Below are positions 1 to 56,498 of a stretch of 56,498 nt of DNA, piece after piece. Location of the stretch: the NCBI GenBank assembly GCA_030066985.1, contig JASJAN010000057.1, positions 1 through 56,498 of the forward strand. The letters are read 5' to 3'. Numbering within the stretch: the stretch's first letter is position 1; each line of letters opens with the position of its first letter. The notes under the pieces are model-generated. The model made no database searches and was not told where the DNA came from. It saw only the letters and a program-made list of their open reading frames with translations. Position numbers and translations under genes: made by a program. The stretch comes from Desulfobacterales bacterium. GTDB lineage: Bacteria > Desulfobacterota > Desulfobacteria > Desulfobacterales > JAHEIW01.

Positions 1-12
1 CGCCAAAAAAAA

Positions 13-87
13 TGGAGCGGGAAACGGGATTTGAACCCGCGACTTCGACCTTGGCAAGGTCGCACTCTACCACTGAGTTATTCCCGC
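13..87 (-). tRNA. tRNA-Gly (anticodon GCC)
   Basis: Read on the minus strand, the 75-nt segment folds as a cloverleaf. The acceptor arm GCGGGAA pairs with TTCCCGC, followed by a T discriminator and an encoded CCA end at 13-16. The anticodon stem GACCT/AGGTC encloses a loop with GCC, which reads glycine GGC codons. The T-arm contains GGTTCAAATCC. It lies upstream of pgsA in the same direction. Confidence 0.97.
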
Positions 88-139
88 TCTTGTAAACGTT
101 ATTTCTTAGCCAGTTAACAAGCTTTTGTCAATAAAAAGT

Positions 140-697
140 TCAACTTTCCAGAAGACTTCTGGAGCGAATAAAATAATCAGCACCCGACCAGATCGTGAAC
201 ACCAGTGCTCCCCATAAAAACAAATGGCCAATGGCCTGCACATTGAGCCCCAGAAATGGAAAGTGGATCATCAGAGGAATAATCGCAGCGATCTGAAAGC
301 CGGTTTTAAATTTACCCAAATTAGATGCGGATAGATCCTCGCCCTTTTCGGCAATAATGTTGCGCAAACCGGTAACGGCCAATTCGCGGCCGATAATAAT
401 ACAAGCCATCCAGGCCGGTACCCAATCCAAAGCGGCCAGCATAATAAAAGACGATGAAACCAGCAGTTTGTCGGCAACCGGGTCCATCACCTTGCCGAGT
501 GTGGTGACCATGTTTCTTTTGCGAGCATAAAAACCATCTAAATAATCGGTAATGGCGGCGGCGCTGAACACCAAAGCCGCCATAAAAACGCTGAATCGGT
601 TAGGAAAGAGCATCAAAATAATAATAATCGGCACGGCTGCGATTCTAAACAGCGTTAACAGATTAGGTCCTCGGATTAAGTTTTGGAAGGTGGCCAT
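140..697 (-). CDS. pgsA: CDP-diacylglycerol--glycerol-3-phosphate 3-phosphatidyltransferase
   Basis: This 185-residue integral membrane enzyme makes phosphatidylglycerol phosphate from CDP-diacylglycerol and glycerol 3-phosphate, the committed step to phosphatidylglycerol and cardiolipin. The CDP-alcohol phosphatidyltransferase signature is intact at about residues 51-78 (TDYLDGFYARKRN, then GKVMDPVADK), giving the D-x2-DG-x2-AR-x8-G-x3-D-x3-D pattern. Several hydrophobic helices flank it, starting with LLTLFRIAAVPIIIILML near the N-terminus. Length is normal for the family. It is followed downstream by tRNA-Gly and preceded by the small TRASH-like gene, all on the minus strand with short gaps, so co-transcription with folK is likely. 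Confidence 0.95.
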   Translation of the reverse strand: MATFQNLIRGPNLLTLFRIAAVPIIIILMLFPNRFSVFMAALVFSAAAITDYLDGFYARKRNMVTTLGKVMDPVADKLLVSSSFIMLAALDWVPAWMACIIIGRELAVTGLRNIIAEKGEDLSASNLGKFKTGFQIAAIIPLMIHFPFLGLNVQAIGHLFLWGALVFTIWSGADYFIRSRSLLES

Positions 698-715
698 AAA
701 ATTCTCAATTGCATC

Positions 716-982
716 TTAGGTTTCTTTTGAATGCTGGGCAATGTATTGGTCCCGACAGGACGTGCTGCAGAAATAAATATCATGTCCATTGAATTTCAGA
801 TGGATGGCATTGCGCCGTGGAAAATAAGCGTCACAAAACGGATCTTTGATCATGACATCATCAATCTGCCTGCCAGCGGGATCGGAAACCTTTTCCTTCG
901 GCCGGGTGTCGGGAAACATCCAAGTTCGCACTGAGCGGTACAGCAAATAGCCCACAACGAAAAGTATTAAAAATTTGATCAT
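716..982 (-). CDS. small membrane-anchored TRASH/YHS-like protein
   Basis: An 88-residue protein with one N-terminal membrane helix (about residues 3-22, MIKFLILFVVGYLLYRSV). It is followed by a soluble domain with three cysteines: DPFCDAYF near residue 49 and YFCSTSC near residue 75. The F-C-x2-x-C plus upstream cysteine pattern resembles treble-clef TRASH/YHS domains that bind metals, but this is read from the motif only. Its ATG overlaps the folK stop as ATGA (979-982), which implies translational coupling. The function is unknown; metal sensing or delivery at the membrane is an inference. Confidence 0.75.
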   Translation of the reverse strand: MIKFLILFVVGYLLYRSVRTWMFPDTRPKEKVSDPAGRQIDDVMIKDPFCDAYFPRRNAIHLKFNGHDIYFCSTSCRDQYIAQHSKET

Positions 983-1476
983 TGATATTCAATCACCTTT
1001 TGCTCATCCTCCCCCAGCTGATCCAACAATGATTGCATGCTCTGGTGCAAGACCGGATGAAGGATAGTTGGGTCTATATCACAAATTGGCTTTAAGACAA
1101 AACGCCTTTGATGCATCCGCGGGTGCGGCACGATCAGATGCTCGGATTCAATGATGCGATCATCATACAAAAGGATATCCAAATCCAGAACCCGAGGGCC
1201 AAAGCGAATCACGTCGCGCTTGCGGCCGGCTGCTCGCTGCACCTTTTCAATTTGATCGAGCAGTTCAAATGGATCCAGTGCGGTCTCAAGCTTAACCACC
1301 ATATTGATAAACCAGTCTTGGTTTTTATAATCCACCGGTTCGGTTGTATAAACACGTGATTGCGCAATAGCACGAGATTTGGCACCACGGGTGAGCGTCG
1401 TAATTCCCTGTCGGCAATTCTGCAGCCGGTCTCCCATATTGGAGCCCACCGATATATATACAATGTGTATCGCCAT
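979..1476 (-). CDS. folK: 2-amino-4-hydroxy-6-hydroxymethyldihydropteridine diphosphokinase
   Basis: This 165-residue pyrophosphokinase transfers diphosphate from ATP to 6-hydroxymethyl-7,8-dihydropterin, the step before dihydropteroate synthase in folate synthesis. The N-terminus has the family signature YISVGSNMGDR. The active-site region contains RFGPRVLDLDILLYDD (the conserved R-x3-LDLDIL block), followed by VPHPRMHQRRFVL. Length is typical of a single-domain HPPK. No folP or folB is adjacent. The stop overlaps the start of the next small membrane protein by 4 nt. Confidence 0.95.
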   Translation of the reverse strand: MAIHIVYISVGSNMGDRLQNCRQGITTLTRGAKSRAIAQSRVYTTEPVDYKNQDWFINMVVKLETALDPFELLDQIEKVQRAAGRKRDVIRFGPRVLDLDILLYDDRIIESEHLIVPHPRMHQRRFVLKPICDIDPTILHPVLHQSMQSLLDQLGEDEQKVIEYQ

Positions 1477-1581
1477 TGGGATAAGCCTAAACCTTACACC
1501 AAGCCACTAAAACGTAAAGAAAATATCAAGAATAGGCTGTTTCTAAAACTTGGCGGCTTTGCGTAAGACAAATCGGTGATT

Positions 1582-2406
1582 CTATCTCCAGGCATCCGGC
1601 TGAAGCTCACCCGTATAGATGAGGCGCGCATCGCCCTCCATGTAAATATGCTGATACTGGCCGTCGGCAACATCAAAATAAATGGTCAGCCGCGAAGCGC
1701 TGCGGGTTTCTACTTCCACCGGTGGTTGCAGGTTAAAGCGGCTTGCTGAAATAATGGCACTGGCAATTGCACCGGTGCCGCAAGCCAGGGTTTCGTCTTC
1801 CACTCCCCTTTCATAGGTCCGGATTTTAATGGCGTTACCTTGACGGTGTTCGACAAAATTAGCGTTCGTCCCGGCCGGTGCAAAGGTATGGTGGTGGCGA
1901 ATTTCACGCCCCAGCGCAACCACATCCAGATCATCAACTTGCTCTACAAAAGCCACCGCATGCGGCACACCGGTATTGATACTGCTGATCTCCAAAGAAA
2001 TATTCGACAACTTCAGCGCATAGTCCAGTTTAAGGTTCGAAGGATCCGGCATCTGCACTTTAACACGCTCCTTATCGATCTGGGCGCTCACCAAACCGGC
2101 ATCGGTTTCAAACGTCAACGTGGATCCGGCAATACCGGTAATATGGGCAAATCTGGCGGCGCAGCGCGCGCCGTTGCCACACATTTCAGCTCTGCTGCCA
2201 TCGGAATTAAAAAACCGCCAGCGAAAATCATGCCGCTCTGAGGTTTCAATTAGAATGAGCCCATCAGCCCCGGCCGACATTTTGCGCCGGCAAACCTCGC
2301 TGATAAAGCCGGTTAAATCATCGTCATTGATTTTGTGGTCGCGGTTGTCGATGATAATAAAATCATTGCCGGCCCCACTCATCTTGTAAAATGGGATTGG
2401 GTTCAT
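1582..2406 (-). CDS. dapF: diaminopimelate epimerase
   Basis: A 274-residue enzyme that interconverts LL- and meso-diaminopimelate without a cofactor, supplying peptidoglycan cross-links and the substrate of LysA. Both catalytic cysteines are present, in EMCGNGARC and in LACGTGA. The start is placed at 2406 (MNPIPFYKMSGAGNDF), because AGGAAGAGG lies just upstream at good spacing and homologues begin here. An in-frame ATG at 2433 would add nine atypical residues. lysA lies upstream on the same strand, separated by a gap filled with short inverted tandem repeats (2473-2610). Confidence 0.96.
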   Translation of the reverse strand: MNPIPFYKMSGAGNDFIIIDNRDHKINDDDLTGFISEVCRRKMSAGADGLILIETSERHDFRWRFFNSDGSRAEMCGNGARCAARFAHITGIAGSTLTFETDAGLVSAQIDKERVKVQMPDPSNLKLDYALKLSNISLEISSINTGVPHAVAFVEQVDDLDVVALGREIRHHHTFAPAGTNANFVEHRQGNAIKIRTYERGVEDETLACGTGAIASAIISASRFNLQPPVEVETRSASRLTIYFDVADGQYQHIYMEGDARLIYTGELQPDAWR

Positions 2407-2472
2407 GCCTCTTCCTATGTTTGTGGTCAACACTCATGTGGTTCATTTTATTTAACAACACGGTTTTCTTTA

Positions 2473-2610
2473 GGTTTCAGGTGTCAGTAAAAACATGATT
2501 GAAATCAGAATATTTTAAAAATTCGTCCGTGATTGCTACTGAATAGTAAAGGCTCAAAGCTGGCCACCGAAGGACTGACACCTGACACCCGACACCCGAC
2601 ACCTGAAACC
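2473..2610. repeat. inverted heptamer tandem repeats between lysA and dapF
   Basis: The right arm (2576-2610) is five tandem heptamers: TGACACC, TGACACC, CGACACC, CGACACC, TGAAACC. The left arm (2473-2488) carries about two copies in the opposite orientation (GGTTTCA GGTGTCA). The arms can pair across about 85 nt of unrelated sequence. There is no T-tract after either arm, so this is not a classical terminator. Similar 7-9 nt arrays recur in other gaps of this window. Confidence 0.8.
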
Positions 2611-2617
2611 ACCGGTA

Positions 2618-3880
2618 CTAGTCATTCAAAAAAGGCGGCAGCGATTCCCCTCGAACGAGATCCTCGTATGTTTCTCTTTGCTTGACGACATGAAACTGGT
2701 CATCTTTGACCATCACTTCCGCAACTCTCGGGCGTGAGCAGTAATTTGAAGACATGACAAAGCCGTAAGCGCCGGCGCTCATAACAGCCAGAAGGTTACC
2801 CCCTTCGACATCGGCCAAACGGCGATCTGCTGCCAGAAAATCACCGCTTTCACAAATCGGCCCGACAACATCGGCGACAGTTGGCGATGCCGCTGTGCGC
2901 ACGACGGGCTTGATTTCATGAAAGGCATTATAGAGTGTCGGACGTAACAAGTCGTTCATACCGGCATCGACAATGATGAATTTTTTGTCCGGGCCGGATT
3001 TTTTATAGAGCGCCCGTGTTACCAGGATACCGGCATTGCCAACCAATACCCTGCCCGGTTCCAAAACGAGCGTAACTGCCGATCCTTCAAGGTGCTTTAA
3101 AAAAGCTTTGGCATATTCAGATAAAGATGGCGGGCTCTCATCGCCATAGGTAATGCCCAGGCCACCCCCCATGTCGATATATCGGATGTCGATGCCCAGT
3201 TCAGATTTGAGGCGCAGCATTAATGCTCTAACGCTTTTAAGCGCATCCTCAAATGGCCCGGCCTCAGTTATCTGCGAGCCGATATGGCAATCGATGCCGA
3301 TGACATCAATATGCTCGAGTTTAGAAGCCAACTGATATCCTTCAATGGCGGCTTCGGTGTTGATGCCAAACTTATTTTTTTTGAGACCTGTCGAAATGTA
3401 AGGGTGGGTTTTGGGATCGACATCCGGATTGACCCGAATGGCAACTTTTGCCTGTCGGTTTAATGCGGCGGCCCGCTGGTCAATCTGTTTGAGCTCGTCA
3501 ATTGATTCCAAGTTGAACATTAAGATGCCCGCTTTAAGGGCATCGTCAATTTCATCTATGCGTTTGCCAACACCGGAATAGACAATCCGCTCCGGCGCAA
3601 ACCCCGCCTGCAGTCCACGATACAGCTCTCCGCCTGAAACAATGTCAAGACCACATCCACCGGCAGCAAATAGTTTCAATATCGCCAAATTGGTATTGGC
3701 TTTGGCAGAGAAGCAAACCAGATAGTCGATTTTCTCAAAAGCCTCTTTGAAAGCTGTAAGATGGCGAGTCAAGGTTGCATGGCTGTACAAGTAAAACGGT
3801 GTGCCCACTTTGTCAGCAATCCTTTGCACCGGAACATCTTCACAGAACAATTGATTTTCCCGATAGGTAAAGTGATGCAT
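2618..3880 (-). CDS. lysA: diaminopimelate decarboxylase
   Basis: A 420-residue PLP enzyme that decarboxylates meso-diaminopimelate to L-lysine in the cytoplasm. It is a fold-type III (alanine-racemase-like) barrel. The PLP lysine is in CFSAKANTN near residue 59, the phosphate-binding glycine stretch is around DMGGGLGI, and the active-site motif CESGDFLA sits near residue 344. Length is normal. The ATG at 3880 follows AGGAAAC. The stop is TAG, which shows that TAG is an ordinary terminator in this genome. It lies between the lipoprotein gene and dapF. Confidence 0.97.
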   Translation of the reverse strand: MHHFTYRENQLFCEDVPVQRIADKVGTPFYLYSHATLTRHLTAFKEAFEKIDYLVCFSAKANTNLAILKLFAAGGCGLDIVSGGELYRGLQAGFAPERIVYSGVGKRIDEIDDALKAGILMFNLESIDELKQIDQRAAALNRQAKVAIRVNPDVDPKTHPYISTGLKKNKFGINTEAAIEGYQLASKLEHIDVIGIDCHIGSQITEAGPFEDALKSVRALMLRLKSELGIDIRYIDMGGGLGITYGDESPPSLSEYAKAFLKHLEGSAVTLVLEPGRVLVGNAGILVTRALYKKSGPDKKFIIVDAGMNDLLRPTLYNAFHEIKPVVRTAASPTVADVVGPICESGDFLAADRRLADVEGGNLLAVMSAGAYGFVMSSNYCSRPRVAEVMVKDDQFHVVKQRETYEDLVRGESLPPFLND

Positions 3881-3907
3881 GCTGTTTCCTAGTAAACGCA
3901 GCTTGAT

Positions 3908-3989
3908 ATTCGTTATGTGTTGATCGACCGATGTTGGATTGCGAAAAATTTAGTTTTTCAACACCCATAACTCATAACAGATAACGAAT
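3908..3989. repeat. inverted heptamer repeats upstream of lysA
   Basis: The right side (3966-3989) reads as heptamers CATAACT, CATAACA, GATAACG, then AAT. The left side (3908-3924) reads ATT CGTTATG TGTTGAT, so ATTCGTTAT pairs with ATAACGAAT across about 60 nt. The gap separates the lipoprotein 3' end from the lysA start. It has the same architecture as the elements at 2473-2610 and 14224-14378 but a different unit. Confidence 0.65.
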
Positions 3990-4019
3990 GCCATCTGATT
4001 CAATGACGATTCAATCCGG

Positions 4020-4526
4020 TTAATGGTCGAATTTAACGCTATTGGAGGCTTTGCCACTGTATCCGTATTCATCAAAGAGGATGACTTTATAGATGTAGCG
4101 ATAGCCGGAATCGATTATCTCGCTGTACTGAAGCCTCCGAGGGCCTGATTTATCAGACGCCTTCGCATGGACTGGAATCTCAGCCACAATTTCGAAACGA
4201 AGCGGACATTCTTCACAGCCGATTTCCTGGCCGGTTTGGGTGGCACGCAGCACCTTAATTGTCGCCGGCTCAGCAATGTTGCCGCCTGCTGTGCTCGGGA
4301 GCGTCCAACTGAGCTCGACCACATCGTTTTTAAGCGTGTGTCGCAAATCTTGAACCACCGGGGGCAAAGGGCGCTTTGGTGGCCGTGGTGGACCCTTTTT
4401 ACCGCAGCCCTGCCACACACAGCTTAAAACAGCGAGTGCCATAAGCAGACACACCCGAAAGAGGCGATGGGGATAAACACTCGTCTGTATGGGGGCGGAT
4501 CTAAACAATCTTTTTCCGTTAGGCAC
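4020..4526 (-). CDS. predicted lipoprotein of the argH-lysA interval
   Basis: A 168-residue protein with a lipoprotein signal: basic N-terminus, hydrophobic core VCLLMALAVLSCVW, then lipobox QGC at about residue 41. The mature part begins CGKKGPPRPPKRPLPP, a Pro/Lys-rich linker like those of small LptM/LppL-type lipoproteins. It continues as a beta-rich domain with a fibronectin-III look (VQDLRHTLKNDVVELSWTLP, ending YKVILFDEYGYSGKASN). The start overlaps the end of argH by 8 nt. Attachment to a membrane is inferred from the lipobox. The function is unknown; the position between arginine and lysine genes seems conserved-operon-like rather than functional. Confidence 0.8.
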   Translation of the reverse strand: MPNGKRLFRSAPIQTSVYPHRLFRVCLLMALAVLSCVWQGCGKKGPPRPPKRPLPPVVQDLRHTLKNDVVELSWTLPSTAGGNIAEPATIKVLRATQTGQEIGCEECPLRFEIVAEIPVHAKASDKSGPRRLQYSEIIDSGYRYIYKVILFDEYGYSGKASNSVKFDH

Positions 4527-5904
4527 CTTTTTGCAGCTGCTTTTCAGCTGCTTTGACAGCTGCTTTGACGGACCGGGTTGCTGTACCGCCGATCGTGGCC
4601 CGCCGGTCGATCATTTGTTGGGTTTCCAGAAAATCAAATATCTCTGCTTCAATCAGGTCTGAAAATTGCTGCAATTCCGCCAGTGAAAGTGCAAGAATTT
4701 CTTTGCGCTTGTGAATGGCGTAACCGACAATCTGGCCGACACAATGGTGTGCTTTCCGAAAAGGCATGCCTTTGGTGACCAGGTAATCGGCCAAATCGGT
4801 GGCATTGAGATAACCCATTTCAGCCGCCGCTTGCATGCGGCGCTTATTAAATTTGATCTTGGGCAGCAATTGAGCCGTTATGGCGACACAGGCGCTCAGG
4901 GTATCAACAGCATCAAAAAGAAGTGCTTTGTCCTCCTGCATATCGCGATTGTATGACAGTGGCAAAGACTTCATGATGGTTAGCATCGCCATCAAGTTGC
5001 CAAAGACGCTACCGCTTTTGCCTCGGATCAGTTCGGCAACATCGGGGTTTTTTTTCTGCGGCATAATACTGCTGCCGGTGGCAAATGCATCTGGCAGTTC
5101 GATGAAGTCAAATTCAGCTGAGGACCAGAGGATCAGTTCTTCTGAAAGCCGGCTGAGGTGCATCATGCAAATACTGGCCGCAGATAAAAATTCGATCATA
5201 AAATCGCGATCGGCCACTGAATCCATGCTGTTGGCCGAAACTTTTTTAAAACCGAGCAATCCGGCGGTATATTTTCTGTCGATCGGGTGGGAAGTGCCCG
5301 CAAGCGCTGCGCTGCCCAGCGGCATGACATCAATGCGAACCAAACAATCGTTCAGGCGTTCCGTATCTCTTGAAAACATTTCGTAATACGCCAGCAAATG
5401 ATGCGCCAGCAGAACCGGTTGGGCTCGCTGCAGATGGGTGTAACCCGGCAGCACGGTCTCAACATGCCGTTTGGCAACCCGGACCAGCGCTTTGCGCAAG
5501 CGGCCCATCAATCCAATGATCACGGCGACGGCATCTTTTAGATATAGACGAACGTCCAACGCCACCTGATCATTGCGGCTCCTGGCGGTATGCAGTTTCT
5601 GGGCAACAGGGCCTACGATCTCCGCCAACCGCGATTCGATATGCATATGAATGTCTTCCAAAGCCGCTTGATAGTCAAATGCATGCGCTTCAATTTCTTT
5701 TTCGACCTTTTTAAGACCCGCCGTCAATTGTCTGGCTTCTTTAGATGTGATGATGCCAGCCTTTGCCAGCGTTTTACAATGCGCAATACTGCCCTGGATA
5801 TCAAATGCATACAGTCGCCGATCCACATCAATGGAAGAAGTAAAGGTTTCGACAATTTCAGCGGTATTTTCTTTAAACCTTCCGGCCCACAGCTTTTCTG
5901 ACAT
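4519..5904 (-). CDS. argH: argininosuccinate lyase
   Basis: A 461-residue enzyme that splits argininosuccinate to arginine and fumarate, the last arginine-synthesis step. The fumarase/aspartase superfamily signature is clear (GSSIMPQKKNP at about residues 278-288). The substrate-binding stretches SRNDQVALD and TVLPGYTHLQRAQP are also present. Length is normal and the protein begins MSEKLWAGRF as in homologues. No good ribosome site is seen before the ATG. argG lies upstream with a 78-nt gap containing heptamer repeats, and the lipoprotein gene overlaps its 3' end. Confidence 0.97.
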   Translation of the reverse strand: MSEKLWAGRFKENTAEIVETFTSSIDVDRRLYAFDIQGSIAHCKTLAKAGIITSKEARQLTAGLKKVEKEIEAHAFDYQAALEDIHMHIESRLAEIVGPVAQKLHTARSRNDQVALDVRLYLKDAVAVIIGLMGRLRKALVRVAKRHVETVLPGYTHLQRAQPVLLAHHLLAYYEMFSRDTERLNDCLVRIDVMPLGSAALAGTSHPIDRKYTAGLLGFKKVSANSMDSVADRDFMIEFLSAASICMMHLSRLSEELILWSSAEFDFIELPDAFATGSSIMPQKKNPDVAELIRGKSGSVFGNLMAMLTIMKSLPLSYNRDMQEDKALLFDAVDTLSACVAITAQLLPKIKFNKRRMQAAAEMGYLNATDLADYLVTKGMPFRKAHHCVGQIVGYAIHKRKEILALSLAELQQFSDLIEAEIFDFLETQQMIDRRATIGGTATRSVKAAVKAAEKQLQKGA

Positions 5905-5906
5905 GG

Positions 5907-5948
5907 CAATAACGATATTGGTTAATAGTTGTTGGTTATTGGTTATTA
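5907..5948. repeat. GTTATTR heptamer array between argG and argH
   Basis: Four tandem heptamers GTTAATA, GTTGTTG, GTTATTG, GTTATTA occupy 5921-5948. One copy in the opposite orientation (CAATAAC) lies at 5907-5913, immediately before the argH start. It is a short member of the intergenic repeat class seen across this window. Confidence 0.65.
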
Positions 5949-5982
5949 GGATCGGGCACTTATTCTGTCCGATTCGATAATT

Positions 5983-7185
5983 TTATTTTTCGATCAGTTT
6001 TTGAATTCTTAATCTCAGCGCGTTTAAGCGAATAAAGCCCTCGGCATCTTTCTGGTTATAGACCTGATCGTCTTCAAAGGTAGCAAAGTCTTCCCGATAA
6101 AGGGATCGATCTGACTTGCGGCCCAGAACCCGGCAGTTGCCCTTATACAATTCAAGACGTACGGTTCCGGATACATTTTGCTGGGTCATGTCAATCATGT
6201 TTTGCAACACTTTCATCTCAGGCGCAAACCAGAAACCATTGTAAATCAGCTGCGCGTATTTGGGGATTAGCGAATCCCGCAGATGAACAACCTCACGATC
6301 CAGTGTAATGGATTCCATTGCCATGTGGGCAGCACGCAAAATCGTACCGCCAGGCGTCTCATAAACGCCGCGGGATTTCATGCCCACGTAACGATTCTCA
6401 ACCAGATCCACCCGCCCGATACCGTGTTGACCGCCACAAGAATTCAAGGCCTTAAGCATTTCCGCCGCAGTTAGCTTTTTACCGTTTAGCTCAACCGGAT
6501 TGCCCTTTTGAAATGTCAACTCGATGACTTCGGCTTTGTCCGGTGCCTGTTTGGGTGAAACCGTCAGCGTAAAAATGTCTTCGGGCGCCTCAGCCCAGGG
6601 GTCTTCAAGTATACCGCCTTCATAACTGATATGCAGCAAATTGGAATCCGTGCTATAGGGTTTATCATGGGTGGCCTGAACTGCGATACCATGTCGAGCG
6701 GCAAACTCCATTAAAGCGGTGCGTGAATTCAGGTCCCACTCCCGCCAGGGTGCAATAATACGGATACCCGGATCATGGGAAAGATAACCCAGCTCGAATC
6801 GAACTTGATCATTACCTTTACCGGTGGCACCGTGACTGACGGCCTCAGCTTTTTCAAGATGCGCAATCTCAATCTGGCGCTTGGCAATCAGCGGCCTGGC
6901 CAAAGAGGTTCCCAGCAGATACTGGCCCTCGTAAATGGCATTGGCACGAAAAGCCGGAAATACATATTCGCTGACAAATTCTTCCGTCAGATCTTCAATA
7001 TATGCCTTGGTCGCACCGGTATTGTACGCATTTTCCCTGATTTCTTCCAGATCGTCTTCCTGACCGATAGCCGCAGAAAATGTCACCACCTCACAGTGAT
7101 AGGTTTCAATCAGCCACTTTAAAATGACCGAAGTATCCAGCCCTCCGGAATAGGCCAGAACCACTTTGTTGATTTGATCCGTCAA
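5983..7185 (-). CDS. argG: argininosuccinate synthase
   Basis: A 400-residue ATP-dependent ligase that joins citrulline and aspartate. The PP-loop ATP motif [13 protein letters not shown] is at the N-terminus, and [14 protein letters not shown] and [10 protein letters not shown] are the conserved citrulline/aspartate-binding blocks. A TTG at 7185 is chosen as start because GGAGG lies 8 nt upstream. The in-frame GTG at 7194 falls inside the Shine-Dalgarno itself and would leave no spacing. argF lies upstream, with nonamer repeats in the gap. Confidence 0.95.
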
Positions 7186-7203
7186 AATAGTCACCTCCGC
7201 TTC

Positions 7204-7310
7204 CGGTTATCCCGTTTAGCCGGTTGAACCAGTTGAGCCGGTTTAATTTAAAAATGAATTCTTTTTTTCTTTACGGGCAGACCGGCTAACGGGCCTACGG
7301 GCTCAACCCG
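7204..7310. repeat. nonamer repeats (GTTNANCC type) in inverted orientation between argF and argG
   Basis: The left arm (7204-7243) has units CGGTTATCC, CGTTTAGCC, GGTTGAACC, AGTTGAGCC, GGTTTAA. The right arm (about 7275-7310) carries degenerate 8-9 nt copies in the opposite orientation (ending GGGCTCAACCCG). The same nonamer family appears at 30473-30517, 23 kb away. Confidence 0.75.
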
Positions 7311-7376
7311 ATTAACATGCGCTGTATGAATTTACAACCATCGAAAGAATAAGCGTTGCTTTTCTTTAGATAAATT

Positions 7377-8291
7377 CTATTGACTTATTAAGATATCTAG
7401 GATCGCTTTGTGCATATGAAGCTTGTTCTCGGATTGGTCCCAAACAACAGACTGAGGGCCTTCCAAAACTTCTTCGCTAATTTCTTCTTCGCGATGGGCC
7501 GGTAGGCAATGCAGCACAATCGCATCTTCGGCTGCTTTTTTCATAAGTGCTGCATTGACCTGAAATGGCGCAAAGATCTTCTTGCGGGATTGCTGCTCAT
7601 CCTCCTGCCCCATACTGGCCCAGACATCCGTGTTGACCACATCCGCATCTTTGATGGCAGCGACAGGGTCGGAGCCGAGTGTTATGCGCGCTGCTGGTTT
7701 CTTTTTGGCCCTGTCGACAATCTGTTTTTCCGGAAAATAATCCGGCGGACAAGCCAAAGACAGCTCAAAACCCAAAACGGCAGCGGCATTGATCCAAGAT
7801 TGCGCCATATTGTTACCATCGCCGATCCAGGCAATCTTTAAATTATCAACAGACCCCTTATGCTCAATAACGGTTAGCAAATCACTCAGAACCTGGCAGG
7901 GATGATAGGCATCGGTTAGCGCATTGATCACCGGTATGGTCGAAAATTGCGCGAATTCTTCGATCGTTGTTTGAGAAAAGGTGCGAATGGCCAAAGCATC
8001 CAGATAACGTGAAAGCACCCTGGCGGTATCTTTTATAGGCTCAGCCCGCGACATTTGGGTATCTTTGGAACTGATAAATAACGGTGAGCCGCCCAATTGC
8101 ACCATCGCCGTTTCAAATGAAACCCGGGTGCGGGTCGATGGTTTATCAAACAGAAGCCCGAGGCTTTTGCCGGCATGCAATGCTTGAGCGGTGCCTTTCT
8201 GCTGTCTTTCCTTGAGCTCAACCGCCCTTTTGAAAAAGGCCTCAAATTCGTCCTTGGCCATATCGGCCAGTGTCAGCAGATGTTTGGTCAT
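7377..8291 (-). CDS. argF: ornithine carbamoyltransferase
   Basis: A 304-residue transferase that makes citrulline from ornithine and carbamoyl phosphate. The carbamoyl-phosphate motif STRTR (DKPSTRTRVSFE, about residues 50-61), the HPCQ motif, and the ornithine/catalytic loop HCLPAHREEEI are all intact, as expected of an active OTCase. Length is normal. GGAGG precedes the ATG at 8291. It sits in the arginine gene series between argD and argG. Confidence 0.97.
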   Translation of the reverse strand: MTKHLLTLADMAKDEFEAFFKRAVELKERQQKGTAQALHAGKSLGLLFDKPSTRTRVSFETAMVQLGGSPLFISSKDTQMSRAEPIKDTARVLSRYLDALAIRTFSQTTIEEFAQFSTIPVINALTDAYHPCQVLSDLLTVIEHKGSVDNLKIAWIGDGNNMAQSWINAAAVLGFELSLACPPDYFPEKQIVDRAKKKPAARITLGSDPVAAIKDADVVNTDVWASMGQEDEQQSRKKIFAPFQVNAALMKKAAEDAIVLHCLPAHREEEISEEVLEGPQSVVWDQSENKLHMHKAILDILISQ

Positions 8292-8448
8292 CCCTATACC
8301 TCCATCTTATCCCATAGCTGAAAGTGCATGAAAATAGATGAGAATCATCTAACGAAATATATACAGTAGGCATGTGCAAATGCATCATTTATTTTATATT
8401 TGTGCCAAATTAATTCGAATGCTGAACATTTTTAATTCTTATCTCTCC

Positions 8449-9639
8449 TCATGCAATATCAGCGAAGATTTTGTCAAGACAATCAACAAGCTGATCAATT
8501 TCTTCCTGGGTGATGATCAAAGGCGGAATAAATCTCAAAATGCGATCCTGGATACAATTGATCAAAAAACCGTTTTGCATGCATTGCTTTACGATCGGCG
8601 CCCCGTCAATTTTTAGTTTCATGCCAAGCAGCAGACCCTGCCCGCGCACATCTTTGATGACACTATGGCGGTCTTTTAACGCCTGCAGTCGCTTTCTGAA
8701 ATAAGCCCCGGCAGCTCTGCTTTTTTCGATAACGCCGCCGTCCAGCAGCATTTTACACACTTCCAGAGCCGCGGCCGTAACGATGGGGGTTCCGCCGAAA
8801 GTCGATGCGTGAGCACCGGGTGAAAAGGCAGCCGCAATCGCTTCGCGCGACAACATCGCTCCAATGGGCAAGCCGTTGGCCAAGGCCTTCGCCAGGGTCA
8901 TAATATCCGGCTCGACACCAAAATGCTGATAGGCGAAAAGCTGTCCGGTGCGCCCCATTCCGGTTTGAATTTCATCAAAAATAAGTAGTGTGCCGGTTTC
9001 ATCACAGAGCTGTCGGACCATTTTTAAATAGTGTTCATCCGGACAACGAACCCCCCCTTCACCTTGAATGGGTTCAAGCATAACGGCACAGGTCGCGGCA
9101 TTTATGCTGGCACGCAACGCCTCGATGTTATTAAAGGGCACAAAATCAAAGCCCGCCAATACCGGATCAAACCCTTTTCTGATTTTCTCCTGTCCGGTAG
9201 CCGACAAAGTCGCCAGAGTGCGCCCGTGAAAGGAGCGTTCCATGGTAATGATTCGAAAGCGCTCGCTTTCACCGCGGTCTTTGAAATATTTACGCGCCAA
9301 TTTTATCGCAGCCTCATTGGCTTCGGCACCGCTGTTAGCGAAAAAGGCCCGATCCGCAAAACTGTTTTCCACCAACCAGGCCGCCAAATCGATCTGGGGT
9401 ACGGTGTAGTAAAGGTTGGATACATGCAACAGCGTTTCGATCTGTCGACTGACAGCATCGCTGATGCGCGGATGGGCATGGCCCAGATTGCACACTGCAA
9501 TTCCGGCAACAAAATCCATATAAGATCGCCCGTCTGTATCCCAGAGGCGACACCCGCTGCCTTTTTCAAAAACAACTGGAAACCGCTGATAGGTGGCCGC
9601 CATAACCTGATCGGCGCGTTGCATTAAAGCTGCGGTCAT
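8449..9639 (-). CDS. argD: acetylornithine aminotransferase
   Basis: A 396-residue class-III PLP aminotransferase that converts N-acetylglutamate semialdehyde to N-acetylornithine. Family marks are [16 protein letters not shown], the [14 protein letters not shown] block and [14 protein letters not shown] with the PLP lysine near residue 249. The ATG overlaps the argB stop as ATGA and is preceded by GGAGGTGA inside argB, so the two are translationally coupled. A dual role as succinyldiaminopimelate aminotransferase is possible from family knowledge but is not shown here. Confidence 0.95.
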
Positions 9640-10532
9640 GCCGTCACCTCCGTTCCAATGCCGCTGTCGGTAAACAATTCAAGCAAAATTGAATGTCGCT
9701 GAGTGCCATTGATAATCTGAACTTTTTCAACACCATTTTCAATCGCACGCAAACCGTATTCAATTTTTGGGATCATTCCCCCGGATATCGCCTGATCATC
9801 AATCATCTTTTTAATCTGATGCGCATCGATGGAGCTGATCAGACGGCCGTCGTTATCCAGCACGCCATCCACATCGGTAAGTAAAACAAGCCGACCGGCT
9901 TTGAGCGCCATCGCAATGCGACTGGCCACCAGATCCGCATTGATATTGAAGGTTTCCCCGGCTTCACCGGCGCCCACCGGGGCAATAATGGGAATAAAGC
10001 CCTGCTGGGTGAGCTTATCGATGATCTCAGAGTTGATGCCCGTGACCTCCCCGACCAGCCCTGGATCAATAATTTCAGGCGGTTTATTGACGTCGGGCTG
10101 TTGCACGATTTTAAGCTTTTTCGCCTGTATCAGCCCGCCATCTTTGCCGCTTAACCCGACGGCTTTGCCCCCTTGCTGATTGATTTGATGAACGATCGCT
10201 TTGTTGACTTTACCGCCCAAGACCATTTCAACCACATCCATGGTGCGCTCATCGGTCAATCGCATGCCACGCACAAACTGGGGCCGAATGCCCATTTGGT
10301 CCAGCACCGAATTTATCTGAGGCCCGCCGCCGTGCACCACCACCGGATTGATACCAATAAACTTCAGCAATGTAATATCGCGGGCGAAATCCTGTTTAAG
10401 CTGCTCATCGACCATGGCATGTCCGCCATATTTGATCACAATCGTCATACCATAAAAGCGTCGAATATACGGCAGCGCTTCAATGAGTATATCAGCAACA
10501 TTGGGATTCGGTTCATGGGTGTTTTTCGGCAT
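9636..10532 (-). CDS. argB: acetylglutamate kinase
   Basis: A 298-residue amino-acid kinase that phosphorylates N-acetylglutamate. It shows the kinase glycine motifs [10 protein letters not shown] and [10 protein letters not shown], the substrate region [20 protein letters not shown], and the C-terminal [18 protein letters not shown]. The N-terminal extension with an [10 protein letters not shown] helix is the feature of arginine-inhibited hexameric NAGKs, so feedback inhibition by arginine is likely by family analogy. argA, argC and argJ are not in this window. Confidence 0.96.
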
Positions 10533-10631
10533 GGCTTATTGACCCCGATAATCGTTTGAACTAAAACAGCGGATCGATATCAATAGAACTTTTTCTGAAA
10601 AGAAAATTCGCCTTCTGCGAAGTGTGCCGCT

Positions 10632-12005
10632 TTACAGGATATAACGGCTCAAATCCTCATCATCTTTGATTTCTTTCAACTTGGATTCCACATCATCCTT
10701 GCAGATCACCAGGCGTTTCTGAGGAACATCCGGTGCCTGGAAGAGAACGTCTTCCAGCAGCCTTTCCATAACAGTTTGCAGCCTGCGGGCACCGATATTT
10801 TCGGTGCGATTATTCACCTCTTCGGCAATTTTGGCGATGGTTTCAACAGCATCGTCTTCAAAAGCAACATCCAAACCTTCTGTCCTTAATAAGGCGATGT
10901 ACTGCAGTAAAAGCGCATTTTTGGGCTCTGTTAAAATGCGGATAAACTCATTTTTGCCGAGCGCATCCAGCTCAACCCGAATGGGAAAACGGCCCTGCAG
11001 CTCCGGAATTAAATCAGAGGGCTTGACGGTATGGAAAGCCCCGGAGGCCACAAACAAAATATGATCGGTTTTTACAGGTCCATATTTGGTGGTCACGGTG
11101 GATCCTTCAACAATCGGCAGCAGATCTCGCTGCACGCCTTCCCGGGATACATCTGGACCGTGGGCACTGTTGCGACCTGCAATCTTGTCAATTTCATCTA
11201 GAAAAATGATCCCCGACTGTTCAACTTTTTTTATGGCCTTTTTAACAACTTTATCCATATCCACCAGTCCCTGGGCCTCATCTTGTGCCATGATTTCCAT
11301 CGCCTCAGGGACTTTGACCTTGCGGCGCTTGGTGGCTTTGGGAAAAACCCCACCCAGCATATCTTTGAAGTTAATGCCCATCTCTTCCATGCCGACGTTT
11401 GAAAAAATCTCAACCATAGGACCACTGCGATCGGCCACATCCAAATCGACAAATCGATTATCGAGTTTGCCGCGTCGCAGCATATCCCGCAGCTTTTGCC
11501 GGGTTGACGATGACTCTTCATTTGCGGATGTGATCAGTTCAAATTGAACTTCTTTGGGCTCTTCAGTGCGCGCGGCGGTCGTTGAGCCGGATTTCGGCAA
11601 CAACAAATCCAGCATCCGCTCTTCGGCCGCATACCAGGCTTTATCCTTAACCGCTTCCTGCTCCCGTGACTTGAGGGTATTTATGGTCAACTCGAGAAGG
11701 TCCCGGACCATGGATTCAACATCACGTCCCACATAGCCGACTTCAGTGAATTTAGACGCTTCCACTTTTGAAAAAGGTGAGTCCGTCAGTCGGGACAAAC
11801 GTCTGGCAATTTCGGTTTTGCCGACGCCGGTGGGGCCGATCAGTATGATGTTTTTGGGCGCAATTTCATCGCGCAGTTCATCAGGAACCTGCTGGCGACG
11901 CCACCGATTGCGCAACGCAATGGCAACTGATCGCTTGGCTTTATCCTGGCCGATAATGTATTTATCCAGTTCTTTGACCACTTCAGAGGGCTTTAACGGA
12001 TTCAT
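10632..12005 (-). CDS. hslU: ATP-dependent protease ATPase subunit HslU
   Basis: A 457-residue AAA+ unfoldase that feeds substrates to the HslV peptidase. Walker A is [17 protein letters not shown], Walker B is [15 protein letters not shown], and the pore motif GYVGRDVES is present. The C-terminal tail ending DLSRYIL is the segment known to insert into HslV. An intermediate (I) domain spans about residues 110-240. It starts directly after the hslV stop, in the standard hslV-hslU order. Confidence 0.97.
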
Positions 12006-12536
12006 TTAGAGTTCCTCTACCAAGATCTGCGCATTGGTAAACACGCAAATCGATGCCGCAATTTTCATGGCGGCTTCTACAATTTGGCGTGCATCGAGTC
12101 CCGCATGCTCTACCAATGCCAGTGCTGCAGCCTGGGCGGCAACACCCCCGGATCCAATTCCAATGATCGATTGATCCGGTTCAATAACGTCGCCATTGCC
12201 CGAAATCAGATACATTTGTTTTGCATCCACGGCAACCATCAGCGCCTCAAGACGCCTCAGGTATTTATCGGTTCGCCAATCCCGGGCCAATTCAACGGCT
12301 GCTCGGGTCAGATTTCCATTATACTGTTCAAGTTTATGCTCCAAGCGCTCAGATAGATTCAAGGCATCAGCCGTGGCACCTGCAAATCCGACAATTATTT
12401 TTTGCTGATATATCTTTCTGACTTTTTTTGCCCGATGCTTGATAATTGTGTTGTTCAACGTAATTTGGCCATCACCGGCAACCACCGCTTTACCCTTGTG
12501 CCTGACAGCTAAAATAGTCGTTCCGTGCATTTCCAT
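12006..12536 (-). CDS. hslV: ATP-dependent protease peptidase subunit HslV
   Basis: A 176-residue proteasome-like threonine peptidase, partner of HslU. The mature N-terminus is TTILAVRHKGKAVVAGDGQ, with the catalytic Thr exposed after removal of a short leader. GNGDVIEP and IGSGGVAAQAAA are further family motifs. The start at 12536 (MEMHGTTIL) has GAGGA five bases upstream. An upstream in-frame ATG at 12575 would give an implausibly long propeptide, and ATG 12530 is an alternative. Confidence 0.95.
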   Translation of the reverse strand: MEMHGTTILAVRHKGKAVVAGDGQITLNNTIIKHRAKKVRKIYQQKIIVGFAGATADALNLSERLEHKLEQYNGNLTRAAVELARDWRTDKYLRRLEALMVAVDAKQMYLISGNGDVIEPDQSIIGIGSGGVAAQAAALALVEHAGLDARQIVEAAMKIAASICVFTNAQILVEEL

Positions 12537-12693
12537 CGTGTTCCTCGAATCAGTTGACTGGTAGGCTAGTTTCAATGCTTTCGATCAAATTGATATCTGC
12601 CTATTGTGCTTAACGGCAACAGCATCTTATTATGATCTAAAGCGTTGCATTTTTCCACCCATTTTTACAAAACCCGCCTTGTCCAACATCGCC

Positions 12694-13629
12694 TTATTTT
12701 CGGGGATGCGCTTTGTCATATGTTTCCATCAAATGATCGATGCTGACATGCGTGTATTTTTGGGTCGTCGAGAGGCTTTTGTGCCCTAAAAGCTCTTGAA
12801 CCACGCGCAAATCAGCACCTGCATCTAGCATATGGGTGGCGAAGCTATGACGCAACGCATGCGGTGACACAGGCGCCAACAGGCCGACGGCTGTAACCAG
12901 TTGTTTTAAAATTCTGGCAATCGAGCGGGATGTCAACCGTTTGTTAAAGCGGTTTAAGAATAAAGGGCCATGGCCTGCAGCTTCCGCGCCAATTTGCTTT
13001 AGCAGCCGGGTGCGATAGGCCTCAACAGCGGATAGGGCTTTTTTTCCGACAGGGATTATTCGCTCCTGATTGCCTTTGCCGTGCACCCGAATGACGGATG
13101 CTTTAAAATCCACATCCGAGACATTCATTTGGGTGAGTTCAGAAACACGAATACCGCTGGAGTAAAGTGTTTCAAAGATAGCACGATTCCTTAAATCCAA
13201 TACGGTATCTGTCTGAATCGAATCCAGCAGCCCAAACATTTCATCGACCGAAAGATAAGCCGGTATAGTTTTATCCTGTTTGGGTGTCATCACATGCTCG
13301 GCCGGATTTTCGGAAATCAGTCCCCTTTTGTCCAGAAACTTGAAAAACGATCGTATGGCCGAGAGCTTGCGAGCAATGGTGGCTTTTTTGTTCTTACGGT
13401 GCAAAGCACCCAGATACCCTCTGATCAGGATACCGTCAATCTGCTTGATGTCCACTTCAGACGATTGTTTATGCTGCGTTTTTCCAGTCCGAAGAAAATC
13501 GGCTGCAAAAGATAGGAAATCTTTAAGATCTTTGCGGTATGCGCGGCAGGTATGATCTGAATACCCCTTTTCAGTCACAAGGGACTCAATAAACAAACCC
13601 ACCAAAGGATTTTCCGAATGGGCTTCCAT
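12694..13629 (-). CDS. xerC: tyrosine recombinase XerC-like
   Basis: A 311-residue site-specific tyrosine recombinase. The N-terminal SAM-like domain (about 1-105) contains the core-binding helices. The catalytic domain shows Arg in SSGIRVSELTQ, the HALRHSFATHMLDAGAD block, GHKSLSTTQKYTHVS with the nucleophilic Tyr, and the intermediate Lys near HGKGNQE. The gene lies directly upstream of hslVU, a conserved xerC-hslV-hslU order known from many bacteria. This supports chromosome-dimer resolution rather than a mobile-element integrase. No attachment site is seen. Confidence 0.9.
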   Translation of the reverse strand: MEAHSENPLVGLFIESLVTEKGYSDHTCRAYRKDLKDFLSFAADFLRTGKTQHKQSSEVDIKQIDGILIRGYLGALHRKNKKATIARKLSAIRSFFKFLDKRGLISENPAEHVMTPKQDKTIPAYLSVDEMFGLLDSIQTDTVLDLRNRAIFETLYSSGIRVSELTQMNVSDVDFKASVIRVHGKGNQERIIPVGKKALSAVEAYRTRLLKQIGAEAAGHGPLFLNRFNKRLTSRSIARILKQLVTAVGLLAPVSPHALRHSFATHMLDAGADLRVVQELLGHKSLSTTQKYTHVSIDHLMETYDKAHPRK

Positions 13630-13643
13630 ACGGAGTATCTTTT

Positions 13644-14216
13644 CTAAAACACAAAAAGTTTTTTAAGTTCATCCCAGGAGCTTACCTCAACAAACGGGTG
13701 TGGCTCCCGATTCCAGGGCTGTTGAAATAAAATCGGCTGAATACCCGCTGTGTGCAGCAAAAAACAAGTCTCGAGACGATCGTCGACAAAATATTTAATT
13801 CGGCGCTGCTGAAGAATACTGGCTTTGTCCTCATGCGTTCCGGTAGCAATGATCTCAATGGCGGCTGAATCCAGGCGCAGCGTTTCACTGATCCAACCCG
13901 CAAGCGGCCCCATATAAGGACGTGCTGTCACAAACAAGACGGTTCCAAACCGATCGGCCAGTTGATACAACACGTCAGGTGCACCGGCAATCGGCTTTAG
14001 CGGAAGCGTGTAGTTGCCATCCAGAATGCGGGAGACAACTGCATCAATGGTTTTGGGTTCGATCTCAAGGCAGTCCGCCAGATTATAGCAGGTGATATCT
14101 TCATAGGCGAATCCGTTGACGTTAAACTCTTGATGGGCAATATCAAGAAACAGGGTCATCGTATCGGCAACCACGCCGTCGATATCAAAGGCAACTGATG
14201 CTGGATCAATTTTCAT
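13644..14216 (-). CDS. HAD-superfamily phosphatase, 5'-nucleotidase-like
   Basis: A 190-residue HAD hydrolase. Motif I is FDIDGVVADT near residue 10 (D-x-D), motif II is the Thr in LFVTARPYM, and motif IV is the acidic YFVDDRLE near residue 147. The short cap and motif arrangement look like the NT5C (5'-deoxyribonucleotidase) or phosphatase-like group. The substrate cannot be read from sequence. It ends 14 nt before xerC on the same strand, so co-expression is likely. Confidence 0.75.
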   Translation of the reverse strand: MKIDPASVAFDIDGVVADTMTLFLDIAHQEFNVNGFAYEDITCYNLADCLEIEPKTIDAVVSRILDGNYTLPLKPIAGAPDVLYQLADRFGTVLFVTARPYMGPLAGWISETLRLDSAAIEIIATGTHEDKASILQQRRIKYFVDDRLETCFLLHTAGIQPILFQQPWNREPHPFVEVSSWDELKKLFVF

Positions 14217-14223
14217 GATGGAT

Positions 14224-14378
14224 GTTATTCGTTATTTTTTATTTGTTATTCGTTTAATGAATAATCGGCAATCAATTTGTGCCTGGATGATTTAATAATC
14301 TGCCACTGGCTATCATCGAAGCGGATTGCTCCCGACCGTCGGTCAGCCCCTATTAACAGATAACCAGTAACAAATAAC
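14224..14378. repeat. inverted GTTATTY heptamer arrays
   Basis: The left array (14224-14258) reads GTTATTC, GTTATTT, TTTATTT, GTTATTC, GTTTAAT. The right array (14352-14378) has the opposite orientation: ATTAAC, AGATAAC, CAGTAAC, AAATAAC. The arms flank about 95 nt and fill the gap between the Rho-N gene and the HAD gene. They can form a long imperfect stem. Confidence 0.75.
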
Positions 14379-14385
14379 GTAGCCG

Positions 14386-14883
14386 CTATGCGGCTATATG
14401 TCGGGTTTTCTTTTTTAATCTGGAAATACGACGCCTGAAAATAGTGGCCTTTTTCTTGTCCTTGGCTTCCAGCGCCGCTTGACGTTCAGCTTTTAACGCT
14501 TTGATTTTCAGTTTCAACTCTCGGGTGGTGCCAGTGGTTTTTTTAGGCAATTCGTCTTGGATGCCCCTGAACTTCTTGATGCCTGTAATCAACTCATCTT
14601 TTTTCATCGCGTGCACACCGCTCATTCCGGGTATATCCTTGGCGATCTCGCGAAGCTCTTTGACCGTCATCTTATCCAAAGGTTTTTCTTTTTCGGCTGC
14701 TGGCGTCTCTACTGCTTTTGCAGACTTTTCCGGCGGCGCATCTGGCTGGTCTTCGACCGGATCAGCGGCCTCCTGTTCCTGGGCCGACTTTTTGTCTACC
14801 CCGGCTGTTTCCGCCTGAGGCTCTTCTTCGTCGCCCACAGTCTTTTCTGGTGTTTCCTTTTCATTTTCTGGGGTTTCACTCAT
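14386..14883 (-). CDS. Rho N-terminal-domain protein with acidic low-complexity N-terminus
   Basis: A 165-residue protein. Residues 1-75 are rich in Glu, Pro, Ala and Lys and likely disordered (ETPENEKETPEKTVG...). Next comes a Rho-N/SAP-like helical motif (MTVKELREIAKDIPGMSG, KKDELITGIKKF). A basic coiled tail (KLKIKALKAERQAALEAKDK ... ISRLKKKTRHIA) ends the protein. The Rho-N fold binds nucleic acid in Rho, so RNA or DNA binding is a reasonable guess. GGAGA lies 8-9 nt before ATG 14883, preferred over ATG 14919. No enzyme domain is seen. Confidence 0.75.
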   Translation of the reverse strand: MSETPENEKETPEKTVGDEEEPQAETAGVDKKSAQEQEAADPVEDQPDAPPEKSAKAVETPAAEKEKPLDKMTVKELREIAKDIPGMSGVHAMKKDELITGIKKFRGIQDELPKKTTGTTRELKLKIKALKAERQAALEAKDKKKATIFRRRISRLKKKTRHIAA

Positions 14884-14921
14884 TTGTCTAGTTCTCCTTC
14901 TATCTTTGGTTGAAAGCATAA

Positions 14922-14943
14922 GCGGAGGCTTTAAAGCCTCCGC
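14922..14943. other. perfect 22-nt palindrome between slipin gene and Rho-N gene
   Basis: GCGGAGGCTTT/AAAGCCTCCGC is an uninterrupted dyad located 39 nt upstream of the Rho-N gene start and 90 nt downstream of the slipin stop. On the minus strand it would form a strong hairpin in the leader, but no T-run follows. An operator, a processing site or an attenuator are all possible. Confidence 0.5.
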
Positions 14944-15033
14944 CCATGGATGACGCAGGTATAATCAAATTTACCAATGAATGATAAATTTTAAATTTGC
15001 CTGTTATCAAAATAAGCTCATATGTTCAATCAT

Positions 15034-15798
15034 TTATTCTTTGTTGTCCCTTTCAAAGAAGCGCGCAAAAGGCTTGAAAAGCTCTAGCGGAATCGGAAAA
15101 ATCGTTGTCGAATTACTTTCGGTTGACATTTCATTCATGGTTTGCAGATATCTGAGTTGCAACGCTGTTGGATGTTTTTCGATAATCTCAGATGCCTCCG
15201 CCAATTTACTGGCGGCCTGAAATTCACCTTCGGCATTAATTACTTTGGCGCGCCTTTCGCGCTCAGCCTCGGCCTGCCGTGCGATTGCCCGTTGCATTTC
15301 ACCGGGTAGATCGATGTGTTTCAATTCAACTGTGGCAACCTTTATACCCCATGGGTCTGTGTGGGTATCCAGAATTTCCTGCAGCTCCGTATTGATTTTT
15401 TCCCTTTCGGCCAGCAGATCATCCAGCTCAGACTGCCCGCAAACGCTCCTTAGGGTGGTCTGGGCCAGCTGAGACATGGCGTAGCTGTAGTTTTCGACCT
15501 CTACGATCGCCTTTATCGGATCGATCACCCTGAAGTAGATGACTGCATTAACTTTCACAGAAACGTTATCTCTGGTAATCACATCTTGCGGATCCACATC
15601 CATGGCAACCAACCGCAAGCTGACCTTTACCATTTTATCTATCAATGGAATCAAAATGATGAGCCCCGGCCCTTTGGCAGCAATCACCCGTCCCAGCCTG
15701 AATATCACGCCGCGCTCATATTCGTTAAGAATACGCAACGCTGCCGATAGGAAAAAAATCACCAATATCAGAATGGCAATCGGCGTAAAAAGACTCAT
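15034..15798 (-). CDS. SPFH/stomatin-family membrane protein (slipin)
   Basis: A 254-residue slipin: a membrane hairpin at residues 4-22 ([19 protein letters not shown]), then the SPFH domain ([20 protein letters not shown] ... [20 protein letters not shown]). A charged coiled segment follows ([20 protein letters not shown]). Such proteins form membrane-bound oligomers that organise microdomains. It is next to an NfeD-type membrane protease gene, the pairing typical of bacterial slipins. AAAGGAGG before ATG 15798 is a strong ribosome site. Confidence 0.92.
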
Positions 15799-15932
15799 GC
15801 TATCCTCCTTTTTTGGCAGTAACGTTAGTATGGGATTTAGTTTATGTCAGCCGGCATATAACACTAAACGGCGCCGGCCTCAAGCCGCACTTTTTGAATA
15901 AACAGTTGTCCAAAACAAATTGGCCTGACCCG

Positions 15933-17228
15933 CTAGACACCGGCGGTATCATCCGCGAGTTCAACCTCTAGCATCAAATTAACTACATTGATCACCCGCA
16001 CCTTGGCATTTTCATCAATCTCTTCCTGCGCTCTGGCATTCCACAACTCACCATGGACAAAAACCTTGCCTTCCGGAGTTAGTGCCTGTTTGACGATACC
16101 AATTTCACCGACCAGCCCTTTGGTGCCGGTTCTGGGTTTTGACATCTGGGCCCGAAATACCAGCCCGGCCACAAACACAAAAAAGCCGGATATCAGGATA
16201 ATCGTGGGCAACAAGACCTTCAGAGACAGGCCCATATCCGGATCGGTGTCTTTAAACATCATCAACGAACCCAATAATAGAGACAAGACGCCGGCAACAC
16301 TTAACAGCCCATAGCTGGGAATCTTCATTTCCATGATAAAGAAGATAATCGCCAGTACGATCAGCAAAATCCCGGCATAGTTCACCGGCAACGTTTGCAG
16401 CGCAAAAAATGCCAGCACAAGCGATATGCCGCCGATCACACCGGGAAAAATCGCGCCGGGGTGGGACAACTCAAAATAAAGACCGGCCAGTCCGATCATG
16501 AGCAAAATATAGGCAATATTGGGATTACTGATGGTCTTTAAGATGTTGGTTCGCAGTGATGGTTCGACGATTTCTTTTTTGGCGTTGTCCAGCTTTAATT
16601 CACCTTTACCGGCGATTTTTAGGCCGTTGAGCTGGCGGATGAGATCATCGGTGTCTTCGGCAATCAGATCGATAATGTTTTCTTTAAGAGCCTCGGTCTC
16701 GGTGACCGATACACTTTCTCGAATGGCTTCTTCCACCCATTTTTGATTTCGACCGCGCTTCTCAGCAACACTCTTGGCATGCGCCACCATATCGTTGATC
16801 ACTTTTTCCGACATTTTTCCACTGATATCTTTACCGCCTGCGCCAACCGGATGGGCTGCTCCGATATTGGTGCCGGGCGCCATGGCAGCAACATCGGCGG
16901 CCATCGTAATCATTACGCCGGCTGAAGCGGCTCTGGCACCACGCGGTGCCACAAAAACCACAATCGGCACAGGACTGCCCAGAATATCTTTGATGATCAG
17001 TCGCATGGATTCCGCCAGCCCACCGGGTGTATCCAGCTCTATAATCAGACAGGCAGCTTTTTCTCTTTCAGCTCTTTCTATGCTGTTTTTGATATACTCC
17101 GCAATCCCGGGGCTGATGGCATCGTTAATGGCAACAATATAAACATCGCCTTTTGCAGCCCAGGCACTGCCGGCAACCGGCAGTATCATAAAAGATAGCA
17201 CCAGAACAATCGTCAATTTAGCTTTCAT
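15933..17228 (-). CDS. NfeD-family membrane-bound serine protease
   Basis: A 431-residue protein with a signal/anchor segment at 1-24. A ClpP-like protease domain follows (ELDTPGGLAESM near residue 64, catalytic Ser in GARAASAGVM near residue 102, and MAPGTNIGAAHPVG). Four to five membrane helices lie between about 230 and 350, and a C-terminal OB-fold NfeD domain (VGEIGIVKQAL ... HGELWNARA) ends the protein. In characterised archaeal homologues this protease cleaves the partner stomatin; that role here is inferred from the adjacent slipin. It is a long-form NfeD. The gene overlaps the uracil-DNA glycosylase gene by 11 nt and ends in TAG. Confidence 0.92.
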   Translation of the reverse strand: MKAKLTIVLVLSFMILPVAGSAWAAKGDVYIVAINDAISPGIAEYIKNSIERAEREKAACLIIELDTPGGLAESMRLIIKDILGSPVPIVVFVAPRGARAASAGVMITMAADVAAMAPGTNIGAAHPVGAGGKDISGKMSEKVINDMVAHAKSVAEKRGRNQKWVEEAIRESVSVTETEALKENIIDLIAEDTDDLIRQLNGLKIAGKGELKLDNAKKEIVEPSLRTNILKTISNPNIAYILLMIGLAGLYFELSHPGAIFPGVIGGISLVLAFFALQTLPVNYAGILLIVLAIIFFIMEMKIPSYGLLSVAGVLSLLLGSLMMFKDTDPDMGLSLKVLLPTIILISGFFVFVAGLVFRAQMSKPRTGTKGLVGEIGIVKQALTPEGKVFVHGELWNARAQEEIDENAKVRVINVVNLMLEVELADDTAGV

Positions 17229-17919
17229 ATGGATATTCCTTCATCAGCATTTTCATATCTTTCCAAACCTGCCGTTTTTTTTCGGCATTGCGAAGCAAAT
17301 ACGCTGGATGATAGGTTGGAATCAATTTAATGCCGCGATAATCATAAAACCTTCCTCTTAACCTAGATATGGATTCAGCCGAATTCAATAGGGTTTGGGC
17401 GGCAACTGAACCCAGCGCGCAGATAAAGCGCGGCTGGATGGCGTCCAGCTGTCTGTCCAAAAAAGGAGAGCAGGTCTGGATTTCATCGGGCCGTGGGTTG
17501 CGATTTTGCGGCGGGCGACATTTAACTATGTTGCTGATATAAACCTGCTCGCGGGTCAGATTTATAGCGCCGATGATTTTCGTTAGCAACTGCCCAGCCG
17601 GGCCGACAAATGGCTCAGCCTGCTGATCCTCTTCAAAGCCTGGCCCTTCACCGACAAATACCAGTTTGGCCGTAGCAGTTCCGCTGCCGAAAACAATGTT
17701 CTGACGATGCTGGGAAAGGCGGCACCGCTGACAATCGCCCAGGTCTGCCCGTATACCTGTCAATGTTTCCGATCCCAGTTGGGGGGGCACGCCCCAGTTG
17801 GACAATTTGGCAAGACTGCTGGGTTTGCAATCAAATCCGCGATGCCCGCTACGGGATAGACGTTGAAGGGACAGGTTTAGCGAATCGATCGATTCAATTA
17901 TTTGAGATCTTAAAACCAC
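17218..17919 (-). CDS. family 4 (Fe-S) uracil-DNA glycosylase
   Basis: A 233-residue base-excision repair enzyme that removes uracil from DNA. Family 4 features are visible: GDCQRCRLSQHRQN with two cysteines, VGEGPGFEEDQQ, EPFVGPAGQLL, and a second cysteine pair (KCRPPQNRNPRPDEIQTC). These four cysteines would bind a 4Fe-4S cluster. The C-terminal catalytic motif is TYHPAYLLRN. The ORF opens with GTG at 17919, and no ATG precedes the conserved domain. The first about 40 residues are poorly conserved linker. It sits between coaBC and the NfeD gene. Confidence 0.92.
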   Translation of the reverse strand: MVLRSQIIESIDSLNLSLQRLSRSGHRGFDCKPSSLAKLSNWGVPPQLGSETLTGIRADLGDCQRCRLSQHRQNIVFGSGTATAKLVFVGEGPGFEEDQQAEPFVGPAGQLLTKIIGAINLTREQVYISNIVKCRPPQNRNPRPDEIQTCSPFLDRQLDAIQPRFICALGSVAAQTLLNSAESISRLRGRFYDYRGIKLIPTYHPAYLLRNAEKKRQVWKDMKMLMKEYPYES

Positions 17920-17948
17920 AACACCCCAAAGCTAGTCATTTACAGGTC

Positions 17949-19169
17949 CTATTTAATCGCTGCTGACGGCAGCACTTTTTCCATAATTCGATCCAGCAAT
18001 ATATGGGCAACCGTCTCCTTTTCCATTGAGGGCAACGATTCTTTGGTGCCGTCCTTAAAGAACATCGTCACCGTATTGGTATCGGATTCAAAACCAGATC
18101 CGGCAGACCCGACTACATTGCCGACAATCATATCCAGGTTTTTTTCTGTTAATTTTTTAGTGGCGTTTTGTTCCAGATCTCTGGTTTCGGCCGCAAATCC
18201 GACCAGTACCTGGTGTGTCTTTTGGCGGCCCAAAGCTCGCAGAATATCTTTATTTTGCTTAAGCGACAGAACCCATTCTTTTCTGCCTTTTTTGATCTTA
18301 TGACCAGCGCTCTCTTGCGGCCCGTAATCGGAAACTGCCGCGGCCTTGACAACCACATCGGCTTGTTCAAATAGCCGCAGAACCGCCTCAGCCATTTCAT
18401 CGGCCGACCGAATCTTGATGGTGGTCACATTGTCCGGATCTGGCAATTGCGTGGGCCCCGTGACAAGCGTAACCTCGGCCCCCCGCTGTGCGGCAGCCCG
18501 AGCAACGGCATAGCCCATCTTTCCCGATGAAGGGTTGCTGATAAATCTAACCGGATCGATGGGTTCGATGGTAGGGCCGGCGGTGACAACAATCTTCTTT
18601 CCGGCCAGATCATTGGGCGCAAGGCAACTTATAAATCGATCTACAATGACGTCAGGTTCGGGGAGTCTTCCCGGACCGGTGGTACCGCAGGCGAGTTCGC
18701 CGGAACCGGGGTCTATTACAAAGTATCCATCGGACCTGAGGGTGTCAAGATTACGCTGAACCGCATGGCTGACGTACATTTGACTGTTCATGGACGGGCA
18801 AACCAACACCGGGGCGCTAACGGCTAGCATAAAGGTGCTTAGGGGATCATCGGCAATCCCGTTGGCCAGTTTTCCGATCATATTGGCGGTGGCCGGAGCA
18901 ATGATGACACCATCGGTTGATTGCGCCCAATCGATATGGCGAATAGACGCTTCTTGGCCTTCTGCAAACATCTCTTTGAATACCGGTTGGCCGGAGAGCG
19001 CTTCAAAGGTCAGGGCGCCTACGAACCACTGGGCACTGCGGGTCATAATCACCCGTACGCTGGCACCGGCCTGCGTTAAACGTCTGAGGATCTCTACGCT
19101 TTTATATGCCGCAATTCCGCCGCAGACCCCTAAAATCACTTTTTTATGTTCTAGTGCAATTTCCATCAT
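17949..19169 (-). CDS. coaBC: bifunctional phosphopantothenoylcysteine decarboxylase/phosphopantothenate--cysteine ligase
   Basis: A 406-residue fusion for coenzyme A synthesis. The N-terminal CoaC flavoprotein half has GVCGGIAAYKSVEILRRL, a catalytic His in ASIRHIDWAQ, and a PxMN-type motif (CPSMNSQM). The C-terminal CoaB half starts at KIVVTAGPTIEPIDPVRF and contains ISNPSSGKMGYAVA and KAAAVSDY. The usual NRSSGK reads NPSSGK here. The ATG pair at 19169/19166 is preferred over an ATG at 19250, because the extra 27 residues have no family match. No clear ribosome site was found, so the start is uncertain. Confidence 0.94.
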   Translation of the reverse strand: MMEIALEHKKVILGVCGGIAAYKSVEILRRLTQAGASVRVIMTRSAQWFVGALTFEALSGQPVFKEMFAEGQEASIRHIDWAQSTDGVIIAPATANMIGKLANGIADDPLSTFMLAVSAPVLVCPSMNSQMYVSHAVQRNLDTLRSDGYFVIDPGSGELACGTTGPGRLPEPDVIVDRFISCLAPNDLAGKKIVVTAGPTIEPIDPVRFISNPSSGKMGYAVARAAAQRGAEVTLVTGPTQLPDPDNVTTIKIRSADEMAEAVLRLFEQADVVVKAAAVSDYGPQESAGHKIKKGRKEWVLSLKQNKDILRALGRQKTHQVLVGFAAETRDLEQNATKKLTEKNLDMIVGNVVGSAGSGFESDTNTVTMFFKDGTKESLPSMEKETVAHILLDRIMEKVLPSAAIK

Positions 19170-19266
19170 AGTGGTATCAACCCGCCCAAACCCATTCGCG
19201 TTAACTTGCGCTGATGGATGTGACGATATCAGTCCTGATGATGGCTGCAAATTTCAGCCATCCCAA

Positions 19267-19734
19267 TTAGCCGCTTTTGCTCGTTGGAGCGACCCAGATT
19301 TCAACATAGGTATTGAAAGTTTCGTCGTTAATATTCATCACACACCAGCGATGGGCTTTTTGAAACAATAACATGGTTCGATCGGACTTAAACGAACTGA
19401 TCAGTTGCCAGTTGTCCTTGGTCATGTTTTTTTCAAAAAAAGCGATCAGAGAGCTGCTGTCAATGCGACCTTTCAACACCAGGACGCCGGCAGAAAAGCC
19501 TTCCGTTTGGTAAATAAACGAGGATTTTTTATCAACTTTAAGCTCCTTGGGAACCAGAACATCACCAAAATCATAATACAGCGCCGGCACCCCTGTGGTG
19601 CTTTCGGCCGAAGGCGCTGTGGCGGTCTTATTTTTTTTACCTACCGACGAACAGCCACTAACTGAAACCACCATAGCGATGATGAGTGCTAAAATAACCA
19701 GAAGCCGTCTTTTTCGGGTATCAGTAATTCGCAT
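19267..19734 (-). CDS. predicted lipoprotein of unknown function
   Basis: A 155-residue lipoprotein. A basic start is followed by a hydrophobic stretch and lipobox VSGC at about residue 28. The mature domain begins after a Ser/Thr linker and contains VPKELKVDKKSSFIYQTEGF, SLIAFFEKNMTKDNWQLIS and KSDRTMLLFQKAHR. This alpha/beta pattern resembles small DUF lipoproteins of deltaproteobacteria, but I do not recognise the family. AAAGGAGGATAG precedes the ATG. It lies downstream of fcl and upstream of coaBC on the same strand. Confidence 0.75.
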   Translation of the reverse strand: MRITDTRKRRLLVILALIIAMVVSVSGCSSVGKKNKTATAPSAESTTGVPALYYDFGDVLVPKELKVDKKSSFIYQTEGFSAGVLVLKGRIDSSSLIAFFEKNMTKDNWQLISSFKSDRTMLLFQKAHRWCVMNINDETFNTYVEIWVAPTSKSG

Positions 19735-19995
19735 CTATCCTCCTTTTTTGGCGGTTGCCGAACCATCAACCGCAATGATTTACACTGGGTTTGTATTCAG
19801 TTATCCCCCCTACGGATGTACAATTGTATTCAAGTCCGTGTCAATTGACTTCATGAAAACTGTCGATAGCGTGGGTCCCACCTCCGTAACGCCGGTCGTT
19901 GAGCGCTATCTGTCTAACGGCTGATCTTTCTAAGCACTGCAGAGCGGCAGTCACGTTTAAGATGGCCGGTTCGGATCAGGATTTTCCCCGCCCTC

Positions 19996-21198
19996 TTAAT
20001 CTAAATCCGATTGCGCCAGATACCACTCATAGGTGCGCTTGATTCCCTCTTGCAAGCTGATGCTGGGGGCCCATCCCAGCTGAGTCAAGCGAGAGATATC
20101 CAACAATTTTCGAGGCGTTCCATCCGGTTTTGCAGTGTTCCAGTTGACAGCGCCTTCATAGCCGACCACTTTTTGAATCGTCTGCGCCAGTTCAGCGATC
20201 AAAATATCGTTGCCGCTGCCCACGTTAATGTGCGCCACCCGAACATCGGCGGATGATTGTTTAGGCGACACATTTGGCTGGCCGGTGTGTGTTTCGCCAG
20301 GCTGATGTTTATCTATTGGACCGCAAGCTTTGGCATAATCTTGCGCGCTCAGCTTGATGACATACAAGCAGGCGGCTGCCAGGTCATCGACATGCAAAAA
20401 TTCCCGTTTGGGCTGGCCACTGCCCCACAATTCAACGGCGGGGGGCAAATCCGATTGGCCGGGTTTTGCCGCCGCAATGGTTTTCAATTTATTTTTGAAC
20501 GCATTTGAAATGAGTCCAAATTTGCGTTCATCGCGTTTGATGTTTTTCCAATCCCCCTGATATGCCAGTTTGGCCAAATGAAACTTGCGGATCATGGCCG
20601 GTAGAACATGCGAGCTTTCCAAATCAAAATTATCATTGGGCCCGTACAAATTCGTGGGCATGATCGAACGATAATCGGTGGCGTACTGTCGATTATAACT
20701 TTCGCAGAGCTTAATGCCGGCAATTTTGGCAATGGCATAGGGCTCATTGGTGGGTTCCAAAATACCGCTTAAAAGCTGCTCTTCACGCATCGGCTGCTGT
20801 GCATATTTGGGGTAGATACAAGAACTGCCTAAAAACAACAACTGTTTGACGCCAGACCGATGGGCTTCGTGGATCACATTGGTTTGAATCATGATATTTT
20901 CAAATATGAATTCAGCCCGATAGGTGTCATTGGCTTGGATCCCCCCAACTCGAGCAGCGGCTAGAATAACCGCATCAACTCTTTGCCTTTCAAAAAAACG
21001 ACGCACAGCGGCCTGATTGATCAGGTCCAGATCATTTCGGGACCGGGTGATCACATGCTGATACTTTTCAGCCTGCAGGCGGCGTGCAATCGCAGAACCC
21101 ACCATCCCCTGATGACCCGCCAGAAATATACGCGCCTCCCGGGGCAAGTTAGCGGGTATGTCCCGGGCACCAAGCATTGTGGAATTATCACTAACCAT
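19996..21198 (-). CDS. fcl: GDP-L-fucose synthase, long form
   Basis: A roughly 400-residue short-chain dehydrogenase/reductase that epimerises and reduces GDP-4-keto-6-deoxymannose to GDP-L-fucose. It shows the nucleotide motif [15 protein letters not shown], the catalytic YAIAK, and [16 protein letters not shown]. It is about 80 residues longer than the usual 310-325. Extra sequence lies after [14 protein letters not shown] (roughly residues 207-252) and in a polar loop before HINVGSG (roughly 284-322). ATG 21198 is chosen over TTG 21213. gmd lies 33 nt upstream, making a two-gene GDP-fucose unit. Confidence 0.93.
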
Positions 21199-21231
21199 AA
21201 CGTCTGATCGCAAGTAATCAAGGGCCTGTCA

Positions 21232-22317
21232 TTATTCGCCCTGGTGATACGTTTGAAATCCTTCCTGCAGACACAGCTTGTCTTTTTCAGCTTCTAACAT
21301 ATCCATGGCTACCATCTCTCGGACCAGTTCAGTAAAACTGGTCTTAGGCACCCACCCCAGCTTCTGTCGCGCTTTGGTGCTGTCGCCAAGTAAGGTGTCG
21401 ACTTCTGTCGGCCGGAAATACCGGGGATCAATGCAAACCAGTTCATTACCGCTATCAACATCAATCCCTTTTTCATCAATCCCCTTCCCTTCCCAGCGAA
21501 TGGTAAAACCGGCTGCCTTGGCCGCCAGTTCGATAAATCCTCGCACCGAATGCTGCTCACCGGTGGAAATGACGAAATCATCAGGCTCGTTCTGCTGCAA
21601 CATCAGCCACTGCATTTCGACATAATCCCTGGCATGCCCCCAGTCCCGTCGAGCATCCAGGTTACCGATATACAGCTTTTTCTGCAAGCCTTTGCGAATG
21701 CGAGCCATTGCACGTGTAATTTTGCGTGAGACAAAGGTTTCGCCCCGGATGGGGGATTCATGATTAAACAAAATGCCGTTGCAGGCATACATGCCATAGG
21801 CTTCACGGTAATTAACGGTGATCCAGTAAGCATACAGCTTGGCCACACCATAAGGTGAACGGGGATAAAACGGGGTGGTTTCGGTTTGCGGTGACTCTTT
21901 GACCAGCCCATACAGTTCGGACGTCGAAGCCTGGTATAATCGCGTTTGATCGATGCGGTCCAGAATGCGAATGGCCTCCAACAGGCGCAAAGTCCCTAAA
22001 GCATCTGAATTAGCAGTATATTCAGGCGTTTCAAATGAGACCATGACATGGCTTTGAGCTGCCAGGTTATAGATTTCATCGGGCTGGACCTCCTGGATGA
22101 TGCGAATCAGATTGGTGGCGTCGGTCAGATCGCCATAATGCATGCAAAAACGCACATCTTCTTCATGCGGATCCTGGTAAAGGTGGTCCACCCGAGCGGT
22201 ATTAAAGGAAGAGGCCCGGCGCTTGATGCCGTGGACCTCATAATTTTTATTCAGCAAAAATTCAGCCAGGTAAGCACCGTCCTGCCCGGTAATGCCGGTT
22301 ATCAGGGCACGTTTCAT
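21232..22317 (-). CDS. gmd: GDP-mannose 4,6-dehydratase
   Basis: A 361-residue NADP-dependent dehydratase that forms GDP-4-keto-6-deoxy-D-mannose, the substrate of the adjacent fcl product. Key motifs are [19 protein letters not shown] at the N-terminus, STSELYG, and [20 protein letters not shown] with the catalytic Tyr/Lys. [16 protein letters not shown] and [14 protein letters not shown] are near-invariant Gmd blocks. Length is typical. The operon order with fcl is common in capsule, LPS and glycan loci. Confidence 0.97.
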
Positions 22318-22352
22318 TGCTTCTCCTAAAAGCGGTTGTACGGTTAATGGAT

Positions 22353-23294
22353 TTACTGCAGGCTCTTAAAATAGTCGATCGCCTTTTTCAGCCCCGCCTC
22401 CAATTGGATTTGCGGTTTCCACTTTAATCGATTGAGGGCCAAATCAATATTCGGTTTGCGCTGCAACGGATCATCTTGCGGCAAGGGTTCAAAGATAATT
22501 TTTGAATTTGAGCCTGTTAGCGCAATTATTTTTTCCGCCAGTTCAAAAATCGTAAACTCTGCAGGATTTCCCAGATTCACGGGCCCGGTGAAGTCATCGG
22601 ACGCATTCATCATACGAATAACCCCGTCGATCATATCATCGACGTAGCAAAAAGAACGTGTTTGCTGGCCGTCACCATATACAGTGATGTCCTCATTTTT
22701 TAGCGCTTGCAGGATAAAATTGCTGACCACCCGACCATCGTTGGGGTGCATCCGAGGCCCATAGGTATTAAAAATCCGGACCACGCGAATGTTCAGTTTG
22801 TGCTGTCGATAATAATCGAAAAAAAGGGTTTCAGCACATCGTTTGCCTTCATCGTAGCACGACCGGATACCCACACAATTAACGTTGCCCCAGTAATCCT
22901 CTGTTTGCGGATGCACGGTTGGATCGCCGTATACTTCGGAGGTGGAAGCCTGCAAAATCTTGGCTCTCGTGCGTTTGGCCAGACCCAACATATTAATGGA
23001 TCCGTGCACATTGACTTTGGTGGTCTGCACCGGATCGTTTTGATAGTGAATGGGAGATGCCGGACAGGCAAAATTATAGATTTCATCGACTTCCAGATAA
23101 AGGGGAAATGTGATGTCATGTCGAATCAATTCAAAGTAAGGGTTCTCCAAGAGATGAATGATATTGCGTTTGGTGCCGGTATAAAAATTATCAACGCATA
23201 CCACATCGCAATTTTCGTTCAAAAGGCGTTCACACAGAAATGAACCCAGAAATCCGGCGCCGCCGGTCACTAGGACCCGTTTTCGAAGGTGCAT
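22353..23294 (-). CDS. UDP-glucuronate decarboxylase (UDP-xylose synthase)
   Basis: A 313-residue SDR enzyme predicted to convert UDP-glucuronate to UDP-xylose. Motifs are [18 protein letters not shown], the UXS-type [19 protein letters not shown], and catalytic [17 protein letters not shown] and the [12 protein letters not shown]-like segment ([16 protein letters not shown]) follow. The ASPxHYQ block is characteristic of UXS rather than of dTDP-glucose dehydratase. It is directly upstream of gmd-fcl on the same strand, so all three may supply sugars to one surface glycan. Confidence 0.9.
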
Positions 23295-23613
23295 ACGATA
23301 ACCTCAAGTGGTTAAGTTAACAAGACGAACCTGTTGGCGTGCTGAACCATTTTGTAAGCGGTTAAAATGATTACGATATAGTTATATCATAGAGGCCCTG
23401 CAATGTGCAACAACCTTTGGGTACAGACCGCAGGTCTTCTCAAACCCAACGGACTCGCAATTGCAAGACCCAGACACAGGCTTCATAACGCTTTAATCAC
23501 CATTAACATTCCATCGTCATTTTACCAAGGCTAGATATCGCTGATAAGGTCCTTGTAATCTCGAAGTTGATTTGCTATGCGAATATCATAAAGCGCACAA
23601 TGAACTCTTACCC
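23295..23613. other. intergenic gap between divergent UXS gene and tRNA-Arg
   Basis: This 319-nt stretch separates the minus-strand sugar operon from the plus-strand tRNA. It must contain promoters in both directions, but I could not identify a convincing -35/-10 pair. No ORF, tRNA or strong hairpin is seen beyond a short AGACC/GGTCT dyad near 23425. Confidence 0.4.
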
Positions 23614-23689
23614 GCCCCCGTAGCTCAGTGGATAGAGCAATGGATTCCTAATCCATGTGCCGCAAGTTCGATTCTTGCCGGGGGCACCA
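23614..23689 (+). tRNA. tRNA-Arg (anticodon CCT)
   Basis: The 76-nt cloverleaf has acceptor GCCCCCG pairing with CGGGGGC, an A discriminator and encoded CCA (23687-23689). The D-arm is GCTCAGTGGATAGAGC. The anticodon stem ATGGA/TCCAT has loop TTCCTAA giving anticodon CCT, which reads AGG. The T-arm has AGTTCGATTCTTG. It is followed closely by a plus-strand gene. Confidence 0.97.
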
Positions 23690-23737
23690 GTCGTCTGACA
23701 AAAAACTGCTGATAGACATAAAGGGGTTACATTCATA

Positions 23738-24634
23738 ATGGACAAAGCCATCAAAGTGGGCCTGGTCGTTGCTATCCTTGGTATTGCGGCTTATTTCGGA
23801 TATAACCTGTTCAGCAGTTGGCATAAGGAAAGCCTTGAAAGTGCCAAACGTCAGGAACGGGTGGCCTGGGAGAAGAGAACCAAAGAGCTGATGGAGAAGG
23901 TCACCGGGCTAGAAGAGGAAATGGCCTCCATTAAAGGCGAAACAATTCCGGAGGGCAAGCTCAGAGAAGTTTTTGGTTCTGAGACGGCGGCTGATAAAGA
24001 AGAAGAACCGCTTGACTTCGAAGCCATAGAACAACAGATTAAAGCCTTTTTCACCTACCTCGACGAACAAGACTACGTTCAAGCCTATGCATTAAAGGAC
24101 GGAACGTATGCGCAGTTTCAGATCGCTCTGCAGAAAATGGCGGCAAATCCGCCCAGTATTACAGATGAAACGGAATCCTTGTACAATCTGTATCGCAATA
24201 TGGCCCATTTTTTCCGCATTCTGGGAAAAAAGCGGGTGAATCTTGTCAGAGATGTATTGCAAAACGAGGGTGATGTTCTTGAATCGGCCATGCAGACATT
24301 TTACCGCTGGGCCACTCACGAAACCGGTGACCGAAGCCTAACCGGCCAACCCACCTTAAAGACCCTTTATGGCTACAGTGGATTTTTCCTGAACACCCTG
24401 GCAGGCAGAAGTTATCTGTTGCGCCGTGATTCAAAAATCAGACTGCTAACAACTTATTATTCTGTTCTGATCCTTGATAAGGTAAATGACGAAAAATTCA
24501 ATTCAGCAGGTATTGACATCCGGCCCCATATTGAGTTTTTGCTGAACGATTTTCAGGCCCAAATCGGTTTGATCTATCAGAAACAATATGTTTCTGAATT
24601 ACAAAAACTTGCCGATAAATACGAACTATCCTAA
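23738..24634 (+). CDS. membrane-anchored coiled-coil protein of unknown function
   Basis: A 298-residue protein with one N-terminal membrane helix (about residues 5-26, IKVGLVVAILGIAAYFGYNL). A charged coiled coil follows (about 30-70, KRTKELMEKVTGLEEEMASI), then a helical domain from about residue 88 to the end with many aromatic residues (FFTYLDEQDYVQAYALKDGTY). The N-terminus suggests an inner-membrane anchor with the rest in the periplasm or cytoplasm; the topology is not settled. AAAGGGG precedes the ATG. It follows tRNA-Arg and is isolated from other genes by the inverted-repeat element at 24655. I do not recognise the family. Confidence 0.75.
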   Translation: MDKAIKVGLVVAILGIAAYFGYNLFSSWHKESLESAKRQERVAWEKRTKELMEKVTGLEEEMASIKGETIPEGKLREVFGSETAADKEEEPLDFEAIEQQIKAFFTYLDEQDYVQAYALKDGTYAQFQIALQKMAANPPSITDETESLYNLYRNMAHFFRILGKKRVNLVRDVLQNEGDVLESAMQTFYRWATHETGDRSLTGQPTLKTLYGYSGFFLNTLAGRSYLLRRDSKIRLLTTYYSVLILDKVNDEKFNSAGIDIRPHIEFLLNDFQAQIGLIYQKQYVSELQKLADKYELS

Positions 24635-24654
24635 GTCCACCGTTACGGTATAAC

Positions 24655-24808
24655 TAGAACCTATCTCAAAAATAGTAGATCATGCCCAAGGGCAAGGCGA
24701 AAACCGATTCAAAAGTGGAGCATACACGTCAGTATTCGAGCATTTTGAATCGGTTTTAAATCCGCCACGAATATTGGCGGATTAGATGCATTTTTGAGAT
24801 AGGTTCTA
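24655..24808. mobile_element. MITE-like nested inverted-repeat element
   Basis: Perfect 19-bp terminal inverted repeats (24655-24673, TAGAACCTATCTCAAAAAT, and 24790-24808) enclose a second perfect 15-bp inverted pair, AAAACCGATTCAAAA (24700-24714 and 24743-24757). Two small hairpins, GCCC-AA-GGGC (684-693 of 24 kb) and TCCGCCA/TGGCGGA (24761-24781), lie inside. There is no ORF, and the total length is 154 bp. The form fits a non-autonomous transposable element or a structured-RNA repeat. No target-site duplication was identified with confidence. Confidence 0.7.
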
Positions 24809-24888
24809 AACCGCCTGCATCATTCGCCGCTAGTTCGGCCAGGTACAGACTTTTAGGACCGCTTGATTTAGATAGGAGGCGCATTCCC

Positions 24889-25809
24889 ATGCATGAAAGA
24901 GCAAAAGCCATGGTGCTGGCATCGTTTGCTGCCGATTCTTTGGCACTGGGCGTCCATTGGATTTACAACACCAATGTGATTGACAAGAAGTTCGGCCGGG
25001 TCGAGCAGTTTATAAAACCCGAGCGACCCACCTACCATCCCACCAAGGACCGCGGAGAATTTACCCATTACGGGGATCAGGCGCTGGTGTTACTTGAATC
25101 TGTGGCACACTGCAATGGATTTGATCTAACGGATTTTGCCAAGCGCTGGCAGGCGCTGTTTGCCCAGTATGATGGATATATCGACGGCGCCACCAAAGGA
25201 ACCATGGAGAACCTGGCGGCCGACAAACCACCGGCGGAATCAGGATCGGCTTCAGATGATCTTGCCGGTGCAGCCCGGATTGCTTCCCTGGTTTATGTTT
25301 ATCGCCAGGACCCGCAAGCGCTGCTTGCCGCTGCCAGGGCCCAAACAGCCTTTAGCCATAACAATTCTCAAGTAATTGAAAGTGCTGCCTTTTTTGCCTC
25401 GGTCACCTATCGCATATTGGCTGGCGCTGCTCCGTTGGCAGCTATTGCCCAGGCACAGCAAGAAGAATTTGCATCAGACCCGCTAAACAAATGGATAAAA
25501 ATAGGGCTGACCAGTGCACAGGTGGACACCCGCCAGGCCATTGTGGATTTTGGCCAAATGTGCGAGGTGCCGGCTGCCCTTCCCAGCGTCATCCATCTGA
25601 TCGCCAAATATGAAAATCATTTAAAAACCGCCTTGGTTGAAAATGCGATGGCAGGTGGTGATTCGGCCGGCCGGGGTCTGCTGGTGGGCCTGGTTTTGGG
25701 TGCCCATCTCGGTATGGCAGCCATCCCGGCGCAATGGCTTGACGGCATGAGCGCTAGGCAACGAATTGTTGATCTGCTGCACAGCATTGATAAACATCAT
25801 GGCAGCTGA
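24889..25809 (+). CDS. ADP-ribosylglycohydrolase-family protein
   Basis: A 306-residue all-helical protein of the ARH/DraG/J1-crystallin family. The N-terminus MVLASFAADSLALGVHWIYN matches the family's first metal-ligand helix, with GDQALVLLESV further on. The C-terminal signature that usually reads GGDTDTxA is GGDSAGRGLLVGLVLGA here, so one or two metal-binding Asp positions are changed. It may therefore be a divergent hydrolase or a non-catalytic member. GGAGG precedes the ATG. It stands between the inverted-repeat element and rfbCD; no nitrogenase (dra) genes are near. Confidence 0.85.
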   Translation: MHERAKAMVLASFAADSLALGVHWIYNTNVIDKKFGRVEQFIKPERPTYHPTKDRGEFTHYGDQALVLLESVAHCNGFDLTDFAKRWQALFAQYDGYIDGATKGTMENLAADKPPAESGSASDDLAGAARIASLVYVYRQDPQALLAAARAQTAFSHNNSQVIESAAFFASVTYRILAGAAPLAAIAQAQQEEFASDPLNKWIKIGLTSAQVDTRQAIVDFGQMCEVPAALPSVIHLIAKYENHLKTALVENAMAGGDSAGRGLLVGLVLGAHLGMAAIPAQWLDGMSARQRIVDLLHSIDKHHGS

Positions 25810-25931
25810 AGCAGGCTCTAAATTTTACTTGACCATGCGATCAAGTTGCACGCCTGACCAAATAAGATAAAATAAATCAGATTATCACAAGATCCATTTT
25901 CACAACCCAAATTTACAACAGCGGAGTCGCC

Positions 25932-26495
25932 ATGCGGGTAAATGCAACGGATATCGCCGATGTGCGCATCATTGAGCCTCAGGTTTTTAGCGATCAACGG
26001 GGCTATTTCATGGAAAGCTATCATGGTAGTCGTTTTGAATCTGCAGGACTGCCAGGGGTTTTTGTACAGGACAATCTGTCATACTCCGTCAAGAACACCC
26101 TTAGAGGTCTGCATTTTCAGATCAGCCACCCGCAGGCAAAATTGATCCAGGTGATATCCGGTGAAATATTTGACGTCGCCGTTGATATTCGACCGACATC
26201 ACCCACATTCAGCCGTTGGGTAAGCGTGCGCCTTACAGAGCACAATAAACGACAGTTCTTTATCCCTGCGGGATGCGCCCATGGATTTTGCGTACTCAGC
26301 GCCAGTGCTTGTGTGATCTATAAGTGTTCCGATTATTATCATCCGGATGATGAAGGCGGTATATTGTGGTCGGATCCGACCATCGCCATTAATTGGCCCA
26401 TTACGGATCCGATTGTTTCCGATAAAGACGCCTCTTTACCGTTTTTCAGCGATATCCCTCCCAAAAAACTCTACGATCCGCTAAAGGCACCATGA
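25932..26495 (+). CDS. rfbC: dTDP-4-dehydrorhamnose 3,5-epimerase
   Basis: A 187-residue cupin epimerase in dTDP-L-rhamnose synthesis. The catalytic region LRGLHFQ with His, then the AKLIQVISGEIFDVAVDIR block, PAGCAHGFCVLS and YKCSDYYHPDDEGGILW with the catalytic Tyr are all present. Length is normal. It overlaps rfbD by 4 nt (ATGA). The first two enzymes of the pathway (rfbA, rfbB) are not in the window, so the pathway is split or shared with another locus. Confidence 0.96.
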   Translation: MRVNATDIADVRIIEPQVFSDQRGYFMESYHGSRFESAGLPGVFVQDNLSYSVKNTLRGLHFQISHPQAKLIQVISGEIFDVAVDIRPTSPTFSRWVSVRLTEHNKRQFFIPAGCAHGFCVLSASACVIYKCSDYYHPDDEGGILWSDPTIAINWPITDPIVSDKDASLPFFSDIPPKKLYDPLKAP

Positions 26496-27376
26496 AAGTC
26501 TTGATCACAGGCGCACACGGACAACTTGGTCGTGAATTGGTGCGGCTGGGTCCTGCCGTAGATGCAAAAGTTTATCATTACGACCGTCAACAGCTTGATA
26601 TTACCAATAAAAAATGCATAGAACAGGTCTTGGCACCCATTTCACCTGCGGTAGTGATCAACGCTGCCGCTTATACCCATGTCGACCAAGCTGAAATGGA
26701 ATCGGATCTGGCATATGCCGTCAACGCAGAAGGCCCACGCCATCTGGCCCGTTATTGCGCCGATCATCACCTGGCGCTGATTCATATTTCCACAGATTAT
26801 GTTTTTGATGGCAACCACAACCAGCCTTACAAGGAAAGCGATGCCATCGCTCCGCTGGGCATTTATGGTCGCAGCAAAGCAAAGGGTGAAACCGCCGTCA
26901 GGTCCACATGCCCATACCACATCATCGTGCGCACTTCATGGTTATACGGGGTTTACGGCCATAATTTTGTCAAAACCATCCTCAAACTATCAGTTCAAAA
27001 AAAGACCCTTCAGGTGGTCGCAGATCAATCGGGATCACCGACCAGTGCGGCGGACCTTGCTGAGACGCTGTTGATCATTGCCCAAAAAATTGCTGCCAAC
27101 GAAAGGAGTGCCTGGGGTACCTATCATTATTGCGGCGCCGGCGTCACCACCTGGCATGGTTTGGCAGAAAAAATTATCGAACTGGCAGCACCTTATGCTG
27201 CCATCCAAGCGCGCCACATCAAAGCCATCTCGACAGCTGAGTGGCCGACGCCTGCGCCGCGCCCGCCCTATTCCGCGTTGGATTGCTCCCGCTTGAAAAA
27301 CCAATTTGGTATCGATACCCGACCTTGGCCGTCAAGCCTCAAACAGACCATAGAACGTATTTTCACTGGCAGCTAA
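26492..27376 (+). CDS. rfbD: dTDP-4-dehydrorhamnose reductase
   Basis: A 294-residue NAD(P)H-dependent SDR reductase that makes dTDP-L-rhamnose. It shows VLITGAHGQLGRELVRL, INAAAYTHVDQAE, ISTDYVFDG, the catalytic YGRSK, and RTSWLYGVYGHNFVKTIL. The start overlaps the rfbC stop (ATGA), so the two are translationally coupled. Length is normal. It is the last gene of the plus-strand sugar unit. Confidence 0.96.
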   Translation: MKVLITGAHGQLGRELVRLGPAVDAKVYHYDRQQLDITNKKCIEQVLAPISPAVVINAAAYTHVDQAEMESDLAYAVNAEGPRHLARYCADHHLALIHISTDYVFDGNHNQPYKESDAIAPLGIYGRSKAKGETAVRSTCPYHIIVRTSWLYGVYGHNFVKTILKLSVQKKTLQVVADQSGSPTSAADLAETLLIIAQKIAANERSAWGTYHYCGAGVTTWHGLAEKIIELAAPYAAIQARHIKAISTAEWPTPAPRPPYSALDCSRLKNQFGIDTRPWPSSLKQTIERIFTGS

Positions 27377-27471
27377 CTGCAGATATTCGGCATGGGATAT
27401 ATGTTCAATGTGTCAGATGCCAATCGGGTTAGAACACAAAGCAAATGATGCTCTCCAAAATCAGTGTTCAA

Positions 27472-27504
27472 ATTGGTAAAAACCAATAACAAATACGGTA
27501 TAAT
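27472..27504 (+). promoter_or_regulatory. candidate promoter with palindromic operator upstream of the NtrC-type gene
   Basis: ATTGGT-AAAA-ACCAAT (27472-27487) is a perfect dyad. It is followed by TATAAT at 27499-27504, a consensus -10. The -35 element is poor and would overlap the dyad, which suggests an activated or repressed promoter. The predicted transcript has a leader of about 255 nt before the regulator at 27769. The rest of the 27377-27768 gap is AT-rich and has no gene I can support. Confidence 0.4.
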
Positions 27505-27768
27505 AAATGATCACATGATGTTTGACGCATTTTGCAAAAGAATGTTATTTATTAATTATCTTAATTGTTTATATACAACTTAAAGAGAAAAATATTGACT
27601 GATTGGGGTTTTCAATCTAACATAAATGTTAGCGGAAGTGCCGCTGATTTGGTTTCATTTCTCCGATACGGTCATGTCAGCAAGAATGCAAGTTCGAACA
27701 CGCCTGAATGTCCGAACCTTTCAACCCATGCAGGTGATCGGTCGCCTGCGATTAAATAGTGCGTCCGC

Positions 27769-29184
27769 TTGAGACAGCAATTGATGGAATCCATACCGCA
27801 ACATCATAGCCCAGTGCTGGTCGTAGACGATGATGAGGGTCTGTTGCTAAGCATTAAGGCAACCCTGGTCAGCTCGGGTTTGCCAGAGCCTGCTCTGGTT
27901 TCTGACAGCCGGCGGGTTATGGATTTGGTGCGCGAATATGATTTCCAATTAATTTTATTGGATCTAATGATGCCGCAATTGACCGGTATGGAGGTTTTAG
28001 AGACCATCAAAGCCGAATCTCCTGAGGTCGATTGTGTGATTGTCAGTGCCATCGACGATGTGTCATCTGCAGTGCAGGCCATGAGCTTGGGTGCTACCGA
28101 TTATCTGGTTAAACCACTCAACAGCGACAAGCTGGTCGCGCTGGTTAATCGAACGCTTGAAAAGGTTAGTGTTGAGCATGAGTTGGCACAGTTCGGCAGC
28201 AAAAAAGTATTTTCTAATTTGAAAAATCCGGCTGCATTCACCAACATGGTTGCCGAAGATGAAGCCATGGCTCTGGTTTTTCATCAAGTGGAAGCGGTTG
28301 CCGGTACGGACTATAGTGTCGTCATCAACGGTGAATCCGGCACCGGCAAGGAAATGCTGGCACGGGTCATCCATAAACTAAGCAACCGCTCCCAGGAACC
28401 CTTTTATGCAGTCAATATGGCTTCTTTTAGCAAAACGATTTTTGAAGATGAATTTTTCGGTCATGCGAAAGGTGCCTACACGGACGCCGCCTACGAAAAA
28501 ATTGGATTTTTCGAAGCCGCCAATGGCGGAACCTTGTTTCTAGATGAAATCACCGAATTGGATCCATCTCTGCAAGGCAAACTATTGCGGGTCATCGAGG
28601 AACGTGAGCTGTATCGACTGGGCAGCACTGAAATCCGCAACGTGGATGTTCGTATCATTGCCGCCACCAACAAAGATATCAACGATGAAATTCTTAAAGG
28701 AAAATTTCGAGCAGACCTTTATTACCGCATCAATATGTATAACATAAAGGTCCCGCCCCTCAGGGAGCGCAAAAAAGATATTCTGCCTATTGCCCGCCAT
28801 TTTCTCAGAACGCATGCTGAGACCAATAATAAAAAGATCCATTCACTGTCGCCAGAACTTGAACAACGACTGATGCAATACTCATTCCCGGGAAATGTGC
28901 GTGAACTGGAAAATATCATTGCTGCCGCAGTATTGCTGGAAAAATCCAACCGGCTGACCCTGGCTGCGACAATGAACGTGCTGCCCTATGAAGGTCCAGA
29001 GCGCCGCAAAAACGTGGAATTGCTGACACTCGAAGAACTTGAAAAACGTCATATTCAAAAAGTATTAAGTATAACAGGTGGAAACCGACCCAAAGCTGCC
29101 AAAATACTGGGTGTAAACGTCTCTACTGTATATCGGAAAATTGAGAAATACAATTTGGAACGACAAGACAATGATGATTGGTAA
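27769..29184 (+). CDS. sigma-54-dependent response regulator (NtrC family)
   Basis: A 471-residue activator. It has a receiver domain (DDD at 20-22, phospho-acceptor Asp65 in LILLDLMMP, Lys in LVKPL), an AAA+ domain (Walker A GESGTGKE, Walker B GGTLFLDEI, arginine-finger region FRADLYYRIN), and a Fis-type HTH at the C-terminus (GGNRPKAAKILGVNVSTVYR). The sigma-54 contact loop is GAYTDA (residues 235-240), not GAFTGA. The open frame starts at a TTG at 27769; ATG 27784 is an alternative, and neither has a strong ribosome site. No histidine kinase is adjacent. It is followed by a lone receiver and a PilZ protein on the same strand. Confidence 0.94.
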   Translation: MRQQLMESIPQHHSPVLVVDDDEGLLLSIKATLVSSGLPEPALVSDSRRVMDLVREYDFQLILLDLMMPQLTGMEVLETIKAESPEVDCVIVSAIDDVSSAVQAMSLGATDYLVKPLNSDKLVALVNRTLEKVSVEHELAQFGSKKVFSNLKNPAAFTNMVAEDEAMALVFHQVEAVAGTDYSVVINGESGTGKEMLARVIHKLSNRSQEPFYAVNMASFSKTIFEDEFFGHAKGAYTDAAYEKIGFFEAANGGTLFLDEITELDPSLQGKLLRVIEERELYRLGSTEIRNVDVRIIAATNKDINDEILKGKFRADLYYRINMYNIKVPPLRERKKDILPIARHFLRTHAETNNKKIHSLSPELEQRLMQYSFPGNVRELENIIAAAVLLEKSNRLTLAATMNVLPYEGPERRKNVELLTLEELEKRHIQKVLSITGGNRPKAAKILGVNVSTVYRKIEKYNLERQDNDDW

Positions 29185-29268
29185 GGCGCAGCACGGGGCA
29201 GATAATCAACTCTCGACCGTTGACCGGATAAGGTGGTCTAAAATTGAGGTGCCGATGGGAGGTAAAAC

Positions 29269-29718
29269 ATGTCGGATGGTTTAGACGTCATTATCATAGA
29301 TGATGACAAGGGCATTTGCGATGTCATCAGCGAATTGGTTGAAACCTTTTACAGCTGGGGCAATGTGATCGCATTTACCAATGCCGACGAAGCAATCGAA
29401 TATTGCCTGCAGCGCGAGGTCAGTGTCGCTATTTTTATTATCGACGTATTTCTGGGCGGTCTGAGCGGTTTCTATTTTTTAGATGCCATTGAAAAGAAGT
29501 ACCCCACCGCCCATCAGGATGCGATTATTATCAGCGGAAATGCCAGTGACGACGTTGTAAACATGTGTCTGGCGTCACGCGTGAATTATCTGCTGGAAAA
29601 ACCGATTAAACCCTATGCCCTGCAGCTGGCGGTGCGCGCCATTACCGGCAAATACCTCGATTTTGCCAAAAAATTATTGCAGGATACTTCATATGCTGAC
29701 AGTGTCGCCAGATTGTAA
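29269..29718 (+). CDS. stand-alone receiver-domain protein
   Basis: A 149-residue CheY-like receiver. The acidic pocket is IIIDDDKGI near residue 12, the phospho-acceptor Asp is in FIIDVFLGG near residue 64, and Ser/Lys switch residues are in IIISGNASDD and LEKPIKP. A short C-terminal helix without an output domain completes it. GGGAGG lies before the ATG. It sits 84 nt after the NtrC-type gene and 6 nt before the PilZ gene, so these form one signalling operon. The cognate kinase is not in the window. Confidence 0.9.
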   Translation: MSDGLDVIIIDDDKGICDVISELVETFYSWGNVIAFTNADEAIEYCLQREVSVAIFIIDVFLGGLSGFYFLDAIEKKYPTAHQDAIIISGNASDDVVNMCLASRVNYLLEKPIKPYALQLAVRAITGKYLDFAKKLLQDTSYADSVARL

Positions 29719-29724
29719 CCGCTG

Positions 29725-30468
29725 GTGAAACCCATCGATATGACCCAATTTGAAAAAATTACCGGCAGCGCCATCACTGAATTATTTGACACCTTAATCC
29801 TGCACAAGACCTTTCTGAAACTGACACTCATCGATACCGGTTATGAAAACCTGACCCGGATCGTCAAGCTTGCCGACCGCAATAAAAAGCCCCACTTTGT
29901 TATCGACATGCCAGAAAGATTTGAAAAAGCCGCAGCCGATGTGGATGTCTGGCAAATTCATTTTGAATTTAACGGTATGGATAAAATTCAATATGCGTTT
30001 ACCACAAAAGAAGGAGAAATTGTCGATAATCAAATCCATCTAGAATTGCCTCAGGAATTAGAACGTAGGCAACGACGGGAAGTTTTTCGGATCGATGCAC
30101 CTCCAGGCACACGGCTTTGCTTCACGGCAGATGACCAGCAACTTGAATTGGAAGTGCTGAATATCAGTGTTGGCGGTTCGCTAGCGGCTTGGGTTCAGAC
30201 CGAGGCCGGCATTTCAAAAAATCCGCCCCTTGCCACCTCGCAGACGTTGGAAGATGTTACCCTGATATTTCCGGTGGATATCATCCGTCGTCCCATTCAA
30301 GTGGACAGCGTGCAGATCAAACGGATCGAGCGCGATCCTGAAACACAACGATTCGAGGCCGGTCTTGAATTCAGCAACATCAGCAAGCATGAGCAAAAAC
30401 GGTTAACCGACCTGATTTATGAATTGCAACGGCAATATTTGCGCCATCGATTACCGCTGGACCTCTGA
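29725..30468 (+). CDS. PilZ-domain c-di-GMP-binding protein
   Basis: A 247-residue two-domain protein. The N-terminal half (about 1-110) is a beta-rich YcgR-N-like region. The C-terminal half is a PilZ domain with the binding motifs RRQRREVFR (RxxxR) and NISVGGS (D/N-x-S-x2-G). Such proteins bind cyclic di-GMP and in characterised cases act on flagellar motors or secretion. The frame opens with GTG at 29725, and ATG 29740 is an alternative. A diguanylate cyclase lies a few kb away on the other strand, which fits a local c-di-GMP circuit. Confidence 0.9.
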   Translation: MKPIDMTQFEKITGSAITELFDTLILHKTFLKLTLIDTGYENLTRIVKLADRNKKPHFVIDMPERFEKAAADVDVWQIHFEFNGMDKIQYAFTTKEGEIVDNQIHLELPQELERRQRREVFRIDAPPGTRLCFTADDQQLELEVLNISVGGSLAAWVQTEAGISKNPPLATSQTLEDVTLIFPVDIIRRPIQVDSVQIKRIERDPETQRFEAGLEFSNISKHEQKRLTDLIYELQRQYLRHRLPLDL

Positions 30469-30472
30469 AGTA

Positions 30473-30550
30473 CGGTTGTCCCGTTAGACCCGTTGAGCCT
30501 GTTAAGCCGGTTCAAAACAAGTCATGGATTTTTCCCGGGCTAAACCCGCC
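30473..30550. repeat. nonamer repeats (GTTNANCC type) between convergent genes
   Basis: Units CGGTTGTCC, CGTTAGACC, CGTTGAGCC, TGTTAAGCC, GGTTCAA are tandem at 30473-30515. A partial inverted copy, GGCTAAACCCGCC, lies at 30538-30550. The unit matches that of the 7204 array closely. It occupies the 100-nt gap between the PilZ gene and the oppositely oriented MBL gene. Confidence 0.7.
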
Positions 30551-30570
30551 AAAGGCGTGACAACCTGTTT

Positions 30571-31467
30571 TTAAATTTCCACCTGCATGCCCTCCCGGGC
30601 AAAAAAAACAAGCATATCCCCGAACTGTTCGCCATGACAATGGATATCTGACAGTTCATCCAATTGGGCATCGGTGCGCATCGGGTCGTGATGAAAAAGG
30701 GCCAATCGACGAACGTCGGATCGCCTGGCCGCATCAATGGCATATTCGATCGAGGAATGCCCCCACCCCCTCATAGATGCATCATATTCCTGTTGCGTGT
30801 ATTGGGCATCATGGATGAGCAGGTCTGCACCCGCAAAAAAATCTGCCATCCGGCGATTTGCATCTCTGGCAGCTGCCTGACCTTGATGGGCCATCAGGGC
30901 ATCAAAAGCGGGATCCTGTAAATCGGTAACAAACAGATTCTGAAAGGGTTCGGTGTCATAGGCGGTACAACAGACCTTTCCGTCAATTTCAAATCTTAGG
31001 CCCAGACACAAAAGCGGATGATTTAGATATTTGGTGGTCAGTCGAATGCCTTCCCCCAGATCAAAACAGCCTTCGGTCAGATTGATATACGCGATATGCG
31101 CTGCCAACCCCGGTTGGCGAACCGGAAAATAGCGATAAGAAAGCTGCCCTCCGATAACCGTTTCCAGGGAATCATCTTCACAAGTAACCGGGCCGTAGAT
31201 GTTTAAACGCGCCTCAGGCATATAAATGGGCGCAAAAAATGGGAAGCCGATAATATGATCCAGATGGGTGTGGGTTAAGAAAATATCAGTTGATAGCCCT
31301 TCCGATACCGTTTCCGCGGCCAGCAGATGGTCACCCAGCAGTCGCAGACCTGAACCGGCATCGATGATAATACGCCGCTGACGTTCGGGTAGGTACAGAT
31401 CCACACAGACGGTGTTGCCACCATATTTTGCTGTGTCGAATCCGGGTGTCGGAATCGATCCTCTCAC
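30571..31467 (-). CDS. metallo-beta-lactamase-fold hydrolase
   Basis: A zinc hydrolase of the MBL fold with the metal motif THTHLDHIIG (HxHxDH), further ligands in the CLNHPLL-like region and YDTEP, and HDAQYTQQEY, GHSSIEYA and FHHDPMRTD near the end. The family N-terminus is normally IKFWGVRGSIPTPG. Here that motif runs upstream of the first possible GTG (31467) as codons IIKFWG. The true start is probably ATC at 31485 or ATT at 31482, with AAGGA about 11 nt before the ATC. The substrate is unknown. Its start is next to the end of the HDOD gene, so they are coupled. Confidence 0.88.
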   Translation of the reverse strand: MRGSIPTPGFDTAKYGGNTVCVDLYLPERQRRIIIDAGSGLRLLGDHLLAAETVSEGLSTDIFLTHTHLDHIIGFPFFAPIYMPEARLNIYGPVTCEDDSLETVIGGQLSYRYFPVRQPGLAAHIAYINLTEGCFDLGEGIRLTTKYLNHPLLCLGLRFEIDGKVCCTAYDTEPFQNLFVTDLQDPAFDALMAHQGQAAARDANRRMADFFAGADLLIHDAQYTQQEYDASMRGWGHSSIEYAIDAARRSDVRRLALFHHDPMRTDAQLDELSDIHCHGEQFGDMLVFFAREGMQVEI

Positions 31468-31477
31468 ACCCCAGAAC

Positions 31478-32290
31478 TTAATGATAAAAACCGGTTTCCT
31501 TATCAGCGATTTCTAAAAATATCTTAGCGTTATCGATATCTGCAAGCACCCTGTCCCGTATACCTACCAATTTAGACGGTTCCACATCGATCTGCGTCAT
31601 GAGCAGCGCTGCCAACGGATCTTTGGCCAAAGCGTCTTCGTCGAGCTCGTGCTCCAGGACCGGGGCATAGCGATTTGCCAAGGCCACCATCTGAACCTGC
31701 AGGCGCTTGCCGGCAGAGGCGTCGTCCGGTTGATGATGATAAGACAAAACATCAATAAATGCTGAACTCAAACGCCATTTTTGAGCGATCAGACCGCCAA
31801 TGGCGCTATGATCGATACCAAATATCGTGCGTTCGGCGTGTGCCATTGTCCAGCTTCGGCGCGCAGCAAGGTCCATGGCTTCGCTATATTCCTGGTCAAA
31901 CTGTTGCTTTAGCGGTAATTTCCCCAGATCATGCATCAGCCCGCAAACAAAATAATCCTCCTGATCGGCCCAGGACACCCCTTTCAAGACCGCTAATGAT
32001 TTGGTAATCACACCCACAGCAACGCAGTGTTTCCAAAAGGGCGCACCGCAAAGGGTTCGGAAAGGTTTGCGCGCATGAAAATGATCAAGGATCGCAAGAC
32101 TTAGTACCAGATTTTTGACCGTGTTTATTCCCAGCATGATGATGGCGCGGCTGAGGGAAGAAACCGGCTGATTGAGAGAATAACAAGCAGAATTAATCAG
32201 CCGCAGAACCTGACCGGCAAGCGACGGGTCCAAGGCAATCAGTCGGTTCAGTTCGTTGGGTGAAGCGTGCGGATCATTGCAGGTCGCCAA
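31478..32290 (-). CDS. HDOD-domain protein, N-terminus interrupted by in-frame TGA
   Basis: An HDOD (HD-related output domain) signalling protein with a retained HD pair in GLMHDLGKLPL and SYHHQPDD. The longest stop-free reading starts at a TTG (32290). However, codons above it continue the family N-terminus (IEASVARIPSLSTTATKVLA) up to a TGA at 32357-32359. Nine codons further up, in the same frame, is ATG 32386. The gene is thus either inactivated by a nonsense change, started at a non-AUG codon after the TGA, or read through. It lies between the 32403 gene and the MBL gene on the minus strand. Confidence 0.75.
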   Translation of the reverse strand: MATCNDPHASPNELNRLIALDPSLAGQVLRLINSACYSLNQPVSSLSRAIIMLGINTVKNLVLSLAILDHFHARKPFRTLCGAPFWKHCVAVGVITKSLAVLKGVSWADQEDYFVCGLMHDLGKLPLKQQFDQEYSEAMDLAARRSWTMAHAERTIFGIDHSAIGGLIAQKWRLSSAFIDVLSYHHQPDDASAGKRLQVQMVALANRYAPVLEHELDEDALAKDPLAALLMTQIDVEPSKLVGIRDRVLADIDNAKIFLEIADKETGFYH

Positions 32291-32402
32291 AACCTTTGTA
32301 GCGGTCGTCGACAGACTGGGTATCCGGGCAACAGAGGCCTCGATATAATGTCGATATCAGGCTTGATCGCTGGAAAAGGCAGGCATCTTAAGCACTGTTA
32401 GC

Positions 32403-32864
32403 TTAGGCGGTGATGTAATCGCCTCGGTTAAATTTCATAACCTCCAAAGATGCCGTAATAAGCGTACGTTGGACAATGTCTTTGAGACTGTCGTCGTTCG
32501 GCAGCTGCTCCAATACTCCCGAAAGCTGCTCTTTTTCTTTGGCGATGGTGTTCAACAGCGGCTCAATACGTCTTAGCGTGACGTTCTGATTGGCCAGCTG
32601 GTCTTTATATTGATCGAGTAAATTCAGCAGGTTGTCAATGCGTTCAATTGTTGTCTGTCGGGCCATTGGTTCTGGCGCCGGGAATCGAACCGCGGCGATT
32701 GGATGCGTCTGGTGAGGTGTTGGAACCTTGGCAGGAGGTTGCTGAGAACGCTCAACCGACGCTTTGAGAATATTTTTAAATTCGGCATCCGAAGTCTTGT
32801 CTTTTGCTGCTGTTTTATCCGGGTAGGCGCTAGGTGCAATGTTATTGTTGCCGTCAATTTTCAT
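32403..32864 (-). CDS. conserved protein of unknown function, flagellar/HDOD neighbourhood
   Basis: A 153-residue soluble protein. The first about 75 residues are polar and probably disordered, with a Pro/Gln-rich linker. The C-terminal part is helical (IERIDNLLNLLDQYKDQLAN ... LPNDDSLKDIVQRTLITA). It ends EVMKFNRGDYITA, an ending I associate with a family of unknown function in Geobacter-like bacteria; this is from memory and was not searched. AAGGA is 8 nt before ATG 32864, which rules out ATG 32873. It is transcribed toward the HDOD gene. Confidence 0.72.
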   Translation of the reverse strand: MKIDGNNNIAPSAYPDKTAAKDKTSDAEFKNILKASVERSQQPPAKVPTPHQTHPIAAVRFPAPEPMARQTTIERIDNLLNLLDQYKDQLANQNVTLRRIEPLLNTIAKEKEQLSGVLEQLPNDDSLKDIVQRTLITASLEVMKFNRGDYITA

Positions 32865-32893
32865 GATGTACATCCTTGTCTATTGTTATGGTT

Positions 32894-32943
32894 AAGCAAT
32901 CCATCACCCGGTGCTTATGGCGACACGGGTGATTGCTTTTTTT
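32894..32943 (+). terminator. intrinsic terminator-like hairpin, plus-strand orientation
   Basis: AAGCAATC (32894-32901) pairs with GATTGCTT (32931-32938), with an inner ACCCG/CGGGT stem. A run of seven or more T follows on the plus strand. No plus-strand gene precedes it; the flanking genes are all minus. It therefore would stop antisense transcription, or act as a structured leader for the 32864 gene. Confidence 0.55.
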
Positions 32944-33095
32944 CTCGAAAAAATATTATGCAAAAATCATGCAAGAGTACTTGCCAGTTTTCTTTTTTTG
33001 TATATCGCTGAAATCATATCTGATATTTTCAACCTAAGCTCAAAGGAGCGAGCCGACATACCGATCCATGCGGCAGATTTTGCCCCAACCGCCAA

Positions 33096-33884
33096 TTATG
33101 GTGGCTCGATAACCTCTTTGACAGCCAATTCATTTTCGGCCACCACGCGGTTCTTCCCGGTGTCTTTGGCCACATAAAGGGCTTGATCGGCCCGTTGGAT
33201 GACAGAGTGGGTCGTGTCGCCTGTCTGATAGACGCTAATGCCAATCGAAATCGTAACGCTTAGAATCTGCCCGGCTTTTATATCATCTATAGCGTAGCGT
33301 GTATCCGCAATAGATTTGCAAATCAGTTTGGCTTTTTTTATGGCATTCGGCAAAGAGGCGTTGGATAAGACAATCACAAACTCTTCGCCCCCATATCGAC
33401 CGATAAAATCCTCATGCCGGATAAGGCTGTGGCATTTTTGGGTCAACGCCAGAAGAACGCGGTCGCCTGTCGGATGCCCGTATGCATCATTGATGGCCTT
33501 AAAATCATCAATATCAACCATCAAAACTGCAACATCAGTGGGTTTGCGGGTAATTTGTTCGACAAGGTGATCAATGTGCGCATCAAGCGCCTTACGGTTA
33601 TAAACCCCTGTTAGGCCATAGGTCACTGAATCTACTTTAGCCTTTTTGAGTTCATGGTTAAGGGTGCTGACCTGTTTTGACAGGATTTTTAGCTGTTTAC
33701 TGTCGCGTTCCTGCTTGTTGCGAACGGTTTTGCGGATATTGTCGATTTCGTGAATCAGTGCCTGCTTTAGCCGTTTGATGTCATCTAAACGGGTAAAACC
33801 TTCTATTTTTTCGCTTTGGCGGTAAATCTTTTGATGATATTTCTGGTTATCGCTATCCAGGGTAACCATGGCCTTGGACAGCAA
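33096..33884 (-). CDS. diguanylate cyclase (GGDEF), C-terminal part of an amber-split gene
   Basis: This part encodes the GGDEF domain, which makes cyclic di-GMP from two GTP. It shows GLTGVYNRKALD, the active motif RYGGEEFVIVL, and an inhibitory-site RHED five residues before it. A coiled coil lies upstream (KQLKILSKQVSTLNHELKKA). The open frame restarts at a TTG (33884). Upstream codons in the same frame continue without break except for a TAG at 33915-33917, so this is the second part of the gene that starts at 34220. If the TAG were sense, the product would be about 374 residues. Confidence 0.85.
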   Translation of the reverse strand: MLSKAMVTLDSDNQKYHQKIYRQSEKIEGFTRLDDIKRLKQALIHEIDNIRKTVRNKQERDSKQLKILSKQVSTLNHELKKAKVDSVTYGLTGVYNRKALDAHIDHLVEQITRKPTDVAVLMVDIDDFKAINDAYGHPTGDRVLLALTQKCHSLIRHEDFIGRYGGEEFVIVLSNASLPNAIKKAKLICKSIADTRYAIDDIKAGQILSVTISIGISVYQTGDTTHSVIQRADQALYVAKDTGKNRVVAENELAVKEVIEPP

Positions 33885-33914
33885 GTCAATGATGTCTTTG
33901 AGCTTTTTTTCGCG

Positions 33915-34220
33915 CTAGGCCAGATATTGCTGTTGCCGATCGATAAATCTCTGAATCCGTTTGCGATGTTTGCGAAAAGCCGCTGCCGTTTTTTTAAGTT
34001 TCGGGGTGCGCGTAAATTCGGCTTCAAGATCAACGAGCTGCTGTTTGAACGTATCGCTTTTGAGCTCTTTGATGTCTAATGCAAAATCATGAATAAACTT
34101 CAAAAGCGCCTGTATGGTGGACAGAAAAAAATCTTTTTTGGCCAAACAGGTCTCTAGACCTTCAAGCAATTCTTGCGGATCAATGGCCGCTGGCGGCTCC
34201 TTTTTCAGTCCCCATTTCAT
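33915..34220 (-). CDS. N-terminal part of the amber-split diguanylate cyclase
   Basis: A 101-residue helical region (MKWGLKKEPP ... DRQQQYLA) ends at TAG 33915-33917. The frame then continues as REKKLKDIIDLLSKAM into the GGDEF part, so one base change would restore a single ORF. The start ATG at 34220 overlaps the stop of the HTH regulator as ATGA. GTG 34238 is an unlikely alternative. By itself this fragment has no recognised catalytic domain. It may act as a sensory or dimerisation module of the cyclase. Confidence 0.75.
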   Translation of the reverse strand: MKWGLKKEPPAAIDPQELLEGLETCLAKKDFFLSTIQALLKFIHDFALDIKELKSDTFKQQLVDLEAEFTRTPKLKKTAAAFRKHRKRIQRFIDRQQQYLA

Positions 34221-35005
34221 CGGATCCACTCTGCGCAATGCTCTTCAATAGATGGTTTGTGGGTAATTGGGTGGTCATTGAACACGGGCGCTGCGGTGAT
34301 CAAATAAGCACCTTGCGGTTCCTTTAAACCCAAAATAGCGCATTTGATTTTTACACCCTGTGATTGATGATTCTTAATATAGATCCGGCATCCGGAAGGC
34401 ATGCCCCTGTCCCCCAATGCCTGGCGCTTAACACACGAAATGACCTGTTCCAGTGATCGGGGGTGGATGATTTTTTCAATGCCCAGCCCCACCAGTTGTT
34501 TTGCTCCAATTTCACAAAGATCTGCCATCTGTGTGTTTCCAGCCCAAAAATACAGCTCCTTGATGATCGCCGCCGGAACATCCAATTGATGAATAAACTG
34601 AACCCGCGGATAATAGGCGTCCTGATAATAGCGGCAGTTCTCACAACCTACCGCGCAATTGAGTTTTGCATCGTTGCGGGCGCTGAAGCACACATCCAAC
34701 TGGTTTCGATAAACAATACACTGGTGGCAATTTGATCCGTGGAGATGGTCTTGATAGTAGCACCAACAATTCTGAAAAGTCCGAAAAACCGGTGCATTCA
34801 AATCTGCTTTCTCAAGTTCCGCCGGTATATTCTGTCCATTGGCTTTTAAAAAATACAATAAATTTTGAACCGGAATTTCATATTTTTTGCCGCGCCGGTT
34901 GGCTGCAAGTTTTTTAGAGCGAATCCAGTACCCAACGGTTGTGCGGCCCACCGCACATAGGTGCGCTGCCTGGGTCACCGATAGGGTTTTGGGGCAATCT
35001 TCCAT
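34217..35005 (-). CDS. HTH regulator with eight-cysteine cluster and PAS-like domain
   Basis: A 262-residue protein. Residues about 7-58 form an excisionase/MerR-type winged HTH (LSVTQAAHLCAVGRTTVGYW then KYEIPVQNLLYFL). Residues 80-124 hold eight cysteines (C80, C82, C93, C96, C106, C117, C121, C124), which suggests zinc or iron-sulfur binding. A PAS-like segment follows (VPAAIIKELYFWAGNTQMAD ... IYIKNHQSQGV). GAGGAG is upstream of the ATG. It is coupled to the diguanylate cyclase gene by a 4-nt overlap, so a redox or metal signal controlling c-di-GMP genes is a plausible but unproven role. Confidence 0.78.
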   Translation of the reverse strand: MEDCPKTLSVTQAAHLCAVGRTTVGYWIRSKKLAANRRGKKYEIPVQNLLYFLKANGQNIPAELEKADLNAPVFRTFQNCWCYYQDHLHGSNCHQCIVYRNQLDVCFSARNDAKLNCAVGCENCRYYQDAYYPRVQFIHQLDVPAAIIKELYFWAGNTQMADLCEIGAKQLVGLGIEKIIHPRSLEQVISCVKRQALGDRGMPSGCRIYIKNHQSQGVKIKCAILGLKEPQGAYLITAAPVFNDHPITHKPSIEEHCAEWIR

Positions 35006-35146
35006 TCTGACGTTTAACTCCTCGCATAAAAGAATCTATAATAGTATCGGAATTTTGGCCGAAAACTTGATTGTTAAAATGATTGTTCATGGGACTTTTT
35101 TATTTTGGTAGGCGTCCAACAGCAGGTTGTCACCAATGATATATTC

Positions 35147-35203
35147 GCAAAATGCAAAATTTTTGCTCGCAATTTGCAAATAGGCAATATTTTGCATATT
35201 TTG
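35147..35203. repeat. clustered GCAAAAT/ATTTTGC repeats, possible operator
   Basis: GCAAAATGCAAAAT (35147-35160) is followed by TTTGCAAAT-like and GGCAAT copies and by ATTTTGCATATTTTG (35189-35203), which is its near inverse. At least five TTGC/GCAA half-sites occur in 57 nt, about 145-200 nt upstream of the HTH regulator start. Binding by that or another regulator is inferred only. Confidence 0.45.
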
Positions 35204-35454
35204 ATCAAATGAACAAATTTTTGGGCGCAGATTGATCTAACTGAAGCGATCACGACAACCTACTTTTGTTGATAACTATAAATAAATTAAGTACATATGG
35301 TAAAAGTTTGCGATACCGTCCCTGGATTGAGTGCTGCCATCCCAGGGCCATATTTGCCTATTCGTCAGATATTTGACCCACATTTGCACATTCTGCCCAC
35401 AAAAATTGTAACCATCAAAGGTTCTTTTCAAATACAACCTGAAAATGATTAAAT

Positions 35455-35470
35455 TTACAACTTATTGTAA
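35455..35470. promoter_or_regulatory. palindrome TTACAA-N4-TTGTAA, candidate sigma-54 enhancer site
   Basis: This is a perfect 6+6 dyad with a 4-nt spacer. It is located about 100-115 nt upstream of the predicted start of the sigma-54-driven RNA, the usual distance for an NtrC-type activator site. Which activator binds is unknown; the NtrC-type protein encoded at 27769 is one candidate. Confidence 0.45.
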
Positions 35471-35542
35471 TTAATAAATAATCAAGCTGTTAAACGCCGT
35501 ATCGCCAATCGATTAAAAAATTGGCCTTTATATGTTTTCAAA

Positions 35543-35558
35543 TGGCACAGTAGTTGCA
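35543..35558 (+). promoter_or_regulatory. sigma-54 promoter of candidate small RNA
   Basis: TGGCAC-AGTAG-TTGCA matches the -24/-12 consensus TGGCAC-N5-TTGCA at every conserved base, with the required 10 nt between the GG and GC. The predicted start point is about 35568-35569. The downstream hairpin and terminator begin within 10 nt of it. Confidence 0.8.
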
Positions 35559-35567
35559 AAGATGTAT

Positions 35568-35652
35568 GGCAAATATGGAATGAAGTTTCCTCCTTTCCTT
35601 CATTCCCACCTCCGACGAACCCTGTTAGGCACCCCCCCCTAACAGGGTTTTT
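35568..35652 (+). ncRNA. candidate sigma-54-dependent small RNA with anti-Shine-Dalgarno loop
   Basis: The predicted RNA is about 85 nt. Hairpin 1 pairs GGAATGAAG (35577-35585) with CTTCATTCC (35598-35606). Its 12-nt loop TTTCCTCCTTTC contains CCTCCTTTC, the sequence at the 3' tail of 16S rRNA. A linker CACCTCCGACG follows. The terminator hairpin (35618-35649) has a C-rich loop. No ORF of note lies inside. C-rich single-stranded loops of this kind bind ribosome sites in characterised sRNAs; the role here is inferred. Confidence 0.65.
35618..35652 (+). terminator. intrinsic terminator of the candidate small RNA
   Basis: AACCCTGTTAG (35618-35628) and CTAACAGGGTT (35639-35649) form a perfect 11-bp stem around loop GCACCCCCCC. 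A run of five T (35648-35652) ends the structure. The stem is strong and correctly placed for plus-strand termination. Confidence 0.85.
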
Positions 35653-35824
35653 CCTTGCATTGACAAGATTTTGGCAAAAACTGTCAAGGCTTTGTCAGAA
35701 ATCGTAAGTGTATCAATAGGTTTTGCGATTTTAGCGCCCCGTATAGGTGGCAAAAACATCGTTCCAATGCCTTTTTCCATGATTTTCTCAAACCAACGGC
35801 TCATAGCGGGCAGACGCTTTTATT

Positions 35825-35840
35825 TGGCATACCTATTGCT
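35825..35840 (+). promoter_or_regulatory. sigma-54 promoter of the HDOD gene
   Basis: TGGCAT-ACCTA-TTGCT keeps the invariant GG and GC with exact 10-nt spacing. Transcription would begin near 35851, leaving a leader of about 135 nt before ATG 35986. It lies downstream of the small-RNA terminator, so the two transcripts are separate. Confidence 0.7.
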
Positions 35841-35985
35841 GTTGTTTTATATCAAATCAAACCTATCTATGAAGGGCTATAAAGCACGCCAAACAGGGTA
35901 TCGACATCTACCAGCGGAATCCTATCCCCTTGAGGCGCCGTTACCTATTCCATTGCAGGCCTAATTTGTGCTGGGAGGATTTGGA

Positions 35986-36918
35986 ATGACAACTGAGGAA
36001 ACAATCGAAAGAATCGAAAGCAAAATCAAAAAACTGCCTCTGGTCGATACGGAGGTTGTCGACATCATTACCCTGCTCAACAGTCCGGCCAGCAATTTTG
36101 ATCAAATCGTTGAAAAATTATCGCCAAGTCTAGCAGCCCGCTTTTTGAACATGGCCAACTCGGCCTATTATGGTGGACGTGAAGTGCGATCGATCACCTA
36201 TGCGGTCAAGCTGTTGGGTTATGGTAAAATGAAAGATATTTTAATAAGCTCCATATTAATGGATCATTTTACAAGGCGGCTGAAGCAATTTGATTTCGAG
36301 AAATTCCTTAAACAGGCCCAGGTTTGCGCTGCGGTTGCCAAGGTCTTGGGTGAAATTCTTAATTTTAACCAGTTAGATGATCTTTTCACAGTCGCGACGC
36401 TGCAAAACATCGGAAAGCTGGTTATCGCGGTATATTTTAAGCCCGAACATGAACAAATTGTGAGCTTAAAAAAATCACAAGATTTACCGTCTTGTGAAGC
36501 GGAAAAAATGATCCTTGGCGTCAGCCATGCTGAAATCGGCGCACTGGTGTTACAGCGCTTCAATGTACCCCAGGAAATATGTGATGCCGTTCGATTTCAT
36601 GACAGCCGTGATACCGTGGTGCCCATGAGCAGCGATAACTATTTGCAGCATATCGCCCGCCAGGCCACCACCATTGTCGGCCAATTTTCGCTGCCCAAAG
36701 ATGTCGCACCCATGGATCTTTATCATATGTTGCGGGCCACCATTGAGGAGGGCAAAAGAAATTACCGCGAACAGGTACAAACCCAGTTGCGCTCAAGTGG
36801 GTATCCGGAGATTTTCCCTTCCTTGCTCAAGCAGGCGACGGATCTGGTGATCAATGATTTAAAGGCGCATTTGCGCGCCCGCGCGACAACTTCTGTGGAA
36901 ATTGATCAAGAAAATTGA
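35986..36918 (+). CDS. HDOD-domain protein with degenerate HD motif
   Basis: A 310-residue HDOD signalling protein (MTTEETIERIESKIKKLPLV, then ITLLNSPASNFDQIVEKLSP, MANSAYYGG, RSITYAVKLLGYGKM). The position that reads LHDxGK in catalytic or near-catalytic relatives is LQNIGKLVI here, so metal binding is lost. The protein likely acts by protein interaction. ATG 35986 is chosen because GGGAGG lies 8 nt upstream; the longer frame opens at 35968. A sigma-54 promoter precedes it. It is the only plus-strand gene in this part of the window. Confidence 0.9.
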   Translation: MTTEETIERIESKIKKLPLVDTEVVDIITLLNSPASNFDQIVEKLSPSLAARFLNMANSAYYGGREVRSITYAVKLLGYGKMKDILISSILMDHFTRRLKQFDFEKFLKQAQVCAAVAKVLGEILNFNQLDDLFTVATLQNIGKLVIAVYFKPEHEQIVSLKKSQDLPSCEAEKMILGVSHAEIGALVLQRFNVPQEICDAVRFHDSRDTVVPMSSDNYLQHIARQATTIVGQFSLPKDVAPMDLYHMLRATIEEGKRNYREQVQTQLRSSGYPEIFPSLLKQATDLVINDLKAHLRARATTSVEIDQEN

Positions 36919-37178
36919 TGTGCATCCTTAGCTATATGCAGACGATAAGATATGAAAAAAGGTTAGCGTTGATGGAGATTTCTTTGAGGTGATCGATTTT
37001 TCCAGGTTTTTTTAGCACAAAAGAGCAGGCACTCTTGACCATTCATTACAAGACGGACGTCATGAATCGGGGAGCGCTGGCTCTTAAAGCCCATTCCGCG
37101 ACAGCCGTGTGGAAACTTCGAGTCCCAGGTGACATAGTAAAAAATGCATTTGTGGCAAGTAGTGGGCATGCAGTTCCT

Positions 37179-37313
37179 TGGAGTAATGGAGTGCTGGAGT
37201 TTTGGAGTATTGCAAAACCGATTTATAACCGTCTTCGAATTTGGAGGTAGCAAAGTAATGGTGTCCGATCAAACCACAGTGCTCGGGTGGTTTCGAATTT
37301 ATCCATTACTCCA
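37179..37313. repeat. GGAGTNNT octamer array with inverted copy in a 408-nt gap
   Basis: Four tandem octamers GGAGTAAT, GGAGTGCT, GGAGTTTT, GGAGTATT lie at 37180-37211. TGGAGTAATGGA (37179-37190) has a perfect inverse at 37302-37313. The gap 36919-37326 separates converging transcription units and has no convincing gene. A weak AACCAC/GTGGTT hairpin (about 37272-37292) is also present. Confidence 0.65.
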
Positions 37314-37326
37314 GATTCTGAAAGTG

Positions 37327-37797
37327 TTAATCCCCGTCCCGCAAATCGACACGAATTTCCATATCCTCTAACAGTCTGTAAGCATCCCGTCGATCCGTAT
37401 CTGAGCTTTCCCCAACAACAGTGATGATCGCCTGAAGGACTTCATTGCTGATGCCGGCATTTTTGAGCGTAATAATGTCATTCGCGGTCGTAAACTCAAT
37501 TGAACGCACATCCTTGCCGTAAATAATGGGCGCAGTATCTTTGAGAAAAGAGCCTTCCTGAATGACCATTTGGATCGTTTTTTCACTAAGCCCCGCCTTT
37601 TTCATGTCAATAATTTCCTGGACGCTAAAAGCAGCGGTTTCAACCACCTTTTCTCGCACTATCAACTGGATGGTAGCGTCGCTAACACCCGCTTTTTTTA
37701 AACGCACGATACTGTCGCTTTTCAGACCGAAAACCGGTTGGGTGGCCATAAATGACAGGAGAACAACAAAACAAGATATGGTGTATGCTTTTTTCAT
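37327..37797 (-). CDS. exported triple-repeat protein at the end of the flagellar operon
   Basis: A 156-residue protein with a signal peptide (MKKAYTISCFVVLLSFMATQPVFG). Three repeats of about 20 residues follow: SDSIVRLKKAGVSDATIQLI, VQEIIDMKKAGLSEKTIQMV and ANDIITLKNAGISNEVLQAI. The repeats look like small helical hairpins with a conserved (L/M)KKAG turn. It ends with a charged tail. The start follows flgK-flgL on the same strand, with the flgL stop just 3 nt away in the upstream direction, so it is probably co-transcribed. The function is unknown. Confidence 0.78.
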   Translation of the reverse strand: MKKAYTISCFVVLLSFMATQPVFGLKSDSIVRLKKAGVSDATIQLIVREKVVETAAFSVQEIIDMKKAGLSEKTIQMVIQEGSFLKDTAPIIYGKDVRSIEFTTANDIITLKNAGISNEVLQAIITVVGESSDTDRRDAYRLLEDMEIRVDLRDGD

Positions 37798-37800
37798 AGT

Positions 37801-38715
37801 TTATTTCAAAAATTGAACCAATCCGGGTTGAATGACACGCGCCGCGGTGGCCAATGTGGTTTGATATGCCAATTCAATATTTTGCAGTTCGACCACCGCT
37901 TTGGTGATATCAGCTTCCTCTTCCTTGGCCATCAAATCCTGGATTTTGGGCTTATAGGTCTGCCAATGCCTTTCGGTTATCTCCAATTGATAATAGATCG
38001 ATGAGTTGGCCGCGCGGATGTTATTTATCTGGGTTCGGCCTTGATCGAGCATTCCAGATTGGGTCGAAATGGCATCCGAATCGTCATTTTCCAATCCCAC
38101 GATCAAATCCCGAATATGGTCAAAAATGTTAATACCGCCACTGGCGGCATCGTGAAAGATCGGCTGGCCGTCCGCATCGATGCTGACCTCGGTGTTGGTG
38201 GCCACGATAAAATTCACATCTCCATTGTCCCCATTGTAACTGGCCGTATATTTGTCATATGTGGTCAACTGGGTGTCATCGCGTGAAAAAGGCGCTGTTT
38301 TGGTTAGGTAGCCAGAAAAAAGATAGTTATCATTTTGGGTAGAATTGGACAGATCCATAATCTGGTCATACAACCGTTTGACCTCCTCAGCTGCCAATAG
38401 GCGGCTCTCGGCAGTACCCGCGGCTTCTGTTTGCCCGATGGCCCGCACAACCTGCAACAAATCATCCACCAGCTTTAACGTTGATTCGGTTACATCCAGA
38501 CGCGTCATACCGGTCTGAATATTGGTTTGATATTGATCAATGGATTCCAGTGTTTGCCGGTAATCCAATATCTTTCCCATCCCGATGGGGTCATCGGATG
38601 GTTTGTTGATGCGCTTTTGGGTGGCAATGATCCGCTGCCGATCATAAAGCGCTTCATTCTGCGCTGTAAGATACCGCATCAGCGACTGTGTCATGGTATT
38701 TTGTGTTACGCGCAT
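37801..38715 (-). CDS. flgL: flagellar hook-filament junction protein FlgL
   Basis: A 304-residue axial protein that joins hook and filament. The N-terminus RVTQNTMTQSLMRYLTAQNE and the flagellin-like C-terminal helix (IQDLMAKEEEADITKAVVEL, ending VIQPGLVQFL) match FlgL. SDDPIGMGKILDYR is the conserved NKPSDDP block. GGAGGGG precedes ATG 38715. It follows flgK, the usual order. Export by the flagellar type III system without a signal peptide is expected. Confidence 0.95.
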   Translation of the reverse strand: MRVTQNTMTQSLMRYLTAQNEALYDRQRIIATQKRINKPSDDPIGMGKILDYRQTLESIDQYQTNIQTGMTRLDVTESTLKLVDDLLQVVRAIGQTEAAGTAESRLLAAEEVKRLYDQIMDLSNSTQNDNYLFSGYLTKTAPFSRDDTQLTTYDKYTASYNGDNGDVNFIVATNTEVSIDADGQPIFHDAASGGINIFDHIRDLIVGLENDDSDAISTQSGMLDQGRTQINNIRAANSSIYYQLEITERHWQTYKPKIQDLMAKEEEADITKAVVELQNIELAYQTTLATAARVIQPGLVQFLK

Positions 38716-38809
38716 GATTCATCCCCTCCTTTTGGGATGCCGCTTTTCGGTAACATCACCGACCCGGATCCGGACCGTCAGACCCTTATCCTTGTACGGT
38801 TGTGGCGGC

Positions 38810-40198
38810 TTATACCATCTGCAACACCGTTTTGAGCATTTCATCGGCCGCACTGATCATTTTGGCAGCGGCCGAATACGCATTTTGAAATTTGATTAAA
38901 TTAATCATCTCCTCATCCAGGGAAACCCCGGAAATCGATTCACGCCGATTTTCCAGCTGGGCCATCATATCCGATTGGTGGTGATAATAGGCATCTGCTT
39001 TGAGAACTTCATTGCCGGTATCCCTGATGAGCGCACTGTAGTAGTCATTGTAGGTCGCGGTATTGCCGTTCATGCTCAGCTGGTATTGTAAATTAACAAT
39101 TTGGATCGCCTGACGATTATCCCCGGGAACCGTCAATGGATCGGCTGCGGCGGCAATCAGATCCAAATTACCGGCAATATTGGGATTAAGTTGGATATTG
39201 CCTGCCCCGAGACCGTTAAAAAAAACCTCACCAGCGGTTCCGTCTAGGGCAAAACCGGCCTGATGTAGGGTGTTGATATCGGTCATTAACGTCTGCACCA
39301 GGGCATCCAAGCTATTCATATCGGCAGGAATGATCGCATCGCGCACCTCCAGGTAGCCTTTTAGCTTACCACCGTCAATATCGCCGGTAATATTTATTGG
39401 GCTGCCGCTTCTGTCCAGCCAAACCACATCTTGCAGTCCGAAAGCATTGATCTGGGTGGACAGCTGCCAGTATTGACCGTCACCCACCAGCAATCGTCCA
39501 TCGGCCACCATCACATGAACGGCCCCGTTGGAATCTTCATAAGTATTGACATCAATCAGCTCTGAAAGCTCTTTAAGCATTTGTTCGCGCTGATCGCGGT
39601 AATCATTGGCGTTGGAAACACCGGCTTCGGTGGAAACTATTTTGTGGTTCAAATCAGCCAATTGTTCCGACAGGCGGTTGATGTCCGCCACCGTTCCCTT
39701 GACGGCAATATCCAGATCCTCTTGGGATTGCCTCAGATCAGCGTCCAGTTGGTTAAACTTACCGGCTAAAACCTGACTGTTGGTGACCAGCACCTGTCTT
39801 TCAGTGGCCCCGGCGGGATTGTTTGTCAATGATTGCCAGGCATCCCAAAACTGGCTCAAGGCATAACTCAGCCCGTATCCTTCGCTTTCGTTGAAAATCA
39901 TCTCAACCATTTCAACCGCCCCTTTTTGAGCGTCCCATCGACCTAAGCTCTGATTTTCATTATTTATTTGGTCCCCCAAAAATCGATCATAAATACGCTC
40001 GATGCTATCGGCCGTAACCCCATTGCCCACCCAACCAATAGACGTATACTGAGGCTCGTTGGTTGACAACTGCAAGCGCTGGCGAGAATAGCCGGGAGTA
40101 TTCACATTGGCAATATTGTGGCTGGTGACATTCAGGGCCTTTTGCTGGATCAATAAGGCATTGCTTGAAACACTTAAAATTCCACCAACATCGGTCAT
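38810..40198 (-). CDS. flgK: flagellar hook-associated protein FlgK
   Basis: A 462-residue hook-filament junction protein. The N-terminal rod motif ALNVTSHNIANVNTPGYSRQRL and C-terminal DEEMINLIKFQNAYSAAAKM form the terminal coiled coil shared by axial proteins. The central region carries the variable domain. Length is on the short side of the family. AAGGAAAACACA precedes the ATG. Its operon neighbours are flgL downstream and an HDOD gene upstream. Confidence 0.96.
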   Translation of the reverse strand: MTDVGGILSVSSNALLIQQKALNVTSHNIANVNTPGYSRQRLQLSTNEPQYTSIGWVGNGVTADSIERIYDRFLGDQINNENQSLGRWDAQKGAVEMVEMIFNESEGYGLSYALSQFWDAWQSLTNNPAGATERQVLVTNSQVLAGKFNQLDADLRQSQEDLDIAVKGTVADINRLSEQLADLNHKIVSTEAGVSNANDYRDQREQMLKELSELIDVNTYEDSNGAVHVMVADGRLLVGDGQYWQLSTQINAFGLQDVVWLDRSGSPINITGDIDGGKLKGYLEVRDAIIPADMNSLDALVQTLMTDINTLHQAGFALDGTAGEVFFNGLGAGNIQLNPNIAGNLDLIAAAADPLTVPGDNRQAIQIVNLQYQLSMNGNTATYNDYYSALIRDTGNEVLKADAYYHHQSDMMAQLENRRESISGVSLDEEMINLIKFQNAYSAAAKMISAADEMLKTVLQMV

Positions 40199-40246
40199 TG
40201 TGTTTTCCTTAGTGTGATCATTTTAGTTTCCACTGTTCAATCGCTT

Positions 40247-41089
40247 TTAGTTTGGGCCAATCACCTCGGATAGCTCTGTTACCCATTGCATGGTTTGACT
40301 GGCCACCTTTTCCAGATGAGCAGGCGTAAGTCCCAGACGCTCGCTGACAGCGGCACTCGGCTGGTGTTGCAGACCATCCCGACCGATGCCGATACCGATC
40401 ATGATACTCATAAAATTGGCCACGTGGACAATATCCAACATGGTGCTGATTTGATCGGACGCTTCAGGCTTATGATGCCATTGAACCGCGTTGACAATTT
40501 CCACCGGCAAAGACCAGCGGGTTAATATTTGGGCACCCACCTCTGCATGGTTCGTGCCCAATACCATGGTCTCTGCTTCCTCAAAACTGACCCATTCTGA
40601 AACAGCGTTTTCAATTTTCTTAAAATCGTCCTTAACAAACTCTCCTAAAACCAATTTGCCAACATCATGCAGCAACGCTGCGGTAAATATTTCCTCCGCA
40701 GCTTCCACTTTCAATTCTTTTACCAGGCCTTCGGCTGCAACCGAGACGGCAATTGAGTGGCGCCACAGCTCTCCCGGCGCCAGGTCGTAACCAGGTACCG
40801 GTTTATCCATGATGGCGCTGACGCACGTAGCAATTACCATTTGAATCAGGCGCTTTAGCCCCAGCAATATCACGGCCTGCCGAATTGAACCAATTTTTGA
40901 GGGAATGCCAAAGTAAGCCGAATTGGCCAGTCTGAGAACATTGGCTGTCAATCCTGGGTCCTGACGCAATATTTCCTCTATCTGAGAAACACGCATGGCC
41001 GGGTCATCGATCAACCCCAGTAATTTGACGGCCGTCCCCGGCATGCCCGGAAACGACTTAATAGCGGCGGCGATTTTTCGAGCTTCCAT
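40247..41089 (-). CDS. HDOD-domain protein (paralog A)
   Basis: A 280-residue HDOD protein with intact HD pair in LLHDVGKLVLGEF and WHHKPEA. It also has LRLANSAYFGIPSKIGSIRQ and LGLKRLIQMVIATCV. It closely resembles the adjacent HDOD gene at 41203 in length and in most motifs, so the two are a tandem duplication. AAGGATATAATCA precedes the ATG. The position between cheD and flgK suggests a link to motility control, as shown for some HDOD proteins in other bacteria. Confidence 0.93.
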   Translation of the reverse strand: MEARKIAAAIKSFPGMPGTAVKLLGLIDDPAMRVSQIEEILRQDPGLTANVLRLANSAYFGIPSKIGSIRQAVILLGLKRLIQMVIATCVSAIMDKPVPGYDLAPGELWRHSIAVSVAAEGLVKELKVEAAEEIFTAALLHDVGKLVLGEFVKDDFKKIENAVSEWVSFEEAETMVLGTNHAEVGAQILTRWSLPVEIVNAVQWHHKPEASDQISTMLDIVHVANFMSIMIGIGIGRDGLQHQPSAAVSERLGLTPAHLEKVASQTMQWVTELSEVIGPN

Positions 41090-41202
41090 TGATTATATCC
41101 TTGACCATTTCAGTAATGGCATAATGTCTTCCACAATCATTTGCGCACCTTCAAAACCCATTTTGCCAATCCTTGCATCTGGGTTTAGCGACCTCTGAAT
41201 GC

Positions 41203-42054
41203 CTAATTGAATGCCAGGGCATTTGACAATTCATCGACCCAATGGGCCACTTTTTCTGAAATGCCCTCGAATTGATCAAGCTGTATCCCCAAGCGATCAA
41301 TGACGGTCGGTGATAATTCAACCACATGACCGGCTTCGGGGCCGCTGGTATCCGGAGTTTGACACAAGACGTTCGCTAGATAAACCACATCCATAGGCAT
41401 GCTACTGGCGTCCGGCGAATCCGGGTCATGGTGCCAGCGCACCGCGTTGATGACATCCGCCGGCAAATTCCACTGGGCTAAAATACGCGCCCCGATTTCA
41501 GCGTGATCGGCACCCAGAATCATGTTTTCAGCCACGACAAACGGAATTCCTTTAGCCGCAATTGCTTGGATCTCCTCCAATTCTTCCTTAACATAAGAAC
41601 CCAAGACCAACTTGCCGATATCGTGCAGCAGTGCAGGGGTAAATATATCTTCGGTCTTTACTCTTTTTTTGTGTTTGACCAGTGCTTCGGCCGCAATCGA
41701 TACCGCAATCGAATGGCGCCATAAATCCCCTGACGGCAAATCGTAACCAGGCACGGATTTGTCCATAATCGCGCTCACACAAGAAGCGACCACCAGCTGA
41801 ATGAGACGCTTTAAACCCAAAACAATAACCGCCTGCTTCAGGGAACCGATTTTGGAGGGAAGACCAAAATATGCCGAATTGGCCAGTTTGAGCACATTGG
41901 CCGTCAAACCGGGATCATAGCGCAAAATGTCTTCAATCTCAGAAACCGTCGTATCGGGTTCCTCAAGCAATGCCAGCATCTTGGCCCCGGCTCCGGGCAT
42001 GGTTGGAAATGATTTTACTCTGGCCAAAATCTCATTTAATCTGGTGTCTCTCAC
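41203..42054 (-). CDS. HDOD-domain protein (paralog B)
   Basis: A 283-residue HDOD protein, tandem paralog of 40247-41089. It shares LKLANSAYFGLPSKIGSLKQ, LLHDIGKLVLGSY and WHHDPDS. It starts at a GTG (42054) that overlaps the cheD stop as GTGA, so it is translationally coupled to the chemoreceptor deamidase gene. The C-terminus (KVAHWVDELSNAL) matches the paralog's end. The function is inferred from family only. Confidence 0.93.
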   Translation of the reverse strand: MRDTRLNEILARVKSFPTMPGAGAKMLALLEEPDTTVSEIEDILRYDPGLTANVLKLANSAYFGLPSKIGSLKQAVIVLGLKRLIQLVVASCVSAIMDKSVPGYDLPSGDLWRHSIAVSIAAEALVKHKKRVKTEDIFTPALLHDIGKLVLGSYVKEELEEIQAIAAKGIPFVVAENMILGADHAEIGARILAQWNLPADVINAVRWHHDPDSPDASSMPMDVVYLANVLCQTPDTSGPEAGHVVELSPTVIDRLGIQLDQFEGISEKVAHWVDELSNALAFN

Positions 42055-42530
42055 AAGCGCCTCTCTGCACCGTTACTGTGAACCATGGTCTGCCCGCTGG
42101 CAATATCTAGACATACCCTACGACCAGCCGTACCGCCAATATCCTCGGCTGATAGGACGATCTTTTCCTTTGCAAGCTGTTCACAGAGTATGCGATAATT
42201 TCGCTCGCCGATCTTAAATACTTCTTTGGAGCCCATTAGGTTGCCGCACCCAACTGCTTTGACCACCCATTGTTCTTTGGGGATCACATTTTGGTGTGCG
42301 ACCAGTTCGGCAAAAAGGGCCGGAATGCCGGTGTCGACAAACATATACGGATTGATGCTGGCCTTTTTTAAATTGATTTTAGATAACGGCAACATGGCAT
42401 GTAACAAAGCACCGATACCCGATACCGGGTCATATACCGTCAAACACAAGCAACTACCGAGCGCATCTGTGACCAGCTGATCCGGGCTTTGGGCGATTTT
42501 CATATCACCTATCGGAACGACACATTTCAT
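42051..42530 (-). CDS. cheD: chemoreceptor glutamine deamidase CheD
   Basis: A 159-residue CheD that deamidates glutamines on chemotaxis receptors. The catalytic Cys is in ALGSCLCLTVYD, His in GALLHAMLPL, and Thr in YMFVDTGIPAL, with the NLMGSKEVFKIGERN and GGTAGRRV segments downstream. No cheC is adjacent. It sits inside the flagellar operon between flgN and an HDOD gene, and the HDOD start overlaps its stop. Confidence 0.95.
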   Translation of the reverse strand: MKCVVPIGDMKIAQSPDQLVTDALGSCLCLTVYDPVSGIGALLHAMLPLSKINLKKASINPYMFVDTGIPALFAELVAHQNVIPKEQWVVKAVGCGNLMGSKEVFKIGERNYRILCEQLAKEKIVLSAEDIGGTAGRRVCLDIASGQTMVHSNGAERRL

Positions 42531-42535
42531 TTTGT

Positions 42536-43036
42536 TTAGATTTCACCGCTCAGCAGCCGACCCGTCTGATCCCCACCATCCACATTGCCACTTCGGAAAT
42601 AGACCGGATGCGCCATCATAAGGTTATTCAGCAAATTACACGAACCCTGAATCAATTGCATCGAATGCGACATCAGGGATTTATTTTGTTGTGTGACCTC
42701 TTGAAGGGTTTGAATCAGCGCCAGCAAATCCGTACTGCGATCCAACAAACGTCGCGCATAGGATGGCTCCACTTGTTCAGACAAGCGTGTCAGGGTCAAG
42801 CCCTGGGGCGAACACCCCAATTCATCAGCTATGCGATCCATTACTTGTTGTCGTTGTTCTTCCAGAATGCGCAGTTTCAACAGCAAATTGTCTTTGGCCT
42901 TGCAGGCCTCATTGAGCTGTTTTAAATTCAGCCCCACAACGGCTTCTTTTTCATTTTGGACAACACCCAGCAACTCTTGATACAGCTCTGTCGCATGGGC
43001 CAACAATCCAATCAGTTTATTCAACAGGTGTTCCAT
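42536..43036 (-). CDS. flgN: FlgN-family flagellar export chaperone
   Basis: A 166-residue mostly helical protein. It has the FlgN pattern of long amphipathic helices (LLNKLIGLLAHATELYQELL, LKQLNEACKAKDNLLLKLRI). FlgN chaperones FlgK and FlgL to the export gate, and both are encoded a few kb downstream. ATG 43036 is preferred since AGGGA is upstream, although the frame opens at 43093. Sequence identity to classical FlgN is low, so the family call rests on helix pattern and position. Confidence 0.75.
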   Translation of the reverse strand: MEHLLNKLIGLLAHATELYQELLGVVQNEKEAVVGLNLKQLNEACKAKDNLLLKLRILEEQRQQVMDRIADELGCSPQGLTLTRLSEQVEPSYARRLLDRSTDLLALIQTLQEVTQQNKSLMSHSMQLIQGSCNLLNNLMMAHPVYFRSGNVDGGDQTGRLLSGEI

Positions 43037-43155
43037 ATGATCATGTTCCCTAACGCTGTAGCGGGTTTCCCTCATCGTTTTCATCGAATGCAAAACCCGT
43101 TGGTGTACAACTTAATATATCGGCTAAATTACCAATAACTTTAGAAATAATATCC

Positions 43156-43539
43156 TCATGGCAAACCGGAATCTTCATCCGTATCATCTGTGTGCGATTG
43201 CCTCAGCTGATGCAGTAGCATATCGGCCAAGCCGATCCCACCGCGCTCGGATAGTTTGGCAGCCATTTCTGCATCCATCATGGATGTATAGATTTCTTCA
43301 GCCCTGCCACCGGTTATGAATCCCGAGCGGTCAATAGAGGCGCGCATTTCTTTGAATAAATGGTTAATAAAAAGCGACTCCATCTGGTGACAGGTATCAA
43401 CCAGCTCTGTATCACTCACAGAACCCTCGGGGGTGCCGTTTTTAGAATTCAACAACCGTTGTTGAAGTCGGTCGGGGGACGCCTCAAGGGCCTCGGACCA
43501 ATCAACGGGCAGTTTTGGCATTGATATCGGATCGGTCAT
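43156..43539 (-). CDS. flgJ: rod-binding protein, FlgJ N-terminal-domain type
   Basis: A 127-residue protein equivalent to the rod-capping N-terminal half of FlgJ: CHQMESLFINHLFKEMRASI and YTSMMDAEMAAKLSERGGIG. The muramidase half of enteric FlgJ is absent, as in many deltaproteobacteria, so the wall-cutting enzyme must be encoded elsewhere. GGAGA precedes ATG 43539, directly after the flgI stop. Confidence 0.9.
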   Translation of the reverse strand: MTDPISMPKLPVDWSEALEASPDRLQQRLLNSKNGTPEGSVSDTELVDTCHQMESLFINHLFKEMRASIDRSGFITGGRAEEIYTSMMDAEMAAKLSERGGIGLADMLLHQLRQSHTDDTDEDSGLP

Positions 43540-44679
43540 TTAAATAATCTCCAAATCAGCCTGCAGCGCTCCTGCGGCTTTGAGCGCCTGGAAAATTGCT
43601 ATCAGGTCCCGCGGAGAAACGCCGAGGGCATTTAATGCTTTGACGACCTCCCCAATACTGACACCCGATTCCACCAGGAAAATGGGGTTTTTGCCCTCTT
43701 GCACGACGATGTCTGATTCCGGCGTGACCACGGTCTGGCCACCGCGTGAAAACGGCAGCGGCTGTGAAACATCCAGGGATTCATTGATCTGAATGCTTAA
43801 ATTGCCATGGGCGATCGCAATGGTCGCAATGCGGACATTTTCTCCCATGATGACGGTGCCGGTACGTTCATTGACGACCACTTTGGAAACCATGTCCGGC
43901 GTTACACCCAGGCTCTCGATCCTCGTTACAAATTGAACCGTATTGCCCAGATAGTTTTCGGGCACCGTTACCCGAATCGAGCCGGCATTCTCTGTTTTTG
44001 CCAACTGGCTAAAAAAAGCACGATTGATGGCCTGGGCCACCCGACTGGCAGTGGTAAAATCCGGGTCTTTCAACGCCAACGTCAGCGCATTTTTATCGTT
44101 GAAATTTGAATGCAGTTCCTTTTCCACAAGGGCGCCGCCAACAACGCGACCCACGGTCGGAAAATTCTTTTGGACCTGATCACCGGAGTTTCCGCTAATG
44201 GCAAACCCTCCTGTGCTAACCGGTCCCTGGGCAACCGCATAAACATTTCCATCGGCAGCCCGCAACGGTGTGAACAGCAGCGTGCCGCCCTGCAGATTCT
44301 CTGCATCACCGATGGAGCTGACCAACACATCAAGACGGCTGCCCAAGCTGGCAAACGGCGGCAGATCAGCAGTCACCATAACCGCAGCAACGTTTTCGAC
44401 ATCTTCAATATCGCTGGTCTGAACGGTGACACCCATTTTTTCCAGCAAACTGGCCAGCGATTGAATGGTAAACAAAGAGCTGTCACTGTCACCGGTACCT
44501 TCCAACCCCACCACCAGTCCGTAACCCACCAGTTGATTCTGGCGCACGCCTTTGATATCGGCGATATCTTTGATGCGAACAGCCAATACATCCGGCACCA
44601 TAACGATGAGAAAGAGCAGCGCCGAAAATAAAATGGCGCGCCCTTTATGCTTGAACAATGTTTGAAAGCCAAATTTCAT
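43540..44679 (-). CDS. flgI: flagellar P-ring protein FlgI
   Basis: A 379-residue periplasmic protein that forms the P-ring around the rod in the peptidoglycan layer. A signal peptide (about 1-33) precedes RIKDIADIKGVRQNQLVGYGLVVGL, the near-invariant FlgI start, and GTGDSDSSLFT follows. The C-terminus has GVSPRDLIAIFQALKAAGAL. Length is normal. Upstream is flgH, downstream flgJ. Confidence 0.97.
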   Translation of the reverse strand: MKFGFQTLFKHKGRAILFSALLFLIVMVPDVLAVRIKDIADIKGVRQNQLVGYGLVVGLEGTGDSDSSLFTIQSLASLLEKMGVTVQTSDIEDVENVAAVMVTADLPPFASLGSRLDVLVSSIGDAENLQGGTLLFTPLRAADGNVYAVAQGPVSTGGFAISGNSGDQVQKNFPTVGRVVGGALVEKELHSNFNDKNALTLALKDPDFTTASRVAQAINRAFFSQLAKTENAGSIRVTVPENYLGNTVQFVTRIESLGVTPDMVSKVVVNERTGTVIMGENVRIATIAIAHGNLSIQINESLDVSQPLPFSRGGQTVVTPESDIVVQEGKNPIFLVESGVSIGEVVKALNALGVSPRDLIAIFQALKAAGALQADLEII

Positions 44680-44704
44680 GAAATTATCATCCTTGCTGCA
44701 CAGT

Positions 44705-45487
44705 TTAAAAGGGCCAAACCGAATTCAGTAAATTGGCCAGCCAGCCAGGCCGCTGACGGTCGTCGACGACCCCGCTGCCACTGTAAGCGATCTTGGCATC
44801 TGAAATAAAGGTGGACAAAATGACATTATCATCATCGATGTCGCGTGGCCGAATGGTCCCGGACAAAATAATCATCTGGGTCTCATGATTGACCAAAATC
44901 TCGCGCGACCCAATAATTTTCAGATTGCCGTTGGGCAATAACTCTGCCACCCGGCAGGTGATAAAGGCATTGAGGTCCCCGCTGCGCGAGGTGGTTCCGG
45001 AGCCGTTGAAATCGCTGGACATGCTGCCTTTGACCGCCGGATTGTTAAAGGGGTCGGGTCGGGGCAGTTTGCTGGTGATATTGTCTAAGACCTTGTCTTT
45101 ATACCAGTCTTCGATTTCAAAAAACGTGTCAATGCCGGCTTCCAAGGCAGACTCACGCCCGGTCTTGGTGTCGGCTGAATTGGTGGCGTTGGACGATTCT
45201 GCAATTTTGACCGTGACAATATCACCCACTTTGCGTGCTTTGGTATCAATAAAAAAATCATTAAACATGCTGCGCGTCGCGTACAAAGAGCCATTAGATT
45301 CATAAAGTGAACCATTGAAATCCGGTGTGGGTAAAGATACGGCTTCAACCGGCACTTTGGGTTTCATCGGCATGGTTTGCGCTACCGGCGGGAGGTTCTG
45401 CCGGGTAACGGAGCAGCCGGTTAGACTCGCAAGCACCAGCAATAAAACGGTCATTCCGATAACATATTGGGTTGATTTTAACATCAT
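44705..45487 (-). CDS. flgH: flagellar L-ring lipoprotein FlgH
   Basis: A 260-residue outer-membrane lipoprotein with lipobox LTGC near residue 25. The FlgH core contains SLYATRSMFNDFFIDTKARK, VGDIVTVKIAESSNATNSAD, GNLKIIGSREILVNHETQ and SGTIRPRDIDDDN. It is an L-ring subunit, which supports the Gram-negative assignment. Start codons at 45487 and 45484 are adjacent. Confidence 0.96.
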   Translation of the reverse strand: MMLKSTQYVIGMTVLLLVLASLTGCSVTRQNLPPVAQTMPMKPKVPVEAVSLPTPDFNGSLYESNGSLYATRSMFNDFFIDTKARKVGDIVTVKIAESSNATNSADTKTGRESALEAGIDTFFEIEDWYKDKVLDNITSKLPRPDPFNNPAVKGSMSSDFNGSGTTSRSGDLNAFITCRVAELLPNGNLKIIGSREILVNHETQMIILSGTIRPRDIDDDNVILSTFISDAKIAYSGSGVVDDRQRPGWLANLLNSVWPF

Positions 45488-45518
45488 TGGTTTTCCTTAA
45501 TGTTTTACTCCAAGCGTT

Positions 45519-46526
45519 TTAAAAATCGACCTTGACGGTGTTGGTGTCAACCACCACCGCATGCAGTATTTTTTTTGAATCCAAATTGATCACCGGGATT
45601 CGTTCACCTTTACGTCCTTTTTTCTTCACCTGCCCAAGGGTGGTAATTTTCAAACTCTGCGACTCGGCAATAATCGTCACCAGATCTCCCCGCTTGACCA
45701 ATGGCGGCAATTCGACGCTATTAGCCCTCAATGGTGTTTGAGCGCCAATGGCTTTTTTGGTCCGCTTGCCGATGGCGGCATCCGGATCGCAGAGCACATT
45801 GGCAGGTACATTGGCCAGATCAAGCATTTGGACCTCAATATCATCGGCTGCGATAGGCTTGTATCTGCCAAGTGGTTTGCGTGTCACCACTACAGGTCCA
45901 AGCACCTCGATCATGGCCGTGGCCCATACCTTTTTATGGGAGTTACCGTTAACGCTGAAGTCTATCGCAATTGGGCAGCGGCCCATCAGCTGCCGGCTGC
46001 GCGGTGCGCTCACCTTGTAAGTAATCCGCCCTTTCGGCAGCACCACGTCATTCATGACGCGGATATCTTTAATGCGCATGGTTTGGTTATTTCCAGGCAC
46101 CTGGCGCAGAATAAAATCAGAAACAATTTTTTCGATTTCCTGTTTCTGAATTTCAACATGGCTGCGGGTAACATAAATTTTTGGCGGTCCGTCAACAACC
46201 ACTGTGGCCATATCGACATGATGCTGTTGGAGGCGCTTTAGCAGAAACTTTAGGTCAAACTGGCGTGACTCCCCTGGCAACGGCGCTTTGCCGATCATGA
46301 TATTTTTCAACTGCTGTATAAGATGAACATCATCGCCCTCGAAGTTGGCGATTTGCCCCAGTAAAATCTCGGCACCATCGATTTCGACGCGCTCAGTGAA
46401 GCGAAGGGTGGTTGTCTGATTGGCCCATGCGTCAGTCAGCGGCATACAAAAAAATGCCAGCAGTAAAAACATCAAGCCCGCACAAAGCCATTTTAATGAT
46501 TGGGTATTAATATTTAGTAAGTTCAT
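45519..46526 (-). CDS. flgA: P-ring assembly chaperone FlgA
   Basis: A 335-residue exported chaperone, somewhat longer than enteric FlgA, with a signal peptide (about 1-35, ending TDAWA). A SAF-type domain is in the C-terminal half (VVTRKPLGRYKPIAADDIEV, IGKRTKKAIGAQTPLRANS). GDLVTIIAESQSLKITTLG is the usual FlgA end block. An extra N-terminal beta-rich domain (RVEIDGAEILLGQIANFEGD) accounts for the added length. It lies between flgG and flgH, as in other deltaproteobacteria. Confidence 0.92.
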   Translation of the reverse strand: MNLLNINTQSLKWLCAGLMFLLLAFFCMPLTDAWANQTTTLRFTERVEIDGAEILLGQIANFEGDDVHLIQQLKNIMIGKAPLPGESRQFDLKFLLKRLQQHHVDMATVVVDGPPKIYVTRSHVEIQKQEIEKIVSDFILRQVPGNNQTMRIKDIRVMNDVVLPKGRITYKVSAPRSRQLMGRCPIAIDFSVNGNSHKKVWATAMIEVLGPVVVTRKPLGRYKPIAADDIEVQMLDLANVPANVLCDPDAAIGKRTKKAIGAQTPLRANSVELPPLVKRGDLVTIIAESQSLKITTLGQVKKKGRKGERIPVINLDSKKILHAVVVDTNTVKVDF

Positions 46527-46535
46527 TGGTGTCCA

Positions 46536-47324
46536 TTACCGTTTCAGATTGTTGGCCAGTTGTAGCATGTCATCGGCGGTGGTAATGACCTTGCTGTTGG
46601 TTTCATAGGCCCTTTGGGCGGTAATCATATTGACCATTTCATCCACCACACTGACATTGGACATTTCTAAAAAGCCCTGGGCCAGCGTACCAAAACCATT
46701 GTCGCCGGGCGTGCCAATAATTTCATCTCCAGAGCCATTGGTCGGCGAGTACAGGTTTTTTCCCAGACTTCTCAATCCGGCCGGATTAACGAAGCGCGCC
46801 AACTGAACGGTACCGATTTCGGTTGGGGTCGCATCACCCGCCTGAATGACGGAAACGGTACCATCCAGGCCCACTGAAATCGAGATGGTGTCAGTGGGCA
46901 CTGTCATTTCCGGAATCAACGGGAATCCGTCCGGATTGACGATGCGACCATCGGCATCCAGCTTGAATTCGCCGGATCGCGAGTACCCGGTGTCACCGTC
47001 TGGCAGTTCAATTTGGAAAAACCCATCCCCTTCAATGGCCCAATCGAGCTCATTGCCGGTGTTCTGGAAGTCGCCCTGGCCAAACATCTTCTGCACGGCT
47101 GCAGGACGGGTACCATGCCCCAGCTGAATACCGGTCGGCACTGTGGTATCAGCCGAAGAAGCTGCTCCGGCAGGTCGCAGACTCTCATATAGGAGATCCT
47201 GAAATTCAGCTCGGCTCTTTTTGAAACCGGATGTATTGACATTGGCCAAGTTATTGGCAATGACATCTATATTCAGCTCTTGGGCTTGCATGCCGGTGGC
47301 TGATGTCCACAAACTGCGTATCAT
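46536..47324 (-). CDS. flgG: flagellar distal rod protein FlgG
   Basis: A 262-residue rod protein. It starts [20 protein letters not shown] and has the rod motif [20 protein letters not shown] and the C-terminal [20 protein letters not shown], which defines FlgG. Length is normal. It is preceded by flgF and followed by flgA, a standard order. No separate promoter is seen, so it belongs to the flgF transcript. Confidence 0.96.
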
Positions 47325-47352
47325 TTTACCTCCAATGTTTAATGGTTATGCA

Positions 47353-48126
47353 TTACGCTGCCCGGCCGACATCATTTATCAGCCGTGCGTTCATGTCATC
47401 AATGGAACGCATCATCTTCTGATAAGATTCATAGCCACGCAGAACCTCAATCATCTCGGTCATCATCCGGACCGTATCGACATTTGACATTTCCAAAAAT
47501 CCCTGACTGACCTTAAGGCCTTCATCAAGATCCTGCAGCGCATTCGGTTTCAACGCGCGATAATAGTTATGGCCGGCCTTTTCAAGCGCATGGGATTGGC
47601 TAAAATCGATAATCCGCAAACGGTCCACCTGTGATCCATCAACAGTGACATAGCCATCCTCAGATACTGAAAATTCGCGAATATCGCCAGCGGGTTTGGC
47701 AATCTTGATTTTAATTTCGCCGCCTTGGCCTAAAACCGGCCACCCATCCTGGGTGACGAGCACCTCATCTTCATTGACCGTGAAATCACCTCGGCGCGTA
47801 TACTGAATACCGTCTGGCGTCTGTACACAGAAAAAACCGGCCCCCGAAAGCGCCAGATCAAATGGATTTCCCGTTTTTTTGATCTTACCGGACGAAAAGT
47901 CGGTATATGTGCTATATTGCATCCAGTATTCCGGCGCCTGGGACTGTTGCCAGTTAACCGGTCGTGTATTCGCAGTGGTCAATGCGTCCATATCAAAAGC
48001 CCGGAAGCGGCCTCGGTCTTTTTTAAAACCAACGGAGTTGACATTGGCCAGATTGTTTGAAAGCAACTGCAAACGCTTCTCATATGCCAGCGCACCAGTT
48101 GCAGACATGTAAATAGATCCATTCAT
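47353..48126 (-). CDS. flgF: flagellar proximal rod protein FlgF
   Basis: A 257-residue rod protein, paralog of FlgG, with LLSNNLANVNSVGFKKDRGRF and the C-terminal TEMIEVLRGYESYQKMMRSI. ATG 48126 is chosen because GGGGAG lies 8 nt upstream. The open frame runs to 48195, but the added residues are atypical. A sigma-54 promoter lies at 48231-48246. It leads the flgF-flgG-flgA-flgH-flgI series. Confidence 0.93.
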   Translation of the reverse strand: MNGSIYMSATGALAYEKRLQLLSNNLANVNSVGFKKDRGRFRAFDMDALTTANTRPVNWQQSQAPEYWMQYSTYTDFSSGKIKKTGNPFDLALSGAGFFCVQTPDGIQYTRRGDFTVNEDEVLVTQDGWPVLGQGGEIKIKIAKPAGDIREFSVSEDGYVTVDGSQVDRLRIIDFSQSHALEKAGHNYYRALKPNALQDLDEGLKVSQGFLEMSNVDTVRMMTEMIEVLRGYESYQKMMRSIDDMNARLINDVGRAA

Positions 48127-48230
48127 TGACAAACTCCCCACCTGCAATAACCCGCCTGAGATCAGCAGGCTCAGGTATCGGTAAAATGCGGCCACATGAT
48201 AAAGGGCAGCCGTCGATCGCCGCTAGTATT

Positions 48231-48246
48231 TGCAAGACACATACCA
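48231..48246 (-). promoter_or_regulatory. sigma-54 promoter upstream of flgF
   Basis: On the minus strand, TGGTAT-GTGTC-TTGCA has the -24 GG and -12 GC at correct 10-nt spacing; only the CAC part of the -24 box differs. The predicted start is near 48220, about 95 nt before the flgF ATG. This gives the rod/ring/hook-junction operon class-II-type sigma-54 control. Confidence 0.7.
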
Positions 48247-48318
48247 ATTCGGTTTTTTTTTTGACAGTGGGCATCAATGACGCAGCCAGCATCATCATAA
48301 ACGGATGTAATATATAAT

Positions 48319-48352
48319 ACAAACAATTTCAATGGTTTATACAATTGTTTGT
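48319..48352. promoter_or_regulatory. inverted repeat, candidate enhancer for the flgF sigma-54 promoter
   Basis: ACAAACAATT (48319-48328) and AATTGTTTGT (48343-48352) are perfect inverses with a 14-nt centre. They sit about 100-130 nt upstream of the predicted flgF start point, the distance at which sigma-54 activators bind. Confidence 0.5.
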
Positions 48353-48478
48353 GACCCGACAATCCGCCCCATCATTGACATATCTGTTCAGATAAGCATG
48401 GTTAGCTTTTCGGGGGAGCGCAATGTGCCGCATGCGGTATTTTTTGCCGCTCTGGTTATGATCTGGCAAACGGAATAA

Positions 48479-48504
48479 AGGGCAAAAAACGGTCACTTTG
48501 CCCT
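48479..48504 (-). terminator. possible terminator after the fliA-operon small gene
   Basis: On the minus strand AGGGCAAA pairs with TTTGCCCT (8 bp, 10-nt loop), followed by TTATT. It lies 27 nt beyond the stop of the 48532-49059 gene. The T-run is short, so efficiency is doubtful. Confidence 0.45.
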
Positions 48505-48531
48505 GAGATCGAGGGGTCAACCGTGGCGGGT

Positions 48532-49059
48532 TTAAACAGGGGGCTGGTTTTTCTGTTTATCAGAGCCGCGGCTCAAATGCTTGAGCTTCAAAACCAAATC
48601 GACTTCGCCCTCTGGAACGTTCAAACGTTCTGAAATATCCGTCAGGCTCAGTCCCTTATCAGCCAAATTTTCAATTTCATTGTAAATAACGTTTGCAGGA
48701 TCCATTCCCTGGGCCTCGCTGCCGGTAGGTTGATCTTGGGCAGGATTCGAAATGGGAGTTAGCAAACCGCTGGCAAGCCGCTTGTCGCTTTGCTGATAAT
48801 ATGCATCAAGTGTTTGGCGCTCTTTATCGATGGTTTCCAAGATATGATTAAATGCCAATTCTGTTTGCTGTCGAATCGCCTCCAAAACAAATTCGGCATT
48901 GATATGCGTAGACTGTTGATATGAAGGTGCGCGCAAGATCAGCTGTTTGAATTTGACCCGATTGAGAATCAGAAATACAATAATCAATCCACATAGACCG
49001 ATCTGGGTCACATCGAGAAGGATTTCCCAGAAGTTAAGCATTGGCAATGTCATTTCCAC
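48532..49059 (-). CDS. membrane-anchored DUF2802-like flagellar-operon protein
   Basis: A 175-residue protein with an N-terminal membrane helix (about residues 18-37, VTQIGLCGLIIVFLILNRVK). A coiled middle and a C-terminal HTH-like segment follow (IENLADKGLSLTDISERLNVPEGEVDLVLKL). This arrangement recalls the DUF2802 proteins found near fliA/cheY genes in other proteobacteria; the match is from motif memory. A role in flagellar assembly is inferred from position only. Confidence 0.75.
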   Translation of the reverse strand: MEMTLPMLNFWEILLDVTQIGLCGLIIVFLILNRVKFKQLILRAPSYQQSTHINAEFVLEAIRQQTELAFNHILETIDKERQTLDAYYQQSDKRLASGLLTPISNPAQDQPTGSEAQGMDPANVIYNEIENLADKGLSLTDISERLNVPEGEVDLVLKLKHLSRGSDKQKNQPPV

Positions 49060-49089
49060 TCCCTATGTCATATCAACTTTTTCTGAGCA

Positions 49090-49386
49090 TCAGACACGTA
49101 CATCAATAATTTTTTGATCCACCTCATCTGACCCTGTAGATGCATCGTCTGAACTTGAGGATTCGACGGCGCGTAAGGACTGATCTTTTTCAGTTTTACC
49201 CGTAACATCAACAGAATCGGACTTTTTTTTCTTGCGGCGTTTCTTTTTGTCCTTTTTTTCATCCGCATTTAAGTATTTTTCAAAAGGTGGTTTGTCGTCG
49301 TCGCGCTTTTTACGGTTAACGCGTTGGACTTGCCTTGAAGCAGACACCGGTGGCAGCCCTTTCGGGAAATGTATATCGTCTACCAT
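49090..49386 (-). CDS. small lysine-rich flagellar-operon protein
   Basis: A 98-residue, highly charged protein: MVDDIHFPKGLPPVSASR, then a Lys/Arg run (KKDKKKRRKKKKSD), then a Ser/Asp-rich tail ending QKIIDVRV. It has no membrane helix. The ATG at 49386 has AGAGGAT 7 nt upstream, which is better than the 49437 ATG. It lies between fliA and the DUF2802-like gene in the same operon. I do not recognise the family. Confidence 0.7.
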   Translation of the reverse strand: MVDDIHFPKGLPPVSASRQVQRVNRKKRDDDKPPFEKYLNADEKKDKKKRRKKKKSDSVDVTGKTEKDQSLRAVESSSSDDASTGSDEVDQKIIDVRV

Positions 49387-49509
49387 ACGTCTATCCTCTT
49401 TGTCGCGAATGTTATTCCACCTTTTCGCCCTCCCCACTTCCGAGTTTACGATCAGCTACCGGCCTGTTCACGTGCGCCTATGGCAGCAGCTATGGTTTAC
49501 AGCAGAGAA

Positions 49510-50265
49510 TTAATTGTTCAATAGCTTCTGTTTTCGCAATTTGGCGCGCAAATGTAAAATGGCTTGAGAGTGTATTTGCGATACCCTTGATTCGGTAATC
49601 CCGAGCACTTTGCCGGTTTCTTTCATCGTCAATTCATCCAGATAATACAGCGAAATAACCAGACGCTCTTTTTCGGGAAGTTGCTTAATCGCCTCAGCCA
49701 TGGCTTCTCTCAATTCTTTTAACTTGGTCATGGTCAGGGCATCATCTTCGTTGTTGATCAAATAATTCAGCAGTTTTTCTTTTTCGTCTCTAGAAGACAC
49801 GCCCAACTCTTCAAGGCTGATAAAGGAGATGCTGGACATCTGCTTGGTACGGTACACCTGTTCCAAATCAACTCCCAATTCCTCTGCCACCTCCATATCT
49901 TCCACTTCGCGGCCGAATTTTTGTTCCAGACGCGAATAAGCGGATTCCAATTCCCGTATTTTGCGTCGATTGGATCTGGAAAGAAAATCTCGTGCCCGCA
50001 GCTCGCTGAGCACCGCACCTTTGATTCGGAAAATCGCATAGGTCATAAACTTGTTGTCCCGCCTTGGATCATAGCGATCCACAGCCTGGATCAGACCGAT
50101 GACACCGACATTCATCAGATCATCGATATCGACAGTTGATGGCAGGTGGACCGCCAGCCTTTGAACGATGCGTTTTACATAAGGCAGATATTCGGTAATC
50201 AGCTGGTCGCGATAAGCGGGGTCCTTGGGAACGACTTTTTGGGTTCGTCTCTGTGCCAGAGCCAT
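49510..50265 (-). CDS. fliA: flagellar RNA polymerase sigma factor FliA (sigma-28)
   Basis: A 251-residue FliA/WhiG-type sigma-70 factor. Region 2 shows VKRIVQRLAVHLPSTVDIDD, LMNVGVIGLIQAVDRYDP and KFMTYAIFRIKGAVLSELRA. Region 4 shows LPEKERLVISLYYLDELTMK and VLGITESRVSQIHSQAILHL. It directs late flagellar gene transcription. ATG 50265 is chosen because GGAG lies upstream within the flhG end; the frame opens at 50316. No flgM anti-sigma gene was recognised in the window. Confidence 0.95.
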   Translation of the reverse strand: MALAQRRTQKVVPKDPAYRDQLITEYLPYVKRIVQRLAVHLPSTVDIDDLMNVGVIGLIQAVDRYDPRRDNKFMTYAIFRIKGAVLSELRARDFLSRSNRRKIRELESAYSRLEQKFGREVEDMEVAEELGVDLEQVYRTKQMSSISFISLEELGVSSRDEKEKLLNYLINNEDDALTMTKLKELREAMAEAIKQLPEKERLVISLYYLDELTMKETGKVLGITESRVSQIHSQAILHLRAKLRKQKLLNN

Positions 50266-50282
50266 AGAATTATAGTCTCCAG

Positions 50283-51191
50283 TTATGATATATTGTTCTC
50301 GATCAAATGGTGCCAAAAAAAATGAGAATCGCCGCCGGGCACCTGGCGCGGCGGCTGAGCAATAATTTTACGAGCCAGATCCTTAAAGCATTTGCTGGCG
50401 TGCGTATCCGGAAACAGGTCGCTGACCAGCTTTTGCTGTTTGATGCCTTTGGTAACATTGGCATCAAACAGCACGCTTCCGACATATTCAATGCTCATAT
50501 CTAAAAATCTTTCCGTCACCAGATTCAATTGCCGGAATACTTCATTTCCCTGTTGGTCTGTTTGGGCCAGATTCACGATGACCTTGCAGCTTTTCTCGGC
50601 ATACTTTAATGCCAATACTTTCATCAGGGCATAGGCATCGGTTATGGCGGTTGGCTCAGGGGATACCACCACAATGATTTCCTGAGCGATCACATTAAAG
50701 TCCAGCACATTCGAGGATATACCGGCTGCGGTATCGATCAGCAATAGGTCTACTTGGTCAATGACCTCATCCAGTTCACTCAAAATTTGAACTTTCTGCT
50801 GCCGGGTAAGCTGGGTCATTTCTTGGATTCCTGACGAAGCCGGCAAAATTTGAAGATGGCCGGGTCCTTCGACAACAATATCCATGATAGATTTTTCGCC
50901 CGTGAGAACATGGGCCACATTATATTTCGGGGCAATCCCTAATAAGACATCAAGATTTCCCAGGCCTAAATCAGCATCTAAAATCAGCACCTTTTTCCCC
51001 AAACGGCTAAAAGCATAACCAAGGTTGGCCACAATACTGGTTTTGCCTACACCGCCTTTTCCACTGGTGACGGCAATCACCCGCGGTCCAGCGGCATCAT
51101 TGTTTCGCGGTATCCCCCCTGGCTTAATTTCCAGATGTTTTAAGCGATCCGACAGGTGAATGACTTTATCTGAGGGATTTTTCGACGTCAT
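50283..51191 (-). CDS. flhG: flagellar number regulator FlhG (MinD-like ATPase)
   Basis: A 302-residue P-loop ATPase of the MinD/ParA class. The deviant Walker A VTSGKGGVGKTSIVANLGYA, LILDADLGLGNLDVLLG and LLIDTAAGIS are all present. It lies directly downstream of flhF, the usual partner; the FlhF/FlhG pair sets flagellar number and pole placement in polar flagellates. Polar flagellation is therefore likely. Confidence 0.95.
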   Translation of the reverse strand: MTSKNPSDKVIHLSDRLKHLEIKPGGIPRNNDAAGPRVIAVTSGKGGVGKTSIVANLGYAFSRLGKKVLILDADLGLGNLDVLLGIAPKYNVAHVLTGEKSIMDIVVEGPGHLQILPASSGIQEMTQLTRQQKVQILSELDEVIDQVDLLLIDTAAGISSNVLDFNVIAQEIIVVVSPEPTAITDAYALMKVLALKYAEKSCKVIVNLAQTDQQGNEVFRQLNLVTERFLDMSIEYVGSVLFDANVTKGIKQQKLVSDLFPDTHASKCFKDLARKIIAQPPRQVPGGDSHFFWHHLIENNIS

Positions 51192-51212
51192 TGAAATTGC
51201 TGTTCCTTTCCG

Positions 51213-52646
51213 CTACGAGTAGTTTGAGATTCGCACAGAATCCCTCGTTGCTGACATGTCACGCCCAAACGGTTTGCTTTTTTCCGGTTGGCAATCTCTG
51301 CAGGGCAAGAAATGTTGCAGGCCGGCAGCCTCAGCGGTTGAAAAAGTAATCAGGTTTTTGGGTTTTATCTTGCGGGTCCATTTACAGTCTGAACAGTGAA
51401 ACACATCTGAATTGTTGTTGGCCACAAATGTGTGTTCACCAATTTGGGCCGCAATACCGTCTGCGGTGGTATTCTTTTCCTGCGGTTTTGAAACGGCTTT
51501 ACGCAAGGTAAAATCTCCCATCAGCTTTTTGATAAGGTTTTGCAGCGACCCTGTTTTGATGGCATTTGGCACTTGGCGCCCATAAGTTAAATAAGATAGC
51601 GGCACTGGATGGTTGCTGAGCAAATTGATGATATTGCCCAACGTAGCGCTTTCATCCAGCTTGGTAAAAATTAAACGTGTCACGGGCAACGAAATTAAGC
51701 CTCTAAGGGTTTGGCTTAAATCACTTTCTTTGGCCGTCGCACTTAGCGCCAGATGAATTTCAAGATTTTCAACACTCCGCAGACAGTTTTTAAGGGCCTC
51801 AATTTCCTCCAGGTTTGCAAAATTCAACCCCGGCGTGTCCACCAGGATAAGGTCAGATTGGCGCACTTCATCAACCGTAGCGATAAACGCATCTGGTGTG
51901 GCCGCTGTTTTGAGCGGAACCCCCATTGCCCGCGTGTATACCTTCAGTTCGTTGGCTGCGCCGATGCGATAAGAATCAAGAGAAATAAGGGCAACGGCTT
52001 GCTGTTGTTCAATTGCATACCGGGCCGCCAATTTAGCAATGGTGGCTGTTTTTCCGACACCGGTGGGCCCCACAACTACCAGAATCCTAGGGCCGGATTG
52101 ATTTTCAGATGGCATTTCAGCCGCTGCACTTTTGCCTTGCAATATGTTGGCGATCTCTGTGATGAGCTCATCGCTGGTTTCCCATTGATGGTCGGCATAT
52201 TGCTGGTTTAAGTGTGCCGTAATATCGTCGGCCAGATCCCTTTTAACTTCTTGGGACAACAAGTGCTCAAATACGCAACTGAGCACATCGTTGGTACCGG
52301 CTGCCGTTTTGTTGTAGGAAGTGTCTATCGTTTTGCCGTCATGGCGGGTTTTAAGACTGCTCGCAAGCGATGGTCTTGCATCCTTCCGCATGCTTCTGTC
52401 GTTATGCCCGTAGCGACGATAAGCACTCAAAGCGCCCGCATTGGCAACAGGTTTTGGTTGCGACGCAATATCATTTGTGTCGACTGCGGCTGTCACCTCC
52501 ACGCCCACCGATTTCACCAGACCCAGCAGCTTATTCTCCTTTTTAAGACTGCGCGCCGATAAAATGACGGCATTTGAACCCAGTTCATTCTTAACCATGC
52601 GCAAGGCGGAAGTCATATCTTTGGCTTCAAAGCGTTTAATCTGCAT
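51213..52646 (-). CDS. flhF: flagellar biosynthesis SRP-type GTPase FlhF with C-terminal Cys extension
   Basis: A 477-residue GTPase. The N-terminal B domain (MQIKRFEAKDMTSALRMVKN) and the NG domain ([32 protein letters not shown]) are typical. The C-terminal end is not. After the G domain come about 60 residues with HCSDC (C418, C421) and PCRDC (C449, C452), a zinc-ribbon-like CxxC-27-CxxC arrangement. It overlaps flhA by 11 nt and precedes flhG. The metal-binding idea is inference. Confidence 0.94.
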   Translation of the reverse strand: MQIKRFEAKDMTSALRMVKNELGSNAVILSARSLKKENKLLGLVKSVGVEVTAAVDTNDIASQPKPVANAGALSAYRRYGHNDRSMRKDARPSLASSLKTRHDGKTIDTSYNKTAAGTNDVLSCVFEHLLSQEVKRDLADDITAHLNQQYADHQWETSDELITEIANILQGKSAAAEMPSENQSGPRILVVVGPTGVGKTATIAKLAARYAIEQQQAVALISLDSYRIGAANELKVYTRAMGVPLKTAATPDAFIATVDEVRQSDLILVDTPGLNFANLEEIEALKNCLRSVENLEIHLALSATAKESDLSQTLRGLISLPVTRLIFTKLDESATLGNIINLLSNHPVPLSYLTYGRQVPNAIKTGSLQNLIKKLMGDFTLRKAVSKPQEKNTTADGIAAQIGEHTFVANNNSDVFHCSDCKWTRKIKPKNLITFSTAEAAGLQHFLPCRDCQPEKSKPFGRDMSATRDSVRISNYS

Positions 52647-54732
52647 TGTTTAACTCCAGCACATCTAAAGATTGTATTTCAATCTGACTCAAAATTTCAT
52701 CATAGGACAACACCGCCACCCGGGGCATAAATCGCTCCACCAGCCGTTTAAAATGGTATCGGATTTGAGCCGAGCACATCACGATTGGTGAATAGTTTAA
52801 CAACGACAGTTTTTCAAAACTTTCAGCCAGTTTGTTCATTATTTGCTGCGCGATGTTGGGATCCAGCGATAAAAAGGTTCCATGCTCGGTTTGCTGCAAT
52901 GCGCCTGAAAGGGTCGATTCCAAATTGTGCCCCAAAGTAATGGCTGCAATTTTGCCTTCTGGCGTCAGGTACATTTTGGTTGTTGTGCGCGCCAAGGCAT
53001 GACGCACGTGTTCGGTTAATATATCCAGATCCTTGGTCGCGGGTGCCCAATCGGCAAGGGTCTCGCATATTGCCAGCAAATCGCGAATGGGGACCTGTTC
53101 GCGCAGGAGGTTTTGCAGCACCCGCACAACACCGCCCAGCGGTAATAAATTGGGAACCAGCTCTTCGACCACTTTGGGGTGGGTTTCTTTTAAGGTATCC
53201 AATAATTGCTGCACATCCTGTCGACCGAGCATTTCATGGCAGTGCTGTTTGACAATTTCAGACAAATGGGTGGTCAGCACGGTCGCCAAATCCACAACCG
53301 TGAATCCCTTGGTCAATGCATGCTCTTTGACCTCTTCTTTGATCCACAGGGCCGGCAGTCCATAAGTGGGCTCCTTGGTGGGGATCCCGTCGATTTTCTC
53401 TTCGACCGCATTGGGATTCATTGCCAGATAGTAGTTGTTCATCAACTCTCCTCTGGCCACCTCATTGCCCTTAAGCAAAATGGAGTACTCACCGGCTTTG
53501 AGTTGCATATTATCCTGGATGTGCACCGGCGCAACAATAATTCCAAGCTCGCGCGCGATCTGGCCACGCAATGATTTAATACGATCCAGCAACTGGCCGT
53601 CCTGATCGATATCCACCAGAGGAATCAAACCGTAGCCCACTTCGATGGCCAGCGTATCCAATGGGGGCAAGGCCGCAAACTGATCTGTCGGCAAGGATTT
53701 TTCTTCTTGAATTCTTTGCTCCTCTTCAATCCGTTCATCTTCCCTGACAAACTGATAAATGGTATATGCCAGCATCCCGGTCAGAACCGCTAGCACCATA
53801 AACGGCACGGTGGGCAAACCGGGCACCAGGCCAAAACCAAAAAGCACCCCAGCGGTTATGGCAATGGCCTTAGGTTGGATCAGGATTTGAGAGGCAACAT
53901 CTTCTCCCAGACTCGCGGTCGCGCCAGCTCGGGTAACAATGATGCCCGCGGCGGTAGAAATAATCAGCGCCGGCACCTGGCTGACCAGACCATCGCCGAT
54001 GGTCAACAAAGTGTAATTTTGAGCAGCGTCAACAAAACTCATGCCATTTTGGAAAATCCCGATGGCCAGCCCGCCGATTATGTTAATCAGGGTGATGACA
54101 ATTCCTGCCATTGCGTCACCACGCACGAATTTGTTGGCACCATCCATGGCGCCGAAGTATTCAGCTTCTCGGGCAATTTCTTCACGTCTTTCACGTGCCT
54201 CTTTTTCAGTGATCAAGCCCGCATTCAAATCGGCATCAATGCTCATCTGTTTACCGGGCATCGCATCCAGGGTGAATCGCGCCGCCACCTCAGCAATTCG
54301 GCCAGCCCCTTTGGTAATCACCATAAAATTGATGGCCACCAGGATTAAAAAAACGATAATGCCCACCAGATAGTTTCCGCCGACCACAAAGGCACCAAAG
54401 GACTGTATGACCTTACCGGCGGCAGAAATTCCTTCTTGGCCATGTAGCAATATAATCCGAGTAGAAGCGACGTTGAGTGACAATCGGAACAGGGTTGCCA
54501 GCAGCAAGATCGATGGGAACGCAGGCAAATCCAACGTTCGCGGCACATACATGCTGGCCAGCAAGATGATCAACGCAAGCGTGATGCTAAAGGACAATAG
54601 CAGATCCAACAAAAAGGTTGGCAAGGGCATGACCATAAATACCAGGATGCCAACCACAGCTACAGCCATCATAACATCGCTGTTTTTGGTAATCGTAGGC
54701 ATCTGGCCTGTTATTTGCGTTTGATCTGCCAT
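52636..54732 (-). CDS. flhA: flagellar export gate protein FlhA
   Basis: A 698-residue type III export gate. Six to eight N-terminal membrane helices hold the FHIPEP-type region (YVPRTLDLPAFPSILLLATLFRLSLN). VGGNYLVGIIVFLILVAINF and RIAEVAARFTLDAMPGKQM are also present. The cytoplasmic domain follows from about residue 340. Length is normal. It is flanked by flhB and flhF as in many flagellar loci. Confidence 0.97.
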   Translation of the reverse strand: MADQTQITGQMPTITKNSDVMMAVAVVGILVFMVMPLPTFLLDLLLSFSITLALIILLASMYVPRTLDLPAFPSILLLATLFRLSLNVASTRIILLHGQEGISAAGKVIQSFGAFVVGGNYLVGIIVFLILVAINFMVITKGAGRIAEVAARFTLDAMPGKQMSIDADLNAGLITEKEARERREEIAREAEYFGAMDGANKFVRGDAMAGIVITLINIIGGLAIGIFQNGMSFVDAAQNYTLLTIGDGLVSQVPALIISTAAGIIVTRAGATASLGEDVASQILIQPKAIAITAGVLFGFGLVPGLPTVPFMVLAVLTGMLAYTIYQFVREDERIEEEQRIQEEKSLPTDQFAALPPLDTLAIEVGYGLIPLVDIDQDGQLLDRIKSLRGQIARELGIIVAPVHIQDNMQLKAGEYSILLKGNEVARGELMNNYYLAMNPNAVEEKIDGIPTKEPTYGLPALWIKEEVKEHALTKGFTVVDLATVLTTHLSEIVKQHCHEMLGRQDVQQLLDTLKETHPKVVEELVPNLLPLGGVVRVLQNLLREQVPIRDLLAICETLADWAPATKDLDILTEHVRHALARTTTKMYLTPEGKIAAITLGHNLESTLSGALQQTEHGTFLSLDPNIAQQIMNKLAESFEKLSLLNYSPIVMCSAQIRYHFKRLVERFMPRVAVLSYDEILSQIEIQSLDVLELNNAD

Positions 54733-54812
54733 TCACTTACCTTTAGTGTTTTTATTTATAAACAAGCGAATCTTTTAAACGATTCGATCACCAAACCGGG
54801 TTGCGCTTTCAC

Positions 54813-54836
54813 CTTGCGCCTTTGCGTCTTTGCGTG
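54813..54836. repeat. short octamer array between flhB and flhA
   Basis: Three tandem octamers CTTGCGCC, TTTGCGTC, TTTGCGTG lie in the 121-nt gap between the flhB stop and the flhA start. They belong to the intergenic short-repeat class of this window. Confidence 0.55.
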
Positions 54837-54853
54837 AGATTTCAGAACCTCGA

Positions 54854-55930
54854 TTAAGCCGTCTGATACACGCCTTTGAGACGGTAGACATATGCCAGCA
54901 CTTCAGCCACTGCACGATAGAGCTCCGCTGGTATGAACTCACCGATCTCAACCATCTTGTACAGGGTCTGGGCCAAGGGCTTATCTTCAACAAGCGGCAC
55001 CTGATGTTCGCGCGCAATTTCTTTTATTCTTTCCGCCACCGGACCGGCGCCTTTGGCAACCACCGTGGGTGCCACCATCTGAGCCGCATCAAACTTTAAC
55101 GCCACGGCCAAATGAACGGGGTTGGTAATTACCACATCTGCATCGGGTACGGCCTCCATCATGCGGCGCATGGCCATCTCCATCTGCACCTTTCGAATCC
55201 GCCCTTTGACTTTTGGATCACCTTCGGTTTGCTTGCGCTCGTCTTTGACTTCCTGTTTGGTCATCTTTAGGTTTTCTTCGTGCTGCCAGCGTTGATAAAT
55301 GTAATCCAGAATCGCCAAAATAATCAGCACCAGGCATACTAAAAAAAAGAGTTTGAAGGCCACTGTACCGATAAACACCAGAATCTCTCCGACCTCCTGC
55401 TGCATTAAAGTCGGAAACTGGGTCATTTCCTTTTTAACCACCCCATAGCCAATTGCGCCAACGATCAGAATTTTAATGATGGATTTGGCCAGCTCCACCA
55501 GCGCTTTTAAAGAAACCAGCTTTTTCAATCCCGAAATTGGATTGAATTTGGCCAATTTAGGACGCATGGGCTGGGAGTGCATCTCGAATCCAATCTGACC
55601 AATGTTGCCTGCCAGACCGGCGATCAAGACTGGCACAAAAAACGGTACCAAGATGACCAACAGCTTTTCAAACATTTCAATGGCGACGGCTGTCAGATCG
55701 GTATCCGTCTCGATTCGCAAGGTGTCCAGCTGTTGATAAATACCACCGACCACTTCAGATAGGTTCCAGAACATCCAGGTGCCTGCAAAATAGAAAAATC
55801 CCATGGCAGTCATTAAGATCAGCACAGAAGGTATCTCCCTGCTGCTGGCAACCTGTCCTTTGCGCCTGGCCTGCTGACGGCGTTTCGGGGTTGCTTTTTC
55901 TGTGCGTTCTTGCCCTTCGCTTGATGGCAT
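54854..55930 (-). CDS. flhB: flagellar export switch protein FlhB
   Basis: A 358-residue export-gate protein with four membrane helices (for example VLILMTAMGFFYFAGTWMFW). The cytoplasmic autocleavage domain contains DVVITNPVHLAVALKF. The usual NPTH cleavage tetrapeptide reads NPVH here; Asn and Pro, the residues of the cleaved bond, are kept. The N-terminal tail TEKATPKRRQQARRKGQVASS is typical. The flhB ATG is 20 nt from the fliR stop. Confidence 0.96.
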   Translation of the reverse strand: MPSSEGQERTEKATPKRRQQARRKGQVASSREIPSVLILMTAMGFFYFAGTWMFWNLSEVVGGIYQQLDTLRIETDTDLTAVAIEMFEKLLVILVPFFVPVLIAGLAGNIGQIGFEMHSQPMRPKLAKFNPISGLKKLVSLKALVELAKSIIKILIVGAIGYGVVKKEMTQFPTLMQQEVGEILVFIGTVAFKLFFLVCLVLIILAILDYIYQRWQHEENLKMTKQEVKDERKQTEGDPKVKGRIRKVQMEMAMRRMMEAVPDADVVITNPVHLAVALKFDAAQMVAPTVVAKGAGPVAERIKEIAREHQVPLVEDKPLAQTLYKMVEIGEFIPAELYRAVAEVLAYVYRLKGVYQTA

Positions 55931-55950
55931 CGGAGACCTCGGTTATCGTG

Positions 55951-56498
55951 TTAAGAAGCGGCTCTCATCAATAAAAATATGGTGTCGCCCAGCTGGCCAA
56001 ACACGGTTTTTAAAAATGCTGACAGATACGGCAAGCTAAAACCAATAAACAACAGCCCGATCATGATTTTCAGCGGCATGGCCACGAATAAAATGTTCAT
56101 CTGGGGCACGGTGCGGGCAATCAGGCCAAAGGCAATGCTGGTCAACAATAAGGCGGCAATAATCGGCGCGCCCACCTTGATGCCAATCACAAACATATTG
56201 CCGGCCATGCCCATCAACTGTTCGATCAACGATCCGCTGAACCTGAACCCGAATGGCGGGACCAGCTGAAAGCTTTCTGCCAGGGCCTTTAAAAACCAAT
56301 GATGGGCATTGAGGATCAGAAACATTAAAAAGGCAAACAGCTGATAAAATTGTGACAGCAGCGGCACCTGCTGACCGGCGGACGGATCCATAACGCGCGC
56401 CAGCGCCAGGCCCATCTGGTAACCGGATATCTGTCCAGCCATCTGCAGGCCCACAAAAATCAAATTCACGGCCATACCGATGCTGATGCCCAGGAAAA
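55951..56498 (-). CDS. fliR: flagellar export protein FliR (5' part beyond window)
   Basis: Only the last about 180 codons are visible; the frame is open to the right edge (…FLGISIG before MAVNLIFVGLQMAGQISGYQ). Membrane segments such as MFLILNAHHWFLKALAESFQ and IAALLLTSIAFGLIARTVPQ match FliR, which with FliP and FliQ builds the export channel. A complete FliR is about 260 residues. The gene order fliR-flhB-flhA is conserved. Confidence 0.93.
   Translation of the reverse strand, partial: FLGISIGMAVNLIFVGLQMAGQISGYQMGLALARVMDPSAGQQVPLLSQFYQLFAFLMFLILNAHHWFLKALAESFQLVPPFGFRFSGSLIEQLMGMAGNMFVIGIKVGAPIIAALLLTSIAFGLIARTVPQMNILFVAMPLKIMIGLLFIGFSLPYLSAFLKTVFGQLGDTIFLLMRAAS

Follow-up and report, generated by a model that had tools for sequence, protein, structure and literature searches.

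A predicted sigma-54-controlled small RNA family of Desulfobacterales that displays two anti-Shine-Dalgarno motifs

We describe an intergenic small RNA (sRNA) gene of Desulfobacterales that has its own sigma-54-type promoter and terminator and whose predicted transcript exposes the anti-Shine-Dalgarno (anti-SD) motif CCUCC twice. The gene lies at 35543-35652 of the window, by which we mean the whole analyzed stretch of 56,498 nucleotides, where sequence and folding give a -24/-12 promoter, a hairpin, a linker, and a terminator in that order. An earlier note on this DNA had proposed a sigma-54-type, independently terminated sRNA gene that exposes an anti-SD sequence; our analysis bears this out and finds the gene linked to flagellar genes in many lineages. 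We consider it probable that the product is a trans-acting, Hfq-independent sRNA under sigma-54 control that occludes ribosome-binding sites, and its most likely effect is to keep mRNAs that carry strong ribosome-binding sites from being translated.

Results

Anatomy of the sRNA gene

The features of the window on which the argument draws are as follows.

27769-29184, plus strand: candidate activator, an NtrC-type response regulator (receiver, sigma-54 interaction domain, and Fis-type HTH; Pfam).
35364-35377, no strand: GTC-N8-GAC dyad GTCAGATATTTGAC, a candidate UAS (enhancer) for a sigma-54 activator; it stands 179 nt upstream of the -24 element.
35543-35557, plus strand: sigma-54 promoter TGGCAC-N5-TTGC, TGGCACAGTAGTTGC (sequence; 33/34 copies).
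35569-35652, plus strand: predicted sRNA of about 84 nt (start from promoter spacing; fold z-score -7.8).
35577-35606, plus strand: hairpin 1, 9 bp, with a 12-nt loop UUUCCUCCUUUC at 35586-35597 (folding, covariation).
35607-35616, plus strand: linker CACCUCCGAC, single-stranded, with the second anti-SD (CACCUCC; CCUCC in 34/34 copies).
35617-35652, plus strand: intrinsic terminator with a 13-bp stem (35617-35650), a C-rich loop, and a U run (folding).
37801-38715, minus strand: flgL, candidate target; its SD, AAAAGGAGGGG, is complementary to both the loop and the linker (NCBIfam FlgL above cut-off).

The start at about 35569 is a prediction from promoter spacing and would give an RNA close to the 85 nt proposed earlier. 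Folding supports the 9-bp hairpin 1 that had been claimed, with CCUCC in its loop, and the linker carries CACCTCC as described. A terminator with a T-run is likewise supported, although its stem has 13 bp and not 11. Compared to dinucleotide shuffles, the whole RNA, hairpin 1 with its flanks, and the terminator gave z-scores of -7.8, -4.2, and -6.6, respectively, and in each case none of 200 shuffles was equally stable. The sRNA has a single match in its own genome. An Rfam search of the whole window at gathering thresholds returned two tRNAs only and no family on the sRNA.

Distribution in the order

By blastn, the sRNA was found in all six genomes of the family, and 43 of the order's 194 searched genomes gave matches at E<=0.1, about half of these being short matches with E of 0.001-0.1. 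The covariance search in relatives that had been suggested as a check was run with an RNA-only model (R1), built from 21 copies with the promoter left out. It gave matches at E<1e-7 in at least 30 of 389 order genomes, comprising at least 32 loci in nine families; these counts are lower bounds, with 11 first-look candidates scored per genome out of hundreds to thousands, and nine further genomes with weak R1 matches (E 0.01-0.1) were left uncounted. Conservation of the promoter-hairpin-terminator unit in relatives, set beforehand as a point on which the proposal could fail, was borne out by these searches and by the promoter counts given below. A pattern scan of genome_contigs (promoter, ACCTCC, and CCCTG) yielded 46 stretches, of which R1 confirmed 27, in records titled Desulfobacterales, Desulfobacteraceae, Deltaproteobacteria, Desulfatibacillum, and Olavius Delta 1 symbiont; the remaining 19 are taken as chance matches because they had no R1 match at E<=1. 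Among the records that carry the sRNA is L113, from a gutless-worm symbiont; its title reads Olavius sp. associated proteobacterium Delta 1.

The alignment used below holds 34 copies (33 distinct): 30 from the R1 genome search, one per genome, together with L118, L101, L102, and L123. L118 is the second copy of one genome. Two genomes of family f22 carry two sRNA copies each, G171 (L064 and L118) and G277 (L069 and G277:C124, the latter outside the alignment); those that were aligned no longer have CCUCC in the loop but retain ACCUCCUU within the linker.

The structure and the exposed CCUCC motifs are conserved

Standard pairs occupy 97.4% of cells in the 34-copy alignment, and among the 33 distinct sequences hairpin 1 is paired in 96.0% of cells and the terminator in 98.5%, figures that are biased towards the structure because the alignment was fitted to it. 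When the partners were offset by one, two, or three columns, pairing fell to 37-57%. Cells with double-sided changes numbered 33, compared to a shuffle mean of 7.9, and none of 500 shuffles reached as many. Such changes fall on seven pairs (10/500 shuffles as high), two of them in hairpin 1 and five in the terminator, whereas further pair types showed no excess over shuffles (348/500 as high). The f22 type has GAATCAAG/TTGATTC in place of GAATGAAG/CTTCATTC as the stem of hairpin 1.

The linker contains CCUCC in every one of the 34 copies and ACCUCC in 32. In the loop, CCUCC or CUCCUU is present in 28 of 34 copies, with CCUCC lost in six, and the loop flanks are likewise conserved in most copies. 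On folding of the aligned copies, the mean unpaired probability was 0.93 in the loop and 0.85 in the linker, the linker value being just 0.21-0.55 in four copies.

A sigma-54 promoter and a candidate enhancer

The TGGCAC-N5-TTGCA promoter reported in the earlier note is exact: TGGCACAGTAGTTGC is the sole zero-mismatch match to this consensus in the window, where matches with up to two mismatches occur at chance level (21 observed vs 25.9 expected). All but one of the 34 aligned copies (the exception is L073) have the pattern TGG[CT]A[CT]-N5-TTGC at 7-13 nt ahead of the model start, compared to 8 of 34000 shuffled upstream stretches, so that the conserved, correctly spaced -24/-12 element expected of a sigma-54-dependent transcription unit is found in 33/34. 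Three aligned copies (L101, L102, and L123) had been found via the promoter pattern and are not independent for this count; among the aligned copies also found by the RNA-only model, 30 of 31 have the promoter.

Farther upstream, the 16-nt palindrome that the earlier note had suggested as a possible activator-binding site (TTACAACTTATTGTAA, at 35455-35470 and some 75-90 nt upstream of the -24 element) did not hold up, being exact in one of 34 copies and within two substitutions in two. A different element, the dyad GTC-N8-GAC, occurs 165-181 nt upstream of the -24 element in 11 of the 17 copies that belong to families f1, f8, f30, and f54, compared to a mean of 0.3 and a maximum of 3 in shuffles; this grouping of families was chosen after the motif was noticed. 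The strict dyad is thereby present in 11 of 34 copies overall and in none of the 17 outside these families, three of which show looser matches at different spacings. The cluster of the NtrC-type regulator listed above is near the sRNA in 6 of 20 neighborhoods, and this protein had no NCBIfam match above cut-off among the 25 matches listed. We infer that the regulator may activate the sRNA promoter via the candidate dyad.

Beyond the terminator, the window has TTGACA/TGTCA repeats at about 35661-35690 and a second sigma-54-like site, TGGCATACCTATTGC, at 35825-35839, ahead of an HDOD gene (ORF 35968-36918). The second site is kept at about +280 to +350 in L075, L076, and L079.

Flagellar linkage and Hfq in carrier genomes

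We compared 20 neighborhoods, namely the window and 19 of the 20 fetched (L091, where the sRNA was not located, was left out). Window neighbors named by family searches include flgL, flgK, HDOD, and HTH_17 genes. A member of the flgK cluster is present in 10 of the 20 neighborhoods and a member of the flgL cluster in nine of those ten, the window members of both clusters having been named by family models. At L077 (bin36), the sRNA has a gene for a FliA-type sigma factor 1.3 kb away, followed by an FlhA-type (FHIPEP) gene at 4.5-6.7 kb. No flagellar gene was seen among the neighbors scanned at the f3, f22, and f41 loci; several long ORFs of L081, L082, and L087 have no Pfam family, ORF calling being poor in G+C-rich loci. 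Among genomes of the order, 25 of the 30 carriers had FlgI, compared to 11 of 30 non-carriers (p 0.0005), a non-carrier being a genome without an R1 match below 1e-7; counted by family, with two non-carriers from carrier families dropped, the figures are 9/9 vs 11/28 (p 0.0015). The Hfq gene that an Hfq-dependent sRNA would call for was detected in none of the 30 carrier genomes, many of which are incomplete, by a search whose control was positive in 5 of 14 known genomes.

Two further observations concern the surroundings of the gene. Four HDOD genes lie within 11 kb of a flagellar region (window 31478-42054), and a divergent HTH_17 gene (window 34217-35005) adjoins the sRNA, its cluster occurring in 7 of 20 neighborhoods.

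Pairing with ribosome-binding sites and candidate targets

Computed pairing energies were -17.1 for the loop with GAAAGGAGGAAA and -14.2 for the linker with UAAGGAGGUGAU, near those of the 16S tail on strong SDs (-15.6 and -17.7). The tail used in this comparison is the textbook sequence, since a search of six family genomes did not find the tail itself; the earlier claim that the loop follows the order of the 16S tail is therefore upheld against the textbook version only.

Within the examined slice of the window, the strongest predicted duplexes were with flgL (-14.5 kcal/mol), an HDOD gene (-14.0), and flgI (-13.7). Using start codons picked by script, we found flgL pairing to be stronger than that of 321 other genes over nine loci (p 0.00014) but not clearly better than that of 96 other strong-SD genes (p 0.07). 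Leaders were then compared across 26 Flagellin_N loci (L299 was dropped as misplaced), with flagellin and flgL types separated by eye and one of each checked against NCBIfam, the flagellin one falling below cut-off. GGAGG is present in 9 of 13 flgL-type leaders and absent in 11 of 12 flagellin-type leaders, the one with GGAGG being L292 (f3). We consider flgL the best local candidate target by modeled pairing, and predict that flgL would be repressed and most flagellins spared.

The flagellin-type genes listed have in common a leader like CCTAGAAAAGGAG or CTAGGAAAGGA right before the start codon (L294, L298, L304, L306, L308, L310, L312, L313, and L315-L317). The GGA motifs in these leaders might be a CsrA site.

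Across the six family genomes, 101 AAAGGAGGAAA-ATG matches are spread over many unrelated genes. Secreted and substrate-binding proteins at first seemed frequent among the AAAGGAGGAAA genes, whose SD matches the loop. Calling secretion by a home-made signal-peptide rule, we found no enrichment, with 45 of 98 ORFs (from 101 matches listed) in the AAAGGAGGAAA class vs 14 of 28 ORFs (from 30 loci of a longer list) in a control strong-SD class. This target class was rejected as evidence because the control SD gave an equal share.

Discussion

The gene anatomy, conservation, covariation, promoter, CCUCC exposed by folding, linkage, and lack of detected Hfq come from computation; transcription, activator, pairing, targets, and repression are what we infer. 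When an enhancer-binding protein, perhaps the linked NtrC-type regulator, becomes active, sigma-54 RNA polymerase would make the RNA of about 84 nt. Its hairpin 1 loop and inter-hairpin linker would each offer a CCUCC that imitates the anti-SD tail of 16S rRNA, and these displays could pair with purine-rich SD sequences and keep the 30S subunit off. Messages with a strong GGAGG, of which flgL is the nearby candidate, would then be translated less during a sigma-54 program that in many lineages is presumably flagellar. We favor occlusion of ribosome-binding sites because the published RNAs of like anatomy, NfeR1 and CJnc230, act there.

How selective such an RNA would be is the main point on which other readings differ. 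It might serve as a broad translational brake, in which the anti-SD copies lower initiation on the whole class of strong-SD mRNAs and not on a few targets. The only part invariant in all copies, a generic CCUCC, and the unrelated genes behind the 101 AAAGGAGGAAA-ATG matches speak for this, but a single gene copy would need to compete with many mRNAs, and the conserved loop flanks would be needless for a generic brake; we regard this as unlikely, though worth keeping in view. A bolder form, that a sigma-54-induced mimic of the 16S tail lets the flagellar or stress program of Hfq-less bacteria dampen all GGAGG-type mRNAs while weaker sites escape, we hold as a speculation with rather little chance of being right; it draws on the frequent GGAGG of flgL-type leaders and its absence from the flagellin-type leaders other than L292. 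The RNA could also act as a decoy, standing in for the 16S 3' tail toward a protein or nuclease specific for the anti-SD region. Loop and linker do repeat the textbook tail order, and the f22 and f41 linkers (ACCUCCUU) extend the match, yet no gene for such a protein was seen among the part of the neighbors scanned with Pfam, and the published RNAs of like anatomy base-pair with mRNA in the accounts available to us, which makes a decoy very unlikely.

Occlusion of ribosome-binding sites by an independent sRNA has also to be weighed against readings in which the locus serves a protein. A leader or attenuator of the downstream gene is suggested by a same-strand HDOD gene within about 0.5 kb after the sRNA in 6 of 20 loci (the window, L075, L076, L078, L079, and L094, of families f1, f54, and f22). 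However, no HDOD gene follows in the other 14 loci, the terminator is conserved in the aligned copies, and four of the six HDOD loci, the window among them, have a further sigma-54-like site (TGGCAT-N5-TTGC) past the sRNA, ahead of the HDOD ORF start or close to it. A leader is accordingly highly improbable in our estimate. Two f41 loci that lack an HDOD gene (L089 and L092) have such a site, TGGCA[CT]-N5-TTGC, after the sRNA as well. The earlier note had stated that the RNA contains no ORF, which is not strictly so: in the window, 20 codons can be read from an ATG at 35580, and the closest copies retain a similar frame, as follows from their nearly identical RNA. Judged from the aligned sequences, a peptide product is nevertheless unlikely, and we give a 20-codon gene almost no credence: ATGAAG is absent from 9 of 34 copies, the frame stops after 3 codons in two and after 12 in two, it is shifted or ends elsewhere in further copies, and the start codon sits in the hairpin stem. 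The coding ORF was rejected on this lack of conservation, as the substance of the earlier claim would have it.

The sRNA family is conserved in Desulfobacterales, a host group known here mainly from metagenome records, with no above-threshold Rfam match and no Hfq found in 30 carriers. It offers a clear example in which a sigma-54 promoter belonging to the sRNA gene itself is combined with a candidate enhancer and with the anti-SD shown at two places, and for this reason the choice between a selective regulator and a general brake can be tested by E. coli reporter assays.

Relation to known RNAs

GlmY and Qrr are sRNAs with their own sigma-54 promoter and enhancer. The Desulfobacterales sRNA shares with them such a promoter, whereas their structures and partners are different. 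Our literature search, which subscription papers mostly fall outside, returned no sRNA of this kind in Desulfobacterales, and the available portions of two nearer papers (PMC11109978 and PMC11124144) contain no description of one. The earlier statement that no named RNA fits stands insofar as no Rfam family reached its threshold, but not in principle, for NfeR1/ar14 and CJnc230/FlmE, as described in the accessible text, work by the same principle.

NfeR1 (ar14) of Sinorhizobium meliloti is, in the part of PMC10746234 available, an Hfq-independent alphaproteobacterial sRNA with a sigma-70 promoter and three hairpins with identical CCUCCUCCC; it holds anti-SD CCUCC in unpaired regions and through these seeds silences ntrB at its translation initiation region. 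On this description the window RNA is similar in showing unpaired CCUCC, and the lack of detected Hfq in carriers fits the Hfq independence of NfeR1. It differs in having two hairpins, with CCUCC in loop and linker, in place of three bearing CCUCCUCCC. Against the ar14 model (RF02344), the window RNA scored 36.5 bits (E 1.2e-5), below the gathering score of 58.8, and its relatives L055 and L072 had no match at E<=1, so membership in ar14 was rejected.

CJnc230/FlmE of Campylobacter jejuni, according to the accessible text of PMC11187230, is an RpoN-dependent RNA with two stem-loops around an anti-SD stretch, which represses flgM and Cj1387c at their ribosome-binding sites; it is processed from the flgE mRNA, arises also from an RpoD promoter, and has CCUU only as its anti-SD. 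Compared by description, the Desulfobacterales sRNA likewise has two hairpins flanking an anti-SD linker, but unlike CJnc230 it has its own -24/-12 promoter and terminator. Membership in CJnc230/FlmE was rejected as well, since the window sRNA lacks the location 3' of flgE and the processing from its mRNA that this text describes. By analogy, the best explanation is that the sRNA acts like NfeR1 and CJnc230/FlmE while belonging, by the tests made, to neither. We call it a new sRNA family, a variant of the known anti-SD sRNAs that has a sigma-54 promoter of its own and shows the anti-SD twice, invariantly in the linker, in carriers where no Hfq was found.
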